Part shown: positions 1-64,000 of the stretch, piece by piece
Numbering within the stretch: the first letter of the stretch is position 1
Layout: every line of letters begins with the position of its first letter
NCBI RefSeq assembly: GCF_013620795.1
Contig: NZ_LGLW01000006.1
Span: 186,001 to 250,000 of the forward strand
Length of the DNA stretch: 64,000 nucleotides
Direction: 5' to 3'
Origin: Pseudomonas sp. Q2-TVG4-2
GTDB taxonomy: Bacteria; Pseudomonadota; Gammaproteobacteria; Pseudomonadales; Pseudomonadaceae
Translations under genes and position numbers: made by a program
Notes under the pieces: model-generated
What the model saw: the letters and a program-made list of their open reading frames with translations, nothing else
What the model was told of the DNA's origin: nothing
The model's database searches: none

Positions 1-872
1 CGTTGAATCGCCTCATTGACGAAGGCATCGCCGGAAACGTCGTCCCAGAGCACGTCGATCTTGTTCAGTACGGCGAACAAGTGGTTCTGGTTGCCGCCGT
101 CGAACTGACGGATGTGCTGCCGCCAGATATCCATGTCGCTGGCCGTCACGCCGGCATCGGCGGATAGCAGAAAGATCACCGCCTGGGCGTTCGGTAGCAT
201 CGACAGGGTGAGTTCCGGCTCGCTACCCAATGCATTCAGGCCGGGGGTGTCGAGAATACGCAGGCCTTGGCGCAACAGTGGATGATCGAAGTTGACCATG
301 GCGTGTCGCCAGGCGGGCACCATCACTTCGCCGGCAGTTTCCGATTGCTCCAGGGCGTCGGGGTGGAATCCGAGCTGGATGGCCTGTTCTTCAGGCAGCG
401 ACCTGGTGGCTGCGACCTGGATGAAGGCTTCGACCATGGCGTCCGGGTTGTCCGGATCCAGCGGGATATTTTTCCAGAAACGCGGGGTGCGCTTGAGCTG
501 GGCGATGCTGGTCTCTTCCAGGCGTGATTCGATAGGCAGCAAACGGATGTAGGAGCGTTCCGCGCGCGGATCGAAAAACAGTTCGGTCGGACACATGGTG
601 GTGCGACCAGCCCGTGACGGCAGTATGCGTTGGCCGTACCCGGAGAAAAACAGGCTGTTGATCAGTTCCGTCTTGCCCCGGGAAAACTCGCCGACAAAGG
701 CCAGTGTAATGTGATCGGTGCGCAGCAGTTTCAGCGCGCGCTCCAGTCTGGCATCGACCGTCTCGGAACTGAGGCGATTGTGTGTCAGCCAGCTGCGGTA
801 GCGAGTGATCTCTCGAATGAGGTCGCGCTTCCAGGTGACGTAGGCATCCACCTGCCGGTCGAGTCGTTCCAT
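1..872 (-). CDS. Dynamin-family GTPase, 3' end cut by the window edge
   Basis: The first 290 codons of a large GTPase read leftward off the window. Visible motifs are a P-loop GEFSRGKTEL (about residues 61-70), the G3 motif DTPG (about 208-211) and the G4 motif NKID (about 270-273). This is the dynamin-like (Dynamin_N) arrangement, with an N-terminal helical stretch before the G domain. The family remodels or guards membranes, but nothing here gives a specific substrate. The start is the ATG at 872 (MERLDRQVDAYV). It lies 112 nt beyond yggT on the same strand, so it could be co-transcribed. The rest of the protein cannot be judged. Confidence 0.85.
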   Translation of the reverse strand, partial: MERLDRQVDAYVTWKRDLIREITRYRSWLTHNRLSSETVDARLERALKLLRTDHITLAFVGEFSRGKTELINSLFFSGYGQRILPSRAGRTTMCPTELFFDPRAERSYIRLLPIESRLEETSIAQLKRTPRFWKNIPLDPDNPDAMVEAFIQVAATRSLPEEQAIQLGFHPDALEQSETAGEVMVPAWRHAMVNFDHPLLRQGLRILDTPGLNALGSEPELTLSMLPNAQAVIFLLSADAGVTASDMDIWRQHIRQFDGGNQNHLFAVLNKIDVLWDDVSGDAFVNEAIQ

Positions 873-899
873 GATCGTGCTGCATCCTGAAGGCGTAAT

Positions 900-922
900 C
901 GGGCGATTATCCCAGTCGCCCG
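900..922. terminator. Hairpin between yggT and the GTPase gene
   Basis: Perfect 7-bp inverted repeat CGGGCGA/TCGCCCG with a 9-nt loop in the 112-nt gap. There is no T-tract, so a terminator role is uncertain; it could equally be an operator. Confidence 0.3.
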
Positions 923-984
923 GTGCGCGTCAATGTAGCCGTTGTGAACTGCCGCCCAAAGGTCGCATCAGGCGAATGGCGGCG

Positions 985-1575
985 TCAGATCAGCGAACGA
1001 AGAATGTTGGGCATGTGCGTCATCATTGCCAGGTTATTAATGACCAGCATGTCCAGCAGCTTGATCGCGAGAAACGCAAAGATCGGCGAGATATCCAGTC
1101 CGCCGAGATTGGGCAGGAAGCGGCGGAACGGAGCGAGCGCCGGCTCGCAGATCTGGCTGACCAATTGCGCACCGGGGTTGTGGCTACCGGGCGCAACCCA
1201 GGACAGGATTACGCTGATGATCAATGCATAGAAGAAGATGTTAAGGAACAATCCGGTTACGCCAATGATCGCCCAGACCAATAGCTGCAGCGGGTTGCCA
1301 ATGCTGCCATAGGCGAGCATGAGGATCGCGCCCATCAGCAGCAGCTGGATTATGATCGCCAGCACCAGCGATGACAGGTCAATGCCGCCGATGCTTGGAA
1401 TCACGCGGCGCAACGGCCGTAGCAAGGGGTGCGTGGCGCGCACGATGAACTGGCTCAGCGGGTTGTAGAAATCAGCCCGAACCAACTGCAGGATAAAGCG
1501 CAACAGCACGATCAGCAGGTAGAGACTGCCGAGCGTCTGGATGATCAGGATCAGGGCTTGCGAGAGTTGTGACAT
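985..1575 (-). CDS. yggT: YggT family integral membrane protein
   Basis: A 196-residue protein with two YggT repeats, each with hydrophobic helices (for example LILIIQTLGSLYLLIVLLRFI near the start and a second set after about residue 95) and the FxNPLxQ/LRPLRRxIP-type segments after the first helix. The family is linked to osmotic resistance and to positioning of membrane complexes, with no biochemical role settled. It lies 9 nt after proC on the same strand, the usual yggS-proC-yggT order, so one operon is likely. Confidence 0.93.
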   Translation of the reverse strand: MSQLSQALILIIQTLGSLYLLIVLLRFILQLVRADFYNPLSQFIVRATHPLLRPLRRVIPSIGGIDLSSLVLAIIIQLLLMGAILMLAYGSIGNPLQLLVWAIIGVTGLFLNIFFYALIISVILSWVAPGSHNPGAQLVSQICEPALAPFRRFLPNLGGLDISPIFAFLAIKLLDMLVINNLAMMTHMPNILRSLI

Positions 1576-1584
1576 GAAGGCTCC

Positions 1585-2412
1585 TTAATTGCCCAGTTGT
1601 TCGGCGAGTTCGGCCGAGCGGTGTGCGGCTGCATTCATCGCTTGTTGAACCAAGGGCTCGAAGCCGCCCGCCTGGAAGGCTTTGATCGCCGCTTCGGTGG
1701 TTCCGTTCGGCGAGGTGACCCGGCGCCGCAGTTCCGCTGCTTCGAGGTCGCTTTCGCAGGCCATGCGGGCAGCGCCCAGCGCGGTATGCAGGGTGAGCTG
1801 CGCCGCGGTTTCGCGCGGCAGGCCGAGCTGCTCTCCGGCCGCGGTCATGGCTTCGATCATCAGGAAGAAGTACGCCGGGCCGCTGCCGGATACCGCAGTG
1901 ACGGCGTCGATCAATGCCTCCTTGTCTAGCCAGAGCGCCAGACCAACCGCCGACAGCAGCTGCTCGGCCTGCTGTTTCTGTGCGTCGCTGACCTGGGCAT
2001 TGGCAAACAGCCCGCTGACGCCCTGGCGCAGTAAGGATGGTGTATTCGGCATGCAGCGCACGATCGCTCGTGGCGTCTGCGCGCCCAGCCAATCCTGCAA
2101 ACTGGTGCAATTGATCCCGGCGGCGATCGACACGATCAGCTGATTCGCTTGCAGATGCCCGGCAAGGCCACGGCAGACCGCCTGCATCACCTGTGGCTTG
2201 ACTGCCAGCACGACGACATCGGCACCAGCCAAGGCCTGGCCGTTGTCCGCAAAAGTCTCGATGCCGTGGGTGGCCTGGAGCTCGGCGCGGTTGTCGGCGC
2301 CGGGATCGCTGGCACAGATGGAGGTGGCTGGGATGCCTTGGGCACGGAGCCCACCGATCAGGCTGGCAGCCATGTTGCCGCCGCCGATGAAGGCAATACG
2401 GGGTGTGCTCAT
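1585..2412 (-). CDS. proC: Pyrroline-5-carboxylate reductase
   Basis: Catalyses NAD(P)H-dependent reduction of pyrroline-5-carboxylate to proline, the last step of proline synthesis. The 275-residue protein has the N-terminal Rossmann glycine motif IAFIGGGNMA and the C-terminal signature around VSGSGPAYFFLMIEA and RRRVTSPNGTT, typical of P5CR. The ATG at 2412 (MSTPRIAFIGG) is preferred over an in-frame upstream ATG because it starts directly at the first beta strand, as in relatives. It sits 16 nt after yggS and before yggT. Confidence 0.96.
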   Translation of the reverse strand: MSTPRIAFIGGGNMAASLIGGLRAQGIPATSICASDPGADNRAELQATHGIETFADNGQALAGADVVVLAVKPQVMQAVCRGLAGHLQANQLIVSIAAGINCTSLQDWLGAQTPRAIVRCMPNTPSLLRQGVSGLFANAQVSDAQKQQAEQLLSAVGLALWLDKEALIDAVTAVSGSGPAYFFLMIEAMTAAGEQLGLPRETAAQLTLHTALGAARMACESDLEAAELRRRVTSPNGTTEAAIKAFQAGGFEPLVQQAMNAAAHRSAELAEQLGN

Positions 2413-2428
2413 GCGTGGGTTCCTTTGT

Positions 2429-3121
2429 TCATGCGGGCGGGCGGCCATAGTCTCGAGCACCGAACAGAGCGGTGCCGATACGGACCCAAGTGGCGCCTTC
2501 GGCGATGGCGGCCTCCAAGTCCTGGCTCATGCCCATGGAGAGAGTGTCGAGTTCGAGGTCGAGCTCGTTTTGCAGTTGACGCAGGCGGGCGAAAGCGGCG
2601 CGCTGCTCGGCGGGGTCGTCGGTCGGTTCGGGAATCGCCATCAGCCCGCGCAAACGGAGGCGGGGTAGGGCGGCAATGGCGTGGGCCAGTTCCGGTACAT
2701 CCTGCGGTTCGCAGCCGGACTTGCTGGCTTCGCCGCTAACGTTGACCTGCAGGCAGATATTCAGCGGTGGCAGTGATTCGGGACGCTGGTCGGAGAGCCG
2801 CTGAGCGATCTTCAGGCGGTCCACCGAATGAACCCAATCGAAGTGTTCGGCGATCGCCTTGGTTTTGTTTGACTGAATGGGGCCGATGAAATGCCAGGTG
2901 AGGGAGAGGCCGCCCAGGTCGGCCTGTTTGTCCAGCGCCTCCTGCAGGTAGTTCTCGCCAAAATCGCGCAGACCGGCATCGCTGGCCTGGCGAATGGCGT
3001 CGGCGGGCTGCGTCTTGCTCACGGCCAGTAGGCGCACCTCGTCGGGATCGCGCGCTACAGCTTGCGCCGCCTCACGGATGCGCGCTGCGACCTTTGCAAT
3101 ATTGTTCGCTATCGTGGACAT
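2429..3121 (-). CDS. yggS: YggS family pyridoxal phosphate homeostasis protein
   Basis: A 230-residue single-domain alanine-racemase-like fold III protein. LLAVSKTQPADAIRQ carries the PLP lysine, followed by the conserved FGENYLQEA and WHFIGPIQSNK blocks and, near the C terminus, SMGMSQDLEAAI and RIGTALFG. The family binds and buffers PLP rather than catalysing a known reaction. It is the first gene of the yggS-proC-yggT unit and diverges from pilT across a 66-nt gap. Confidence 0.95.
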   Translation of the reverse strand: MSTIANNIAKVAARIREAAQAVARDPDEVRLLAVSKTQPADAIRQASDAGLRDFGENYLQEALDKQADLGGLSLTWHFIGPIQSNKTKAIAEHFDWVHSVDRLKIAQRLSDQRPESLPPLNICLQVNVSGEASKSGCEPQDVPELAHAIAALPRLRLRGLMAIPEPTDDPAEQRAAFARLRQLQNELDLELDTLSMGMSQDLEAAIAEGATWVRIGTALFGARDYGRPPA

Positions 3122-3187
3122 TACCTGCGCCTGCCACCTTAGGGTCTGCGCGGCATTCTACCTGCTTGCTTGTAATTGGGGAGTCCC

Positions 3188-4222
3188 ATGGATATCACAG
3201 AACTGCTGGCCTTCAGTGCCAAGCAGGGTGCGTCTGATTTGCACCTGTCTGCCGGCCTGCCGCCGATGATCCGCGTCGACGGCGATGTGCGGCGAATCAA
3301 CCTGCCGGCGATGGACCACAAGCAGGTGCACGCGCTGATCTACGACATCATGAACGACAAGCAGCGCAAAGATTTCGAGGAATTCCTCGAGACCGACTTC
3401 TCGTTCGAAGTCCCTGGCGTGGCGCGCTTTCGGGTCAACGCGTTCAACCAGAATCGCGGTGCCGGTGCGGTGTTCCGGACCATTCCGTCGAAGGTGTTGA
3501 CCATGGAAGACCTCGGCATGGGCGAGGTCTTCCGCAAGATCACCGACGTCCCGCGTGGCCTGGTGCTGGTGACCGGTCCCACCGGCTCGGGCAAGTCGAC
3601 CACCCTGGCGGCCATGCTCGACTACCTGAACAACACCAAGTACCACCACATTCTCACCATTGAAGATCCGATCGAATTCGTTCACGAATCCAAGAAGTGC
3701 CTGGTCAACCAGCGCGAAGTGCACCGCGATACCCTGGGCTTCTCAGAAGCCTTGCGCTCGGCGCTGCGGGAAGACCCGGACATCATCCTTGTCGGCGAGA
3801 TGCGCGATCTGGAAACCATTCGCCTGGCGCTGACTGCCGCGGAAACCGGCCACCTGGTGTTCGGCACCCTGCACACCACCTCGGCGGCCAAGACGATCGA
3901 CCGCGTAGTCGACGTATTCCCTGCAGAAGAGAAATCCATGGTCCGCTCGATGCTATCCGAATCCCTGCAGGCGGTGATCTCCCAGACGCTGCTTAAGAAG
4001 GTCGGTGGCGGCCGGGTCGCGGCGCACGAGATCATGATCGGCACACCCGCGATCCGCAATCTGATCCGAGAAGACAAGGTGGCGCAGATGTATTCCTCGA
4101 TCCAGACCGGTGGATCGCTGGGTATGCAGACGCTTGACTCCTGTCTCAAGGGCTTGCTGGCCAAAGGGTTGGTCTCGCGCGATAGCGCCAAGGAAAAGGC
4201 CAAGCAGCCGGAAAACTTCTAA
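3188..4222 (+). CDS. pilT: Type IV pilus retraction ATPase PilT
   Basis: Cytoplasmic hexameric ATPase that depolymerises PilA and powers pilus retraction in twitching motility. The 344-residue protein has the N-terminal PAS-like domain, Walker A GPTGSGKST (130-138), the Asp box and Walker B region DPDIILVGEMRDLET, the His box GTLHTTSAAKTIDR, and the PilT C-terminal AIRNLIRE motif. The ATG at 3188 gives MDITELLAFSAKQ, the usual N terminus, with GGGAG just upstream; an in-frame start 12 nt upstream would add four residues. pilU follows after 78 nt. Confidence 0.98.
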   Translation: MDITELLAFSAKQGASDLHLSAGLPPMIRVDGDVRRINLPAMDHKQVHALIYDIMNDKQRKDFEEFLETDFSFEVPGVARFRVNAFNQNRGAGAVFRTIPSKVLTMEDLGMGEVFRKITDVPRGLVLVTGPTGSGKSTTLAAMLDYLNNTKYHHILTIEDPIEFVHESKKCLVNQREVHRDTLGFSEALRSALREDPDIILVGEMRDLETIRLALTAAETGHLVFGTLHTTSAAKTIDRVVDVFPAEEKSMVRSMLSESLQAVISQTLLKKVGGGRVAAHEIMIGTPAIRNLIREDKVAQMYSSIQTGGSLGMQTLDSCLKGLLAKGLVSRDSAKEKAKQPENF

Positions 4223-4300
4223 CCTACCGTAGGCTCGGCGGCGTTGTCGCCGGGCTTTCGCTTCGCTACGACGCGGCTACGCCAGACTACGAGAACGACG

Positions 4301-5446
4301 ATGGAATTCGAGAAACTGTTGCGCCTGATGGTGGAAAAGGGCGGCTCCGATCTGTTCATCACCGCTGGTGTGCCGCCTTCGATGAAGGTCAATGGCAAAA
4401 TCCTGCCGGTGAACAAGACACCAATGTCGCCGGAGATGACCCGCGAAACCGTGCATGCCGTGATGAACGAGCAACAGCGCCGCGAGTTCGCCGAAAACCA
4501 CGAATGCAACTTCGCCATCAGCGCGCGCGGCATCGGCCGTTTTCGTGTCAGCGCCTTCTATCAGCGCAATCTTGCCGGAATGGTGCTGCGCCGCATCGAA
4601 ACGAACATTCCGACGCTCGAAGAGCTCAAGCTACCGGACGTGTTGAAGAAGCTGGCGATGACCAAGCGTGGCTTGGTGCTATTCGTCGGTGCGACCGGCA
4701 CCGGCAAGTCCACGTCGCTAGCGGCGATGATCGGCTACCGCAACAAGAATTCCAGCGGTCACATCATTTCCATTGAAGACCCGATCGAGTTCATCCATCA
4801 GCACCAGAGTTGCATCGTCACTCAGCGTGAGGTCGGCATCGACACCGATTCCTTCGATGTGGCCCTGAAAAACACCCTGCGTCAGGCCCCTGACGTAATT
4901 CTCATCGGTGAGGTGCGGACCCGTGAAACCATGGATTACGCTGTGGCTTTCGCCGAAACCGGCCACCTCTGCCTGGCGACCCTGCACGCTAACAACGCCA
5001 ACCAGGCGCTGGACCGGATCATCAACTTCTTCCCTGCCGATCGTCAGCAGCAGGTCTGGATGGACCTCTCGTTGAACCTCAAGGCCATCGTCGCCCAGCA
5101 GCTGATTCCCACGCCGGATGGCAAGGGGCGCCGTGCTGTTATCGAAGTGCTGATCAACACGCCGTTGGCGGCCGATCTGATCCGCAAGGGCGAGGTGCAC
5201 GAACTTAAGTCACTGATGAAGCGCTCCACCGACCTCGGCATGCAGACCTTCGATCAGGCGCTCTACAACCTCTACGTGCAGGGTGAAATCACCTATGAGG
5301 ACGCTTTGCTCCACGCCGACTCGTCCAACGACCTGCGCCTGATGATCAAGCTGGGCTCGGAGACTGATGGCGAGCACCTGTCCAGCGTCTCGCAGGGACT
5401 GACCCTGGAAGCCAGCGACGACAATCCCGGTCGCAGCTTCCGCTGA
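4301..5446 (+). CDS. pilU: Type IV pilus retraction ATPase-like PilU
   Basis: Paralogue of PilT that assists retraction under load. The 381-residue protein has Walker A GATGTGKST (130-138), the Walker B region APDVILIGEVRTRET and the His box ATLHANNANQALDR, with a C-terminal tail longer than PilT. The start is the ATG at 4301 (MEFEKLLRLMVEKGG); an upstream in-frame extension lacks family similarity. Its stop codon abuts the stop codon of the convergent DUF4130 gene with no bases between. Confidence 0.97.
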   Translation: MEFEKLLRLMVEKGGSDLFITAGVPPSMKVNGKILPVNKTPMSPEMTRETVHAVMNEQQRREFAENHECNFAISARGIGRFRVSAFYQRNLAGMVLRRIETNIPTLEELKLPDVLKKLAMTKRGLVLFVGATGTGKSTSLAAMIGYRNKNSSGHIISIEDPIEFIHQHQSCIVTQREVGIDTDSFDVALKNTLRQAPDVILIGEVRTRETMDYAVAFAETGHLCLATLHANNANQALDRIINFFPADRQQQVWMDLSLNLKAIVAQQLIPTPDGKGRRAVIEVLINTPLAADLIRKGEVHELKSLMKRSTDLGMQTFDQALYNLYVQGEITYEDALLHADSSNDLRLMIKLGSETDGEHLSSVSQGLTLEASDDNPGRSFR

Positions 5447-6277
5447 TTAGATCTGTCCGGGCAGGCCGATGCGTTTACCCGGGCGGCTGGCAACACACTC
5501 GGCCTGGCCATCACGTTGGGCGCCGGCTCGGGCGCGGCTCATCAGCTGCGGAATTAACGGGCCTTCCGGCAGGTTTTTCCAGAAGCGTACGGGCAAGTTG
5601 CTCTGCATCACCTCGCGGTTGAGCCGTGCCGGGTTGAAGGTGCTTTCGTAGTAGGTTTTCCACAGTTGCGCGCCCGGATCTTGTGCGGTCTGTGCCAGCT
5701 GCCTCCAGGCGGGTGGGCAGGGCTCGGCGTAGTGCATGACCTGGCCATCCCATAGCACCGCGTCATCCGGTGTTGCGATCAGCCAGGAATGCAAGCCCAT
5801 CCGTTCGGCGAAATGGAGCGCCGCGCTGGGCAGGATATCGTGTGCAGGCTCGAACCAGGCCACATAGTCCGGGGCGTCTTTTGATTCCGTTGGACTGAAG
5901 CGGAGAAAGGCATGCAGATGGTGCGTTTCGCGGCGTACTGCCTTGATCCGCGCCTGAAGCTCGCTGCCATCGGCATCGCCGACCAGTCTCGCTGTTTGAT
6001 CACCTTTGGCGACTCGCCAGAGAATGCGATACAGCAAGCTCCAACGATCACCCGTGCGAAAGCGCGCAGCTGCCTCCAGTTCGGCTAGCAGTTGCCGTTG
6101 AATGCGTATCGGCCGGGGCTGCTCGATCAGCTCGAGCGCATCCGGCTGATCGAACAGACCACCCGGCGTGTCACCGCTTAGCCATTCCACCTGATGCGGT
6201 GCGACCCTGCCGAGCAGCAGACGGCGCGCGGCGGCGCGCCAACCATTGAAACTGCCATCAAAACGTACCTGGCGCAT
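5447..6277 (-). CDS. DUF4130 (TIGR03915-type) putative DNA metabolism protein, without a UDG domain
   Basis: A 276-residue protein with DUF4130 hallmarks: FDGSFNGW at the N terminus, IKAVRRETHHLHAFLRF, YVAWFEPAHDILPSAALHFAERM in the middle, and YYESTFNPARLN plus RFWKNLPEG near the C terminus. In many bacteria this domain is fused to a uracil-DNA-glycosylase-like UdgX module; here the chain ends shortly after the DUF4130 part. The ATG at 6277 overlaps the TGA of the upstream radical SAM gene by one base (TGATG), which implies translational coupling. A TTG at 6283 is an alternative start. The function is inferred to be DNA repair or modification together with the radical SAM partner; no activity is established from the sequence. 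Confidence 0.87.
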   Translation of the reverse strand: MRQVRFDGSFNGWRAAARRLLLGRVAPHQVEWLSGDTPGGLFDQPDALELIEQPRPIRIQRQLLAELEAAARFRTGDRWSLLYRILWRVAKGDQTARLVGDADGSELQARIKAVRRETHHLHAFLRFSPTESKDAPDYVAWFEPAHDILPSAALHFAERMGLHSWLIATPDDAVLWDGQVMHYAEPCPPAWRQLAQTAQDPGAQLWKTYYESTFNPARLNREVMQSNLPVRFWKNLPEGPLIPQLMSRARAGAQRDGQAECVASRPGKRIGLPGQI

Positions 6278-7500
6278 CACCAAAGCCCCATCTGTACGGG
6301 GCCTTCGCTGAGCTGCCGGCGCAAGGTGGCTGACTCACGGTAAGCCAGACTGGGTCGGTAGTCCTGGGTAATGACGAAAGGTTTGGCTTTCTCCAGCGAG
6401 CAGCGCAGGCGGGTCAGGTCTTCGAAGCGGATGTGCTTCTGCCGACGCAGGGCGACCAGGCGTTTGGCACTGAGTATCCCGATCCCAGGGACGCGTGCGA
6501 TCAGTGCGGGCTCGGCTCGGTTCAGATCCACCGGAAACTGGTCTCGATTGGACAGGGCCCAGGCCAGCTTGGGGTCGATGTCCAATGGCAGGTTGCCGGG
6601 GCCGCTGAGCAGTTCGCTGGCCTTGAAGCCATAGCCGCGCATCAGAAAGTCGGCCTGATACAGGCGATGCTCGCGCAGCAGCGGCGGTGCTTCGAAGGGT
6701 ACGGTCTTGGGGCTGTGCGGAATCGGGCTGAACGCCGAGTAGTAGACCCGGCGCAGACGGTAGTCGCCATACAGCGACTGAGCGGTATGGAGAATCGTGC
6801 TGTCGTCCGTAGCATCGGCACCGACGATCATCTGGGTACTCTGGCCCGCCGGAGCGAAGCGAGGCGCGCGTTTTTCCGCCTGGGCTTCGGTCTCGCCCTG
6901 GTGAATCGAACGCATCGCCTGTTTGATCGTCACGATCTGCTTCTCCGGCGCCAGGCGGATCAGGCTGGATTCGGTCGGCAGCTCGATGTTGACGCTGAGA
7001 CGGTCGGCGTAACGGCCTGCTTCTGCGATCAGAAGAGGGTCAGCATCGGGAATGGTTTTCAGGTGGATGTAGCCACGGAACTCGTGCTCCTCGCGTAGCA
7101 GCCTGGCCACGCGATTCAGCTGTTCCATGGTGTAGTCCGCCGAGCGAATGATGCCTGAGCTGAGGAACAGGCCGCTGATGCAGTTTCGGCGGTAGAAATC
7201 CAACGTCAGCGTCACTACCTCTTCCGGTGTGAAGCGAGCGCGGGGTACATCACTCGAGCGCCGATTAACACAGTACTGGCAGTCATACAGGCAGAAATTG
7301 GTCAGCAGAATCTTCAGCAGCGCTACGCAACGCCCATCCGGTGTAAAGCTGTGGCAGATGCCCATACCATCTGTGGCGCCGAGCCCGCTGCGGCCTTTCG
7401 AGCTGCGTTTTGGTGCGCTGCTGCTGGCGCATGACACGTCGTACTTCGCGGCGTCGGCCAGTACGCTGAGTTTCTCTATCAGTTGCATGAGGGCTGCCAT
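6277..7500 (-). CDS. Putative DNA modification/repair radical SAM protein (TIGR03916-type)
   Basis: A 407-residue radical SAM enzyme. The cluster motif is CLYDCQYC (C70, C74, C77), preceded by the family signature GICHSFTPDGRCVALLKILLTN. The N terminus ADAAKYDVSCASS is also typical. A helix-hairpin-helix-like segment (IARVPGIGILSAKRLVALRR) near the C terminus suggests DNA binding. The family occurs with DUF4130/UdgX proteins, and the downstream gene overlaps this one by one base. A second ATG at 7488 (MQLIEKLSVLAD) also fits the family start. A LexA-type palindrome lies only 4-19 nt upstream of the ATG at 7500, so SOS control is likely. The chemistry is unknown. Confidence 0.87.
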   Translation of the reverse strand: MAALMQLIEKLSVLADAAKYDVSCASSSAPKRSSKGRSGLGATDGMGICHSFTPDGRCVALLKILLTNFCLYDCQYCVNRRSSDVPRARFTPEEVVTLTLDFYRRNCISGLFLSSGIIRSADYTMEQLNRVARLLREEHEFRGYIHLKTIPDADPLLIAEAGRYADRLSVNIELPTESSLIRLAPEKQIVTIKQAMRSIHQGETEAQAEKRAPRFAPAGQSTQMIVGADATDDSTILHTAQSLYGDYRLRRVYYSAFSPIPHSPKTVPFEAPPLLREHRLYQADFLMRGYGFKASELLSGPGNLPLDIDPKLAWALSNRDQFPVDLNRAEPALIARVPGIGILSAKRLVALRRQKHIRFEDLTRLRCSLEKAKPFVITQDYRPSLAYRESATLRRQLSEGPVQMGLW

Positions 7501-7504
7501 AACA

Positions 7505-7520
7505 CTGTTTGTATGTACAG
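7505..7520 (-). promoter_or_regulatory. Candidate LexA (SOS) box upstream of the radical SAM/DUF4130 pair
   Basis: CTG-N10-CAG with an alternating AT-rich spacer; it reads CTGTTTGTATGTACAG on the plus strand. Over 20 positions it matches 16 of the E. coli-type LexA consensus, including both CTGT/ACAG ends. It lies immediately upstream of the start, where bound LexA would block the promoter or transcription start. A weak TTGTTC-N16/17 -35 element precedes it. Confidence 0.75.
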
Positions 7521-7624
7521 TATCACGATGGCGTGGCTGAACAACGCCCGCTCGGCAGAAGCTACAAGCAATCGGAATCGGATAAGCTCAACGGGCGTTA
7601 CCCAAACCAGACAGCGAGGCTCAG

Positions 7625-8023
7625 ATGCGGCAGAACACCCATAGCACCCTGATCGGTTATCTTCTGTGGATCTTTGGATTCCTCGGCTCCCACCGTTTCT
7701 ATTACGGCAAGCCGATCACTGGCACCATCTGGTTCTTCACCCTCGGCTTGTTCTTTGTCGGCTGGATCATCGATCTGTTTCTCATCCCGTCGATGGATCG
7801 GCAGGCCGACATGCGCTTCCAGCCGGGACCGATCGATTACACCGTGGCCTGGATCCTGCTGACCTTTCTCGGCGTGTTCGGCGTGCACCGTATGTATCAA
7901 GGCAAATGGATTACCGGCCTGATCTATCTGTGCACGGGCGGGCTGTTCTTCCTGGGCGTGCTCTATGATTTCTGGACGCTGAACAGCCAGATATCGATGC
8001 GCAACATGGAAAAGCGCTGGTAG
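7625..8023 (+). CDS. TM2 domain membrane protein
   Basis: A 132-residue membrane protein containing two TM2-like repeats. The first is LIGYLLWIFGFLGSHRFYYGK with GWIIDLFLIP; the second is WILLTFLGVFGVHRMYQGK with GVLYDFWTLN. Each repeat carries the GxHRFYxGK/GVHRMYQGK turn between hydrophobic helices, so about four transmembrane segments are expected. The cellular role of this family is unknown. It stands alone, divergent from the radical SAM gene and convergent with pyrC'. Confidence 0.85.
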   Translation: MRQNTHSTLIGYLLWIFGFLGSHRFYYGKPITGTIWFFTLGLFFVGWIIDLFLIPSMDRQADMRFQPGPIDYTVAWILLTFLGVFGVHRMYQGKWITGLIYLCTGGLFFLGVLYDFWTLNSQISMRNMEKRW

Positions 8024-8036
8024 CGGCGAGTCTCAA

Positions 8037-8068
8037 GGCGGCCTGGGCTTGCGAGCCGGGCCGCCTGA
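8037..8068. terminator. Hairpin between convergent TM2 gene and pyrC'
   Basis: Inverted repeat AGGCGGCC/GGCCGCCT around a short loop in the 56-nt convergent gap. It is GC-rich and has no clear T-tract; a bidirectional terminator is plausible. Confidence 0.5.
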
Positions 8069-8079
8069 GCATCATCGAG

Positions 8080-9351
8080 TCAGCCTTGGAAGGCGACTCG
8101 GCCGTCCACGATTGTGTGGCGCACTGCGCCCGGCAGACAGTGGCCGATGAAGGGGCAGTTGCGGCCTTTTGAGTGCCAGACTTCGCCGGCCAGCGTAGAG
8201 CTGCGCGGATCGAACAAAACCAGATCGGCAGCTTCGCCTACAGCCAGTCGTCCGACAGGCAGACGCATCGCGGCGGCCGGGCCGCTGCTCAGGCGGGCTA
8301 GCAGCGCTGGCAGTTCGAGCAGGCCATCTTCCACTAGCGTCAGAGCCAGCGGCAGGAGAATTTCCGCGCTGCTGATACCTGGCTCGGTTTCACCGAAAGG
8401 TGCCTGTTTGGCATCTGCTTCGTGGGGCTGATGGTGGCTGGAGATCACCGAGATGACACCGGATCTAACGGCATCACGCAGGCCCTCGCGGTCGGCTGCG
8501 CTGCGCAATGGCGGCTGCACGTGGTAAAGGCTGGAAAAGCCATGCAATGCGTCATCGGTCAGGATCAGCTGATACATCGCCACATCGGCTGTGACCTGCA
8601 GACCGCGCGCCTGGGCTTCGGCGATCATCTGTGCACCACGGGCTGTGGTGAGCTGGCTGAAGTGGGCGCGAACGCCGGTCTGCTCAACCAGCAGCAGGTT
8701 GCGCGCCAGCGCGATGGTCTCGGCGGTTTCGGGGATGCCGGCCAAGCCCAGGAAGGCCGCTGTGGGGCCTTCGTGAGCCAGCCCACCGGTGGCCAGGTCG
8801 GCGTCCTGGGAGTGGATAACCACCGTGAGGTCGAACGTCGCCGCGTATTCCAGAGCGCGGCTAAGGTTGCGATTGCTGTTGAAGTTGGTCAGGCCGTTGC
8901 CGAAGGCGACGCAGCCAGCATCGCGCAACGCCACCAGCTCGGCGAGCTGTTCACCCGCCAAGTCGCGAGTCAGGGCGCCGATCGGGAAGACCTTGGCATG
9001 ACCGGACTCGCGGGCGCGGTCGAGAATCAGCTCGGCAACCGCCGCGGTGTCCAGCACCGGCCGGGTGGCTGGTGGGCAGCACAGGCTGGTGATGCCGCCT
9101 GCCGTAGCGGCGAGTGTCTCGCTGGCGATGTTGCCCTTGCGGCTATAGCCCGGCTCGCGGAGGGCGACGGACAAATCGACCAGGCCGGGCGCGGCGACCA
9201 GACCCTGGGCGTCGATGGTGTGCGCTGCGCTGAAGCCTGCCGGCGCCTGGCCGATCGCAACGATCCTGGCGTCCTGGCAGTAGATATCGGTGACTTCATC
9301 GCGCCCGCTGGCAGGGTCGATCAGGCGTGCACCGAGGATTTGGGTTGGCAT
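8080..9351 (-). CDS. pyrC': Non-catalytic dihydroorotase homologue PyrC' (PyrX)
   Basis: A 423-residue amidohydrolase-fold protein. The metal-binding HxH of active dihydroorotases is replaced: the equivalent strand reads GLVDLSVALREPGY, with no histidine pair after the Asp. This matches the inactive 45-kDa dihydroorotase-like partner that pseudomonads need to assemble an active aspartate transcarbamoylase dodecamer with PyrB. The start ATG at 9351 overlaps the pyrB stop by one base, consistent with the stoichiometric complex. A separate catalytic pyrC should exist elsewhere in the genome. Confidence 0.93.
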   Translation of the reverse strand: MPTQILGARLIDPASGRDEVTDIYCQDARIVAIGQAPAGFSAAHTIDAQGLVAAPGLVDLSVALREPGYSRKGNIASETLAATAGGITSLCCPPATRPVLDTAAVAELILDRARESGHAKVFPIGALTRDLAGEQLAELVALRDAGCVAFGNGLTNFNSNRNLSRALEYAATFDLTVVIHSQDADLATGGLAHEGPTAAFLGLAGIPETAETIALARNLLLVEQTGVRAHFSQLTTARGAQMIAEAQARGLQVTADVAMYQLILTDDALHGFSSLYHVQPPLRSAADREGLRDAVRSGVISVISSHHQPHEADAKQAPFGETEPGISSAEILLPLALTLVEDGLLELPALLARLSSGPAAAMRLPVGRLAVGEAADLVLFDPRSSTLAGEVWHSKGRNCPFIGHCLPGAVRHTIVDGRVAFQG

Positions 9352-10367
9352 CAGTTCTGCTCCTCGGCTGCGTATTCGTTTTCGAGCTGCCGTTGGGCAG
9401 TCTGGCCGCTCATCGCCATGGAAAGCACTGCCATACGGATTGCGATGCCATAGGTCACCTGGTTGAGAATGACCGACTGAGGGCCATCCGCCACTGCCGA
9501 CTCGATCTCGACGCCACGGTTGATCGGCCCCGGATGCATAACGATCGCGTCCGGTTTGGCCAATGCCATGCGCTGTGTGGTCAGACCGTAGAGGCGGTAG
9601 AACTCGCCCTCGCTGGGCAGCAGGCCACCTTGCATACGTTCACGTTGCAGGCGCAGCATGATCACCACGTCGACGTCGCGCAGGCCTTCGTTCATGTCGT
9701 GATAGATGCTGACGCCGTACTGCTCCAGACCGACCGGCAGTAGCGTTTTCGGACCGATCACACGAATGTCCGGACAGCCGAGGGTCTTCAGGGCAAGCAT
9801 GTTCGAGCGGGCCACCCGCGAATGCAGTATGTCGCCGACAATAGCCACCGACAGTTTCTCGAAGTCGCCCTTGTGTCGGCGAATGGTGAGCATGTCGAGC
9901 ATGCCTTGGGTCGGATGCGCGTGGCGACCGTCACCGCCATTGATGACCGCCACATCGGGGCAAACCTGTTCCGCGATGAAATGCGCGGCGCCTGAATCGG
10001 CGTGGCGGACAACGAACATGTCGGCGGCCATGGCTTCAAGGTTGCGCAGCGTATCGGTGAGGGTTTCGCCCTTGCTGGTGGAAGAGGTCGAGACGTTCAG
10101 CGTGATTACGTCTGCCGATAGCCGCTGGGCCGCCAGTTCGAAGGTGGTGCGGGTGCGCGTGGAGTTTTCGAAGAAGACGTTGCAGACAGTTTTGCCGCGC
10201 AGTAGCGGGACCTTCTTGACTGCCCTGGCGCCGACCTCGAGAAAGGAGTCGGCGGTGTCGAGGATTTCGGTAAGCAGTGCGCGCGGCAGGCCATCCAGGG
10301 ACAAGAAATGGCGCAACTGACCGTTGTCGTTCAGCTGTAGCGGGCGCTTGGCGTCGATAGGCGTCAT
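9351..10367 (-). CDS. pyrB: Aspartate carbamoyltransferase catalytic subunit
   Basis: Condenses carbamoyl phosphate with aspartate in pyrimidine synthesis. The 338-residue protein has the carbamoyl phosphate motif [14 protein letters not shown], the HPTQGMLDM segment and the later [12 protein letters not shown] signature. The start at 10367 ([14 protein letters not shown]) lies 10 nt after the pyrR stop; a longer in-frame N terminus overlapping pyrR is unlikely. The N-terminal extension of about 20 residues before HFLSLDGL is characteristic of the Pseudomonas enzyme, where it contributes to nucleotide control and assembly with PyrC'. Confidence 0.97.
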
Positions 10368-10377
10368 CGCGAGGGTC

Positions 10378-10890
10378 TCAATTGGCGGAGGCGAGGGTCT
10401 GGAGCTCAAGTGCGAGCGGGGTGGGGCCAAGCAATTTGACGCGTTGGTCGGGCGGCAGAGATAGCGTCGCCCCGACCACGTCCGGTCGGATCGGCAGCTC
10501 GCGAGCGTTGAGGTCGAGCAGGCAAATCAGGCTTACGCTGGCGGGTCGGCCATAGTCGAACAGCTCGTTGAGTGCGGCGCGGACGGTTCGCCCGCTCATC
10601 AGCACGTCGTCAATGAGCACCAGGTGTTGTCCATCGATCTCGAACGGCAGCGCCGAGGGGCGAACCTGGGGATGCAGGCCGTTCTGGGTAAAGTCGTCGC
10701 GATAGAAGGACACGTCCAGCACACCGAGGGCTTCCTGTTTGCCGCGCAAGTCCAGCAGTGCCTGGGCGACCCAGACGCCGCCGGTGTGGATGCCGATAAA
10801 GCGGGGCCCCAATATGCCGTGGCTGCTCAGGTGCTGCTCCAGTGCTGCGGTCATTTCCGGAAGCAGTTGGTCAGGATTCGGCAGGATCAT
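10378..10890 (-). CDS. pyrR: PyrR: uracil phosphoribosyltransferase/pyrimidine operon regulator
   Basis: A 170-residue phosphoribosyltransferase-fold protein with the PRPP motif [18 protein letters not shown] and the preceding [10 protein letters not shown] segment of bifunctional PyrR. In Bacillus PyrR attenuates pyr operons; in pseudomonads it is proposed to act on pyr gene expression at DNA or RNA level, with weak UPRTase activity. It sits 24 nt after ruvX and 10 nt before pyrB. No attenuator hairpin was recognised in front of it. Confidence 0.95.
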
Positions 10891-10914
10891 TCGTTTCTCT
10901 CCTTGAAGCGGCTT

Positions 10915-11343
10915 TCAGGCGTTGTGCTGCGCGGTCAGCCAGCCTTCGAGTAAAAGGGCCGCGGCGAGGGCATCGACCGGGCGCTCGCGATAGCCGCCTT
11001 GCTGTCCGCCGCGCAGGCGCTCGCCTTTGGCTTCGTAGGTTGTCAGGCGCTCGTCGTGGGTGTGTACCGGCAGATTGAACCGGCCGTTGAGGCGACGCGC
11101 GAACTTCTCCGCGCGAGCGCTCATCTCACTGGGACTGCCATCCATGTTCAATGGCAGGCCGACCACCAGCGCATCGGGTTGCCATTCGCGCAATAACGCC
11201 TCGATCTGCGACCAGTCGGGCACGCCGTTTTGCGCCTTGATCACGCAGAGTTCTCGCGCCTGGCCAGTGATCGCCTGGCCGACCGCGATGCCGATCTGCT
11301 TGGTGCCATAGTCGAAGCCCAGCAATAGGCGCAGGGCGGTCAT
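10915..11343 (-). CDS. ruvX: Putative Holliday junction resolvase RuvX/YqgF
   Basis: A 142-residue RNase H-like nuclease. LLLGFDYGTKQIGIAVG has the first catalytic Asp, followed by VVGLPLNMDGSPSEMS and VHTHDERLTTYEA, then DALAAALLLEGWL with the last acidic residue. The family processes 16S rRNA ends and is proposed to resolve Holliday junctions. Its ATG overlaps the yqgE stop by 4 nt, so the two are translationally coupled. Confidence 0.95.
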   Translation of the reverse strand: MTALRLLLGFDYGTKQIGIAVGQAITGQARELCVIKAQNGVPDWSQIEALLREWQPDALVVGLPLNMDGSPSEMSARAEKFARRLNGRFNLPVHTHDERLTTYEAKGERLRGGQQGGYRERPVDALAAALLLEGWLTAQHNA

Positions 11344-11909
11344 GCGTGGCCGACCTGGCTACTGAGCAGGCCGAGGTCAACCCCTAGCGATGCAGCGGCG
11401 GCAGACAGGCGTTGCTCATGGGGCAAATCAAACAGGATATGCGGCTGCGCCGGGCAGCTCAGCCAGGCATTGTCGACCAGCTCCGCCTCGAGCTGGCCCG
11501 GCTCCCAGCCGGCGTAGCCGAGGGCGATGAAATGCTGTCTCGGGCCATAGCCATCGGCAATTGCAAAAAGCACGTCCTGGGACGTGGTCACACCTAGCTC
11601 GCCAAGTCCGAGCGTCGCCTGAAACTGGGCGTCGGATGGGTGCAGTACGAAGCCTCGGTCGGTCTGCACCGGGCCGCCGGAGAAGATCGATACCTGCAGG
11701 CTGCCTTTGTCGATGGGTTCTTCCGGGCGCAGTTGCTCGAGGATGTCGGCCAGATTCAGCCCGCTTGGTCGATTGACGATGAGCCCCATCGCACCGTCCC
11801 GATTGTGCTCTACAAGGTAGATCAATGCCTGGGCAAAGTTAGGATCTGCCATGTGTGGCATGGCAATCAGAAAATGATGCTTGAGGTAGCTGGGCGAGGT
11901 TGCGTTCAT
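11340..11909 (-). CDS. yqgE: UPF0301 protein YqgE/AlgH
   Basis: A 189-residue cytoplasmic protein with the conserved LKHHFLIAMPHMADPNF N-terminal block, LVEHNRDGAMGLIVNRP, and FSGGPVQTDRGFVLHP. The name AlgH comes from an alginate phenotype in P. aeruginosa; the molecular function is unknown. The ATG at 11909 gives the family length, although a longer in-frame reading exists. It is first in the yqgE-ruvX-pyrRBC' run. Confidence 0.93.
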   Translation of the reverse strand: MNATSPSYLKHHFLIAMPHMADPNFAQALIYLVEHNRDGAMGLIVNRPSGLNLADILEQLRPEEPIDKGSLQVSIFSGGPVQTDRGFVLHPSDAQFQATLGLGELGVTTSQDVLFAIADGYGPRQHFIALGYAGWEPGQLEAELVDNAWLSCPAQPHILFDLPHEQRLSAAAASLGVDLGLLSSQVGHA

Positions 11910-12001
11910 GGGCGCTAGCTTAAGCGTTGCGAGCAGGGTCGTGAAGCCGCTCGAGCTGGCTTGTTGTGCTCGAGGTTTCACGGCCTGCGTTTGATCACCA
12001 A

Positions 12002-12898
12002 TCAGCGGCTCGATAGCCGGTCGCCGCGCTCGAAACGCCAGGTCCTGATGATTTCGACCTGGTCGAACTTCTGCGCCAGCTCGCCGGAAAAGGGCGCGAA
12101 GGGTGCTGCGAGCCTGACGATGCGCATGGCCGCCTCATCGAGCACTGCTTGACCGGAGGATTCGAGCACCCGAAGCTCCTGTACCGCGCCGTTGCGATCA
12201 ATGACCACCAGCATGCGCAGGCTGCCATATATCTGTTGACGACGTGCTTCGTCGGGGTAGTTGAGGTTACCGATACGCTCGACTTTCTTGCGCCATTCGT
12301 CGCGGTACCAGGCGCTGATGTCGCGCATGGTGGCGGCGCTGTTCTGGCGGCTGACCCGCGGCCGCTTGGCGTATTGCTCGACCTGCTGGGCCAGCTCCGC
12401 CTCGAGGCTGGCGATCTCCGCGCTGAGCTGTGAGCTGTCATAGACGGGCGCCGGCTGCGCCTGGGGCTGCGGCTTGTTTTTCTGGGGTTTTACCGGGGTC
12501 TTGTCCGGTTGCGGCGCGCGGGTCGCCACGGCAGTCTTCGGCGCCTCGCTGCGAGTGCTCGGTGGCGGCGAGGAGGCGGGCGTCACCTTGCGTACCTGGG
12601 TGTCCTGAAACGGTGCTTGCTCGGTCGTTTTCGGCGACGCCTTATGTTCCAGCGTGCCGCTGCCCTGCTGGTTGTCCTGCGCGAGGAAGTCGGCCTCTTT
12701 CGGCTTGTCTTCGCTTTTGAAAGTAGACAGGGTGATTTCCAGTGTCTTGCTGATCTGCTTCGGCTCGGATAGCGAGAAGCCGAGGCCGAGGATCAAGGCT
12801 GCATGCAGCGCGGCGGCGAGAAATATCGTGAAGCCGAGACGATCCGCCGGACGGACGCCGGTATGGGCAGGAGTGGGTTGGCGTGTAGCGGCGTTCAT
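12002..12898 (-). CDS. tonB: TonB-family energy transducer (TonB3-like)
   Basis: A 298-residue inner-membrane-anchored periplasmic protein. It has one N-terminal hydrophobic helix (LGFTIFLAAALHAALILGLGF), then a long Pro/Lys/Gln-rich linker, a coiled-coil-prone stretch (SAEIASLEAELAQQVEQY) and a C-terminal TonB domain with YPDEARRQQIYGSLRMLVVI and ending in WRFERGD. At the same locus in P. aeruginosa the homologue TonB3 is needed for twitching motility, which fits its place between pyr genes and the pil-chp cluster. No exbBD lies nearby. Confidence 0.92.
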   Translation of the reverse strand: MNAATRQPTPAHTGVRPADRLGFTIFLAAALHAALILGLGFSLSEPKQISKTLEITLSTFKSEDKPKEADFLAQDNQQGSGTLEHKASPKTTEQAPFQDTQVRKVTPASSPPPSTRSEAPKTAVATRAPQPDKTPVKPQKNKPQPQAQPAPVYDSSQLSAEIASLEAELAQQVEQYAKRPRVSRQNSAATMRDISAWYRDEWRKKVERIGNLNYPDEARRQQIYGSLRMLVVIDRNGAVQELRVLESSGQAVLDEAAMRIVRLAAPFAPFSGELAQKFDQVEIIRTWRFERGDRLSSR

Positions 12899-13039
12899 CG
12901 CATTTCAGTCGGCTCGAAGTGCGCGCAGTCTGCCCAGCGTGACTGCAAAAGTCTATGAACCAGGCGGCAGCTTTGGTGAGTCAGTATGACGAGGTAGCGG
13001 AGAAGGGTGGCCGGCAATCCGCTCTGCCTGCGGAGGGTT

Positions 13040-13065
13040 GCGGCTGGCCCAGCGCGCCAGCCGCT
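13040..13065 (-). terminator. Hairpin after gshB
   Basis: Inverted repeat GCGGCTGGC/GCCAGCCGC with a 7-nt loop, just downstream of the gshB stop. It lacks a T-tract; a weak or Rho-assisted terminator is possible. Confidence 0.4.
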
Positions 13066-13073
13066 GTCGCTTG

Positions 13074-14036
13074 CTAGGCGTTGTGCCGGTCTTGCAGTTT
13101 CGTGGCGATAGCATCCATCAGGCGCTCGCCGATACGGGTATTGAACGCGTTATCGATCTCGCGAATGCAGGTCGGGCTGGTGATGTTGATCTCAGTAAGA
13201 AAATCGCCGATCACGTCCAGTCCGACGAACAGCAGTCCACGCTTTCGCAGCTCCGGCCCGACGATGCCGGCAATCTCTCTATCGCGATCGGACAGCGGTT
13301 GTGCCACACCGCGTCCGCCGGCGGCAAGATTGCCACGGGTTTCACCAGCGGCCGGGATGCGAGCCAGGCAGTAGGGCACCGGCTCACCGTCGATCATCAG
13401 GATTCGCTTGTCGCCATCCTTGATGGCCGGGATGTAGCGCTGCGCCATGATCTGGCGACTGCCATGCTCCGTCAGCACTTCAAGAATCACCGAAAGGTTC
13501 GGATCGCCTTCGCGGTGGCGGAAAATCGAGGCGCCGCCCATTTCATCCAATGGTTTGAGAATGATGTCACGCTGCTCGCGGGCAAACTCCCGCAGAATGT
13601 CGGACCGTCGACTGACAAGCGTCGGCGGCGTGAGTTGCGGGAACTGTGTAGCAAAGAATTTCTCGTTGCAATCGCGCAGGCTCTGCGGTCGGTTCACCAC
13701 CAGCGAGCCGGCTTGTTCGGCAAGCTCCAGTAGGTACGTGGCGTACACGTACTCGCTATTGAAGGGTGGGTCCTTGCGCATCAGGATGACGTCGAGCTCG
13801 GCCAGTGCGCTGTCGACCTCTTCGTCGGCCTCGTACCAGCGTTGGGGGTCGTTGAAGACCTGGAGCGTGCGCATGCGGGCACGCGCTTCGCCGCCGAGCT
13901 GGTAAAGATCGCGCTGCTCCATGTAGTAGAGCGTCCAGCCGCGGGCCTGAGCAGCCAGCAACATCGCCAGAGAGCTGTCCTTCTTGAATGCGATCTGCGC
14001 GATTGGGTCCATGATGATCCCGACGCGAACAGTCAT
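13074..14036 (-). CDS. gshB: Glutathione synthetase
   Basis: An ATP-grasp ligase joining gamma-glutamylcysteine and glycine. The 320-residue chain starts MTVRVGIIMDPIAQIAFKKDSS, the conserved GshB N terminus, and contains FNSEYVYATYLLE, the ATP-grasp loop region LKPLDEMGGASIFR, and GLLFVGLDVIGDFLTEINITSPTCIREID. It is divergent from pilG across 236 nt, which should hold promoters for both directions. Confidence 0.97.
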   Translation of the reverse strand: MTVRVGIIMDPIAQIAFKKDSSLAMLLAAQARGWTLYYMEQRDLYQLGGEARARMRTLQVFNDPQRWYEADEEVDSALAELDVILMRKDPPFNSEYVYATYLLELAEQAGSLVVNRPQSLRDCNEKFFATQFPQLTPPTLVSRRSDILREFAREQRDIILKPLDEMGGASIFRHREGDPNLSVILEVLTEHGSRQIMAQRYIPAIKDGDKRILMIDGEPVPYCLARIPAAGETRGNLAAGGRGVAQPLSDRDREIAGIVGPELRKRGLLFVGLDVIGDFLTEINITSPTCIREIDNAFNTRIGERLMDAIATKLQDRHNA

Positions 14037-14272
14037 GTGATGATCTCCAACGAGGGGCAGGACGGAGCTGCCAGGGGCTTGAAAGGTCGACGCAGATTGG
14101 CGGCGGTTGTGCGTTGGGTCAAGGAAAATCCCGCTGCTCCGGCGTCAGATAGCTTGCATTTGAGGAGTGTGCTAAAAAGGTCCGGCGATTGGGTGCAGCC
14201 CATCGATGACAGGGCCTCTGGCGCACTGACATAACGATAAACTACGACTCACCGAGGCGATGGTAGGGCGAA

Positions 14273-14680
14273 ATGGAACAGCACTCCGAGGGCTTGAAGG
14301 TCATGGTGATCGACGATTCGAAAACGATTCGTCGCACCGCCGAAACGCTGCTGAAGAAAGTAGGTTGTGATGTGATCACGGCGGTGGATGGCTTCGATGC
14401 GCTCGCCAAAATCGCGGATAGTCACCCGCGCATCATTTTCGTCGATATCATGATGCCCCGACTTGATGGTTATCAGACCTGTGCGCTGATCAAGAACAAC
14501 AGTTCTTTCAAGTCCACCCCGGTAATCATGCTGTCCTCCAAGGATGGCCTGTTCGACAAGGCCAAGGGGCGGATCGTGGGGTCAGACCAATACCTCACCA
14601 AGCCTTTCAGCAAAGAAGAGTTGCTCGGTGCTATCAAGGCCCATGTGCCCGATTTCGCACCGGTAGAGCAAGTATCCTGA
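14273..14680 (+). CDS. pilG: Twitching motility response regulator PilG
   Basis: A CheY-like single receiver domain, 135 residues. The acidic pocket is VIDDSK, the phosphoacceptor Asp is D58 in IIFVDIMMPRLDG, the switch Ser is in VIMLSSKDG, and the Lys is in LTKPFS. In P. aeruginosa PilG receives phosphate from ChpA and favours pilus extension and cAMP signalling. First gene of pilGHIJK-chpABC; pilH follows after 44 nt. Confidence 0.97.
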   Translation: MEQHSEGLKVMVIDDSKTIRRTAETLLKKVGCDVITAVDGFDALAKIADSHPRIIFVDIMMPRLDGYQTCALIKNNSSFKSTPVIMLSSKDGLFDKAKGRIVGSDQYLTKPFSKEELLGAIKAHVPDFAPVEQVS

Positions 14681-14724
14681 AGTTCGGCCCTGTGTGCCGC
14701 TGAAGCCTTTCCCACGGAGTAACC

Positions 14725-15090
14725 ATGGCTCGCGTTCTGATTGTTGATGACTCGCCGACCGAGATGTACAAGCTGACGGCCATGCTGGAAAAGCATGGCC
14801 ATGTCGTTCTGAAAGCCGAAAACGGTGCCGATGGCGTAGCGCTTGCGCGCCAGGAAAAACCGGACGCCGTTTTGATGGACATCGTTATGCCCGGTCTGAA
14901 TGGTTTTCAGGCCACTCGCCAGCTGACCAAAGATGCTGAAACCAGTCACATTCCGGTAATCATTGTGACGACCAAGGATCAGGAAACCGATAAGGTCTGG
15001 GGCAAGCGTCAAGGTGCCAAAGATTACCTGACCAAACCAGTAGATGAGGCGACGTTGCTGAAGACCCTGAACGCCGTACTGGCCGGTTAA
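14725..15090 (+). CDS. pilH: Twitching motility response regulator PilH
   Basis: A 121-residue CheY-like receiver with VDDSPTE, phosphoacceptor D52 in VLMDIVMPGLNGFQ, IIVTTKDQETD and YLTKPVDE. In P. aeruginosa it works antagonistically to PilG, promoting retraction or draining phosphate from ChpA. The start ATG at 14725 follows CACGGAGTAACC. Confidence 0.97.
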   Translation: MARVLIVDDSPTEMYKLTAMLEKHGHVVLKAENGADGVALARQEKPDAVLMDIVMPGLNGFQATRQLTKDAETSHIPVIIVTTKDQETDKVWGKRQGAKDYLTKPVDEATLLKTLNAVLAG

Positions 15091-15128
15091 TCGGCGGTTT
15101 CGTAATTCGGACAAGGGATGTTGCCAGC

Positions 15129-15665
15129 ATGTCGGATACGCCTACGCCGTTTCAGCGACTTCTGGAAATCGATGCCCGTTGCCGAGCGTTGGCTGCTGGC
15201 CTGCCTTCGCAGCAGGAAGCCATCCAGACCTGGGCTGGCATCGGTTTTCGAATGGGGGGGCGTTTGTTCGTTGCCCCAATGGGGGAGGTCGGCGAAATAC
15301 TCCATGAGCCTCGCTACACGCTGCTGCCCGGTGTAAAAGCCTGGGTGAAGGGTGTGGCGAATGTTCGCGGCAGGCTGTTGCCAGTCATGGATCTGTGCGG
15401 TTATTTCGGTTTGGAGCTGTCGCCTTTGCGCAAGCAGCGGCGGGTTCTGGTGGTCGATCACCAGGAAGTATTTGCGGGGCTGACGGTCGACGAGGTGTTC
15501 GGCATGCAGCATTTCCCGGTAGATGCTTTCTCCGAACAGCTGCCGCCGGTTGAGGCGTCGATTCAGCCCTTTATTCATGGTGTGTTTCAGCGCGAGCAGC
15601 CGTGGCTGGTGTTTAGCCCACACGCGCTTGCCGCGCATCAGACATTTCTGGACGTGGCGTATTGA
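15129..15665 (+). CDS. pilI: CheW-like coupling protein PilI
   Basis: A 178-residue CheW-domain adaptor linking the methyl-accepting protein PilJ to the kinase ChpA. The domain begins around GIGFRMGGRLFVAPMGEVGEIL and contains VKGVANVRGRLLPVMDLCGYFG and VLVVDHQEVFAGLTVDEVFGM, the usual CheW beta-barrel pattern. It lies 38 nt after pilH. Confidence 0.95.
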   Translation: MSDTPTPFQRLLEIDARCRALAAGLPSQQEAIQTWAGIGFRMGGRLFVAPMGEVGEILHEPRYTLLPGVKAWVKGVANVRGRLLPVMDLCGYFGLELSPLRKQRRVLVVDHQEVFAGLTVDEVFGMQHFPVDAFSEQLPPVEASIQPFIHGVFQREQPWLVFSPHALAAHQTFLDVAY

Positions 15666-15743
15666 TTTAGGTGGGGTCGGCTAATGCCGGCCTTTTGGTT
15701 CTTGGAAGGAAACGTACGGGTGGTCCAGGCGGGGGCCGGAAAA

Positions 15744-17792
15744 ATGAAAAAAATGAACGCAAATGCATTGCTGGCAGGGGTACGTAGCAATACGTTGATC
15801 GCCGGGCTGTTTATCCTTCTGATCGTGTCGATGGTGCTGTTGTTCGTGAACTTCGCGTACATCAATACCCAGGCCGACTATGACAATGAATATATCGGAC
15901 ACGCCGGTGAGCTGAGAGTTCTGTCGCAGCGCATCGCGAAGAACGCGGTAGAAGCAGCCGCCGGTACGCCGGATGCGTTCGACTCGCTGAAAGACGCACG
16001 AAACGACTTCAGCGAGCGCTGGGGCTATCTCTCCGAAGGTGATGAGCGCATCGGGCTGCCGGCGGTTCCACAGTCGCTGCAAGCCGAAGTCGCTGCGGTG
16101 CAGCAGGATTGGGATACCTTGCGGCAGAACACCGACGCGATTCTCGCCAGCGAACAAACCGTACTGTCCCTGCATCAGGTCGCGGCCACCCTCGCCGAAA
16201 CCATTCCGCAATTGCAGGTCGAGTACGAAGAGGTTGTCGACATCCTTCTGGAAAGTGGCGCCCCGGCGGCTCAGGTTTCCGTCGCGCAGCGTCAGTCGCT
16301 GCTTGCCGAGCGTATTCTGGGTTCGGTGAATAAGGTGCTTTCCGGTGATCAGGACTCGGTTCAGGCGGCCGATATGTTCGGTCGCGATGCAAGCCTGTTC
16401 GGCCGCGTACTCAACGCGATGCTCGAAGGCAACGAAGCCATGGGTATCACTCGAGTCAATGATGTCGAGGCGCTGGATCGTCTGGCCGCGATTTCCGAGC
16501 TGTTCCAGTTCGTATCGGGTTCGGTAGACGAAATTCTCGAAACCTCACCGGAGCTTTTCCAGGTACGTGAGTCATCGAACAGCATTTTCGAGGTGTCGCA
16601 GACCCTGCTCGATAAGACATCGGTGCTGACCCAGGGACTTCAGGGTCGTGCCGAAGCCCGCTACATTAATACCTTGGCTGGGTATCTCCTCGGCGCGCTG
16701 GCCCTCGCCTCGATCTTGCTGATCGGTCTGGTTATGGTTCAGGAAACACGTCGTCGTCTGAGTGAAACAGCGGAAAAGAACGAGCGTAACCAGACGGCAA
16801 TTCTGCGCTTGCTCGATGAGATCGGTGACCTGGCTGACGGTGACCTTACGGTAGCCGCCACGGTAACCGAAGACTTCACCGGTGCCATCGCTGACTCGAT
16901 CAACTACTCCATCGACCAGTTGCGTGATCTGGTCGAAACGATCAACCAGACTGCCGTTCAGGTATCGGGCGCAGCCCAGGAGACCCAGGCGACCGCCATG
17001 CATTTGGCCGAGGCTTCCGAACACCAGGCCCAGGAAATTGCCGGCGCCTCCGCGGCGATCAACGAAATGGCCGTGTCGATTGACCAGGTATCGGCCAACG
17101 CCGCCGAGTCCTCTGCTGTGGCGGAGCGGTCCGTAGCCATTGCCAACAAGGGCAACGAGGTGGTGCACAACACCATAACCGGCATGGACAATATCCGTGA
17201 GCAGATCCAGGATACGTCCAAGCGAATCAAGCGGCTTGGTGAGTCGTCCCAAGAGATCGGTGACATCGTCAGCCTGATCAATGACATTGCCGACCAGACC
17301 AACATCCTTGCATTGAACGCCGCCATTCAGGCCTCCATGGCCGGTGACGCAGGCCGAGGTTTCGCTGTGGTTGCGGACGAAGTACAGCGCCTCGCTGAAC
17401 GTTCATCCGCTGCGACCAAGCAGATCGAAGCGCTGGTTAAGACTATTCAGACGGACACCAACGAAGCCGTTATCTCCATGGAGCAAACCACCTCCGAAGT
17501 GGTGCGAGGCGCTCGCCTGGCCCAGGATGCGGGTGTCGCGCTGGAAGAGATCGAAAAGGTATCCAAGAGCCTTGCAGCCTTGATTCAGAACATCTCCAAC
17601 GCGGCCCGCCAGCAGGCTTCGTCGGCCGGCCATATCTCCAACACCATGAACGTCATCCAGGAAATTACCTCGCAGACCTCCTCGGGTACCACCGCTACCG
17701 CTAAGAGCATTGGTAACCTTGCGAAGATGGCCAACGAAATGCGCCATTCGGTTTCCGGCTTCACCTTGCCGGAAACGCAGGATCAGGCCTGA
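15744..17792 (+). CDS. pilJ: Type IV pilus methyl-accepting chemotaxis protein PilJ
   Basis: A 682-residue membrane receptor of the Chp system. It has a first transmembrane helix near residues 15-40 and a periplasmic part with two PilJ (type IV pili methyl-accepting) modules, the first including [22 protein letters not shown] second transmembrane helix lies near 310-335, followed by a HAMP-like region and the signaling domain. The hairpin tip reads [18 protein letters not shown] rather than the common EAAIEAARAGE, as is normal for PilJ. The ATG at 15744 ([12 protein letters not shown]) gives exactly the P. aeruginosa length; an in-frame 20-residue upstream extension is not expected. Confidence 0.96.
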
Positions 17793-17832
17793 CTGAGAGC
17801 ACAGCGGCCGGCTACGGGCGCTGTGAAAGTCC

Positions 17833-18717
17833 ATGAGTAAGGGGCAGGGCATGCAGCCAAGCGTTGACTGGTCACTGAGACCCTTGGCCGATATGTCGTC
17901 AGCGGAGTTTCATGACTGGCAAGCCTTGCTCGAAGAGCGCTCCGGTATGGTGGTTACCGAACAACGTCGGATATTCCTGCAGGCGAATCTGAGCAGCCGC
18001 ATGCGCGAAGTCGGAGTGACTGACTACGCCAGCTATTACCGCCAGGTTACCGATGGTCCGCGGGGCGCGGTGGAATGGTCAACGCTGATGGATCGCCTGA
18101 CGGTACAGGAAACCCGCTTCTTTCGGCATCCACCGTCGTTCGCGCTGCTGTCTGCCTATATGCAACAGCGGTGCGAGTCGCGCGGCGCTGCACAGCCCTG
18201 GTCGTTGTGGAGTGTGGGGTGCGCAAGCGGCGAGGAAACCTATTCACTGGCAATCTGCGCAGCGGAAGCGTTGACGCTCGACGGCTGTGACGGGCAATAC
18301 GGCGTGATCGGCACCGATATCAGCCTCAGCGCGCTGAGCCGGTCACGGGATGGGCTTTACAGCCGCCGCCGACTCGAGCAGATGGACCCCGATCTGTGCG
18401 CTCGGTATTTCCAGCCAATGCCGGACGGGCGCTTCCAAGTGACGCCCAGCCTGGCTGCGCGCGTGTGCTTTGCCAGACTTAACGTGCTGGAGCTGAACGG
18501 TGCGCCTATGTCCGATATGGACGTCATTTTTTGTCAGAACCTGTTGATTTACTTTCGTCGCTGGCGCCGCCGCGAAATCCTCAATCGTCTGGTCGAACGC
18601 CTGGCGCCGGGAGGATTGCTGGTTATCGGTGCAGGCGAGGTGGTTGGCTGGCAGCACCCAGAGCTGGTGCCGGTAGCTGATAGTCAGGTTTTGGCCTTTA
18701 CCCGGAAATGTTTATGA
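17833..18717 (+). CDS. pilK: CheR-type methyltransferase PilK
   Basis: An S-adenosylmethionine-dependent methyltransferase predicted to methylate glutamates on PilJ. The 294-residue protein has the CheR N-terminal helical domain (LEERSGMVVTEQRRIFLQANLSSRM), VQETRFFRHP, the SAM motif LWSVGCASGEETYSLAI, GTDISLSALSRSRDGLY, and the DVIFCQNLLIYF signature. A second ATG at 17851 (MQPSVDW) is a possible start. The stop overlaps an ATG ahead of chpA. Confidence 0.94.
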   Translation: MSKGQGMQPSVDWSLRPLADMSSAEFHDWQALLEERSGMVVTEQRRIFLQANLSSRMREVGVTDYASYYRQVTDGPRGAVEWSTLMDRLTVQETRFFRHPPSFALLSAYMQQRCESRGAAQPWSLWSVGCASGEETYSLAICAAEALTLDGCDGQYGVIGTDISLSALSRSRDGLYSRRRLEQMDPDLCARYFQPMPDGRFQVTPSLAARVCFARLNVLELNGAPMSDMDVIFCQNLLIYFRRWRRREILNRLVERLAPGGLLVIGAGEVVGWQHPELVPVADSQVLAFTRKCL

Positions 18718-18728
18718 GCGGAGTCGCT

Positions 18729-21700
18729 ATGGGTGATCGGCACGATTATGTCGCCCTGGAGTGGGTGAAAGGCGAGATTGCCGAAACGTTGAAGCAGGCA
18801 CGGCAGGCCTTGGAAGCGTTCGTCGAAAACCCGCAGGACTCGACGCGGATGCGCTTCTGCCTGACCTATGTGCATCAGGTGCACGGCACCCTGCAGATGG
18901 TCGAGTTCTACGGCGCTGCATTGCTTGCCGAGGAAATGGAGCAACTCGCCCGCGCCTTGCTGGACGAGCGCGTCGCCAGCCAGGCCGAAGCGCTTGAAGT
19001 GTTGATGCAGGCGATTCTGCAGATGCCGGCGTATCTGGATCGCATCCAGAGTGCCCGCCGTGACCTGCCAATGGTCGTGCTGCCTCTGCTCAATGACCTG
19101 CGTGCCGCGCGGGGCGAGAAGCTGCTATCGGAAACCAGCCTGTTCTCGCCCGATATGTCGGCCCGGACGCCGGCCCTGTCGGGCGAGTTCCTGGCTCAGC
19201 GGCAGACCTCGGATCTCCCCGGCTTGCTTCGTAAGCTACGGCAGATGTTGCAGGTGGCGCTGGTCGGGGTGATTCGCAACCAGGATCTGCCTACCAACTT
19301 GGGGTACATGGCGCGGGTTTTCGCGCGTCTGGAAATGCTCTGCAAGGATGCACCGCTGGGTGCGCTGTGGCAGATCGCATCGGGCGTGGTCGAGGGCATG
19401 GCCAGTGGCGCGGTCACTAACGGCACCACGATTCGCAACTTGTTGCGCCAGGTCGACAAGGAGCTCAAGCGGCTTGTGGCGCAGGGCGCCGACGGGATTA
19501 ATCAGGCTGCACCGGACGAGCTGACCAAGAATCTGCTTTTCTATGTCGCTAAGGCACCCTCACAGTCTCCCCGTATCCAGGCGTTGAAGGCCGAATACAG
19601 CCTGGACGATGCGTTGCCCGACAGCGCCGTGGTCGACGAGGAGCGTGCCCAGTTGGCAGGTCCGGATCGCGGGGCTATGCGTTCGGTTGTGGCTGCGCTA
19701 TGCGAGGAGCTGGTCAGGGTTAAGGACAGCCTGGATCTGTTCGTACGCAGCGATCGCATGGGTCTCGCCGAGCTCAGCGCGCTGCAACCGCCGCTCAAGC
19801 AGATCGCCGACACGCTTGCGGTGCTGGGTTTCGGCCAGCCACGCCGGATCATTCTCGATCAGATCGGAGTGATCGATGCCTTGGCGCAAGGGCAACAGCA
19901 GGCCGATGATGCGGCGCTGATGGATGTTGCGGGTGCGCTGTTATATGTCGAGGCGACCCTGGCTGGTATGGTCGGTGGCACGTCTGACGAGCGAGGCGAA
20001 GAAAGCCATCTGCCAACTACCGATGTTGCCCAGATTCATCAGCTGGTTATTCGCGAAGCGCGTACGGGCCTGGAGCAGGCCAAGGACGCCATCATCGAGT
20101 TCATCGCGTCCCAGTGGAATCATCAACATCTGGCTCGAGTGCCGGAGCTGCTGACGCAATCGCGCGGTGGGCTGGCGATGGTCCCGCTTGCCCGTGCCGC
20201 CGCCCTGCTGGAGGCCTGCAATCGCTATATACAAGAACAACTGCTCGAGCCTCAGGCGATTCCGGATTGGCAGAGCCTGGATACGCTCGCCGATGCGATA
20301 ACCAGCGTCGAGTATTACCTTGAGCGCCTTAGCGAGGACTGTGGATCGCAGGGTGATCTGATTCTCGACGTGGCCGAAGAAAGCCTCGAGACGCTGGGCT
20401 ATCCATTGCGCGAGCAGCCGGTGCTGAACCACCGCGATGAGCTCAGTGCTGAGGCAGATCTCACGCTGTCCGATCCGCTGGACGAGATCGAAGTGTTGCC
20501 GGAACCAGACCTGGTGCTCTCTGACACATGGCAGTCGGATCAAGGCAACCTGCAATCCGGTGGTACATCGGCTGAGGACCTGGCGGCTGGTGCGGCCGAG
20601 TTCGTCATTGATTGGAATGACGAAGAACACAGCGTCCACGGCGATGATGCAATCGAGTCCGATGTTACCGCTTGGCCGAGCGAGACCATCGAGCTCACCG
20701 AGCCTGAGTTTGCGCCCACTGTGAAGGCTGATGACCTGTCGGAGGGGGCTATCGAGCAGGCTGAGGGCGATTTGCTCGGCTATACGGTGGATTGGAGTGA
20801 GGCTGAAATGGCTGAGCTCGATATGCCTGAGGTCATACTGCCTGAACCGGTCGAGCAGCCAGCTGCGGCGGAACCGGCGATGAGCATGGAAGACGTCATG
20901 GCGGCGCCGGCCGTCTCGATCAATCCCCCTGCACGAAATATTCCGCAGAGCTTGTTGCCGCCGCCTGAAGGCGAGGAGCCGGTTGATGAAGACCTGCTTG
21001 AGGTCTTCATCGAGGAAGCGGCAGAGGTTCTCGAAACGATTGGTGAGTATTTGCCGCGGTGGTGCGCCGACACCACGGATAAGGGGGCCCTCGGTGAAGT
21101 GCGGCGAGCCTTCCACACGCTCAAGGGTAGCGGACGCATGGTGCGCGCCCTGATCATCGGCGAATTGGCGTGGTCGGTGGAAAACCTGCTAAACCGTGTC
21201 CTCGATCGCAGTGTCGAGGCGAGTGATCCGGTGAAGAAGCTGGTGGCCGATGTGGTCGCGCTGATGCCGGCGCTGGTCGACGAGTTCGCTGCCAAGGCGC
21301 AACGTCAGCGCGACGATGTCGATCGGTTGGCGGCCGACGCACATGCGCTGGCCAAAGGTCAGCCGACCGACCCTGATCCGCAAGGCGGCGATGCGCTCGA
21401 TGAGCCATCACAGGAGCCGGCCAACGAAGACGTGCTGGACCCGCAATTGCTGGAAATCTTCCGCAACGAGGCGGAATCCCACCTCACCACACTCGTCGAT
21501 TTTCTTGCCGATTGTGCGCAACGTCTTCCCCAGCCGGTGACTGACGCCCTGCAACGAGCGCTGCACACCTTGAAGGGCAGCGCACATATGGCTGGAATCC
21601 TGCCGGTGGCGGAAATTGCCACTCCGCTGGAGAAGATGGTTAAGGAGTTCAAGGCCAATCTGATTCAAATGGATCTGGCCGAAGCGGAGCTGCTACATGC

Positions 21701-24700
21701 GGCTGAACAGCTGCTGCGTCGTGGGCTGGAGCACCTAGAGCGCGACCCGTTGGCACCGATCGAAGGTGCTGAAGACTTCATCGCTCGGGTCCACGCATTG
21801 CACCAGGCTCGGCTGGAGGACGCTGGCGAGCGTGGTGACAACCAACAGGGTGAGCCTCGCGATCCCGGCATGATTGCGTTGTTCCTGTCCGAAGGCATGA
21901 ATATCCTGCTGGATGCCGAAGACCTGCTGCAGAGCTGGCGCGAGCATCCTGCCGAACGCCAGGAACTCACCGCACTGCTGGAAGAGCTTACGACGCTCGG
22001 GCTCGGTGCGCAGATGGCCGATCTCCCGCAGATCGACGCGCTGTGTCAGGTGCTGCTCAACCTGTATGCGGTTGTGCAGGACGGCCGTCTCGCGGTTAGC
22101 GCGCGGTTCTTTGATGACGCTGAAGAGGGGCACGAGGCGCTGGTCGGCATGATGGACCAGGTCGCTGCGGGTCTTCAGGTGACCGGACAGCCTGAACTGG
22201 TGGCTCGCCTCCAGGATCTGCTAGCCGAGGCGATCGACCCGTATTCATACGAGCTGCCTGCCGACGAGACGCAGCCGGAATCCCTTGCTACTACCACTTC
22301 GGTTGGCGACGTAGCCCAGAATACCGCCGAAGCCGAAGCCGAAGCCGAAGCCGATGCTTGGCCTGCCGAGTCTCGCTCGGAAGTGGACGAGCTGGATGAA
22401 GAAATGGTCGAGATTTTTCTCGACGAAGCCGTCGATTTGCTGGAGAGCGCGGGTGGCGCGCTGGAACGCTGGCTTGGAGATTCGTCCAACCAATTGGCGC
22501 TCTCCGCCCTGCTGCGTGACCTGCATACCCTCAAGGGCGGCGCGCGGATGGCCGAGATCCGGCCGATCGGCGATCTGGCCCATGAGCTCGAAACCCTTTA
22601 TGAAGGGCTGTCCGACGGTCGCTACGTGCATGCCGACGATCTCGCCACGTTGCTGCTGCGCAGCCACGATCAGCTTGCAGTGCAGCTGGAGCAGCTCCAA
22701 GCGCACAAGCCAATGGATGCCGCAGTAGGGCTCATCGAGCGTATTCGGGCCTATCGGCAGGGCGTCACGCCGGCCTTCGAAAAAGGTGCTACCGCACTTG
22801 AGCAAGCGATAACTCCGTCTGAGGGCACAGACGCGGTGCCGGCCGATGAACCTGCGCTTCTGGAGCCGGCGGACCTGATTGACGAGACCCCGCGCATTCC
22901 CGACGCGGAGGCATCGATCGACTCGGATATCGGTCAGGCAGAGGGCAAAGGCACATCGGACGGTGCGCTCGCCAGCGAGCCTGGAATCCCGGACGAAGAG
23001 GTGCCAGAAGTTGCGGCAGAGTTACTGGAGTCCGAAGCGATCGAACAACCCCAGGCGAAGGTGTCTCCAGCCATCGCAGAGCCCGCCACGGCCGAGGCCA
23101 CCGGTTGGGAGAACCGTGATCCCGAACTGGTGGAGATCTTTCTGGAGGAAGGTTTCGACATCATCGAACGAGCCGGCGCATCGCTGCAGCGCTGGATGGA
23201 CGACGTCGGCAATAGCTTTGAAATTGAAGCGCTACAACGGGATCTGCATACGCTCAAAGGCGGAGCGCGGATGGCGGACATACGTGAGATCGGGGATCTC
23301 GCGCATGAGTTGGAGTATCTCTACGAGGGGCTGTGCGCCGGTAGTTATCGCGCAAGCCCAGCACTGTTCACACTGCTACAGACCTGCCACGACCGGCTCG
23401 CGGCGATGCTCGATGCCGTACGTGCTTACCGCGAGCTGCCCGGCGGGCAGGATCTGATCGAAACCATTCGGCAGTTTCGAGCGAGCCCTGAAGAACAACT
23501 GAGCATGCCCAGCAGCGTTGCCTTGACAGCGGCTCAGGACGCTGCCCAGGACGCCGCCGAATCGGAGATCCTAGACATCTTCGTCGAAGAGGCCGATGAG
23601 CTGCTCGAAGAGATGGAATCCGCGCTGGGACGCTGGGAAGCTACACGTGACGGCACAGCACCTCTGGTTGACATGATGCGCGTGCTGCATACGCTGAAGG
23701 GCGGCGCGCGCCTGGCTGCCCAAGGGCGCCTGGGCGACATGGCGCATGACCTCGAACAGCGCCTCAGTGAGGCGCAACAGCAGGGCAGTGGCTGGACGGA
23801 TAGCGTGTTCTTGGATGTACAGGGCAGCTATGACGGCTTGATGAAAGAAGTCGAATCGATGCGCTCGCGCTTGTCGAGCGAATCCGATACCGCTACCGAT
23901 GAGCAGCCGCAGGAGCATGATCAGGGCGATCATCCCGCCTCTTCCGTCATTACGCTCGAAACGCCTATCGTCGCCGCCAGTGCTCAGGCGCCGATCACCA
24001 GTGCGCCGGCCAAGGTTTTGCCTTTCATTCGTCGCGCCGAGCAGGCAGCGCTGGACGCCGCGTCCCGTCGTGCACCACAGGAACTGGTGAAGGTACCGGC
24101 CGACCTGTTGGAAGGGCTGGTCAATCTGGCGGGCGAAACCTCGATTTTCCGTGGACGGGTCGAGCAACAGGTCAGTGACGTAGGCTTCACGTTGGGCGAG
24201 ATGGAAGCCACTATCGAGCGGGTACGTGATCAATTGCGGCGGCTGGATACTGAAACCCAGGCGCAGATCCTCAGTCGCTATCAGGCCGAAGCGGAGCGCG
24301 CCGGGTACGATGATTTCGATCCGTTGGAAATGGATCGTCACTCGCAGCTCCAGCAGCTTTCCCGCGCATTGTTCGAGTCGGCTTCCGACCTATTGGACCT
24401 GAAGGAAACCCTGGCCGCGCGTAATCGCGATGCCGAAACCCTGCTGCTGCAGCAGGCGCGGGTCAATACCGAGCTTCAGGAAGGTCTCATGCGCACGCGC
24501 ATGGTTCCCTTTGATCGGCTGGTGCCACGCCTGCGCCGGATCGTCCGTCAGGTGGCTGGCGAGCTGGGCAAGCAGGTCGAATTTCATGTCGGCAATGCCA
24601 CGGGTGAGATGGACCGCAGTGTCCTAGAGCGCATCGTTGCGCCGCTGGAGCACATGCTCCGCAATGCCGTCGACCACGGAATCGAAACCGCAGCCAAGCG

Positions 24701-25922
24701 TGTGGCGGCGGGCAAGCCCGAGCAGGGCAACATTCGTCTCGATCTGAGCCGTGAAGGTGGCGACATCGTTCTGGCGTTGAGCGACGACGGAGCGGGCATC
24801 AATCTGGAAGCTGTTCGTCGTAAGGCGATTGAGCGTGGCCTGATGCAGTCCGGCAACGATCTGTCGGACCATGAGGTACTGCAGTTTATTCTCGAGGCGG
24901 GATTCTCCACCGCCGAGCAAGTAACCCAGATATCCGGCCGTGGTGTCGGCATGGACGTTGTGCATTCCGAGGTCAAGCAGCTCGGCGGCTCCATGAGCAT
25001 CGAGTCGAGGCTCGGCAGCGGTACGCGCTTCCTGATCCGCCTGCCGTTTACCGTATCGGTCAACCGGGCGCTGATGGTGTACTCCGGGGAGGATCTGTAT
25101 GCGATCCCTCTGAATACCATCGAAGGTATCGTGCGGGTGTCGCCATACGAGCTGGAAGCCTACTACCAGCCGGGCGCTTCGCGTTTCGAGTATGCGGGTC
25201 AGACCTACGAGTTGCGCTATCTCGGCGAGCTGCTGAACAACGGTCAACGGCCCAAGCTGGTTGGCCAGAGCTTGCCTTTGCCGGTAATCCTGGTGCGCTC
25301 GAATGAACACAGTGTGGCGGTGCAGGTCGACAGCCTGGCCGGCTCCCGCGAAATCGTGGTGAAGAGCCTGGGTCCGCAGTTTGCCACCGTGCCGGGGATT
25401 TCCGGTGCGACCATTCTTGGTGACGGTCGGGTGGTGGTGATTCTTGATCTACTCGCGACAATCCGCGTCCTGCATGCGCACCTGCTCACGCAGCTGCAAC
25501 CGCTGCGCCTGCTTGGCGGGGATGAGCCGGCAGAGGTCGAAGCTGATCGGCCAACGCTAGTGATGGTGGTGGATGATTCGGTCACCGTGCGCAAGGTAAC
25601 CAGCCGCCTGCTGGAGCGGAACGGGATGAACGTACTGACCGCCAAGGACGGCGTCGACGCCATCACCCAGCTGCAGGAACGCAAACCGGACATCATGTTG
25701 CTGGACATCGAAATGCCGCGCATGGATGGTTTCGAAGTGGCGACCCTGGTGCGCCACGATGAACACCTGAAGGATCTGCCGATCATCATGATTACCTCGC
25801 GAACCGGTGAAAAGCATCGGGATCGGGCAATGGGCATCGGTGTCAACGAGTACCTCGGTAAGCCGTATCAGGAATCGCTGCTGCTTGAGACGATCCAGCA
25901 ACTGGTCAAGCGCCATGAGTGA
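18729..25922 (+). CDS. chpA: Hybrid chemosensory histidine kinase ChpA
   Basis: A giant 2397-residue CheA-like kinase controlling pilus function. Phosphotransfer modules are seen at H49 (degenerate HQVHG) and at five canonical HTLKG sites: H796, H946, H1266, H1507 and H1654. Intervening helical regions without His resemble the Ser/Thr variants described in P. aeruginosa. Acidic, Ala/Glu/Pro-rich linkers separate the modules, one with an AEAEAEAEA tract. Then come dimerisation helices (GLVNLAGETSIFRGR, near 1796), the ATPase domain with RNAVDHGIE (near 1977), DDGAGI and GRGVGMDVV, a CheW domain (about 2105-2258), and a receiver with phosphoacceptor D2326. The ATG at 18729 (MGDRHDYVALEW) has GCGGAG 5 nt upstream; ATGs at 18708 and 18714 are less likely. 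Confidence 0.96.
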   Translation: MGDRHDYVALEWVKGEIAETLKQARQALEAFVENPQDSTRMRFCLTYVHQVHGTLQMVEFYGAALLAEEMEQLARALLDERVASQAEALEVLMQAILQMPAYLDRIQSARRDLPMVVLPLLNDLRAARGEKLLSETSLFSPDMSARTPALSGEFLAQRQTSDLPGLLRKLRQMLQVALVGVIRNQDLPTNLGYMARVFARLEMLCKDAPLGALWQIASGVVEGMASGAVTNGTTIRNLLRQVDKELKRLVAQGADGINQAAPDELTKNLLFYVAKAPSQSPRIQALKAEYSLDDALPDSAVVDEERAQLAGPDRGAMRSVVAALCEELVRVKDSLDLFVRSDRMGLAELSALQPPLKQIADTLAVLGFGQPRRIILDQIGVIDALAQGQQQADDAALMDVAGALLYVEATLAGMVGGTSDERGEESHLPTTDVAQIHQLVIREARTGLEQAKDAIIEFIASQWNHQHLARVPELLTQSRGGLAMVPLARAAALLEACNRYIQEQLLEPQAIPDWQSLDTLADAITSVEYYLERLSEDCGSQGDLILDVAEESLETLGYPLREQPVLNHRDELSAEADLTLSDPLDEIEVLPEPDLVLSDTWQSDQGNLQSGGTSAEDLAAGAAEFVIDWNDEEHSVHGDDAIESDVTAWPSETIELTEPEFAPTVKADDLSEGAIEQAEGDLLGYTVDWSEAEMAELDMPEVILPEPVEQPAAAEPAMSMEDVMAAPAVSINPPARNIPQSLLPPPEGEEPVDEDLLEVFIEEAAEVLETIGEYLPRWCADTTDKGALGEVRRAFHTLKGSGRMVRALIIGELAWSVENLLNRVLDRSVEASDPVKKLVADVVALMPALVDEFAAKAQRQRDDVDRLAADAHALAKGQPTDPDPQGGDALDEPSQEPANEDVLDPQLLEIFRNEAESHLTTLVDFLADCAQRLPQPVTDALQRALHTLKGSAHMAGILPVAEIATPLEKMVKEFKANLIQMDLAEAELLHAAEQLLRRGLEHLERDPLAPIEGAEDFIARVHALHQARLEDAGERGDNQQGEPRDPGMIALFLSEGMNILLDAEDLLQSWREHPAERQELTALLEELTTLGLGAQMADLPQIDALCQVLLNLYAVVQDGRLAVSARFFDDAEEGHEALVGMMDQVAAGLQVTGQPELVARLQDLLAEAIDPYSYELPADETQPESLATTTSVGDVAQNTAEAEAEAEADAWPAESRSEVDELDEEMVEIFLDEAVDLLESAGGALERWLGDSSNQLALSALLRDLHTLKGGARMAEIRPIGDLAHELETLYEGLSDGRYVHADDLATLLLRSHDQLAVQLEQLQAHKPMDAAVGLIERIRAYRQGVTPAFEKGATALEQAITPSEGTDAVPADEPALLEPADLIDETPRIPDAEASIDSDIGQAEGKGTSDGALASEPGIPDEEVPEVAAELLESEAIEQPQAKVSPAIAEPATAEATGWENRDPELVEIFLEEGFDIIERAGASLQRWMDDVGNSFEIEALQRDLHTLKGGARMADIREIGDLAHELEYLYEGLCAGSYRASPALFTLLQTCHDRLAAMLDAVRAYRELPGGQDLIETIRQFRASPEEQLSMPSSVALTAAQDAAQDAAESEILDIFVEEADELLEEMESALGRWEATRDGTAPLVDMMRVLHTLKGGARLAAQGRLGDMAHDLEQRLSEAQQQGSGWTDSVFLDVQGSYDGLMKEVESMRSRLSSESDTATDEQPQEHDQGDHPASSVITLETPIVAASAQAPITSAPAKVLPFIRRAEQAALDAASRRAPQELVKVPADLLEGLVNLAGETSIFRGRVEQQVSDVGFTLGEMEATIERVRDQLRRLDTETQAQILSRYQAEAERAGYDDFDPLEMDRHSQLQQLSRALFESASDLLDLKETLAARNRDAETLLLQQARVNTELQEGLMRTRMVPFDRLVPRLRRIVRQVAGELGKQVEFHVGNATGEMDRSVLERIVAPLEHMLRNAVDHGIETAAKRVAAGKPEQGNIRLDLSREGGDIVLALSDDGAGINLEAVRRKAIERGLMQSGNDLSDHEVLQFILEAGFSTAEQVTQISGRGVGMDVVHSEVKQLGGSMSIESRLGSGTRFLIRLPFTVSVNRALMVYSGEDLYAIPLNTIEGIVRVSPYELEAYYQPGASRFEYAGQTYELRYLGELLNNGQRPKLVGQSLPLPVILVRSNEHSVAVQVDSLAGSREIVVKSLGPQFATVPGISGATILGDGRVVVILDLLATIRVLHAHLLTQLQPLRLLGGDEPAEVEADRPTLVMVVDDSVTVRKVTSRLLERNGMNVLTAKDGVDAITQLQERKPDIMLLDIEMPRMDGFEVATLVRHDEHLKDLPIIMITSRTGEKHRDRAMGIGVNEYLGKPYQESLLLETIQQLVKRHE
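22326..22355. repeat. Hexanucleotide GCCGAA tract inside chpA
   Basis: Four perfect tandem GCCGAA units followed by a GCCGAT, encoding Ala-Glu repeats in a linker between phosphotransfer modules. Any slippage would change linker length in frame. Confidence 0.85.
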
Positions 25923-26967
25923 AGTCGTTGCGGCACGCATCGGCGTGATCGCCGACACCTCCCTGCAACGGCACGTGCTGCAGCAGGCCTTGAGCGCCAA
26001 CGGCTACAAGGTGGTGCTCAACAGCGACCCCGCAAGGCTAGAGGAAGCGGACCTGATGGCGGTGGAAGCCGACCTCTGGCTCGTCGATCTGGCCCAGACG
26101 GAAGACTCGCCCCTGGTCAACGCGCTGCTCGAACGAGACAGTTGCCCGGTTCTGTTTGGAGAGGGGCATGCCCCGGAGCGCCACTCCGAGCACTATCCTC
26201 GTTGGGAACGACGCTTATTTGGCAAGCTGAAACGGCTGGTCGGTGATCCATCACGGGCCGTCGGCCCGCGCCTTGAAGTGCTGCGCGAGGACGCGGAACG
26301 CCCGGTGCGCCTGCAGTTGCCTGGGGCGCTGGCTAATGCCGATTCGATGACGGGCGAACCGGCTCATGAAGTTTGGTTGTTGGCGGCATCGCTGGGCGGC
26401 CCGGAAGCGGTAAAGGCGTTTCTCGATGCGTTGCCGGGTGGCTTGCCGATTGGCTTCGTCTACGCTCAGCATATCGAGGCGAGTTTCGAGTCGGCGCTGT
26501 CGCAAGTGGTGGGCCGGCACAGCCAATGGAATGTCAATTCGAGCCGGGAAAACGATTCGATTCGCTGTGGCGAAGTCATCGTGGCGCCCATCAGTCAGGA
26601 GATGGGCTTCGGCAAGGATGGCACCATGTTGTTTAGCGGACGCAGCTGGCCCGAGCCCTACAGCCCTTCCATCGATCAGATGATGCTCAACCTGGCGCAG
26701 CAATTCGGCAGCCGTTGTGGCGTCATTGCCTTCAGCGGCATGGGCAGCGATGGCAATGCGGCGGCCGCCTACGTGCTGCGCCAAGGTGGCAGAGTCTGGA
26801 CCCAGCGCGCCGATTCCTGTGTCTGTTCGAGCATGCCGGACTGTCTTCGCGAGGGCGGCTACAGCTCACTCAGTGGCGATCCGCGCGAGCTGGCGCAGGC
26901 CCTGGTCAATCATTTCGCGCAACAGGCCAATCAGCCTGTCGTGGCTTTACAATTGGATACCCCATGA
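25915..26967 (+). CDS. chpB: CheB-type methylesterase ChpB
   Basis: A 350-residue protein with a C-terminal CheB methylesterase domain. The catalytic triad is S159 in AASLGGPEA, H186 in YAQHIEASF and D279 in GMGSDGNAAA. The N-terminal 150 residues look like a receiver but lack a clear acidic pocket, so phosphorylation control is doubtful. It removes methyl groups added by PilK on PilJ. The ATG at 25915 overlaps the chpA stop by 8 nt. Confidence 0.93.
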   Translation: MSEVVAARIGVIADTSLQRHVLQQALSANGYKVVLNSDPARLEEADLMAVEADLWLVDLAQTEDSPLVNALLERDSCPVLFGEGHAPERHSEHYPRWERRLFGKLKRLVGDPSRAVGPRLEVLREDAERPVRLQLPGALANADSMTGEPAHEVWLLAASLGGPEAVKAFLDALPGGLPIGFVYAQHIEASFESALSQVVGRHSQWNVNSSRENDSIRCGEVIVAPISQEMGFGKDGTMLFSGRSWPEPYSPSIDQMMLNLAQQFGSRCGVIAFSGMGSDGNAAAAYVLRQGGRVWTQRADSCVCSSMPDCLREGGYSSLSGDPRELAQALVNHFAQQANQPVVALQLDTP

Positions 26968-27434
26968 GTCAATCCGCTATCACTCAGGATACGTCTGCCA
27001 GCGTCACCGGCCTCCTGGTGCCTTTGGCTGACCGCACACTGCTGTTGCCCAACGTCGCCGTCGCCGAGCTGATTCCTTATCGCCCCCCGCAATCCACTCA
27101 GGGCATGCCGTCCTGGTTTCTCGGACAGGTCACCTGGCGTGACCTGACGTTGCCGCTGCTGTCATTCGAGGCGGCGTCCGATGGGCAGCCCGAAACGGGT
27201 TCACAGGCGCGCGTGGCGGTGCTCAACGCCTTGGGCGGACGCGATCACGTGAAATTCATCGCCTTGCTGGTGCAGGGCATTCCTCGCTCGATCAAGGTTG
27301 ACCCGAGCCTGGCACGCTCGGACGTGGCGCTCGCGCCGCTGGAGTTGGATGCGGTCAACCTCGGTGACGTACAAGCACGGATTCCGGACCTGGTCGCGCT
27401 GGAGCAGAAGCTGGCGGATGCTGGGTTGATTTGA
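26964..27434 (+). CDS. chpC: CheW-like protein ChpC
   Basis: A 156-residue CheW-domain protein (GLLVPLADRTLLLPNVAVAELIPY; SWFLGQVTWRDLTLPLLSFE). In P. aeruginosa ChpC is thought to couple additional receptors to the Chp system. Its ATG overlaps the chpB stop by 4 nt. It is the last gene of the cluster here: no chpD (AraC type) or chpE (LysE type) follows, and convergent rsmE ends 55 nt away. Confidence 0.92.
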   Translation: MSQSAITQDTSASVTGLLVPLADRTLLLPNVAVAELIPYRPPQSTQGMPSWFLGQVTWRDLTLPLLSFEAASDGQPETGSQARVAVLNALGGRDHVKFIALLVQGIPRSIKVDPSLARSDVALAPLELDAVNLGDVQARIPDLVALEQKLADAGLI

Positions 27435-27489
27435 TAGGCCCGCTTAGCTCGGCTTCTGCGACCGCCCGTTACTCAACGATACGGTGTTA

Positions 27490-28218
27490 TCAGGCGTCGG
27501 CCTGAAAGTCGCCCCAAAGCAGCTGTGCAACGCTCAATGCGACCACCGGCGCGGTCTCGGTGCGCAGCACGCGCGGCCCGAGGCTAGCCGGCTGAAACCC
27601 GGTGCTGCGGGCCTGTTCGACTTCCGAGTCACTCAAGCCGCCTTCCGGGCCGATCAGAAACGCCAACGTGGCGGGTCGCTGGTGGGTTGACAGCGATTCG
27701 GCTACCGGGTGGAGGACCAACTTCAGCTCCGCGTCCACCGGCAACCAATCCTGCAGCGGCACTGGCGGATGGATGGTCGGAATGACCGAGCGGCCACTCT
27801 GCTCGCAAGCACTGATGGCGATCTGGCGCCAGTGGGCCAGGCGCTTGTCGGCTCGTTCGTCCTTCAGGCGTACTTCGCAGCGCTCGCTGACGATGGGCGT
27901 GATCTCCGTGGCGCCAAGCTCAGTCGCCTTCTGAATCGCCCAGTCCATTCGCTCACCGCGCGACAGCCCCTGGCCGAGGTGAATCTTCAGGCCCGGCTCG
28001 GGCAGACCGGGCAGTTGCTCGCTCAGTTCGACCGTCACCTGCTTCTTGCCTACCTCGGCCAGCTCGCCCCGGTATTCCTGACCACTGCCGTCGAACAGCT
28101 GCACCACTGCGCCGCCCGTAAGCCTCAGGACTCGGCTGATGTAATGGGCTGAGGCTTCCGGTAGCGCATGAGCGCCGAGTGAGAGTGGTGCATCGACGAA
28201 GAATCGGGATATGCGCAT
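27490..28218 (-). CDS. rsmE: 16S rRNA (uracil-1498-N3)-methyltransferase
   Basis: A 242-residue SPOUT-class methyltransferase modifying U1498 of 16S rRNA. The N-terminal PUA-like region (MRISRFFVDAPLSLG, HYISRVLRL) is followed by the knotted SAM domain with QKATELGATEITPIVSERCEV, WRQIAISACEQSGRSVIP, and FLIGPEGGLSDSEV. Co-directional with bioA upstream (81-nt gap). Confidence 0.95.
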   Translation of the reverse strand: MRISRFFVDAPLSLGAHALPEASAHYISRVLRLTGGAVVQLFDGSGQEYRGELAEVGKKQVTVELSEQLPGLPEPGLKIHLGQGLSRGERMDWAIQKATELGATEITPIVSERCEVRLKDERADKRLAHWRQIAISACEQSGRSVIPTIHPPVPLQDWLPVDAELKLVLHPVAESLSTHQRPATLAFLIGPEGGLSDSEVEQARSTGFQPASLGPRVLRTETAPVVALSVAQLLWGDFQADA

Positions 28219-28299
28219 CGGGACAACTACGGTCGAGAAATGAGGCGGCAGTCTATAACGTTGGCCACAGCCCCTGAAGCCCCGCAGTCCGGACCTGCG

Positions 28300-29706
28300 C
28301 TAACCGGGATCACGAAAATCGCTGGGCGCTCCTGGCGTCACTGCGACGCTGACGGATGCGCGCGTTGCGATATCGATGCCTTCGGTGGCGACCTCGGCGA
28401 GGAAGTCGATCTGCTCTTCGGTGATGGTATAGGGCGGCAGGAAATACACCACGCTGCCCAATGGGCGTAACAGGGCGCCACGTTGCAGGGCGTGCTGGTA
28501 GACCTTGAGCCCGCGGCGCTCCTGCCACGGATAAGGGGTCTTGCTGGCCTTGTCTTGCACCATCTCGATCGCAACGGCCATGCCTGTCTGGCGCACCTCG
28601 GCCACCTGCGGATGGTCGCTGAGGAGCGCGGTGGCTTTCGTCATTCGCGCGGCCAGCACCTTGTTGGCTTCGATGACGTTGTCCTGCTCGAATATGTCCA
28701 GGGTCGCCAACGCCGCAGCGCAGGCCAACGGATTGCCGGTATAGGTGTGCGAATGCAGGAAGGCGCGCAAGGTCGAGTAGTCGTCATAGAACGCTTGATA
28801 CAAGTTGTCGGTCGTCAACACGGCGGCCATCGGCAGGTAACCACCGGTGAGCGCCTTGGACAGGCAGAGGAAGTCCGGCGTGATACCCGCCTGTTCGCAG
28901 GCGAACATGGTTCCGGTACGGCCGAAGCCGACGGCGATCTCGTCGTGGATCAGGTGTACATCGTAGCGATCACAAGCCTCGCGCAGCAGCTTGAGGTAGA
29001 CCGGGTGATACATGCGCATGCCGCCGGCGCCTTGTATCAGCGGCTCAACGATCACTGCGGCGACCTCATCATGATGCTCGGCCAGAGTCTGCTCCATATG
29101 GGCGAACATATTGCGCGAATGAGCTTCCCAGCTCATGCCGTCGGGGCGCAGGTAGCAATCCGGGCTAGGGACCTTGAATGTGTCCAGCAGCAGTGGCTTG
29201 TAGGTATCGGTAAACAGTGCGACGTCGCCCACTGACATGGCCGCCACGGTTTCGCCATGATAGCTGTTGGTCAGGGTGACGAAACGCTGTTTGTTCGGTT
29301 GCCCGATGTTGCGCCAGTAATGGAAGCTCATCTTCAGCGCAACCTCGATGCCGGTCGAACCGTTATCGGTGTAAAACACCCGATCGAGGCCGGCAGGTGT
29401 GATCTGTACCAGTCGCTCGGAAAGCTCGACTACCGGCTGATGACTGAAACCGGCGAGCATTACGTGTTCCAGCTGATCGAGCTGATCCTTGATGCGCTGA
29501 TTGATTCGTGGGTTGGCATGACCAAACACATTGACCCACCATGAACTGACCGCATCCAGATAACGCTTGCCGTCGAAGTCCTCGAGCCAGACGCCCTCGC
29601 CGCGTCGTATCGGGATCAGCGGAAGCTGCTCGTGGTCCTTCATCTGGGTACACGGATGCCAGAGTACCGAGAGGTCGCGCTGCATCCAGCTGTCGTTCAG
29701 GCTCAT
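28300..29706 (-). CDS. bioA: Adenosylmethionine-8-amino-7-oxononanoate aminotransferase
   Basis: A PLP-dependent class III aminotransferase making 7,8-diaminopelargonate in biotin synthesis with SAM as amino donor. The 468-residue protein shows LWHPCTQMKDH at the N terminus, VNVFGHANP, the NSYHGETVAAMSVG segment, LIHDEIAVGFGRTG, and the PLP lysine in LSKALTGGYLP. The ATG at 29706 has AAAGGAG at ideal spacing; a long in-frame upstream extension is discounted. No other bio genes are nearby and no BirA-type operator was seen in the 168-nt gap to the divergent cytochrome gene. Confidence 0.95.
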   Translation of the reverse strand: MSLNDSWMQRDLSVLWHPCTQMKDHEQLPLIPIRRGEGVWLEDFDGKRYLDAVSSWWVNVFGHANPRINQRIKDQLDQLEHVMLAGFSHQPVVELSERLVQITPAGLDRVFYTDNGSTGIEVALKMSFHYWRNIGQPNKQRFVTLTNSYHGETVAAMSVGDVALFTDTYKPLLLDTFKVPSPDCYLRPDGMSWEAHSRNMFAHMEQTLAEHHDEVAAVIVEPLIQGAGGMRMYHPVYLKLLREACDRYDVHLIHDEIAVGFGRTGTMFACEQAGITPDFLCLSKALTGGYLPMAAVLTTDNLYQAFYDDYSTLRAFLHSHTYTGNPLACAAALATLDIFEQDNVIEANKVLAARMTKATALLSDHPQVAEVRQTGMAVAIEMVQDKASKTPYPWQERRGLKVYQHALQRGALLRPLGSVVYFLPPYTITEEQIDFLAEVATEGIDIATRASVSVAVTPGAPSDFRDPG

Positions 29707-29874
29707 GGTCGCTCCTTTGCGTGAATGGAAACCGGCGCAGCCTAGCAGAACTCGTCGGCAGCGCTTTACCGCTGGCGGACATATCTGCCTGGTCGATAGA
29801 TTGAAACAAAAAAATGCGATCCAATTCGATCTGTTAGTCGTTAGGCTTGTTGGACTTAATTTCGGACCTTTTCC

Positions 29875-30423
29875 ATGCGTTGGCGAAACTCTTCGAACAA
29901 CTACGGCCTGATCAGCATTTTGATGCACTGGCTAGTGGCAATTGCCGTGGTCGGGCTGTTCGCGTTGGGTTACTGGATGGTAGGCCTGACCTACTACAGC
30001 AGCTGGTACCGCACCGCACCGGATGTTCACAAGAGCATCGGCTTGCTGCTGTTGGGGTTGATGATGCTGCGAATCATCTGGAGGTTTGTCAGTCAGGGTC
30101 CGGCGCCGCTGGCAAGCCATGGCCGGGCGACGCGTTTGGCTACCAAGGCCGGGCACGGGCTTCTTTATCTGGGCCTGTTCGCCGTGATGATTTCCGGCTA
30201 CTTGATTTCCACTGCAGATGGCCGCGCGATCAGCGTCTTTGGTTGGTTCGAAGTGCCTGCCTTGGTGACTTCGATACCGAACCAAGAGGACATCGCCGGC
30301 CTGGTCCATGAATACCTCGCGTGGGCCTTGGTGATTCTTTCCGGCGTGCATGCTCTGGCGGCGCTGAAACACCATTTCATCGATCACGATTCGACGCTCA
30401 AACGAATGCTCGGCCGCGCTTGA
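29875..30423 (+). CDS. Cytochrome b561 family membrane protein (YceJ-like)
   Basis: A 182-residue four-helix membrane protein with histidines placed as haem b ligands: [11 protein letters not shown] (helix 1), [12 protein letters not shown] (helix 2), [15 protein letters not shown], and [26 protein letters not shown] (helix 4). It lies 28 nt before yceI; the yceJ-yceI pairing is common and suggests the two work together, with the cytochrome possibly passing electrons to or from a quinone- or isoprenoid-bound partner. The exact reaction is not known. Confidence 0.9.
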
Positions 30424-30451
30424 AGTATTAATTATCCCAAGGAGACCACAG

Positions 30452-31027
30452 ATGTTAAAAAAAACCTTTGCTGCACTCGCCCTAGGCTCGATGCTGTTCG
30501 CAGGACAAGCCGCCGCCGCCGACTATGCGATCGATAAGAAAGGCCAGCACGCCTTCGTCAATTTCAAGATCAGCCACCTCGGTTATAGCTGGCTGTGGGG
30601 TACGTTCAAGGACTTCGACGGCAGCTTCAGTTTTGATGCGGCCCAGCCTGAAGCCAGTGAAGTCAACGTGACGTTGCAAACCGCCAGTGTCGATTCCAAC
30701 CATGCCGAGCGCGACAAGCATCTGCGCAGCGACGATTTCCTCAACGTCTCAGAGCATCCAACTGCCACCTTCAAATCCACTTCGGTGAAGTCGACGGGTG
30801 AAGGTACCGCTGATATCACCGGTGATCTGACTCTCAATGGTGTGACCAAGCCGGTGGTGATCGCGGCCAAGTTCATTGGTGAAGGTAAGGATCCCTGGGG
30901 CGGTTATCGCGCCGGTTTCGAAGGCGCCACGACGCTGAATCTGAAAGATTTCGATATCAAGATGGACCTGGGGCCAGCATCGCAAACCGTCGATCTGATC
31001 ATCTCGGTTGAAGGCGTCCGCCAGTAA
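30452..31027 (+). CDS. yceI: YceI family periplasmic lipid-binding-like protein
   Basis: A 191-residue secreted protein with a clear signal peptide ([20 protein letters not shown], cleavage before DYAID). The YceI lipocalin-like beta barrel shows the typical [39 protein letters not shown] and [10 protein letters not shown] segments. Relatives bind polyisoprenoids. The P. aeruginosa protein at this locus (PasP/PA0423) is described as a secreted protease. A strong RBS (AAGGAG) precedes the ATG. Confidence 0.93.
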
Positions 31028-31045
31028 GGCATTACGCGAACAAGG

Positions 31046-31074
31046 AACGCCGGCGCAAGCCGGCGTTTTGTTTT
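31046..31074 (+). terminator. Intrinsic terminator after yceI
   Basis: AACGCCGGC/GCCGGCGTT stem with a GCAA tetraloop followed by TTGTTTT. Confidence 0.9.
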
Positions 31075-31161
31075 CCGCCTCCGAGCGGCAGGACAGGCGC
31101 GGATTGAAGCACGGTATGTCCGCTGTAATACGCAGGGCAGAGCCCAGTTTGAGCCCTTGGC

Positions 31162-31194
31162 TATTTACAAACAGTCGTGCATGTAAGAACATTC
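31162..31194 (+). promoter_or_regulatory. TtgR/NalD-like operator and promoter of the RND operon
   Basis: Contains TTACA-N12-TGTAA. By recollection of the published P. putida TtgR operator, 27 of 33 bases agree, including the TATTTACAAACA and ATGTAAG blocks. TTTACA (31164-31169) may be the -35 element, with an AT-rich -10 18 nt later, as in the ttgA promoter. It ends 73 nt before the mexA start. Confidence 0.75.
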
Positions 31195-31267
31195 GCTGCA
31201 TTCTGCCATCCGTATCTGGCCAGGGGCGTGCGCTCCCTTGGTTTGCCCGTTCAACGAGGTTCTATTC

Positions 31268-32395
31268 ATGCCCATCAAGTCAGCCGGTGCTGCTCTGATC
31301 TCCCTTTTCGCGGTGGTAACCCTGCTCAGCGGCTGTGAGAAAAAAGAGCCCGCGGCACCTGCCGCTCAGGAAATGCCCCAGGTCGGAGTGGTGACGCTCG
31401 AGGCTGAGCCTTTCGCCCTGACTACCGAGCTTCCCGGACGGGCGCAACCCTATCGCATCGCCGAAGTGCGTCCCCAGGTGGACGGCATCATTCAGAAGCG
31501 GCTGTTTACCGAAGGTAGCGATGTCAAAGCGGGGCAGCAGCTCTATCAAATTGACGACTCGGTCTATCAGGCTGCATACAAGAGCGCCCAGGCCAGCCTG
31601 GCATCCACCAAATCGTTGGCCGATCGTTATGCGCTACTGGTCGAAGAGCAGGCGGTCAGCAAGCAGGCTTACGAAGAAGCTCGGGCAGCCAGCCTGCAAG
31701 CCGAAGCCAACCTCGAGCAGGCGCGTATCAACGTGCGCTACACCAAGGTCCTGGCGCCTATATCCGGACGTATAGGTCGCTCGGCGATTACCGAAGGAGC
31801 GCTGGTCAATAACGGCCAGGTGCAAGAGCTGGCGGTCATCCAGCAGCTCGACCCGATCTATGTCGATGTGACTCAGCCGGCCCGGGAACTGCTCAATCTG
31901 CGCCGTGACTTGGCCGAAGGGCGGCTGGAAAAAGCCGGCGAGAACGCAGCCAAGGTGACGCTGACCCTGGAAGACGGCAGTGAATACCCTCACGAGGGCA
32001 AGCTTGAGTTCTCGGAAGTATCGGTAGATGCCAGCACCGGTTCGGTGGTGCTCCGCGCCGTGTTTCCCAACCCTGACAAAATGCTGCTCCCAGGCATGTT
32101 CGTCCATGCACAGCTGGTGGCCGGCGTGAGAAGTGCCGCGATCCTAGCACCGCAGCAGGGCATCACCCGTACGCCAAATGGCAATGCGACCGCCCTCGTC
32201 GTCAACGCCGGCAATCAGGTCGAGCTTCGCCAGGTGGTGGCCTCGCGGACCGTTGGAAACCGCTGGCTGATCAATGAAGGCCTGAACGCTGGGGATCGTC
32301 TGATCACCGAGGGCCTGCAATTCATTCGGCCTGGTGTTGAAGTCAAAGCCGTACCGGCTTCCAACGTTGCGTCTGCCCAGCCAAACGCCCAGTAA
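31268..32395 (+). CDS. mexA: RND efflux periplasmic adaptor (MexA/TtgA-like)
   Basis: A 375-residue membrane fusion lipoprotein joining the RND pump to the outer membrane channel. The lipobox LLSGC is near residue 20. It has a barrel-sandwich (GRAQPYRIAEVRPQVDGIIQKRLFTEGSDVKAGQQLYQID), an alpha-helical hairpin (about 95-165), APISGRIGRSAITEGALV, and the membrane-proximal domain with MLLPGMFVHAQL. The ATG at 31268 (MPIKSAGAALIS) has an ACGAGG RBS; a ten-residue upstream extension would spoil the signal peptide. First of three genes; regulated by the upstream operator. Confidence 0.94.
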   Translation: MPIKSAGAALISLFAVVTLLSGCEKKEPAAPAAQEMPQVGVVTLEAEPFALTTELPGRAQPYRIAEVRPQVDGIIQKRLFTEGSDVKAGQQLYQIDDSVYQAAYKSAQASLASTKSLADRYALLVEEQAVSKQAYEEARAASLQAEANLEQARINVRYTKVLAPISGRIGRSAITEGALVNNGQVQELAVIQQLDPIYVDVTQPARELLNLRRDLAEGRLEKAGENAAKVTLTLEDGSEYPHEGKLEFSEVSVDASTGSVVLRAVFPNPDKMLLPGMFVHAQLVAGVRSAAILAPQQGITRTPNGNATALVVNAGNQVELRQVVASRTVGNRWLINEGLNAGDRLITEGLQFIRPGVEVKAVPASNVASAQPNAQ

Positions 32396-32419
32396 GGCTG
32401 AGCCAAGGATAACCATCCA

Positions 32420-35400
32420 ATGTCTAGATTTTTCATCGATCGTCCCATTTTTGCTTGGGTCATCGCCTTGGTGATCATGCTTGCCGGGGGGCTTGCGATC
32501 CTTGGTTTGCCGGTCAACCAGTACCCGAGCATTGCGCCTCCAGCGGTGGGCATTCAGGTTAACTACCCGGGCGCGTCTGCGCAGACCGTGCAGGACACTG
32601 TGGTTCAGGTGATCGAACAGCAACTGAACGGCATCGACGGGTTGCGCTACATGTCGTCGGAAAGCAACTCGGACGGCAGCATGAGTATCACGGTGACCTT
32701 TGAGCAAGGCACTGACCCGGACATCGCGCAGGTGCAGGTGCAAAACAAGTTGCAGCTGGCTACTCCGCTGCTGCCGCAGGAAGTCCAGCAGCAAGGTATC
32801 CGCGTCACCAAGGCAGTGCGTAACTTCCTTATGGTGATCGGTGTGGTGTCCACTGACGGCAGCATGCGCCGAGGTGACCTCTCCGATTACATCGTATCGA
32901 ACATCCAGGACCCGATTTCCCGTACGGCCGGGGTCGGCGATTTCCAGGTTTTCGGCTCGCAATATGCCATGCGGATCTGGCTCGATCCGGCGAAGCTGAA
33001 CAATTTTGCCCTTACCCCAGTCGACGTCGGTGATGCGATTCGAGCGCAGAACGTGCAGGTTTCCGGCGGGCAGTTCGGTGGATTACCAGCCGTCCCAGGG
33101 CAGCAGCTCAGCGCGACCATCATCGGCAAAACCCGTCTGCAGACACCGGACCAGTTCCGCGACATCCTGCTCAAAGTCAACAATGACGGCTCCCAAGTAC
33201 GCCTGGGCGACGTTGCACGGGTCGAGCTGGCGGAGCAGAGCTCGGCCATCAGCGCGCTGTATAACGGTAAGCCCGCATCGGCAATCGCCATCAAGTTGGC
33301 AACCGGGGCGAATGCGCTGAACACCGCCGAGGCCGTACGCGCGACGATCGCCGAGCTGGAGCCGTTCTTTCCTCCAGGCATGGAAGTGGTTTACCCGTAT
33401 GACACTTCCCCAGTGGTCTCGGCATCGATTACTGGCGTCGTGCATACCCTGTTCGAAGCGATCGTCCTGGTTTTTCTGGTGATGTACCTGTTCCTGCAGA
33501 ACTTTCGTGCCACGCTGATCCCGACGCTGGCCGTACCGGTTGTGCTGCTGGGCACGTTCGGCGTTCTTGCAGCGTTCGGATTCAGCGTCAATACGCTGAC
33601 CATGTTCGCAATGGTGTTGGCGATCGGCCTGCTGGTGGACGATGCCATCGTGGTTGTGGAAAACGTCGAGCGGGTGATGGCCGAAGAAGGTTTGTCACCG
33701 CTCGAAGCAACACGCAAGTCGATGACTCAGATCCAGGGCGCGTTGGTGGGTATCGGTCTGGTGCTTTCCGCGGTGTTCGTACCGATGGCGTTCTTCGGTG
33801 GCTCGACCGGCGTGATCTACAGGCAGTTCGCGATCACCATTGCCTCGGCCATGACGCTTTCGGTGCTGGTGGCGCTGATCTTCACGCCAGCGCTCTGTGC
33901 CACGCTGCTCAAGCCTATTCCGAAGGGGCATCATCACGAGAAGCGTGGCTTCTTCGGCTGGTTCAACCGAACCTTCGATCGGGGCGTCGGCGGCTACGAG
34001 AAGGGTGTGCGTAGCGTTCTCAAGCGCAAGATTCCCTACCTGTTGTTATACGCAGGCATTGTTGCCGCCATGGCTGTTCTATTTACCAAGCTGCCAACCT
34101 CCTTTCTGCCCGACGAAGACCAGGGCGTGCTCTTCGCCCAGGTCCAGACGCCGGCGGGGTCAACCGCCGAGCGTACTCAGCAAACCGTCGATGCGATGCG
34201 TGAGTATCTGTTGAAAGAGGAGTCCGACGTGGTCCAGTCGGTCTTCACGGTGACTGGTTTCAACTTCGCCGGACGCGGGCAGAACTCTGCAATGGCCTTC
34301 ATCGGCCTGAAGCCCTGGAGCGAGCGCACGGCAGAGGGCCAGGACGTAGCGTCTCTGGCGCAGCGTGCTCAGCGGCACTTTGGTACGTTTCGCGATGCCA
34401 TGGTCTTTGCCTTTGCGCCGCCTGCCGTCATGGAGCTCGGCAACGCAACCGGTTTCAACTTCTACCTGCAGGACCGCGCCGGTGTCGGCCACGACGTGCT
34501 GATGAATGCGCGCAACCAGTTCCTCGGGCTTGCTGCGCAGCATCCGGCGCTGACGGCGGTGCGACCGAACGGCCTCAATGACGAGCCGCAGTATCAGCTG
34601 CAGATCGACGATGAGAAGGCTCGGGTGCTTGGCGTGTCGCTCGCGGCAATCAACAACACGTTGTCGATTGGCTGGGGCTCGAGTTATGTGAACGACTTCA
34701 TCGACCGCGGCCGCGTGAAGAAGGTTTACATGCAGGGCGAGGCGTCTGCGCGAATGAATCCAGAAGACTTTCAGAAATGGTACGTACGCAACGACGAGGG
34801 AGAAATGGTGCCGTTCAGCGCATTCGCCAGCGGTGAGTGGGTTTATGGGTCACCCAAGCTGTCGCGCTACAACGGTGTGTCGGCGATGGAAATCATGGGT
34901 CAGGCTGCGCCGGGATACAGCTCCGGTGAGGCGATGGCGGCGGTGGAGGAGCTGGCCCAACAGCTGCCGCCGGGCGTGGGTATCTCCTGGACCGGGCTGT
35001 CGTACGAAGAACGGCTCTCTGGTGACCAGGCGCCGGCGCTCTACGCGTTGTCCTTGCTGGTTGTTTTCCTCTGCCTTGCGGCGCTCTACGAGAGCTGGTC
35101 GATTCCATTCGCGGTCATGCTCGTGGTGCCGCTGGGGGTGATCGGTGCGCTGCTTGCCACCCTCGGCCGCGGTTTATCCAACGATGTGTTCTTCCAGGTT
35201 GGTCTGCTGACAACCATCGGCTTGACTGCGAAGAACGCGATCCTGATCGTCGAGTTCGCCAAGGACCTGCACGAGCAAGGCATGAGTCGCTTCGATGCGG
35301 CAGTCCAGGCCTGCCGGATGCGTTTGCGTCCTATCGTCATGACCTCGCTGGCCTTTACCCTTGGCGTGGTACCACTAGCGCTGGCGAGCGGTGCGGGTGC

Positions 35401-35554
35401 CGGCAGCTCGCATGCCATCGGTACCGGTGTAATCGGCGGAATGATCACTGCGACCCTGCTGGTGATCTTCTGGGTGCCGCTGTTCTATGTTCTGGTGTCC
35501 TCGATCGGTGATCGTAGAAAAACCGTCGAAGAACCTAAGGGAGATTCACAATGA
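32420..35554 (+). CDS. mexB: RND multidrug efflux transporter (MexB/TtgB-like)
   Basis: A 1044-residue inner-membrane proton/drug antiporter of the HAE1 family. It starts [17 protein letters not shown], has the [20 protein letters not shown] porter segment, the TM4 proton relay [17 protein letters not shown] with the Asp pair, the Phe-rich FLPDEDQGV turn before the second half, and TM10-11 [17 protein letters not shown]. Length and motifs match MexB, so broad beta-lactam, quinolone, solvent and dye export is likely. It is 24 nt after mexA and overlaps oprM by 4 nt. Confidence 0.96.
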
Positions 35555-36981
35555 ACAAGTCGGTATTGGCCCTGGCACTGATGGCAGCGCTGAGCGGCTG
35601 TTCCCTGATTCCCGAATACCAGCGTCCGGACGCGCCGACAGCGGCCAGTTGGCCGAAAGGCGAAGCCTATGAGTACGCTTCCGGTGCAAGCCAGGGGCAG
35701 CAAATGGACTTGGGCTGGGAGGCGTTTTTCCGTGACCCCGCGCTGCGCCAGCTAATTGGCGTGGCGTTGGAAAACAACCGTGATCTGCGTGTCGCGGCGC
35801 TCAACGTTGACGCCTATCGGGCGCTGTATCGTATCCAGCGAGCCGACCTGCTGCCCGCCGTGAGTGCCGATGGCGCCGGTAGCCGCACCCGCACGCCAGG
35901 GGATCTCAATCAGACCGGGCAAAGCGCGATCAATAGCCAGTACAGTGCGACGCTCGGCGTATCCTGGGAGTTGGATCTCTTCGGTCGTCTCGACAGTTTG
36001 CGCGAGCAGGCGCTGCAGGAATACTTCGCCACCGAAGCGGCGCAGCGCAGCACCCAGATCAGCCTGATCGCCAGCGTCGCCAGCGCCTGGCTGACGTTGC
36101 AGGCTGACCAGGCGTTGCTGCAGGTCAGCCGCGACACGCTGAAGACATACGAGGAGAGCTTCGGCTTGACGCAGCACAGCTTCGACGTGGGCGTCGCTTC
36201 AGCGCTCGAGCTGAGCCAGGCGCGAAGTGCCGTGGACACTGCGCGGGTTCGCATCGAGCAGTACACGCGTCAGGTGGCCCAGGATCGCAACGCCCTGGCC
36301 CTGCTTCTCGGGCAGAACGTTCCTGGCAATCTGCCGGCGGCTGGCGAACTGGAGCGCGAGCAGTTGGCGGCGCTGCCCATTGGCCTGCCATCCGACCTGC
36401 TCCACAAGCGTCCGGATATCCTTCGGACCGAGCATCAGCTCAGGGCGGCGAATGCCAATATTGGCGCGGCACGAGCTGCATTCTTTCCACGTATTAGTCT
36501 GACGGGCGCAGCAGGCACGGCGAGCAGCGAGCTCTCCGGTCTGTTTGACGGCGGCTCCAGCTACTGGAACTTCTCGCCGAGCATCAGTGTGCCGATTTTC
36601 AATGCCGGCCAATTGCGCGCCAATCTCGACTACGCCGAAATTAGCCGCAACATTCAGGTCGCCCAGTACGAGCAGGCTATCCAGACAGCATTTCGCGAGG
36701 TAGCCGATGGTCTGGCTGCGCAGGCGACCTATACCCGCCAGGTGCAGGCGCAGCGCGATTTGCTGGAGACGAGCGAAGACTACTTCCGGTTGGCAGAACG
36801 GCGTTACCGAACCGGCGTGGACAGCTACCTGACCCTGCTCGATGCCCAACGCCAGCTGTTCGAGGTGAAGCAGCAGTACATCGGCGATCGTTTGGCGCAG
36901 ATGATCAGCGAGGTCGATCTATTCAAGGCGCTGGGTGGCGGTTGGGACGCGCAAGCCGAGCCGATTCCCAGCGAAGGCTGA
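35551..36981 (+). CDS. oprM: Outer membrane efflux channel lipoprotein (OprM/TtgC-like)
   Basis: A 476-residue TolC-family trimeric channel. Lipobox ALSGC near residue 17, then [18 protein letters not shown] typical of OprM, two OEP repeats with long helices, and the [39 protein letters not shown] signature (in two parts). The ATG overlaps the mexB stop by 4 nt. A strong bidirectional terminator follows. Confidence 0.95.
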
Positions 36982-37032
36982 CAGCCGTTATCGGCAGGTA
37001 TCGCCGCTCGCTATACCTGCTGGAGCTGCACC

Positions 37033-37068
37033 AACAAAAACGCCGCCTTTGAGGGCGGCGTTTTCGTT
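37033..37068. terminator. Bidirectional intrinsic terminator between oprM and rhlE
   Basis: CGCCGCC/GGCGGCG stem with a 6-nt loop, an A-run on the left and TTTTCGTT on the right, serving both convergent genes. Confidence 0.93.
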
Positions 37069-37080
37069 GGGCTTTACGAC

Positions 37081-38910
37081 TCAGCGATTGCGGGTGAGCA
37101 AGGCTGGTTTTTCGCTACGAGGCTTGCTTGGTAGCTGGTCCAGCTGCTCAACACTCGGTAATCGATCGAGCTTCGATTCCTTGTGGATGATCACCGGCTG
37201 CTTTTCCTTCGGTTTGGCGGCGACCTCCTGGCGGGCGCCGTCGTCGCGGTCGTTCCGACGGCCTTCGTTCTTGCGTCGAGGCTGGCTACCGCGGGGCTGG
37301 CCCTGCCGCTTGCCTTTGCCCTGACCCGCGCTGCCTGTCGAGGCGCCAGCGCCACGAGGATTTGCCGCAGCAGTGCGCGGCTGGCTGGTGCCTGGTTGAG
37401 CGGGAGCGCCCGGACGGCGGCCACGGTTCTGCTTTTGGTAAGGGCTGACGTAATCAACGCGGTTGCCGAAGTTGTCCAGCTCGTCATCCAGAAACACTTC
37501 GGGATCACGATCGTTGGGCAGGCGCGGCGGACGGCTGGCCGGTGCTGCGGCGGTGCCGGGCGCTGCTGAGCTCTGGCTGGTACCGGTACTGGTACTGGTG
37601 TTGGTGCTGCGTGGCTTGTTCCGGCCACGGCGATTGCGCTCACGCTCTTTCGGTTCACTGCTCGTTTCAGCGGTCTTGGTGGCGCGGGGCTTGCGTTCGC
37701 CGTTGCGAGGCGGGCGCGGCTGACGTGGCTCGCGCACTTCCGGCTTTTCCGCCTCGATGGTGCTGGCATCGAAGCCCATCAGATCCCCGTCCGGGATCTT
37801 CTGCTTGGTCATCCGCTCGATGCCTTTGAGCAGCTTTTCCTCGTCGGGTGCCACCAGCGAGATGGCCTCACCGCTGCGTCCGGCACGGCCGGTACGACCG
37901 ATACGGTGTACGTAGTCTTCCTCGACATTCGGCAGCTCGAAGTTGACCACATGGGGCAACTGATCGATATCCAGGCCGCGCGCGGCGATATCGGTGGCGA
38001 CCAGGATACGTACCTGGTTGGCCTTGAAGTCGGCCAACGCCTTGGTACGCGCGTTCTGGCTCTTGTTGCCATGAATCGCGACCGCCGGCAGGCCATGCTT
38101 GTCGAGGTACTCGGCGAGGCGATTGGCGCCATGCTTGGTGCGGGTGAACACCAGCACCTGTTCCCAGGCACCCTGGGTGATCAGGTGGGCCAGCAGGGCA
38201 CGTTTGTGCGAGGCAGCCAGGCGGAATACGCGCTGCTCGATGCGTTCGACCGTGGTGTTCGGCGGCGTGACCTGGATCTTCTCCGGTTCGTGCAGCAGTT
38301 TGCCGGCAAGGTCGGTGATGTCCTTGGAGAAGGTTGCCGAGAACAGCAGGTTCTGGCGCTTGGTTGGCAGCTTGGCCAGCACCTTCTTGACGTCGTGAAT
38401 GAAGCCCATGTCGAGCATGCGGTCGGCTTCATCAAGGACCAGAATTTCCACATGGGAAAGGTCGATGGCCTTCTGGTTAGCCAGGTCGAGCAGTCGACCC
38501 GGGCAGGCAACCAGTACGTCAACGCCTTTGGCCAGCGCCTGGACCTGCGGGTTCATGCCGACGCCGCCGAAGATCACCGCGCTTTTCAGTGGCAGATCGC
38601 GGGCGTAGAGCTTGAAGCTGTCGTGTACCTGGGCGGCGAGTTCGCGCGTTGGCGTCAGCACCAGCACGCGCGGTTGGCGCGGGCCGTGGCGATGCTCGCG
38701 GTCGGGATGGCCGCCCGGGAAGAGAATTTCCAGTACGGGGAGAGCAAAACCACCGGTTTTGCCGGTGCCCGTCTGTGCTGCGACCATCAGGTCGCGTCCT
38801 TGCAACACGGCGGGAATGGCCCGCTGTTGCACGGGTGTAGGCTGGGTATAACCGGCGGCCTCGACGGCACCGGCCAAAGCCTCGGAGAGACCGAGGGAAG
38901 CAAAGGACAT
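37081..38910 (-). CDS. rhlE: DEAD-box RNA helicase (RhlE-like)
   Basis: A 609-residue ATP-dependent RNA helicase. Core motifs are the Q motif [12 protein letters not shown], motif I AQTGTGKT (45-52), [19 protein letters not shown] in LLFSATFS, and [13 protein letters not shown]. After about residue 390 comes a long basic, Pro/Arg/Gly/Thr/Ser-rich low-complexity tail of roughly 220 residues likely to bind RNA, as in Pseudomonas RhlE proteins that act in cold adaptation and RNA turnover. The leader to the next gene (metF) is 236 nt. Confidence 0.93.
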
Positions 38911-39109
38911 GAGAAATCCTGTCTTGTGTAGGGCGCGGCCCTGGGATGGTCATGCCTGGTTTGAATCGCGACTGGCGTGCGATCCCGTCCGGTCCTGCCG
39001 CATTGAAAGATGCTGGCATCCGGGCGTAAACCTGGCGGAAGCGCGGAGTATAACAGAGCCTGTTAACGCCGCATTGGTAGGACAGTGTGGCAGTTCGCAG
39101 GTTCATTGG
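38911..39109 (-). other. Long untranslated stretch upstream of rhlE
   Basis: About 200 nt separate the metF-side hairpin from the rhlE start. No convincing ORF or known RNA family was recognised. It may be a long rhlE leader. Confidence 0.4.
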
Positions 39110-39137
39110 CCAGCTCCCTGTTTTCGCAGGGAGCTGG
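39110..39137 (-). terminator. Strong hairpin after metF
   Basis: Perfect 11-bp inverted repeat CCAGCTCCCTG/CAGGGAGCTGG with a 6-nt loop, 10 nt after the metF stop. There is no T-run, but the stem is strong enough for termination or 3'-end protection. Confidence 0.6.
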
Positions 39138-39146
39138 ATCGATGGT

Positions 39147-39995
39147 TCAGCGGGCCAGCTTGAGGTTGTTCCAGATGGCCAAGCTGGGCTCGGCCTGGTT
39201 CAGCGTATAGAAGTGCAATCCCGGCGCACCACCGGTCAGCAGCTTTTCGCACATCTCGCTGATTACCTGTTCGCCGAAGGCCTGGATGCTTTCCATGTCA
39301 TCACCATAGGACTCTAGCTGCTTGCGAACCCAGCGCGGAATCTCGGCACCACAGGCGTCAGAGAATCGCGCGAGCTTGCTGTAGTTGGTGATCGGCATGA
39401 TGCCCGGGACGATCGGCGTCTGCACGCCTAGCTTGCGCACCCGCTCGACGAAGTAGAAGTAGCAGTCGGCGTTGAAGAAATACTGGGTGATGGCACTGTC
39501 CGCGCCGGCCTTGGCCTTACGCACGAAGTTGGCCAGGTCCGCCTCGAAGTTGCGCGCCTGCGGATGCATCTCCGGATAAGCCGCGATTTCGATGTGGAAA
39601 TGATCGCCCGTTTCGGCGCGAATGAACTCGACCAATTCATTGGCGTAGCGCAGCTCGCCGCTGGCCATGCCCATGCCGGATGGTAAATCGCCGCGCAGCG
39701 CAACGATGCGCTTGATGCCGGCGTTCTTGTACAGGTTCAGCAGCTCGCGCAGTTCCTGTTTGCTATCGCCGACACAGGAGAGGTGCGGTGCGGTGGGCAC
39801 CTTCACATCGCCGTCGAGTTGCAGCACAGTGTTCAGTGTGCGGTCGCGGGTCGAACCACCGGCGCCGTAGGTGCAGGAGAAAAAATCGGGTTTGTATTCG
39901 GCCAGCTTGCGTGCAGTGGCCAGCAGTTTTTCGTGCCCGGCTTCGGTCTTGGTAGGAAAGAACTCGAAGCTGATGGAGGGGCGGGGAGACGTCAT
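39147..39995 (-). CDS. metF: 5,10-methylenetetrahydrofolate reductase
   Basis: A FAD-dependent TIM-barrel enzyme making 5-methyl-THF for methionine synthesis. The 282-residue protein starts at the ATG at 39995 (MTSPRPSISFEFFPTKTEAG), with GGAA upstream; the longer in-frame reading into the ahcY gap is rejected. Motifs include SFEFFPTKT with the catalytic Glu, CTYGAGGSTRDRT, IVALRGDLPSGMG, and QYFFNADCYFYFVERVRKLG. It is downstream of ahcY, presumably under the same SAH riboswitch. Confidence 0.97.
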   Translation of the reverse strand: MTSPRPSISFEFFPTKTEAGHEKLLATARKLAEYKPDFFSCTYGAGGSTRDRTLNTVLQLDGDVKVPTAPHLSCVGDSKQELRELLNLYKNAGIKRIVALRGDLPSGMGMASGELRYANELVEFIRAETGDHFHIEIAAYPEMHPQARNFEADLANFVRKAKAGADSAITQYFFNADCYFYFVERVRKLGVQTPIVPGIMPITNYSKLARFSDACGAEIPRWVRKQLESYGDDMESIQAFGEQVISEMCEKLLTGGAPGLHFYTLNQAEPSLAIWNNLKLAR

Positions 39996-40031
39996 TGTTG
40001 GAGATTCCTTTAGCGGCAAGCATCGAGACGA

Positions 40032-40065
40032 AAGCTGCAAGCCCGCACTGTGCGGCTTGCAGCTT
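40032..40065. repeat. Long imperfect hairpin between ahcY and metF
   Basis: 12-bp arms (AAGCTGCAAGCC/GGCTTGCAGCTT) extended by 3 bp past a bulge, with a 3-nt loop. Neighbouring degenerate copies (AGCTTTCAGCTCGAGGCTG) resemble the GCTTCCAGC/GCTGGAAGC mosaic found between tkt and epd. It may limit readthrough from ahcY into metF. Confidence 0.65.
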
Positions 40066-40089
40066 ATAGCTTTCAGCTCGAGGCTGCTC

Positions 40090-41499
40090 TTAGTAGCGAT
40101 AGCTATCCGGCTTGAACGGACCTTCGACTTCCACGCCAATGTACTCGGCCTGGGTCGGCGTCAGACGGGTGATGACGCCACCGAAGCCTTTGACCATTTC
40201 GGCAGCGACTTCCTCGTCGAGCTTCTTCGGCAAGACCATCACGGTGACGTTCTTGGTCTTTTCGATCACCGGCAGATCGGCGAACTTTTCATTGAACAGG
40301 TGGATCTGTGCCAGCACCTGGTTGGCGAACGAGCCGTCCATGATCCGGCTCGGGTGGCCCGTGGCGTTGCCCAGGTTCACCAGACGACCTTCAGCCAGCA
40401 GAATCAGGTAGTCGCCGTTGTTTGCATCGAAGCTGCCCGGGCCGGTGCGGTGGATCTTGTGCACCTGCGGCTTGACCTCTTCCCACGCCCAGTTCTTGCG
40501 CATGAAGGCGGTGTCGATCTCGTTGTCGAAGTGACCGATATTGCACACCACGGCGCGCTTCTTCAGACCCTTGAGCATGCCGGCATCGCAGACGTTGGCG
40601 TTGCCGGTGGTGGTGACGATCAGGTCGATCTTGCCCAGCAGCGCGGTGTCGATGCAGCCATCGGTGCCGTCGTTGAGGCCGTCCTTGTATGGAGAGACCA
40701 GTTCGAAGCCGTCCATGCAGGCCTGCATGGCGCAGATGGGATCGACTTCGGAGATTTTGACGATCATGCCTTCCTGGCGCAGCGACTGCGCCGAGCCCTT
40801 GCCCACGTCGCCATAGCCAATCACCAGTGCCTGCTTGCCGGACAGCAGGTGGTCAGTGGCACGCTTGATTGCGTCGTTGAGGCTGTGGCGGCAACCGTAC
40901 TTGTTGTCGTTCTTGCTCTTGGTGACCGAGTCGTTGACGTTGATCGCCGGGATCTTCAGGGTGCCTTTCTTCAGCATGTCCTGCAGGCGATGCACGCCGG
41001 TGGTGGTTTCTTCGGTGACGCCATGCACGCACTCGAGCACTTGCGGATATTTGTCATGCAGGATCTGAGTCAGGTCGCCACCATCGTCGAGGATCATATT
41101 GGCGTCCCACGGCTGGCCGTCCTTGAGGATGGTCTGCTCGATGCACCATTCGTATTCTTCTTCGGTCTCGCCTTTCCAGGCAAATACCGGGATACCGGCG
41201 GCGGCGATGGCTGCGGCCGCCTGATCCTGGGTGGAGAAGATGTTGCAGCTGGACCAACGTACTTCGGCGCCGAGGACGGTCAGCGTCTCGATCAGTACAG
41301 CGGTCTGGATGGTCATGTGGATGCAGCCGAGGATTTTCGCGCCTTTGAGCGGCTGCTCACCAGCGTACTTGTGGCGCAGACCCATCAGGGCGGGCATTTC
41401 GGATTCGGCGATGATGATTTCGCGACGGCCCCAAGCGGCCAGGGAAATGTCGGCGACCTTGAAATCGTTGAAACCGGCAGGCGTCATGACAGCGCTCAT
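40090..41499 (-). CDS. ahcY: S-adenosyl-L-homocysteine hydrolase
   Basis: Cleaves SAH to adenosine and homocysteine, relieving inhibition of methyltransferases. The 469-residue NAD-dependent enzyme starts at the ATG at 41499 ([21 protein letters not shown] in family alignment), with GGAG 9 nt upstream. An in-frame ATG at 41514 overlaps that Shine-Dalgarno and is rejected. It has [13 protein letters not shown], the long insertion typical of bacterial Sah[16 protein letters not shown] with the NAD-proximal Lys, [13 protein letters not shown], and the C-terminal FKPDSYRY. Led by an SAH riboswitch. Confidence 0.98.
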
Positions 41500-41529
41500 T
41501 GAAGAGTTCTCCATTCGTTTTGTGCGAAT

Positions 41530-41670
41530 GGGCGCCGTTGATGCGTATGGTTAACGCCCCATCCGAGCCTGACAGGTGAAGCCTGATTTGAATCTGCTGC
41601 GCCGCGTCAGGTAGCTCGCGTGGCTTGCAAGATCCGAAACAGGTTTCATACCTGCTGCAGCGCCCCTCGG
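41530..41670 (-). ncRNA. SAH riboswitch in the ahcY leader
   Basis: The minus strand shows the class signature: 5' strand CCGAGGGGCGCTGCAGCAGG (41651-41670) and 3' strand AGGCTCGG (about 41562-41569) forming P1, a variable P2 hairpin between them, then AACGGCGCCC (down to 41530), whose GCGCCC can pair with GGGCGC of the 5' strand to close the pseudoknot. The last element ends about 18 nt before the ahcY Shine-Dalgarno. SAH binding is expected to raise expression of ahcY and metF. Confidence 0.9.
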
Positions 41671-41718
41671 ACAGGTGGCGGGCACGGCCGAACAGTGTCG
41701 GCGGTGTGAAGCCCGGCG

Positions 41719-41747
41719 ATTATAGCTGTGACCGCAGCCAATCCCAA
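41719..41747 (-). promoter_or_regulatory. Sigma70-type promoter of ahcY
   Basis: TTGGGA - 17 nt - TATAAT on the minus strand, placing the transcription start about 40 nt before the riboswitch. A consensus -10 with a good spacer. Confidence 0.65.
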
Positions 41748-41767
41748 GTCCGGCGCAGCGCAGTCCG

Positions 41768-43021
41768 TCAGGGCTGGTAGGCGCTGTCGCGGATGCAGAT
41801 CCGCTGTACCAGGCGGCCGATGCTCAGGCCCTGTACGAGGATCGAAAAGAGCACCACCAGATAGGTGATGTTGAGTAACAGGTTGCGCTCTTCGCTGGCC
41901 GGCAGCGCCAGGACTAGAGCAACCGAGATGCCGCCACGCAGCCCACCCCAGGTGAGGATGCGCACGGTGCCGTTAGGTAGGGCTCGGCCGAGCCTGCGTA
42001 GCAGCAGCGCTGGCGGGCCGACCGCCACCAGACGCGTGGCGAGTATCAGCAGCGTGACGCACAGGGCAATCAGCAGGTATTGCGCGCTGAAGGGCAGCAG
42101 CACCAGCTCCATGCCGATCAGTACGAAAAGCACAGCGTTGAGAATCTCGTCGAGCAGCTCCCAGAAATTGTCGAGGTTCTCCCGGGTGTGCTCGGACATG
42201 GCGTGACTACGGCCCTGATTGCCGATAATCAGCCCGGCTACAACCATGGCGATCGGGCCGGATATGTGCAGGTGCGTCGCCAGTGTATAGCCGCCCAGAA
42301 CCAGGGCCAGCGTCAACAGCACCTCGATCTGATACTGATCGATGCTTTTCAGCAGGGCGAAGGTCATTGCGCCGAGCAGTGCGCCGAGCAGCATGCCTCC
42401 GCCGGCTTCCTCGACGAACAGCCAGACCGCTTCGCCGGCGCCCGGCGCTTCACCTCTGGCCAGCACGCCCAGCAGCACGGTGAATACCACCACCGCGACG
42501 CCATCATTAAAGAGTGATTCGCCGACGATTGTGGTCTCCAGCGTCTTCGGCGCACCGGCTGAACGCATGATGCCCAGCACTGCAATCGGGTCGGTGGGGG
42601 AGATGAGCGCGCCGAACAACAGGCAGTAGATCAGTGGCGGTTGCAGTCCGAACAGATCGAGAATCCACCAGCTGCCGAAGCCGATCACGGTGGTGGAGAA
42701 CAAGACGCCGATGGTCGCCAGCAGACCGATCGCCCAGCGACGAGCGCGCAGATCGGACAGGTTGATGTGCAGGGCGCCGGCAAACAACAGGAACGACAGC
42801 ATGCCGTCCATCAGCAGGTGGTTGAAGTCGATGCGCCCTACTAGCGCTTCGATCTGCGCTTCGAGCGCCGGCAACCCCAGCATGGTCAACCCATGCAGCA
42901 AAAGGGAGAACGCCAGGGCCGTGGCCATGACCCCGATCGTGGGTGGAAGCCCTATGAAACGGTAATTGACGTAGGCGAGTAGCGCAGTGAGGCTGATAAA
43001 TATGGCCGAGAGTTCAAGCAT
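41768..43021 (-). CDS. CPA1-family Na+/H+ antiporter (NhaP-like)
   Basis: A 417-residue membrane transporter with about 12 hydrophobic segments. Diagnostic motifs are LISPTDPIAVLGIMR with the paired Asp region, GESLFNDGVAVVVF, LHISGPIAMVVAGLIIGN and WGGLRGGISVALVLALP. It should exchange Na+ or K+ for protons at the inner membrane. The short C terminus lacks a large cytoplasmic regulatory domain. Monocistronic, divergent from the next secreted protein gene. Confidence 0.92.
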   Translation of the reverse strand: MLELSAIFISLTALLAYVNYRFIGLPPTIGVMATALAFSLLLHGLTMLGLPALEAQIEALVGRIDFNHLLMDGMLSFLLFAGALHINLSDLRARRWAIGLLATIGVLFSTTVIGFGSWWILDLFGLQPPLIYCLLFGALISPTDPIAVLGIMRSAGAPKTLETTIVGESLFNDGVAVVVFTVLLGVLARGEAPGAGEAVWLFVEEAGGGMLLGALLGAMTFALLKSIDQYQIEVLLTLALVLGGYTLATHLHISGPIAMVVAGLIIGNQGRSHAMSEHTRENLDNFWELLDEILNAVLFVLIGMELVLLPFSAQYLLIALCVTLLILATRLVAVGPPALLLRRLGRALPNGTVRILTWGGLRGGISVALVLALPASEERNLLLNITYLVVLFSILVQGLSIGRLVQRICIRDSAYQP

Positions 43022-43203
43022 GCGATCCCCGAGTCGAGTTTCAGTGTCGAATGCAGAGTGGACCCGTCAGCGAACAGATTGGTGCCGACGCGAACGCCGG
43101 CCGGGCGTATGTCCGGCGGTGGCAGAACTCAGCCCGCACGAGAACGGTCACAACAAACAGGTTCGGTGAATCTCGCCGGGCGCATGACTCAGGAGCCGCC
43201 AAC

Positions 43204-43638
43204 ATGAATTTCTTGTTCCGTTGCGTTCTGCTTGCCCTAGCTGCCGCCTTTACCCTGCCGGCTGCCGCCAATTCCTGCTATGTCAGTGCCGAAACCTCCG
43301 GTGCGGTTCCGCCGCCTGTGGCGACGGAAAAATGCTTCGAATATCAAGGCGTGAAAGACGACGCCATCGACTGGGTATGCCAGGACAACGAAGCGATCAA
43401 GAATTCCCATCGGGAAATCCGGGATAGCTGTCCAGCTGGTCATTTTGGCATCTGCACCGCAGCGCTTACACCTGCAACCCTCGCCAACGAGCGTGCCACT
43501 GGTTCGCAGGCGGATAACGGCACCTTGCCGACCACCGTCCCCAAGGATGCTCGGATAGTCACCTACCATTACCAGTCCAGTGATCGTGCGCAGACCAAGA
43601 TCGATTGTGAAAGCGCCGGCGGTGAATGGTGGCAGTAG
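43204..43638 (+). CDS. Secreted six-cysteine protein of unknown function
   Basis: A 144-residue protein with a signal peptide (MNFLFRCVLLALAAAFTLPAAA, cleavage near residue 22) and six Cys in the mature part (25, 44, 59, 76, 84, 135), suggesting three periplasmic disulfides. No family was recognised. The AGGAG RBS at good spacing supports the ATG at 43204 over an upstream in-frame ATG. It precedes a haem lipoprotein on the same strand by 72 nt, so an envelope role is possible but unproven. Confidence 0.8.
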   Translation: MNFLFRCVLLALAAAFTLPAAANSCYVSAETSGAVPPPVATEKCFEYQGVKDDAIDWVCQDNEAIKNSHREIRDSCPAGHFGICTAALTPATLANERATGSQADNGTLPTTVPKDARIVTYHYQSSDRAQTKIDCESAGGEWWQ

Positions 43639-43710
43639 CCCCGAGGCGTTTGGTGAAACGACCGCTTGCAGGGATAATCGCGGGCCGTTGTACTTCCGAG
43701 TGGTCGAGCC

Positions 43711-44157
43711 ATGAAACTGTTCCCGTTGAGTGTGTCGCTGGTCGCCGCCCTTGCATTGGTCGGCTGCGACCGCATCGACCCCAACTCACCGCTCGGCAAG
43801 CGCAAGGCCATCTATCAGGAGATGCTCGATACCAAGGAAGACCTGGGAGGCATGCTGCGTGGGCGTCTGGCGTTCGACCCGCAGGGTTTCGTCAACGGCG
43901 CGGCAAAGCTGGACGAGCTGTCGCGGCAACCCTGGCAGCACTATCCTGAGGTCAAGGAAGAACAGAGCGATGCCCGCGAAGACGTCTGGCAGCAGCAGGA
44001 GCGCTTCAACCAGATGGCTCGAGAGCTAGAGGCGCACACTGCGGCACTGGTTGCCGTGACGACTCAGGCGCCCGTGACTGCCGACAGCGTCGCGCCGGCC
44101 TTCCAGCGCGTGGAAGATGCCTGCGAAACCTGCCATAAAGAATTCCGAGCGTATTGA
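43711..44157 (+). CDS. Class II (c'-type) cytochrome c lipoprotein
   Basis: A 148-residue protein with a lipoprotein signal (lipobox ALVGC, C19) and a C-terminal haem-binding motif CETCH (138-142) followed by KEFR, the pattern of cytochrome c' or c556. Helical segments before it fit a four-helix bundle. Such proteins bind NO or transfer electrons in the periplasm; which applies here is not evident. It ends 23 nt from the convergent DUF1090 gene. Confidence 0.88.
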   Translation: MKLFPLSVSLVAALALVGCDRIDPNSPLGKRKAIYQEMLDTKEDLGGMLRGRLAFDPQGFVNGAAKLDELSRQPWQHYPEVKEEQSDAREDVWQQQERFNQMARELEAHTAALVAVTTQAPVTADSVAPAFQRVEDACETCHKEFRAY

Positions 44158-44180
44158 TATCAGCCCGAAGCGGCGGCTGA

Positions 44181-44546
44181 TCAGCGCTTGGCTGCTTCCA
44201 GCTGCTTACGTGCATGGTCCAGGCGTCGCTTGCCCAGCTCGATCATCTGGGCATCGCCCGTTCCGAGCGCTTCGCGCAACTGCGCTTCGCGCTCGCTGGC
44301 CAGGCGGGTCGCCTGCTCAATCTCGGCATGATTAGGGTGTATCGGGATCATGCCACGGCAGCGTTCGTTGAGGTTTTTCAAGCGTTCTTCAAGCGCTATT
44401 CGGTGACTGTCGTCACCCTTGAGGCGAGCATCCTGGATCTGTTCGCCGAGCGTCTTGCGGGCGTCGCGGCAGGCGTCGGGTGCAGCAATCGATGCCTGCG
44501 CGCTGCAGAAGCTGAAAAACAGCAAAAGAATGCTTCGCCGGAACAT
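44181..44546 (-). CDS. DUF1090 (YqjC-like) periplasmic protein
   Basis: A 121-residue secreted protein with a signal peptide (SILLLFFSFCSAQASIAAP) and the DUF1090 pattern: two Cys (ACRDARKTLGEQIQDAR and ERCRG) framing a helical hairpin, then a long charged helix (IEQATRLASEREAQLREAL ... RLDHARKQLEAAKR). Function unknown; the YqjC family is linked to envelope stress in enterics. Downstream of ligB on the same strand with a 56-nt gap. Confidence 0.88.
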   Translation of the reverse strand: MFRRSILLLFFSFCSAQASIAAPDACRDARKTLGEQIQDARLKGDDSHRIALEERLKNLNERCRGMIPIHPNHAEIEQATRLASEREAQLREALGTGDAQMIELGKRRLDHARKQLEAAKR

Positions 44547-44602
44547 GGGTACTCCTTTTCTTATTGTTGTTGTTCTGACTGGGTTGAGCCGGCTAAGTGC
44601 CG

Positions 44603-46635
<2,033 letters not shown>

Positions 46636-47565
46636 GTGCAGCCCGTGATCTCCATCGAACAGCTGAGCAAGACCTACGCGTCAGGGCATCCGGCGCTCAA
46701 ACAGATCGACCTGCAGATCCGCCAAGGCGAAATCTTCGCCCTGCTGGGCCCCAATGGGGCAGGCAAGACCACGCTAATCAGCATCATCTGTGGCATCGTC
46801 AACCCGGGTAGCGGGCGGGTAATGGTCGACGGCTTCGACATCATCAGCGACTACCGCGAAGCCCGTTCGAAGATCGGGCTGGTGCCGCAGGAGCTATTCA
46901 ATGAAGGCTTCGAAAGCGTCTGGGCCACGGTGCGCTTTTCCCGCGGGCTGTTCGGCAAGGCACCGGATGATGCTTATCTGGAAAAGCTTTTGCGTGATCT
47001 ATCGCTGTGGGACAAGAAGAGCGCACGGATCATCGAGCTATCCGGTGGGATGAAACGCCGTGTGATGATTGCCAAGGCGCTGTCGCACGAACCGAGCATC
47101 CTGTTTCTCGACGAACCCACCGCTGGCGTCGACGTCGAGCTGCGGCGCGACATGTGGGAGATGGTGCGCGGCCTGCGCGAGCGCGGGGTGACCATCATCC
47201 TCACCACGCACTACATCGAAGAGGCCGAGGAAATGGCCGACCGCATCGGGGTGATCAGCAAGGGCGAGATCATCCTGGTCGAGGACAAGCAGGTGCTGAT
47301 GCACAAGCTCGGCAAGAAGCAACTGACTCTACATCTGCAGCGGTCGCTGGCGGAGATTCCGAGCGAGCTGGCCGGGTATCCGCTGGAGCTGGTCGATTCC
47401 GGCAACCAGCTGGTGTTCACCTTCGATGCTCAGCACGAGGACACCGGTATCGCCGACCTGCTCAGGCGTCTCGCCGAGCACGGCATCGATTTCAAGGATC
47501 TGCAATCGAGTCAGAGTTCGCTGGAAGAAATCTTCGTCAGTCTGGTAAAGGGCAGCCGCACATGA
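46636..47565 (+). CDS. ABC-2 type transporter ATPase (YadG-like)
   Basis: A 309-residue nucleotide-binding subunit with Walker [11 protein letters not shown]-loop LVPQELF, signature LSGGMKRR, Walker [13 protein letters not shown] and the H-loop [11 protein letters not shown]. The C-terminal extension matches drug/polysaccharide-type exporters such as YadG. The start is set at the GTG at 46636 ([14 protein letters not shown]) because GAGGAG lies 10 nt upstream; a TTG at 46618 would place that SD inside the gene. The substrate is unknown. The permease overlaps by 4 nt. Confidence 0.92.
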
Positions 47566-48323
47566 ATTTCCATGCAATCCGCGCCATCTACCTGTTCGAG
47601 CTGGCGCGCACCTGGCGCACGCTGTTGCAGAGCATCGCTACACCGGTAATCTCAACTTCGCTGTACTTCGTGGTGTTCGGCTCGGCCATTGGTTCGCGTA
47701 TGGAGGCGATGCATGGCATCCCTTACGGCGCGTTCATCATCCCCGGCCTGATCATGATGGCGCTGTTGACCGAAAGCATCTCTAACGCCTCGTTCGGTAT
47801 CTACATGCCGCGTTATTCAGGGACGATCTACGAGGTGTTGTCGGCGCCGGTCTCGTACTTTGAGATCGTCATCGGCTATGTCGGTGCGGCGGCGACCAAG
47901 TCGATCATCCTGGGGCTGGTGATTCTGCTGACCGCTCGATTGTTCGTCGATTACGAAATTGCCCACCCGTGGGTGATGGCGCTGTTCCTGGTGCTGACGG
48001 CGGTGACCTTCTGCCTGTTCGGTTTCATCATCGGCATCTGGGCGGACGGTTGGGAAAAGCTGCAGATCGTCCCGTCACTGATCGTCATGCCGCTGGCCTT
48101 TCTGGGCGGTAGCTTCTATTCCATCGAAATGCTTCCGCCGCTGTGGCAGAAGGTCACTTTGTTCAATCCAGTGGTGTACCTGATCAGCGGGTTTCGCTGG
48201 AGCTTTTATGGGGTATCCGACGTTAACGTCGGCATCAGCCTGGTCATGACGCTGGGCTTCCTGGCGCTGTGTTTGGGCTTGATCTGGTGGATCTTCAAGA
48301 CGGGTTACCGGTTGAAGAACTGA
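47562..48323 (+). CDS. ABC-2 type transporter permease (YadH-like)
   Basis: A 253-residue membrane protein with six hydrophobic helices and the ABC-2 signature around [38 protein letters not shown]. The ATG overlaps the ATPase stop (ATGA). The pair makes a complete homodimeric-type exporter. The start at 47562 gives [19 protein letters not shown], matching the family N terminus. Confidence 0.93.
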
Positions 48324-48355
48324 GCCTGGTCCGTCGTACGGCTACGTACTCATCG

Positions 48356-48397
48356 CAAAAAAAGCCCCGCTCAGCTCTGCGCTGGCGGGGCTTTTTG
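48356..48397. terminator. Bidirectional terminator between ABC permease and metK
   Basis: A-run plus AGCCCCGC, then GCGGGGCTTTTTGC: an 8-bp stem with a T-tract on one strand and an A-tract that serves the opposite strand. Confidence 0.93.
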
Positions 48398-48410
48398 CTG
48401 CGGTCTGTAC

Positions 48411-49601
<1,191 letters not shown>

Positions 49602-49616
49602 CTATCGGTTCCTAAA

Positions 49617-50618
49617 TTACCGGTGGGTGAGTCGGCTGTCAGTGGTGGGCCGGGAAAAGTACCGGGCCTGGATCTGAAAACCGTTCTTCAAGCCAATGTA
49701 GAGGCTCTCGCCGGGCGTGAGCCCCGCGGCATCGGCCCAACGGGCCAGATCGTCCTGTTCGAAGCCCAACCAGAGATCGCCGCAGGCCTCCCTGGCCCAA
49801 CTCTGGTTGTGGCTGCACAACTCGGTGATCAGCAGACTGCCGCCCACGTTCACCAGCCGTGTCAGTTGCTTCATTGCTTCGCCCGGCGCTGCCAGGTGAT
49901 GCAGAACCATGTTCAATACGACGCAATCGGCTGAAGGACATTCGTCCTGCAACGCGTCGGCGAGTTTCAGCTCGACATTGTTCAGTGCTGCTTGCTCGCA
50001 GCGTGTGCGTGCCAGCTCAAGCATTGCTGGGCTGTTATCGACCGCCACCACCCTCGCGAATCGGTGCGCCAGCTCGGGCAGAAAGCTGCCATCCCCCGGC
50101 CCGACTTCGAGCGCTGTCGCCGTGGGCGCGAAATTCAGCGCATCGAGCAGCGCCACTACGCTATCGCGATATTGCGGCAGCCCGGCGATCAGGTCTTGGC
50201 GGGCCTGGAAGCTGCCGGCCATGCGTGCGAAGAAATCTTCGCTGGCCGCGCTGCGCTGGGCATGCACCGCCGCGATTCGTGCCTGCACGTCGAGCGGCAG
50301 GCTCAACTGGTCGACTTCCTCCAGCAGGGCGGCGTGCAGTTTGCCACCAAGGCTGTCGCCCTGGGGCAGGGCTCGGCGGTAGAAGATCGCATTGCCTTCG
50401 CGTCGGGTCGCCAGCAGGCCGGCCTGGGTCAGCACCTTCAAGTGGTGACTGATACCGGATTGTCCTGTGGCGAAGATCTGCGCCAGCTCGAGCACACCGA
50501 ACGAATCGTTGGCCAGCGCCCGCAGCACATTCAGACGCAGCGCATCGCCGCCGGCCTTGCACAGGGCGGCGAGCTGATCGCTGTCATCGAAGGAAATCTG
50601 GGGAATGCGCAGGCTCAT
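49617..50618 (-). CDS. SahR-like ArsR regulator fused to a SAM-methyltransferase fold
   Basis: A 333-residue two-domain protein. The N-terminal ArsR winged helix (about 15-95) includes ANDSFGVLELAQIFATGQSGISHHLKVLTQAGLL; the C-terminal class I methyltransferase fold has the SAM motif ALEVGPGDGSFLPEL near residue 170 and VVLNMVLHHLAAPGEAM. It lies directly upstream of metK. The SahR family in Proteobacteria has this role, using its cofactor pocket to sense SAH and derepress SAM-cycle genes. A perfect palindrome sits 45-62 nt upstream. Catalytic methylation is not excluded; the sensor role is inferred. Confidence 0.85.
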   Translation of the reverse strand: MSLRIPQISFDDSDQLAALCKAGGDALRLNVLRALANDSFGVLELAQIFATGQSGISHHLKVLTQAGLLATRREGNAIFYRRALPQGDSLGGKLHAALLEEVDQLSLPLDVQARIAAVHAQRSAASEDFFARMAGSFQARQDLIAGLPQYRDSVVALLDALNFAPTATALEVGPGDGSFLPELAHRFARVVAVDNSPAMLELARTRCEQAALNNVELKLADALQDECPSADCVVLNMVLHHLAAPGEAMKQLTRLVNVGGSLLITELCSHNQSWAREACGDLWLGFEQDDLARWADAAGLTPGESLYIGLKNGFQIQARYFSRPTTDSRLTHR

Positions 50619-50662
50619 AGGCCGCGCAGTCTAGTCGGTCACTTTTCGTCCAGCAATGGCTG

Positions 50663-50680
50663 TATCAAAAAGTTTTGATA
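50663..50680. promoter_or_regulatory. Palindromic SahR-like operator upstream of the regulator-metK operon
   Basis: TATCAAAA-AG-TTTTGATA, a perfect 8-bp inverted repeat with a 2-nt centre in the 78-nt gap. It resembles reported SahR sites of the ATATCAA...TTGATAT type and suits an ArsR dimer. Confidence 0.75.
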
Positions 50681-50696
50681 TTGAATGGGCCGGCAA

Positions 50697-51299
50697 TTAG
50701 TTGACCAAGCTGGTAATGCCCATGCCACAGGACACCAATCCAAGGGCGAGAAGGAAAAAATTCGGCAGCAGATCAAGCAGTTGCTGCAGCCGCTCGTGGC
50801 TGGACAGCTTTCGCGAGACCAGGCTGTAGGCAATCAGAATCGTCACATCGACCAGCGCCCAGATGACGATCAGTGCTGCAGCCTGAGGTGCGAACGGCTG
50901 AGCGGGGAGAATGAAGCCCGGCAGGAAGGCGAGAAAGAACAGAATGTCCTTGGGGTTCGACAGGCCGACCGCCATGGCGCGCCAGAAGTAATGGACATGC
51001 GACCGTGGTAGGTGCGGCTTTGCATCGTTGCCCCCGCACAGGCCATCCGCGCCGAGCCAAATCAGATAAAGGCCACCGAGCACCTGGCCCCACTCAAGAA
51101 TGATCGGCTCCAGGTCCAGCGCCAGGTAGATCAGAACCAATGCTGCGATCAGCAGGAGCTGGGCGGAGAGCACGCCGCCAAGAATCGTCCAGGCCGGCCA
51201 GCTGCGCCGTGCATCGGCGATCACCAGCGCGACGACTGGCCCGGGGGAGGCAATCAACAGGGCGACCGCGGCGGTGAAGGCGAGGTAGGTGGCGTTCAT
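50697..51299 (-). CDS. LysE/RhtB-family amino acid exporter
   Basis: A 200-residue inner-membrane protein with six hydrophobic segments and the LysE motif LLIASPGPVVALVIADA near the N terminus, plus LGGLYLIWLGADGL and NPKDILFFLAFLPGF. The family exports basic or neutral amino acids and derivatives. Its start overlaps the stop of the upstream oxygenase by 4 nt, so the two are coupled, and the hydroxylated product of that enzyme is the inferred substrate. Confidence 0.9.
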   Translation of the reverse strand: MNATYLAFTAAVALLIASPGPVVALVIADARRSWPAWTILGGVLSAQLLLIAALVLIYLALDLEPIILEWGQVLGGLYLIWLGADGLCGGNDAKPHLPRSHVHYFWRAMAVGLSNPKDILFFLAFLPGFILPAQPFAPQAAALIVIWALVDVTILIAYSLVSRKLSSHERLQQLLDLLPNFFLLALGLVSCGMGITSLVN

Positions 51300-52189
51300 A
51301 GTTCGGTTACCAGTTCGAAGATGCGCGACTGTTTGCCCAACTTTTCCGTGTAAAAGCGCAGGTTGCAGGTGGCGAAGGCGCGTTGCATCCAGCGGTCACT
51401 GCCGTCGAAACGGGCCGTGAAGGGGCTGCGTGCGTGCGCGGTGCGACGGTTGTCGATGATCAGCAGATCGCCACAGCTGAGCCGCACCGGCTCGACGACA
51501 TCCCAGGCGATGCCGTGCAGGGCATCGAGAGTGCGTTGGGCGCGGTCGCTGTAGGCGACCATGAACTGCGGATCGAAACGAAAGAAAGGTGCATTGGGAT
51601 CGCCATAAAGCACGGTCTGATGCTTGTTGATATCGATGCGCTGATTCTTCTCGGTCGGGCCGTAATCGGAGAAGAAGTTGTACGGCTCGTTGAGCAAGAA
51701 CGCCTGCTGCTCATAGCTCAGGCGCTCGAGAATGCGCTCAATCGAGGCAACGTAGGTGACCGCTTCGGCCGCCGGATCTTGGCGTAGGCAGAGAAGGACG
51801 AGGTAGTCCGGTTGGATGGCGTGAAAGGCGTTCTCGGTATGCAGGTCGAGTTCAGTATCGAAGCTGTCCGAGGTCGCGGTGCGCGATTGCGTCTGGTGCG
51901 GAAAGAAATTGTTGACGATGCCGCCATTGGATTCCTGGACGTAGCCGATCGGCTCGCCGAGCAGGGCGGTGGCCTGAAGTAGCAGACGTTCGCTGCGATC
52001 GTCCGTCTTGCAAAGCGCCTCACGTGACACTGGAGTAGCCGGTATGTCGCCGATGGGCATGTCTGACAGCAGTAGAAATCCCTGAGGATTTCCGAATAGT
52101 CTGAATTTGAGAATCTGTTCAATCTGTGTCTGGCTCAGCCCTCCGGTGCTGATGCTGGAAGCCAGAAGTTCATCGATGGGGTTGGACAT
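51296..52189 (-). CDS. Fe(II)/2-oxoglutarate-dependent oxygenase, clavaminate synthase/VioC-like
   Basis: A 297-residue non-haem iron enzyme. Iron ligands fit H117-T-E119 (DLHTENAFH) and H252 (RRTAHARSPF); an Arg in FDGSDRWMQR is placed for 2-oxoglutarate. The HxE rather than HxD facial triad and the surrounding DYLVLLCLRQDP and ARSPFTARFDGSDRW blocks match the VioC, OrfP and lysine/asparagine hydroxylase group. These hydroxylate the beta or gamma carbon of free amino acids. The ATG at 52189 (MSNPIDELLASS) follows AGGAT. The coupled LysE exporter and divergent LysR suggest a free amino acid substrate, not identified. Confidence 0.87.
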   Translation of the reverse strand: MSNPIDELLASSISTGGLSQTQIEQILKFRLFGNPQGFLLLSDMPIGDIPATPVSREALCKTDDRSERLLLQATALLGEPIGYVQESNGGIVNNFFPHQTQSRTATSDSFDTELDLHTENAFHAIQPDYLVLLCLRQDPAAEAVTYVASIERILERLSYEQQAFLLNEPYNFFSDYGPTEKNQRIDINKHQTVLYGDPNAPFFRFDPQFMVAYSDRAQRTLDALHGIAWDVVEPVRLSCGDLLIIDNRRTAHARSPFTARFDGSDRWMQRAFATCNLRFYTEKLGKQSRIFELVTEL

Positions 52190-52336
52190 ATCATCCTTAC
52201 CTGTTGTTAATGGGGTCCTGGTTGGCAGGGCTTCGCTACCGACCCCGCGAAGCGAGTATTGGTGCGTGTCGGAGGGTTTCAAAATGGAAAATGCGGGCGG
52301 GTACGATGAGTTTTACTCATGCTGGTGGCTAGGGGC
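52190..52336. promoter_or_regulatory. Divergent control region, oxygenase/LysR
   Basis: 147 nt between divergent starts. It contains the inverted repeat GCTTCGC-N10-GCGAAGC (52230-52236/52247-52253) and TTTC-N6-GAAA (52277-52290), both candidate LysR-type binding sites. Confidence 0.5.
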
Positions 52337-53257
52337 ATGACGTTGCGCCTGCCCCCGCTCTACGCGTTACGTGCATTCGAGGCCGCCGCACGTTTCAGCT
52401 CGTTCACCCAGGCGGCGAACAGTCTGTGCATCACCCAGAGCGCAATCAGCCGCCATGTCCGCACCCTGGAAGAAAGCCTTGGCTGTCAGCTGTTCGAGCG
52501 TCATGGCTCCAGGCTGGCGCTGACCGACGCCGGTCGGCGGCTGGCAGGGGACCTCAAACACGGTTTCCGGTTGATCGAGAGTGCCTGCGTGGCGGTCAGC
52601 CGTCAGGGCGGCGCGTTGCGCCTGAAGGCGCCTTCCACCCTGACCATGCGTTGGTTACTGCAGGTGCTTGATGGTTTTCATGCCGAACATCGTCAGGGGC
52701 GGGTGCACCTGACCAGTGCCTGGATGGACCTTGACGAGGTGGATTTCTATGGCGAGCCGTTCGATTGCGCGGTGCTGCTGGGCAACGGTGATTTTCCGGC
52801 CGAGTGGCGCAGCGTAAAGCTGTTCGATGAATGGCTGGTGCCGGTCTGTTCTCCCGCGATCTGCACTGACAGGCCCTGGGATGCCGAGACGTTAGCCGCT
52901 GCTGAATTGATTCACCCGTCGCGCGATTGTCGCGACTGGCGGCGTTGGCTGGAGCGGGTAGGGTTGGGCGAGGCGGTGGACTGGCGCAAGGGCACGCTGT
53001 TCGACACCCTGGAGCTGGGTATCTCGGCCGCGGCGCTGGGCCATGGCGTGTCCATTGGCGACCTGGCACTGGTGGGCGCTGAGCTACGCCGCGGAACCCT
53101 GGCATTGCCGTTCGATACGGCGGTGCGCACCGGCGACAGTTATTACCTGGTCTGGCCCACGCGTAGCGAAGAACACAGCATGCTGGCCCGCATGCGGGAT
53201 CATCTGTTGGCGAACCTGCCAGAGCCCCAGCAACCGGGCATGCGGCTGCTGGACTGA
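52337..53257 (+). CDS. LysR-family regulator (GcvA-like)
   Basis: A 306-residue LTTR. The N-terminal helix-turn-helix includes LRAFEAAARFSSFTQAANSLCITQSAISRHVRTLEESLG, followed by a periplasmic-binding-like effector domain. The start at 52337 (MTLRLPPLYALRAFEAAA) matches GcvA-type N termini; an ATG at 52319 adds six residues. Divergent from the oxygenase-LysE pair, which is its likely target, and 165 nt upstream of tkt on the same strand. Confidence 0.9.
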   Translation: MTLRLPPLYALRAFEAAARFSSFTQAANSLCITQSAISRHVRTLEESLGCQLFERHGSRLALTDAGRRLAGDLKHGFRLIESACVAVSRQGGALRLKAPSTLTMRWLLQVLDGFHAEHRQGRVHLTSAWMDLDEVDFYGEPFDCAVLLGNGDFPAEWRSVKLFDEWLVPVCSPAICTDRPWDAETLAAAELIHPSRDCRDWRRWLERVGLGEAVDWRKGTLFDTLELGISAAALGHGVSIGDLALVGAELRRGTLALPFDTAVRTGDSYYLVWPTRSEEHSMLARMRDHLLANLPEPQQPGMRLLD

Positions 53258-53422
53258 ACGGAGCCTCCGCCTATGCGCCGCAGGAATGCCCGCAGAGGCC
53301 CACTGGATCGCTGAAGACCAGCCAAAAGCATTCACCGGAGGTCGCATCTGTCATTGCCCTTGCATGCTCCGGTGGGCGAAAATGCTCGCCTTTTTCCGAG
53401 TACACCCGCAGGAGATTCAGCG

Positions 53423-55420
53423 ATGCCCAGCCGTCGTGAGCGAGCCAATGCCATCCGCGCCCTCAGCATGGATGCCGTGCAGAAAGCCAACAGCGGCCAC
53501 CCGGGTGCCCCCATGGGCATGGCGGACATCGCTGAGGTCCTCTGGCGCGACCACCTCAAGCACAGCCCGACCAACCCGCTGTGGGCCGACCGTGACCGCT
53601 TCGTGCTGTCCAACGGTCACGGCTCGATGCTGATCTACTCCTTGTTGCATCTGACCGGTTATGACCTGTCGATCGAGGACCTGAAGAACTTCCGTCAGCT
53701 GCACAGCAAGACTCCCGGCCATCCCGAATTCGGCTACACCGCCGGCGTCGAGACCACTACCGGGCCGTTGGGCCAGGGGCTGGCCAATGCTGTCGGTTTC
53801 GCCTTGGCCGAAAAGATCATGGCGGCGCAGTTCAACCGTCCCGGCCATGAAATCGTCGACCACAACACCTATGTATTCATGGGCGATGGCTGCCTGATGG
53901 AAGGCATCTCCCACGAAGTTTGCTCGCTAGCCGGCACCCTCGGACTGAACAAGCTGATCGGGTTCTACGATGACAACGGCATCTCTATCGATGGTGAAGT
54001 CCACGGCTGGTTTACCGACGACACCCCACGCCGCTTCGAGGCCTACGGCTGGCAGGTGATCCGCAATGTCGATGGCCATGACGCCGACGAGATCCAGATC
54101 GCTATCGACACCGCCCGCAAGAGCGACCGCCCGACGCTGATCTGCTGCAAGACCATCATCGGTTTCGGTTCGCCGAACAAGCAGGGTAAGGAAGAGTCGC
54201 ATGGCGCTGCGCTGGGCGATTCGGAGATCGCGCTGACCCGCGAGGCGCTGGGATGGAAGCACGGCCCGTTCGAGGTTCCCGCCGACATCTATGCCGAGTG
54301 GGATGCCAAGCAGAAGGGCGCCGAAGCGGAAAATCAGTGGAACAAGCGCTTCGCCGCTTATGAAACCGAATTCCCTGCGCTGGCTTCAGAGTTCAAGCGG
54401 CGCATGGCCGGTGAGTTGCCGGAAGACTTCGCCGAAAAAGCGTCAGAGTTCATTCGTGAGGTGGCAACCAAGGGCGAAACCATCGCCAGCCGCAAGGCCA
54501 GCCAGAATTGCCTGAACGCCTTCGGTCCGCTACTGCCGGAACTGCTCGGTGGCTCAGCGGACCTCGCCGGCTCCAACCTGACCCTGTGGAAGGGCTGCAA
54601 GCCGGTGGTTGCCGAGGATGCCTCGGGCAACTACATGTATTACGGTGTGCGCGAGTTCGGCATGAGCGCCATCATGAACGGCGTCGCCCTGCACGGCGGC
54701 CTGATCCCCTACGGCGCGACCTTCCTGATGTTCATGGAATATGCGCGCAATGCGGTGCGCATGTCGGCGCTGATGAAACAGCGCGTGCTTTATGTCTTCA
54801 CCCATGACTCCATCGGCCTCGGTGAAGACGGCCCGACCCACCAGCCGGTCGAGCAGCTGACCAGCCTGCGTACTACGCCGAACCTCGATACCTGGCGTCC
54901 GGCCGATACCGTCGAGTCGGCGGTGGCCTGGAAGCATGCCATCGAGCGCAAGGACGGCCCGAGCGCGCTGATCTTCTCGCGCCAGAACCTGCCGTATCAC
55001 ATCCGTGACAACGAAACCGAAGCTGCCATCAGCAAAGGTGGTTACATCCTGAAGAACTGCGTCGGCGAGCCGGAAGTGATCCTCATTGCCACCGGCTCGG
55101 AAGTCGGCCTGGCCGTTCAGGCCTATGACAAGCTCACCGAGCAGGGACGCAATGTACGTGTGGTGTCCATGCCGTGCACCAGCGTCTTTGACGCCCAGGA
55201 CGCGGCCTGGAAACAGCAGGTATTGCCGGTCGAGGTTGGCGCGCGTATTGCCATCGAGGCGGGCCACGCTGATTACTGGTACAAGTACGTCGGACTCGAC
55301 GGTCGCATCATCGGCATGACCACTTACGGTGAATCGGCTCCGGCCGGTCAGCTGTTCGAGGAGTTCGGTTTCACCGTCGACAACATCCTCAGCGTCGCCG
55401 AGGAGCTGCTGGAAGATTAG
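53423..55420 (+). CDS. tkt: Transketolase
   Basis: A thiamine-diphosphate enzyme transferring two-carbon units in the pentose phosphate pathway. The 665-residue protein has [38 protein letters not shown], the ThDP motif [32 protein letters not shown] (in parts), and [20 protein letters not shown] in the pyrimidine domain. The ATG at 53423 ([19 protein letters not shown]) has AGGAG 9 nt upstream; the longer in-frame start is rejected. Followed by a repeat-bearing gap, then epd. Confidence 0.98.
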
Positions 55421-55426
55421 ATAAGC

Positions 55427-55568
55427 AGCTGGAGGCCTGAAGCTGGAAGCTTGAAGAAAAGCGGCCGGGAACAGGCTTAAGGGATCACAGCAGCTGAGAA
55501 GTTGCGGCTGGACGTTGGAAGTGACAGCGGCACGAACACTTCCGGCTTCCGGCTTCCAGCTTCCAGCT
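55427..55568. repeat. Inverted repeat element between tkt and epd
   Basis: Left arm 55427-55450 (AGCTGGAGGC...GCTGGAAGC) and right arm 55545-55568 (GCTTCCGG...TTCCAGCT) match in 20 of 24 positions as an inverted repeat, with more degenerate GCTGGAAG-like copies between. The pattern resembles short intergenic repeats seen in pseudomonads. Confidence 0.7.
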
Positions 55569-55588
55569 CGCCCAAAGACGAGCCGCGA

Positions 55589-56635
55589 ATGCCCCGAATT
55601 CCTTCTTACCGCGTCGCCCTAAACGGCTACGGCCGCATCGGCCGCTGCGTGCTTCGTGCCTTTCATGAGCGCAATGGGGCATTTGATTTCGAGTTCGTCG
55701 CCCTCAACGATCTCGCCGATATGGCGAGTCTCGAATACCTCACTCGCTTCGACTCCACCCATGGCCGCTTCCCTGGCGACGTGGTGGTGGAGGGCGATTG
55801 CCTGCATATAAACGGTCACAGCGTAAAAGTCCTGCGCGAATCGACGCCAGAAGCGATTGACTGGCGCGCCCTGGGCGTTGACCTGGTGCTGGAATGCTCC
55901 GGCGCCTACAACACCCGCTCCGGTGGGCAGCGTTTCCTCGATGCCGGTGTGCCTCGGGTTTTGTTCTCGCAGCCCATGAGCGGCGCGGGGGATGTCGACG
56001 CCACGGTGGTGATGGGCATCAACCACGAGCAGCTGACCGGCGCCGAGCGACTGGTGTCCAACGCCTCTTGCACCACCAACTGTGGCGTGCCGTTGCTCAA
56101 ATTGCTTAACGATGCGGTCGGGCTGGAATACGTGTCGATCACCACCATCCACTCAGCGATGAACGATCAGCCGGTAATCGACGCCTACCACCACGACGAT
56201 CTGCGCCGCACGCGTTCGGCTTTCCAGTCGGTGATTCCGGTATCTACCGGGCTGGCGCGTGGTATCGAGCGATTGCTGCCGGAACTCTCGGGGCGGATTC
56301 AGGCCAAAGCCGTGCGGGTGCCGACGGTGAACGTGTCCTGCCTGGATATCACCTTGCAGATGTCTCGCGATACCGATGCGCAGGCGATCAATCAGATACT
56401 GCACGAAGCGGCGGAATTCGGACCGTTAAAGGGCCTGCTCGCGTACACCGAGCTGCCCCATGCCAGCTGCGATTTCAACCACGACCCGCACTCGGCGATC
56501 GTCGATGGCAGCCTGACGCGCGCCTCCGGGCCGCGACTGGTGAACCTGCTGGCCTGGTTCGACAACGAATGGGGGTTCGCCAACCGCATGCTCGACGTGG
56601 CCGACCATTATTTGCAAGTTGCCCGCCGCGCATAG
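55589..56635 (+). CDS. epd: Erythrose-4-phosphate dehydrogenase
   Basis: A GAPDH-fold NAD enzyme oxidising erythrose 4-phosphate for pyridoxal phosphate synthesis. The 348-residue protein has VALNGYGRIGRCVLRAF, FDSTHGRFPGDV, active-site Cys in SNASCTTNCGVPLLK, and TTIHSAMNDQPVIDAYHHDDLRR, with the variant residues typical of Epd rather than Gap. The ATG at 55589 (MPRIPSYRVALNGYG) is used; the longer reading runs into the repeat. In the usual tkt-epd-pgk order. Confidence 0.95.
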   Translation: MPRIPSYRVALNGYGRIGRCVLRAFHERNGAFDFEFVALNDLADMASLEYLTRFDSTHGRFPGDVVVEGDCLHINGHSVKVLRESTPEAIDWRALGVDLVLECSGAYNTRSGGQRFLDAGVPRVLFSQPMSGAGDVDATVVMGINHEQLTGAERLVSNASCTTNCGVPLLKLLNDAVGLEYVSITTIHSAMNDQPVIDAYHHDDLRRTRSAFQSVIPVSTGLARGIERLLPELSGRIQAKAVRVPTVNVSCLDITLQMSRDTDAQAINQILHEAAEFGPLKGLLAYTELPHASCDFNHDPHSAIVDGSLTRASGPRLVNLLAWFDNEWGFANRMLDVADHYLQVARRA

Positions 56636-56696
56636 CCGGTCGCACCTAGCCAGCCGCACTGAATAGACATCGCCGTTTGAACTTAAGGAAGATGAC

Positions 56697-57860
56697 ATGA
56701 CCGTTTTGAAAATGACCGACCTCGACCTCCAGGGTAAGCGGGTGCTGATCCGAGAGGATCTCAACGTGCCGGTTAAGAATGGCGCGGTGAAAAGCGATGC
56801 GCGCATTCTGGCTTCGCTGCCGACCATCAAGCTGGCGCTGGAGAAGGGCGCCGCCGTGCTGGTCTGCTCGCACCTGGGGCGTCCGGAGGAGGGCGTCTAC
56901 AGCGAGGAAGACAGCCTCCAACCGGTCGCCGATTACCTGAGCAAGGCGCTTGATCGGGAGGTGCCGCTGATCAAGGACTATCTGGACGGCGTGCAGGTAC
57001 AGGCGGGTGAGCTGGTGCTGCTGGAGAACGTGCGCTTCAATAAAGGCGAGAAGAAGAACACCGACGAGCTGGCGCAGAAGTACGCGGCGCTCTGTGATGT
57101 CTTCGTCATGGATGCTTTTGGTACCGCACACCGCGCCCAGGGCTCGACCCACGGCGTCGCCAAGTTCGCCAAGGTCGCCTGTGCCGGCCCGCTGCTGGCC
57201 GCCGAGCTGGATGCCCTGGGCAAAGCGCTGAAGAGCCCGGCCAAGCCGATGGCCGCCATCGTCGCGGGTTCCAAGGTCTCGACCAAACTGGACGTGCTGA
57301 ACAGTCTGAGCACGGTCTGCGACCAGCTGATCGTTGGCGGCGGAATCGCCAATACCTTCCTTGCCGCCGCCGGTTTGCCAGTGGGCAAGTCGCTGTACGA
57401 AGCCGATCTAGTCGACACGGCCAAGGCGATCGCGGCCAAGGTCAGCGTGCCGCTGCCAGTCGATGTGGTGGTCGCCAAGGCCTTTGCCGAAGACGCCGAA
57501 GCCACCGTCAAGGCCGTCGGCGATGTGTCGGAGGACGACATGATCCTGGATATCGGTCCGCAGACCGCCGCCAACTTCGCCGAGCTGCTGCAATCATCGA
57601 AAACCATTCTCTGGAACGGCCCGGTTGGTGTATTCGAGTTCGATCAGTTCGGCGAGGGCACCAAGGTGCTGGCCAAGGCCATCGCTGAAAGCCCCGCATT
57701 CTCCATCGCTGGCGGCGGCGACACGCTGGCGGCGATCGACAAGTACGGCGTGGGGGAGCAGATCTCCTATATATCCACCGGCGGCGGGGCCTTCCTCGAG
57801 TTCGTCGAGGGGAAAGTCCTGCCCGCGGTGGAAATTCTCGAGCAGCGCGCTGCGCAATAA
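56697..57860 (+). CDS. pgk: Phosphoglycerate kinase
   Basis: Reversible phosphoryl transfer between 1,3-bisphosphoglycerate and ADP. The 387-residue protein shows [56 protein letters not shown], and the C-terminal [13 protein letters not shown] and [15 protein letters not shown]. Starts 61 nt after epd with an AAGGAAG RBS. Confidence 0.98.
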
Positions 57861-57866
57861 GCGTCC

Positions 57867-57896
57867 GCGCCGGAGCCGCTTAGGTGTCTCCGGCGC
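57867..57896 (+). terminator. Hairpin after pgk
   Basis: Perfect 9-bp inverted repeat GCGCCGGAG/CTCCGGCGC with a 12-nt loop, six bases after the pgk stop; no T-tract. Possible terminator or mRNA 3'-end structure. Confidence 0.5.
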
Positions 57897-57970
57897 AACA
57901 AGCGCAACGGCAAAGGCAACCCTCGAGGATTGGTGCTGTCTCTGTTCTGTCCGAACAAGTGGAGGTTCAC

Positions 57971-58165
57971 ATGCGTTATGCCGTTATCGCTGTTTGCTGT
58001 CTTGGACTGGCCGGTTGCGCCGGCGGAACGCCGGACTCGGCCTGCGAAGTGTTCGACCCACCGCCAGCGGAAAGCCCCACCGCGCAGAACGATCAACGGG
58101 TGCAAATGCAGAGCACCGGCGACCCAACCGCGGGTACCGCTGCCGATGTTCGGGATTGCCCCTGA
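57971..58165 (+). CDS. Small lipoprotein of unknown function
   Basis: A 64-residue protein with a lipobox (GLAGC, C16) and a short hydrophilic tail rich in Pro, Thr and Asp with two further Cys. GGAGG precedes the ATG by 5 nt. No family recognised. It lies 27 nt upstream of another lipoprotein gene in the pgk-fba interval. Confidence 0.7.
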   Translation: MRYAVIAVCCLGLAGCAGGTPDSACEVFDPPPAESPTAQNDQRVQMQSTGDPTAGTAADVRDCP

Positions 58166-58192
58166 GCCGATGCGGCCAAGCAAGGAGAAGCG

Positions 58193-58525
58193 ATGAAAGG
58201 CCTGTTCATTCCGTTTGCTGCGCTGCTGCTTAGTGGCTGCGGTCATTGGCAATCCGGTCCCGATGCGCCCTTCGTGCGCTGGAAATGCCAGAGCCAGCAG
58301 AACATCGCCTGGCGCTATGCTGACGACAGTCACCAGACCGTCGACCTGAAAATCGGCAATAGAGAGCAGGTTCATACACTGCGCAAGGAACCTGCCACCC
58401 ATGGTGCTTTCTATAGCGATGGCGTTGTGGCCTTCCATAACAAAGGTAATGAAGCGCTAGTCTTTCGGCTCGCCGACGACAAGCTGCTGGCCCATGGGTG
58501 CAGTGCTTCGCTGATCAGTCTCTGA
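58193..58525 (+). CDS. MliC-family lysozyme inhibitor lipoprotein
   Basis: A 110-residue lipoprotein (lipobox LLSGC, C16) with MliC/PliC hallmarks: VRWKCQSQQNIAWRY, GAFYSDGVVAFHNKGNEALVF and a C-terminal Cys region. Such proteins bind and block c-type lysozyme in the periplasm or outer membrane. It forms a two-gene lipoprotein unit with the preceding gene. Confidence 0.78.
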   Translation: MKGLFIPFAALLLSGCGHWQSGPDAPFVRWKCQSQQNIAWRYADDSHQTVDLKIGNREQVHTLRKEPATHGAFYSDGVVAFHNKGNEALVFRLADDKLLAHGCSASLISL

Positions 58526-58708
58526 TGACAGTAATGGCATGCGCTGCGGGGCCGCGATGAGCGAATTTGCGACGTTTTTGCCAGAGCCCGTGGCTTTTGG
58601 CTCGTCCGCCACTACAATGCCGCGCCATACCGCGCGGTGCTTGAACACCGCCAGCCCCTGCGGCAGGCTTTACATGATTAATCGACCCTAACCGGGAGAA
58701 AGGAAAAC

Positions 58709-59773
58709 ATGGCACTCATCAGCATGCGCCAGATGCTCGACCACGCCGCCGAATTCGGCTACGGCGTGCCGGCCTTCAACGTGAACAACCTTGAGCAGAT
58801 GCGAGCCATCATGGAAGCGGCCGACAAGACCGACTCCCCGGTGATCGTCCAGGCTTCGGCCGGTGCTCGCAAGTACGCTGGCGCGCCCTTCCTGCGCCAT
58901 CTGATTCTCGCGGCCATCGAAGAATTCCCGCACATTCCGGTGGTCATGCACCAGGATCACGGTACCAGCCCGGACATCTGCCAGCGTTCGATTCAGCTGG
59001 GTTTCAGCTCGGTGATGATGGACGGCTCGCTGCGTGAAGACGGCAAGACGCCATCCGATTACGAATACAACGTCCGCGTCACCCAGCAGACCGTTGCCTT
59101 CGCCCACGCCTGCGGCGTGTCGGTGGAAGGTGAGCTGGGTTGCCTGGGCAGTCTGGAAACCGGTATGGCCGGTGAAGAAGACGGTGTCGGTGCCGAAGGC
59201 ACACTGGATCACAGCCAGCTGCTGACCGACCCCGAAGAGGCGGCTGATTTCGTCGCTAAAACTAAGGTGGACGCGCTGGCGATTGCCATCGGTACCAGCC
59301 ACGGCGCCTACAAGTTCACCAAGCCGCCAACCGGTGACACCCTGTCGATCCAGCGTATCAAAGAGATCCATCAGCGCATTCCCGATACCCACCTGGTGAT
59401 GCACGGCTCCTCCTCGGTTCCGCAAGAGTGGCTGAAGATCATCAACGAGTATGGTGGTGACATCAAAGAAACCTACGGCGTGCCGGTCGAGGAAATCGTC
59501 GAGGGCATCAAGTACGGCGTGCGCAAGGTCAACATCGACACCGACCTGCGATTGGCTTCTACCGGTGCGATTCGCGAGTTCATGGCGAAGAACCCCAGCG
59601 AGTTCGATCCGCGCAAGTACCTGGGCAAGACCGTGACAGCCATGCGCGACATCTGCGTTGCTCGTTACGAGGCATTCGGCACTGCCGGCAACGCCTCTAA
59701 GATCAAGCCGATCTCCCTGGAAGGCATGTTCGAGCGCTACGCGCGCGGCGAGCTAGATCCCAAGGTCAACTGA
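58709..59773 (+). CDS. fba: Class II fructose-bisphosphate aldolase
   Basis: A zinc-dependent aldolase of glycolysis and gluconeogenesis. The 354-residue protein ([27 protein letters not shown]) has [14 protein letters not shown] with the metal-binding His, [38 protein letters not shown] and [25 protein letters not shown] precedes it. Followed by a strong terminator. Confidence 0.97.
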
Positions 59774-59786
59774 GCCTGAAGCATGA

Positions 59787-59820
59787 AGAAGAGCCCGCCT
59801 TGTGCGGGCTCTTCTGTTTC
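59787..59820 (+). terminator. Intrinsic terminator after fba
   Basis: 12-bp perfect stem AGAAGAGCCCGC/GCGGGCTCTTCT with a 5-nt loop followed by GTTTC. Confidence 0.88.
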
Positions 59821-59871
59821 CGGGGTAAGGCGCGGGAGTTGGTTTCGGCGGGCTAAAGGTTGCGGCGAGCG

Positions 59872-60249
59872 TCAGGCCAGCAGTTGTTGGATCCGGCTGT
59901 GCAGGCAATCCAGCGAGAAGGGCTTGGCAATGATCGGGGCGGAGCGGGCGATCGGGCTGCCGGATTCGTGAATTTCGATCGGGTAGCCGCTGATGAAGAT
60001 GACCTTCAGGTCTGGCCGCAGCTTGAGCGCTGGCTCGGCAATCATCACGCCGGAAACGCCACCCGGTAGCCGGAAATCAGTCACCAGCAGGTCAAGCTGT
60101 GGCTTGGTCGCCAAGATCTCAAAAGCCTGAACGGAATCCGCGGCTTCAAGAACCTTATAGCCTTCGCCGGCGAGATAGTCAGATAACAGACAGAGAATGT
60201 GGGGTTCGTCCTCAACGAGCAGGACAACTTTGGCGGGTGCTTGGCTCAT
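59872..60249 (-). CDS. Receiver-only response regulator
   Basis: A 125-residue CheY-like domain: VLLVEDEPHILCLL acidic pocket, phosphoacceptor D58 in LLVTDFRLPGG, switch Ser in VIFISGYP, and Lys in IIAKPFS. No output domain and no adjacent kinase, so the partner is elsewhere. The FRLPGG-SG variant is like orphan receivers of hybrid kinase systems. Confidence 0.9.
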   Translation of the reverse strand: MSQAPAKVVLLVEDEPHILCLLSDYLAGEGYKVLEAADSVQAFEILATKPQLDLLVTDFRLPGGVSGVMIAEPALKLRPDLKVIFISGYPIEIHESGSPIARSAPIIAKPFSLDCLHSRIQQLLA

Positions 60250-60462
60250 CGGAAATATTCTCGACGATTTTTATGAAAATATTGTTTCGAACGGTATTAA
60301 TTACGGCCAAACGAGCATGTTGGAGCGTTGTAGAGCTCCGCAAGTTCAGGGATCCGCAGCGATCCGACAAGTCTTTGTTTTGTAACTACCGGGCCCCGAC
60401 GCGCGTTGGCAATCAGGCCATGCATCGCTAGGCTCGGAATTATCCATCTTTGGGAGCCCACC

Positions 60463-61083
60463 ATGACTGACGAAAATGCCCATACCATCGCCGACCGGAC
60501 TCTGGATGACTACCGCGCCAACGCCGAGGCGTTTCGCGACGGGACGCGCGACCATGATGTCAGCCAGAATATCGATGCGTTGCTGCGACACATCCAGGGT
60601 GAGCCGCCATTTCGCATCCTCGACCTGGGCTGCGGGCCTGGGCGAGACCTCAAGGCTTTCACGGCACGTGGCCATATCGCCGTCGGGCTGGACGGTGCCG
60701 AACCCTTCGTGAACATGGCACGAGCCGAGACCGGTTGTGAGGTTTTGCACCAGGACTTCCTGCAACTGGATCTACCCGCCGAAGCGTTCGACGGCGTTTT
60801 CGCCAATGCAGTGCTGTTTCATCTTCCTAGCCGCGAAATCGCCTCAGTATTGCTGAAGCTGCATACGGCGCTTCGCGGTGGCGGGGTGCTGTTCAGCTCC
60901 AATCCCCGCGGCAACAATCAGGAAGGCTGGAGCGGTGCTCGTTACGGTACTTGGTATGACTGGCCGACCTGGCGCGGCTTGCTGCAATCGGTCGGCTTCA
61001 TCGAGCTCGAGCATTATTACCGGCCGACAGGCTTGCCCCGGGACCAGCAGCCCTGGCTCGCGAGCGTCTGGCGCAAGGGGTGA
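60463..61083 (+). CDS. SAM-dependent methyltransferase (Methyltransf_11/25 type)
   Basis: A 206-residue class I methyltransferase with FRILDLGCGPGRDLKAF (motif I), VGLDGAEPFVNMA (acidic end of beta 2), and DGVFANAVLFHLPSREIASVLLKLHTALRGGGVLFSS. The start ATG at 60463 has GGGAG upstream. The substrate is unknown. Divergent from the receiver gene across 213 nt. Confidence 0.88.
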   Translation: MTDENAHTIADRTLDDYRANAEAFRDGTRDHDVSQNIDALLRHIQGEPPFRILDLGCGPGRDLKAFTARGHIAVGLDGAEPFVNMARAETGCEVLHQDFLQLDLPAEAFDGVFANAVLFHLPSREIASVLLKLHTALRGGGVLFSSNPRGNNQEGWSGARYGTWYDWPTWRGLLQSVGFIELEHYYRPTGLPRDQQPWLASVWRKG

Positions 61084-61155
61084 CGCGGCAGACATCGGCA
61101 GTCAGAGATTGTTCATCAGGCAACGCAGAATGCATGCCGCAAACCTGGTTTTCAT

Positions 61156-61179
61156 GCGTTTTGCATGCATACAAAACGC
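61156..61179. promoter_or_regulatory. Perfect palindrome upstream of the DUF3509 gene
   Basis: GCGTTTTG-N8-CAAAACGC, an 8-bp perfect inverted repeat whose centre is itself TGCATGCA-like. No T-tract, so an operator is more likely than a terminator. Confidence 0.5.
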
Positions 61180-61184
61180 TATTA

Positions 61185-61200
61185 TGTGACGCAAGTCACT
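61185..61200. promoter_or_regulatory. Candidate Vfr/CRP site
   Basis: TGTGA-N6-TCACT, matching both halves of the CRP-family consensus except the last base, 87-102 nt upstream of the DUF3509 start and 5 nt from the palindrome. Confidence 0.55.
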
Positions 61201-61286
61201 GAATAACCTTGGTTTGTTGATCTCCTTCGGTTGGCACGAACGCTGCTCCATCAATGGATGCTGGACCATAACCGGAGTACACAATA

Positions 61287-61565
61287 ATGATCGCCGCTGA
61301 AAAAACTCTCTCTGCCGCGTTTCCTGAGTTCGAAGTACTCACTGCTCCTCGTCCGGATGGCGGGCTGCTACTGACGCTGCGTAACGATGATCGGGACATC
61401 ATCAAGCGCGCTCTCTCGAAGGGACAGGCCCAGACCGATATTCAGCTGGAATGGGTCATCAGCTCCATTCGCCGTGACCTGGCGCTGGAGGCTGGTATGT
61501 CGCCTGCAATCGCCCGGTTGCAGAGCCAGAGTCGCACCGGGTTGCCCACCTACGAGTACGCCTGA
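61287..61565 (+). CDS. DUF3509-like small protein
   Basis: A 92-residue cytoplasmic protein. LSAAFPEFEVLTAPRPDGGLLLTLRND and the later SSIRRDLALEAG resemble the Pseudomonas DUF3509 family, whose function is unknown. Isolated gene with a distinctive control region and a 9-bp hairpin after its stop. Confidence 0.72.
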   Translation: MIAAEKTLSAAFPEFEVLTAPRPDGGLLLTLRNDDRDIIKRALSKGQAQTDIQLEWVISSIRRDLALEAGMSPAIARLQSQSRTGLPTYEYA

Positions 61566-61570
61566 ACCGA

Positions 61571-61594
61571 GCGGTCGGCTCGCAGGCCGACCGC
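61571..61594 (+). terminator. Hairpin after DUF3509 gene
   Basis: Perfect 9-bp stem GCGGTCGGC/GCCGACCGC with a 6-nt loop, 5 nt after the stop; no T-tract. Confidence 0.5.
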
Positions 61595-61680
61595 ACACGC
61601 TGCGCAATCCAGCGCAGGCGATCCGACCCGGCCGAAGAGCCTGGGTGCTTCGCAAAGCCTGATAGCGATGAGGAAACCGC

Positions 61681-62154
61681 ATGAACGCCATCGACCTGTT
61701 GATCGACGACCACGAGAAAGTGAAGGATATCCTGACGCGCCTGACCGATAGCACTGAGCGCGCCGTTAAGACCCGCACCGAATTGCTGCAGAAACTGGAG
61801 ATGGAAGTCACCATCCATACCCAGCTCGAAGAGCAGATCCTTTATCCCGCCTACAAGGAAGCCGGCGGCAAGGAAGAGCTGAAGATGTATCACGAGGCCA
61901 AGGAAGAACACCGCACGGTGGATTCGCTGGTACTGCCCGACCTCAAGGCCACCGATCCATCCAGCGTCGAGTTCTCCGGGCGCGTCAAAGTGTGCAAGGA
62001 GTTGCTTGAGCATCACATCGAGGAAGAGGAATCGGAGATGTTTCCCAGCGCACGCGAGCTTTTCGACAAGGCCCGGCTGGAAGAAATGGGCCAGCAGATG
62101 TCCGAATTGCGAAACCGCCTGAAGAAAGAATTCACCGCCAGCCAGGCTGCCTGA
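61681..62154 (+). CDS. Hemerythrin HHE-domain protein
   Basis: A 157-residue four-helix diiron protein. Candidate ligands are H11 (DDHEKV), H46 and E50 (IHTQLEEQ), H71/H77 (YHEAKEEH) and H111/E116 (HHIEEEE). These proteins bind O2 or NO, or protect against oxidative and nitrosative stress. Cytoplasmic, with no signal peptide. Confidence 0.92.
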   Translation: MNAIDLLIDDHEKVKDILTRLTDSTERAVKTRTELLQKLEMEVTIHTQLEEQILYPAYKEAGGKEELKMYHEAKEEHRTVDSLVLPDLKATDPSSVEFSGRVKVCKELLEHHIEEEESEMFPSARELFDKARLEEMGQQMSELRNRLKKEFTASQAA

Positions 62155-62434
62155 TTCGTTCCGTTGCCGGGGCGCAACGCCCCGGTGGTGTACGCCGTTA
62201 CGGGTTCGCCCAGGTAACCAATCTGTGGAGGGAATAACGGCTCGGCTGATCGAACGCGGGGCTGTCTATAAGCAGGTGTCAGCGAATGAGGACACCAGGG
62301 GGCACCGTTGGGCGGTCGGCGCAGCTCCGCCGGGCACTATGGGGCACTCTGTTCTCTGCGCAGGGTCAGTCTGAGAGGGATTTCAATATCCACTTTGCCG
62401 GCTTCGGTCGGCTCTCACTATCTGGAGATTACCC
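62155..62434. other. Intergenic region after the hemerythrin gene
   Basis: 280 nt with no supportable gene. It begins with a strong hairpin CCGGGGCG-CAA-CGCCCCGG (62167-62185) that probably ends the hemerythrin transcript. The rest is the leader of the next lipoprotein; no recognisable RNA family. Confidence 0.5.
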
Positions 62435-62797
62435 ATGCGTCTTGCTTATCTATCTGCCCCTGTTCTGGGCCTTCTGCTAGTTGGTTGTGGTGCGGATGAA
62501 GAACCAGAACGGGAACCGATGCCGCCGCAGCCCACCACTGAACAGCCGGCTCCACCACAACCGACCACCACGCCGCCGTCCGATACTGACGCTGGCGCTG
62601 GGATGGGTACAAGTCCAGGCACCACGGGTACCGGTCTTGGCGCTGGTCCGGAGACTGGCGCCGGAACAGGCATGACCACTGGTCCATCGGGTGACATGAG
62701 CACGGCGCCGGCCGACAACGGCAGCGGTCTGGGTACCGAATCAGGTGCCGGTACCGCGCCTAATACCACTGGCACCGGTACGGGAGCCGCACAGTAA
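62435..62797 (+). CDS. Low-complexity lipoprotein
   Basis: A 120-residue protein with a lipobox (LLVGC, C18), an acidic/Pro-rich stretch (EEPEREPMPPQPTTEQP) and a Gly/Thr/Ala/Ser-rich tail with many GTG-like units, likely disordered. TGGAG RBS. No family recognised; possibly an envelope spacer protein. Confidence 0.7.
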   Translation: MRLAYLSAPVLGLLLVGCGADEEPEREPMPPQPTTEQPAPPQPTTTPPSDTDAGAGMGTSPGTTGTGLGAGPETGAGTGMTTGPSGDMSTAPADNGSGLGTESGAGTAPNTTGTGTGAAQ

Positions 62798-62856
62798 GCA
62801 AAGTCAATCCATTGAGGAGGCCCCGTTATCTGGCGAGGCCCCTACGGGAGATCCGT

Positions 62857-63045
62857 ATGACGTCGAAACGCATTGCCATCGCCGCTGCGCTACCGCTTTC
62901 GCTGATGCTTGCCGCCTGCTCCCCCGACGAGGAGCCCTCGGCAATGGACAACGTCAGCGAAAACCAGCAGGAGTACCAGAACACCGCGACCGATCCGGCC
63001 GGGCCGCGTGAGGTTTCGCCGCCGTCGAACATGTCCAACGAGTGA
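62857..63045 (+). CDS. Small lipoprotein of unknown function
   Basis: A 62-residue protein with a lipobox (MLAAC, C21) and a short polar Asn/Gln/Pro-rich tail. The CGGGAG RBS fits the ATG at 62857, rather than an in-frame upstream start. It follows the preceding lipoprotein by 59 nt and could be co-transcribed. Confidence 0.68.
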   Translation: MTSKRIAIAAALPLSLMLAACSPDEEPSAMDNVSENQQEYQNTATDPAGPREVSPPSNMSNE

Positions 63046-63050
63046 TATTG

Positions 63051-63086
63051 CGCCCCGTGGCCGGGGTGTCACCGCCGCGGGGCGTT
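63051..63086. terminator. Hairpin between convergent lipoprotein and flavoprotein genes
   Basis: CGCCCCG/CGGGGCG stem with a structured loop and TTAT after it; it touches the flavoprotein stop codon. Confidence 0.6.
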
Positions 63087-64000
63087 ATACGTACTGCGCC
63101 GCCGCATAGCCAGACGCCCAGGCCCACTGGAAATTGAAACCGCCCAGGTGGCCGGTGACATCCAGCACTTCGCCGACGAAATACAGACCCGCTGCCTTTT
63201 GCGATTCCATAGTTTTCGAAGACACCTCTCGGGTATCCACGCCGCCCAATGTCACCTCGGCGGTGCGATAGCCCTCGGTTCCTGCCGGCACCAGCTGCCA
63301 GTTGCCAAGCCTTTCCGCTATCGCTTCGAGCTCGGCCGGGGTGTGCTGCTTCAACGGCTTAGAAGCGAACCAGTGCTCGGCCAGTAGTCCGGCCATCTTA
63401 CGGGTGAACAGCTCGCCAAGCAGTGTCTTTAGCTCGGTATTGGGTCGTTCGCTTTGCTGTTGGGTCAGCCACTCGGGTAGGTTCAGGTGTGGCAGCAGGT
63501 TGACCTCGATTACATCACCCGGCTGCCAGTACGAAGACACCTGCAGGATCGCCGGCCCGGAGAGTCCGCGATGGGTGAACAGAATGTTTTCTCGGAACGT
63601 CTGGCCATTGCAGCTGACCAGGCAGTCCTCGACCGACGTACCGGATAGCGCTTCGCACATACCCTTGAGTTGCGGTTCGGTGATGGTAAATGGCACCAGG
63701 CCGGCGCGGGTCGGCAGCACGGTGTGGCCGAACTGCCGGGCAATCTGGTAGCCGAAGCCACTGGCGCCCAGCGTTGGGATTGACAGCCCACCGGTGGCGA
63801 TCACCAACGACTGACAGGTGAGGTCGCCGATGCTACTGCGCAACAGATAGCCGTCTTCGGTTTTCTCAACGGACTGCACGGCCGTGTTCAGGTGCAGGCC
63901 GACATCGGCCTGCTGGCATTCGGTCAGCAGCATATCGAGGATGTCGCTGGCCTTGTTGTCGCAGAACAGCTGACCGAGTTTTTTCTCATGATAGGGCACG
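63085..64000 (-). CDS. HI0933/YhiN-family flavoprotein, N terminus outside the window
   Basis: About 305 C-terminal codons of a FAD-binding oxidoreductase. Visible parts are the LVIATGGLSIPTLGASGFGYQIARQFGH signature (two pieces), FTHRGLSGPAILQVSSYW, and the C-terminal FVGEVLDVTGHLGGFNFQWAWASGYAAAQ, which closes the FAD site. The N-terminal Rossmann GxGxxG lies beyond position 64000. The reaction of this family is not established. Confidence 0.9.
   Translation of the reverse strand, partial: VPYHEKKLGQLFCDNKASDILDMLLTECQQADVGLHLNTAVQSVEKTEDGYLLRSSIGDLTCQSLVIATGGLSIPTLGASGFGYQIARQFGHTVLPTRAGLVPFTITEPQLKGMCEALSGTSVEDCLVSCNGQTFRENILFTHRGLSGPAILQVSSYWQPGDVIEVNLLPHLNLPEWLTQQQSERPNTELKTLLGELFTRKMAGLLAEHWFASKPLKQHTPAELEAIAERLGNWQLVPAGTEGYRTAEVTLGGVDTREVSSKTMESQKAAGLYFVGEVLDVTGHLGGFNFQWAWASGYAAAQYV

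What the first reader, a model, noticed from the sequence alone, without database searches (positions are those of the whole stretch)
6277..7522. SOS-type LexA box on a radical SAM/DUF4130 DNA-repair pair that lacks the UdgX module
The sequence directly shows CTG-N10-CAG with 16 of 20 consensus positions just upstream of the radical SAM start, and a one-base overlap to a DUF4130 gene. Radical SAM proteins of this type and DUF4130 are known to occur with UdgX-like uracil-DNA-binding proteins. Here DUF4130 stands alone and the radical SAM protein carries a helix-hairpin-helix. Inference: an SOS-induced two-component system that processes an unknown DNA lesion and does not need UdgX.
Basis: partly seen in the sequence, partly recalled or inferred. 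Interest (0 to 1): 0.75.

Follow-up and report, generated by a model that had tools for sequence, protein, structure and literature searches.

The report
DNA-damage-controlled repair gene pair without UdgX
Two neighbouring genes for a DNA-binding radical enzyme and its partner sit under the cell's DNA-damage switch, which is conserved in about 80 related species and in distant bacteria that use a different switch sequence; the uracil-binding partner has been lost or decayed repeatedly, so the pair probably repairs something without it.

Summary
Observation confirmed, with corrections. The window has one LexA-type box (7503-7522, 16/20; none with 14 or more expected by chance) upstream of a TIGR03916 radical SAM gene, whose conserved start is 7488, not 7500. 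That gene overlaps a standalone TIGR03915/DUF4130 gene by one base. The box stands at the same place in 80/80 Pseudomonadaceae orthologues. In a phylum-wide sample, 24/29 other same-class loci carry the CTG-N10-CAG type. All 54 loci of the other class(es), inferred Alphaproteobacteria, carry the alpha-type LexA box GAAC/GTTC-N7 instead, and never the reverse. SOS control is therefore kept although the operator sequence changed. The genome has no UdgX. In the genus, 47/56 species have the radical SAM gene, but 3 have an intact-scoring UdgX fused to DUF4130, 2 a decayed one, the rest none. The radical SAM protein (dN/dS ~0.03) and DUF4130 (~0.13) stay under purifying selection without it. SOS control of the UDG-containing version is already published (Bacteroidetes; cited for Verrucomicrobia and Alphaproteobacteria); the UdgX-less gammaproteobacterial form was not found in the literature searched. 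Most likely: an SOS-induced DNA repair core in which UdgX is an accessory. The lesion and chemistry remain inferred.

The parts
7503..7522 (-). LexA-type (SOS) operator TACTGTACATACAAACAGTG, palindromic, CTG-N10-CAG
   Evidence: 16/20 to consensus, only site of >=14/20 in the window; same place in 80/80 orthologues
6277..7488 (-). Radical SAM protein, TIGR03916 (rSAM_link_UDG), 403 aa from the conserved ATG at 7488 (an alternative ATG at 7500 is not conserved)
   Evidence: TIGR03916 540 bits; start by comparison with 80 relatives
7270..7293 (-). CX3CX2C radical SAM [4Fe-4S] motif (CLYDCQYC; C66, C70, C73 counted from ATG 7488)
   Evidence: invariant in 140 aligned sequences
6406..6534 (-). C-terminal helix-hairpin-helix (PGIG) of the radical SAM protein
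   Evidence: HHH_3 28.3 bits, residues 323-365 of the 407-aa reading; P334, G335, G337 invariant
5447..6277 (-). Standalone DUF4130 protein, TIGR03915, 276 aa from ATG 6277; overlaps the radical SAM stop by one base; no UdgX domain follows
   Evidence: TIGR03915 200 bits, DUF4130 126 bits; next gene (4244-5446, + strand) is convergent

Best explanation
This is a two-gene, LexA-repressed, DNA-damage-inducible operon encoding the core of a little-studied DNA repair module: an HhH radical SAM enzyme (TIGR03916) and DUF4130 (TIGR03915). SHOWN: family membership, operon structure, conserved clade-matched LexA operators, absence of UdgX, purifying selection on both proteins in the standalone form. 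INFERRED: cleavage of LexA after damage derepresses the operon; the radical SAM protein binds DNA through its HhH and uses a 5'-deoxyadenosyl radical to convert or revert a damaged nucleotide; DUF4130 presents or further processes the substrate; in other lineages the UdgX domain fused to DUF4130 adds a uracil- or abasic-site trap to the same core, an accessory function that most Stutzerimonas and Pseudomonas have lost.
For: Box at the same place in 80/80 orthologues, 15-18/20. Swap test: 54/54 loci outside the window's class have GAAC/GTTC-N7 and 0/54 the gamma box; 24/29 same-class loci have the gamma box and 0/29 the alpha box; shuffled regions 0.1-0.4%. Own genome has lexA with two boxes of the same type. 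No UdgX over cut-off in own genome; in the genus 3 over cut-off and 2 partial among 56 genomes, 47 of which have the radical SAM gene. UdgX decay: the cross-linking His column is lost in L056, L073, L078, L180, L245 and L246. dN/dS about 0.03-0.05 for the radical SAM protein and 0.11-0.16 for DUF4130 among UdgX-less loci. Radical SAM Cys motif and three further Cys (C20, C45, C54) invariant in 140 sequences. Published SOS control of the UDG-containing operon (PMC8565304).
Against: No binding, expression or activity data exist for this locus here. Five same-class genomes keep the operon without a recognisable LexA box: f13 x3, whose lexA has the TTAGTAGTAATACTACTAA box; f33; and f2, which lacks a full LexA. 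So SOS control is not universal. The substrate is unknown; DUF4130 has no solved relative and no convincing fold match.
Confidence: 0.72

Rival explanations
1. The pair still works in uracil or abasic-site repair: another UDG-superfamily protein of the cell (the one at G000:C1:617.7 kb, or the 235-aa UDG-like protein at G000:C36:37.9 kb) replaces the lost UdgX in trans.
For: Two UDG-superfamily genes exist in the genome; the 235-aa type gives a weak hit in most of the 56 genomes of the genus.
Against: A weak UDG-like hit of the same kind is also present in congeners that keep a fused UdgX (G398, G399, G411), so it is not a replacement; the own copy scores 28 bits against the UdgX cut-off of 190.
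Confidence: 0.15
2. The operon is SOS-controlled but serves mutagenesis or translesion synthesis (a lesion-modifying step that helps SOS polymerases), as DUF4130 was once predicted to be a mutagenesis-related enzyme.
For: Prediction in PMC3765255; LexA control.
Against: No polymerase gene lies next to the pair in the window; no direct data.
Confidence: 0.15
3. The box controls the divergent TM2-domain gene (7625, + strand) rather than the radical SAM operon.
For: The box is palindromic and lies about 100 nt from the TM2 start; the TM2 gene is divergent within 600 nt in at least 46/80 relatives.
Against: The box follows the radical SAM start at 11-20 nt in all 80 loci, including those where no TM2 gene was detected upstream, and lies close upstream in distant genomes too.
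Confidence: 0.03
4. The box is a chance match.
For: It departs from consensus at 4 of 20 positions.
Against: 80/80 conservation and the swap test.
Confidence: 0.01

Closest known systems
COG1573-COG4277 (UDG + HhH protein) SOS operon of Bacteroidetes, cited for Verrucomicrobia and Alphaproteobacteria (PMC8565304)
   Same: LexA-controlled operon; COG4277 is, from my own knowledge, the older COG name of the TIGR03916 family (not tested here)
   Different: That operon has a UDG (COG1573) partner; here the UDG/UdgX part is absent. Gammaproteobacterial LexA control of this form was not found in the papers searched
TIGR03914/03915/03916 set of NCBIfam (UdgX, DUF4130 protein, radical SAM)
   Same: Two of the three members, above curated cut-offs
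   Different: UdgX missing from the whole genome
Spore photoproduct lyase / SplB and PA0069-type radical SAM proteins
   Same: Radical SAM proteins linked to DNA repair or SOS; a PA0069-family gene with a 17/20 SOS box exists in the same genome
   Different: Different family: the window protein matches TIGR03916, and no SplB or PA0069 model at E<=0.01; it has a C-terminal HhH and other invariant Cys residues
Mycobacterium smegmatis UdgX (solved structures, e.g. 6AIL, 6AJO)
   Same: Relative of the C-terminal domain fused to DUF4130 in some Pseudomonas and Stutzerimonas
   Different: Not present in this genome; in several relatives the domain has lost the cross-linking His and part of motif A

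Membership tests
TIGR03916 radical SAM (rSAM_link_UDG) | Score over curated cut-off | tested here: met
   539.8 bits against 343.5
TIGR03916 radical SAM (rSAM_link_UDG) | CX3CX2C [4Fe-4S] motif | tested here: met
   CLYDCQYC, invariant in 140 sequences
TIGR03915 / DUF4130 | Score over curated cut-off | tested here: met
   199.7 against 112.25 bits; PF13566 126 against 27 bits
UdgX (TIGR03914) | UdgX domain in the locus or genome | tested here: not met
   Best genome hit 28 bits against 190
LexA (SOS) regulon | Operator of the host's LexA type close upstream of the gene | tested here: met
   16/20 box 14 nt from the start; same type at the host's lexA
LexA (SOS) regulon | Operator conserved in relatives | tested here: met
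   80/80 Pseudomonadaceae; class-matched motif in 78/83 phylum-wide loci
LexA (SOS) regulon | LexA binding and RecA-dependent induction | not testable with these tools
   Needs bench work
COG1573-COG4277 SOS repair operon | UDG (COG1573) partner gene | tested here: not met
   No UDG gene in the operon; two-gene unit followed by a convergent gene
SplB / spore photoproduct lyase | Match to SplB-type models | tested here: not met
   No such model at E<=0.01 in NCBIfam
DHH/RecJ phosphoesterase (for DUF4130) | Fold or profile similarity | tested here: not met
   Foldseek E>=0.012, TM at most 0.34; hhalign against 24 RecJ-type proteins prob 0.1%

The most novel reading that the evidence does not exclude
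The radical SAM protein and DUF4130 are the catalytic core of an SOS-induced DNA repair pathway with radical chemistry on a lesion unrelated to uracil. UdgX is an accessory that is lost and inactivated independently, and a conserved UdgX derivative without the cross-linking His persists in some lineages as a non-catalytic domain.
Probability: 0.4. Interest if true: 0.75.

Novelty: new variant of a known kind. Interest (0 to 1): 0.55.

Why it matters
TIGR03915 and TIGR03916 are widespread (radical SAM gene over cut-off in 84 of 398 sampled genomes of the phylum) but no biochemical function was found for them in the papers searched, and thinking about them has been tied to uracil because of UdgX. 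Conserved SOS control under two unrelated LexA operators, with UdgX dispensable, says that the core pair answers DNA damage and points the search for its substrate away from uracil. The culturable UdgX-less Stutzerimonas and Pseudomonas species are the simplest place to test it.

Tried and rejected
1) DHH/RecJ-like nature of DUF4130: the AlphaFold2 model (pLDDT 83) gave many weak DHH-family hits in two libraries, but the scores are not significant and profile-profile comparison with 24 RecJ-type proteins gave no support; not used. 2) The radical SAM AlphaFold2 model failed (pLDDT 50) and was not searched. 3) A start codon at 7500: rejected. 4) A separate UdgX elsewhere in the genome: not found. 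5) Chance box: rejected. 6) A Xanthomonas-type LexA box for the f13 loci: their lexA promoters have TTAGTAGTAATACTACTAA, but the operon has neither box type. 7) A sigma-70 promoter scan around the operon found nothing. 8) Earlier reports: only PMC3765255 names DUF4130 and only PMC8565304 names COG4277; the Verrucomicrobia and Caulobacter papers it cites are not held.

Full report
WHAT IS THERE. On the minus strand the window holds a radical SAM ORF (TIGR03916, 540 bits against a curated cut-off of 343.5) and, overlapping its stop by one base (TGATG), a DUF4130 ORF (TIGR03915, 200 bits against 112). At 7503-7522 lies TACTGTACATACAAACAGTG, CTG-N10-CAG, 16/20 against the palindromic consensus. 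It is the only site of at least 14/20 in the 64 kb; shuffles give 0.03 such hits per 64 kb.

THE BOX IS REAL BY CONSERVATION. In the 80 nearest orthologues (Stutzerimonas, Pseudomonas, Halopseudomonas; radical SAM identity 77-95%), 80/80 have a CTG-N10-CAG box of 15-18/20 matches, 11-20 nt from the conserved start. The host's own lexA promoter has two boxes of this type.

SWAP TEST ACROSS CLASSES. In an evenly drawn sample of 398 genomes of the phylum, 84 have TIGR03916 over cut-off. Within 120 nt upstream of the radical SAM start, 54/54 of the latter carry GAAC-N7-GAAC or GTTC-N7-GTTC, the alpha-type LexA motif, and 0/54 the gamma type; 24/29 of the former carry the gamma type and 0/29 the alpha type. 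Shuffled regions give either motif in 0.1-0.4%. The operon therefore remains under LexA although LexA's operator sequence has changed completely. The five exceptions are three f13 genomes whose lexA promoter carries TTAGTAGTAATACTACTAA, one f33 genome, and one f2 genome without a full-length LexA.

UdgX. The own genome has no UdgX over cut-off: one 28-bit partial hit (cut-off 190) from a 235-aa protein of the UDG superfamily, plus one further UDG-superfamily gene. Of 80 close orthologues, 9 have DUF4130 fused to a UdgX-type domain (460-495 aa) and 71 have DUF4130 alone, in the same two-gene arrangement. In the genus, 47 of 56 genomes have the radical SAM gene; UdgX scores over cut-off in 3, partially in 2 (all five next to the radical SAM gene), and is absent from the other loci. 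On a tree of radical SAM + DUF4130 (142 rows) the label 'no UdgX' needs at least 8 changes, 6 forced by well-supported branches; the quick method was used, several long branches are uncertain, and the tree does not fix direction. Loss is the preferred reading because most deep branches are fused, and because decayed intermediates exist: against the solved M. smegmatis UdgX the column of the cross-linking His (H109, its role from my own knowledge) is changed in L056, L073, L078, L180, L245 and L246, and L056/L078/L180/L246 also lack six residues of motif A.

SELECTION WITHOUT UdgX. Among UdgX-less Stutzerimonas loci, dN/dS (Nei-Gojobori, synonymous sites near saturation, so approximate) is about 0.03-0.05 for the radical SAM protein and 0.11-0.16 for DUF4130. 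Residues invariant in fused forms are as well conserved in standalone forms, for example H121, R128, W143, E145, F216-N217-P218 and R220 of DUF4130 (numbered from the TTG two codons before the ATG) and C66/C70/C73, C20, C45, C54 and the PGIG hairpin of the radical SAM protein. This is what is expected if the pair functions without UdgX.

MECHANISM (INFERRED). LexA repression, relieved by RecA-stimulated LexA cleavage, follows from the operator (established SOS biology). An HhH on a radical SAM enzyme implies action on DNA. The three extra invariant Cys residues suggest an auxiliary Fe-S cluster or catalytic thiols. The most economical model is a radical-mediated conversion or reversal of a damaged nucleotide, with DUF4130 as partner; where present, UdgX adds uracil or abasic-site capture. 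The lesion is unknown. DUF4130 has no solved relative, and a weak DHH/RecJ structural hint was not borne out.

PRIOR KNOWLEDGE. LexA control of a two-gene COG1573-COG4277 operon (a UDG with, by my own knowledge, the TIGR03916 family under its older name) is described for Bacteroidetes and cited for Verrucomicrobia and Alphaproteobacteria in PMC8565304. Aravind et al. (PMC3765255) call DUF4130 a predicted mutagenesis-related enzyme associated with SplB-like radical SAM proteins and UDGs. The gammaproteobacterial UdgX-less form under LexA control was not found in the papers searched, but most subscription papers are not held, so 'not found' is not 'new'.

VERDICT. It is a new variant of a known kind.

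Noticed in passing
L111:1374-1393 (G000:C35, near 119.4 kb): A 15/20 SOS-type box (AACTGTATAAATACCCAGTC) lies upstream of, or just inside the longest reading of, a FAN1-like nuclease gene (FAN1_HTH, VRR_NUC, FANC_SAP domains), suggesting SOS control of FAN1 in this genome.
   Followed up: partly
L004:1499-1518 (G000:C39, near 89.7 kb): A 17/20 SOS box at the start of a PA0069-family radical SAM gene, a second and unrelated radical SAM gene with an SOS box in the same genome.
   Followed up: partly
L056, L078, L180, L246 (C-terminal part of the DUF4130 fusion): A recurring UdgX derivative that lacks the cross-linking His and six residues of motif A. It is 62-68% identical between lineages with dN well below dS; between L078 and L246 this part is more alike (68%) than the DUF4130 part (56%), which suggests transfer by recombination and a retained non-catalytic role.
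   Followed up: partly
L172-L174 (f13 genomes), about 20-45 nt upstream of the radical SAM start: A palindrome GGTCTCAT-CCA-ATGAGACC stands upstream of the operon where LexA boxes are missing; one copy per genome (two mismatches in G302) in three genomes. Possibly another regulator's site.
   Followed up: partly
L002:1499-1518 (G000:C7, near 31.4 kb): A 16/20 SOS-type box in a region without a clear downstream gene.
   Followed up: no
L203, L206 (and, less, L201, L204): In some genomes of the other class the radical SAM and DUF4130-UdgX genes are separated by 0.3-2.8 kb, so close coupling is not fixed.
   Followed up: no
G000:C36:37907-38500 (L238): A 235-aa UDG-superfamily protein that passes the Pfam UDG threshold but no curated NCBIfam cut-off, with similar weak UdgX-model hits in most of 56 genomes of the genus.
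   Followed up: partly
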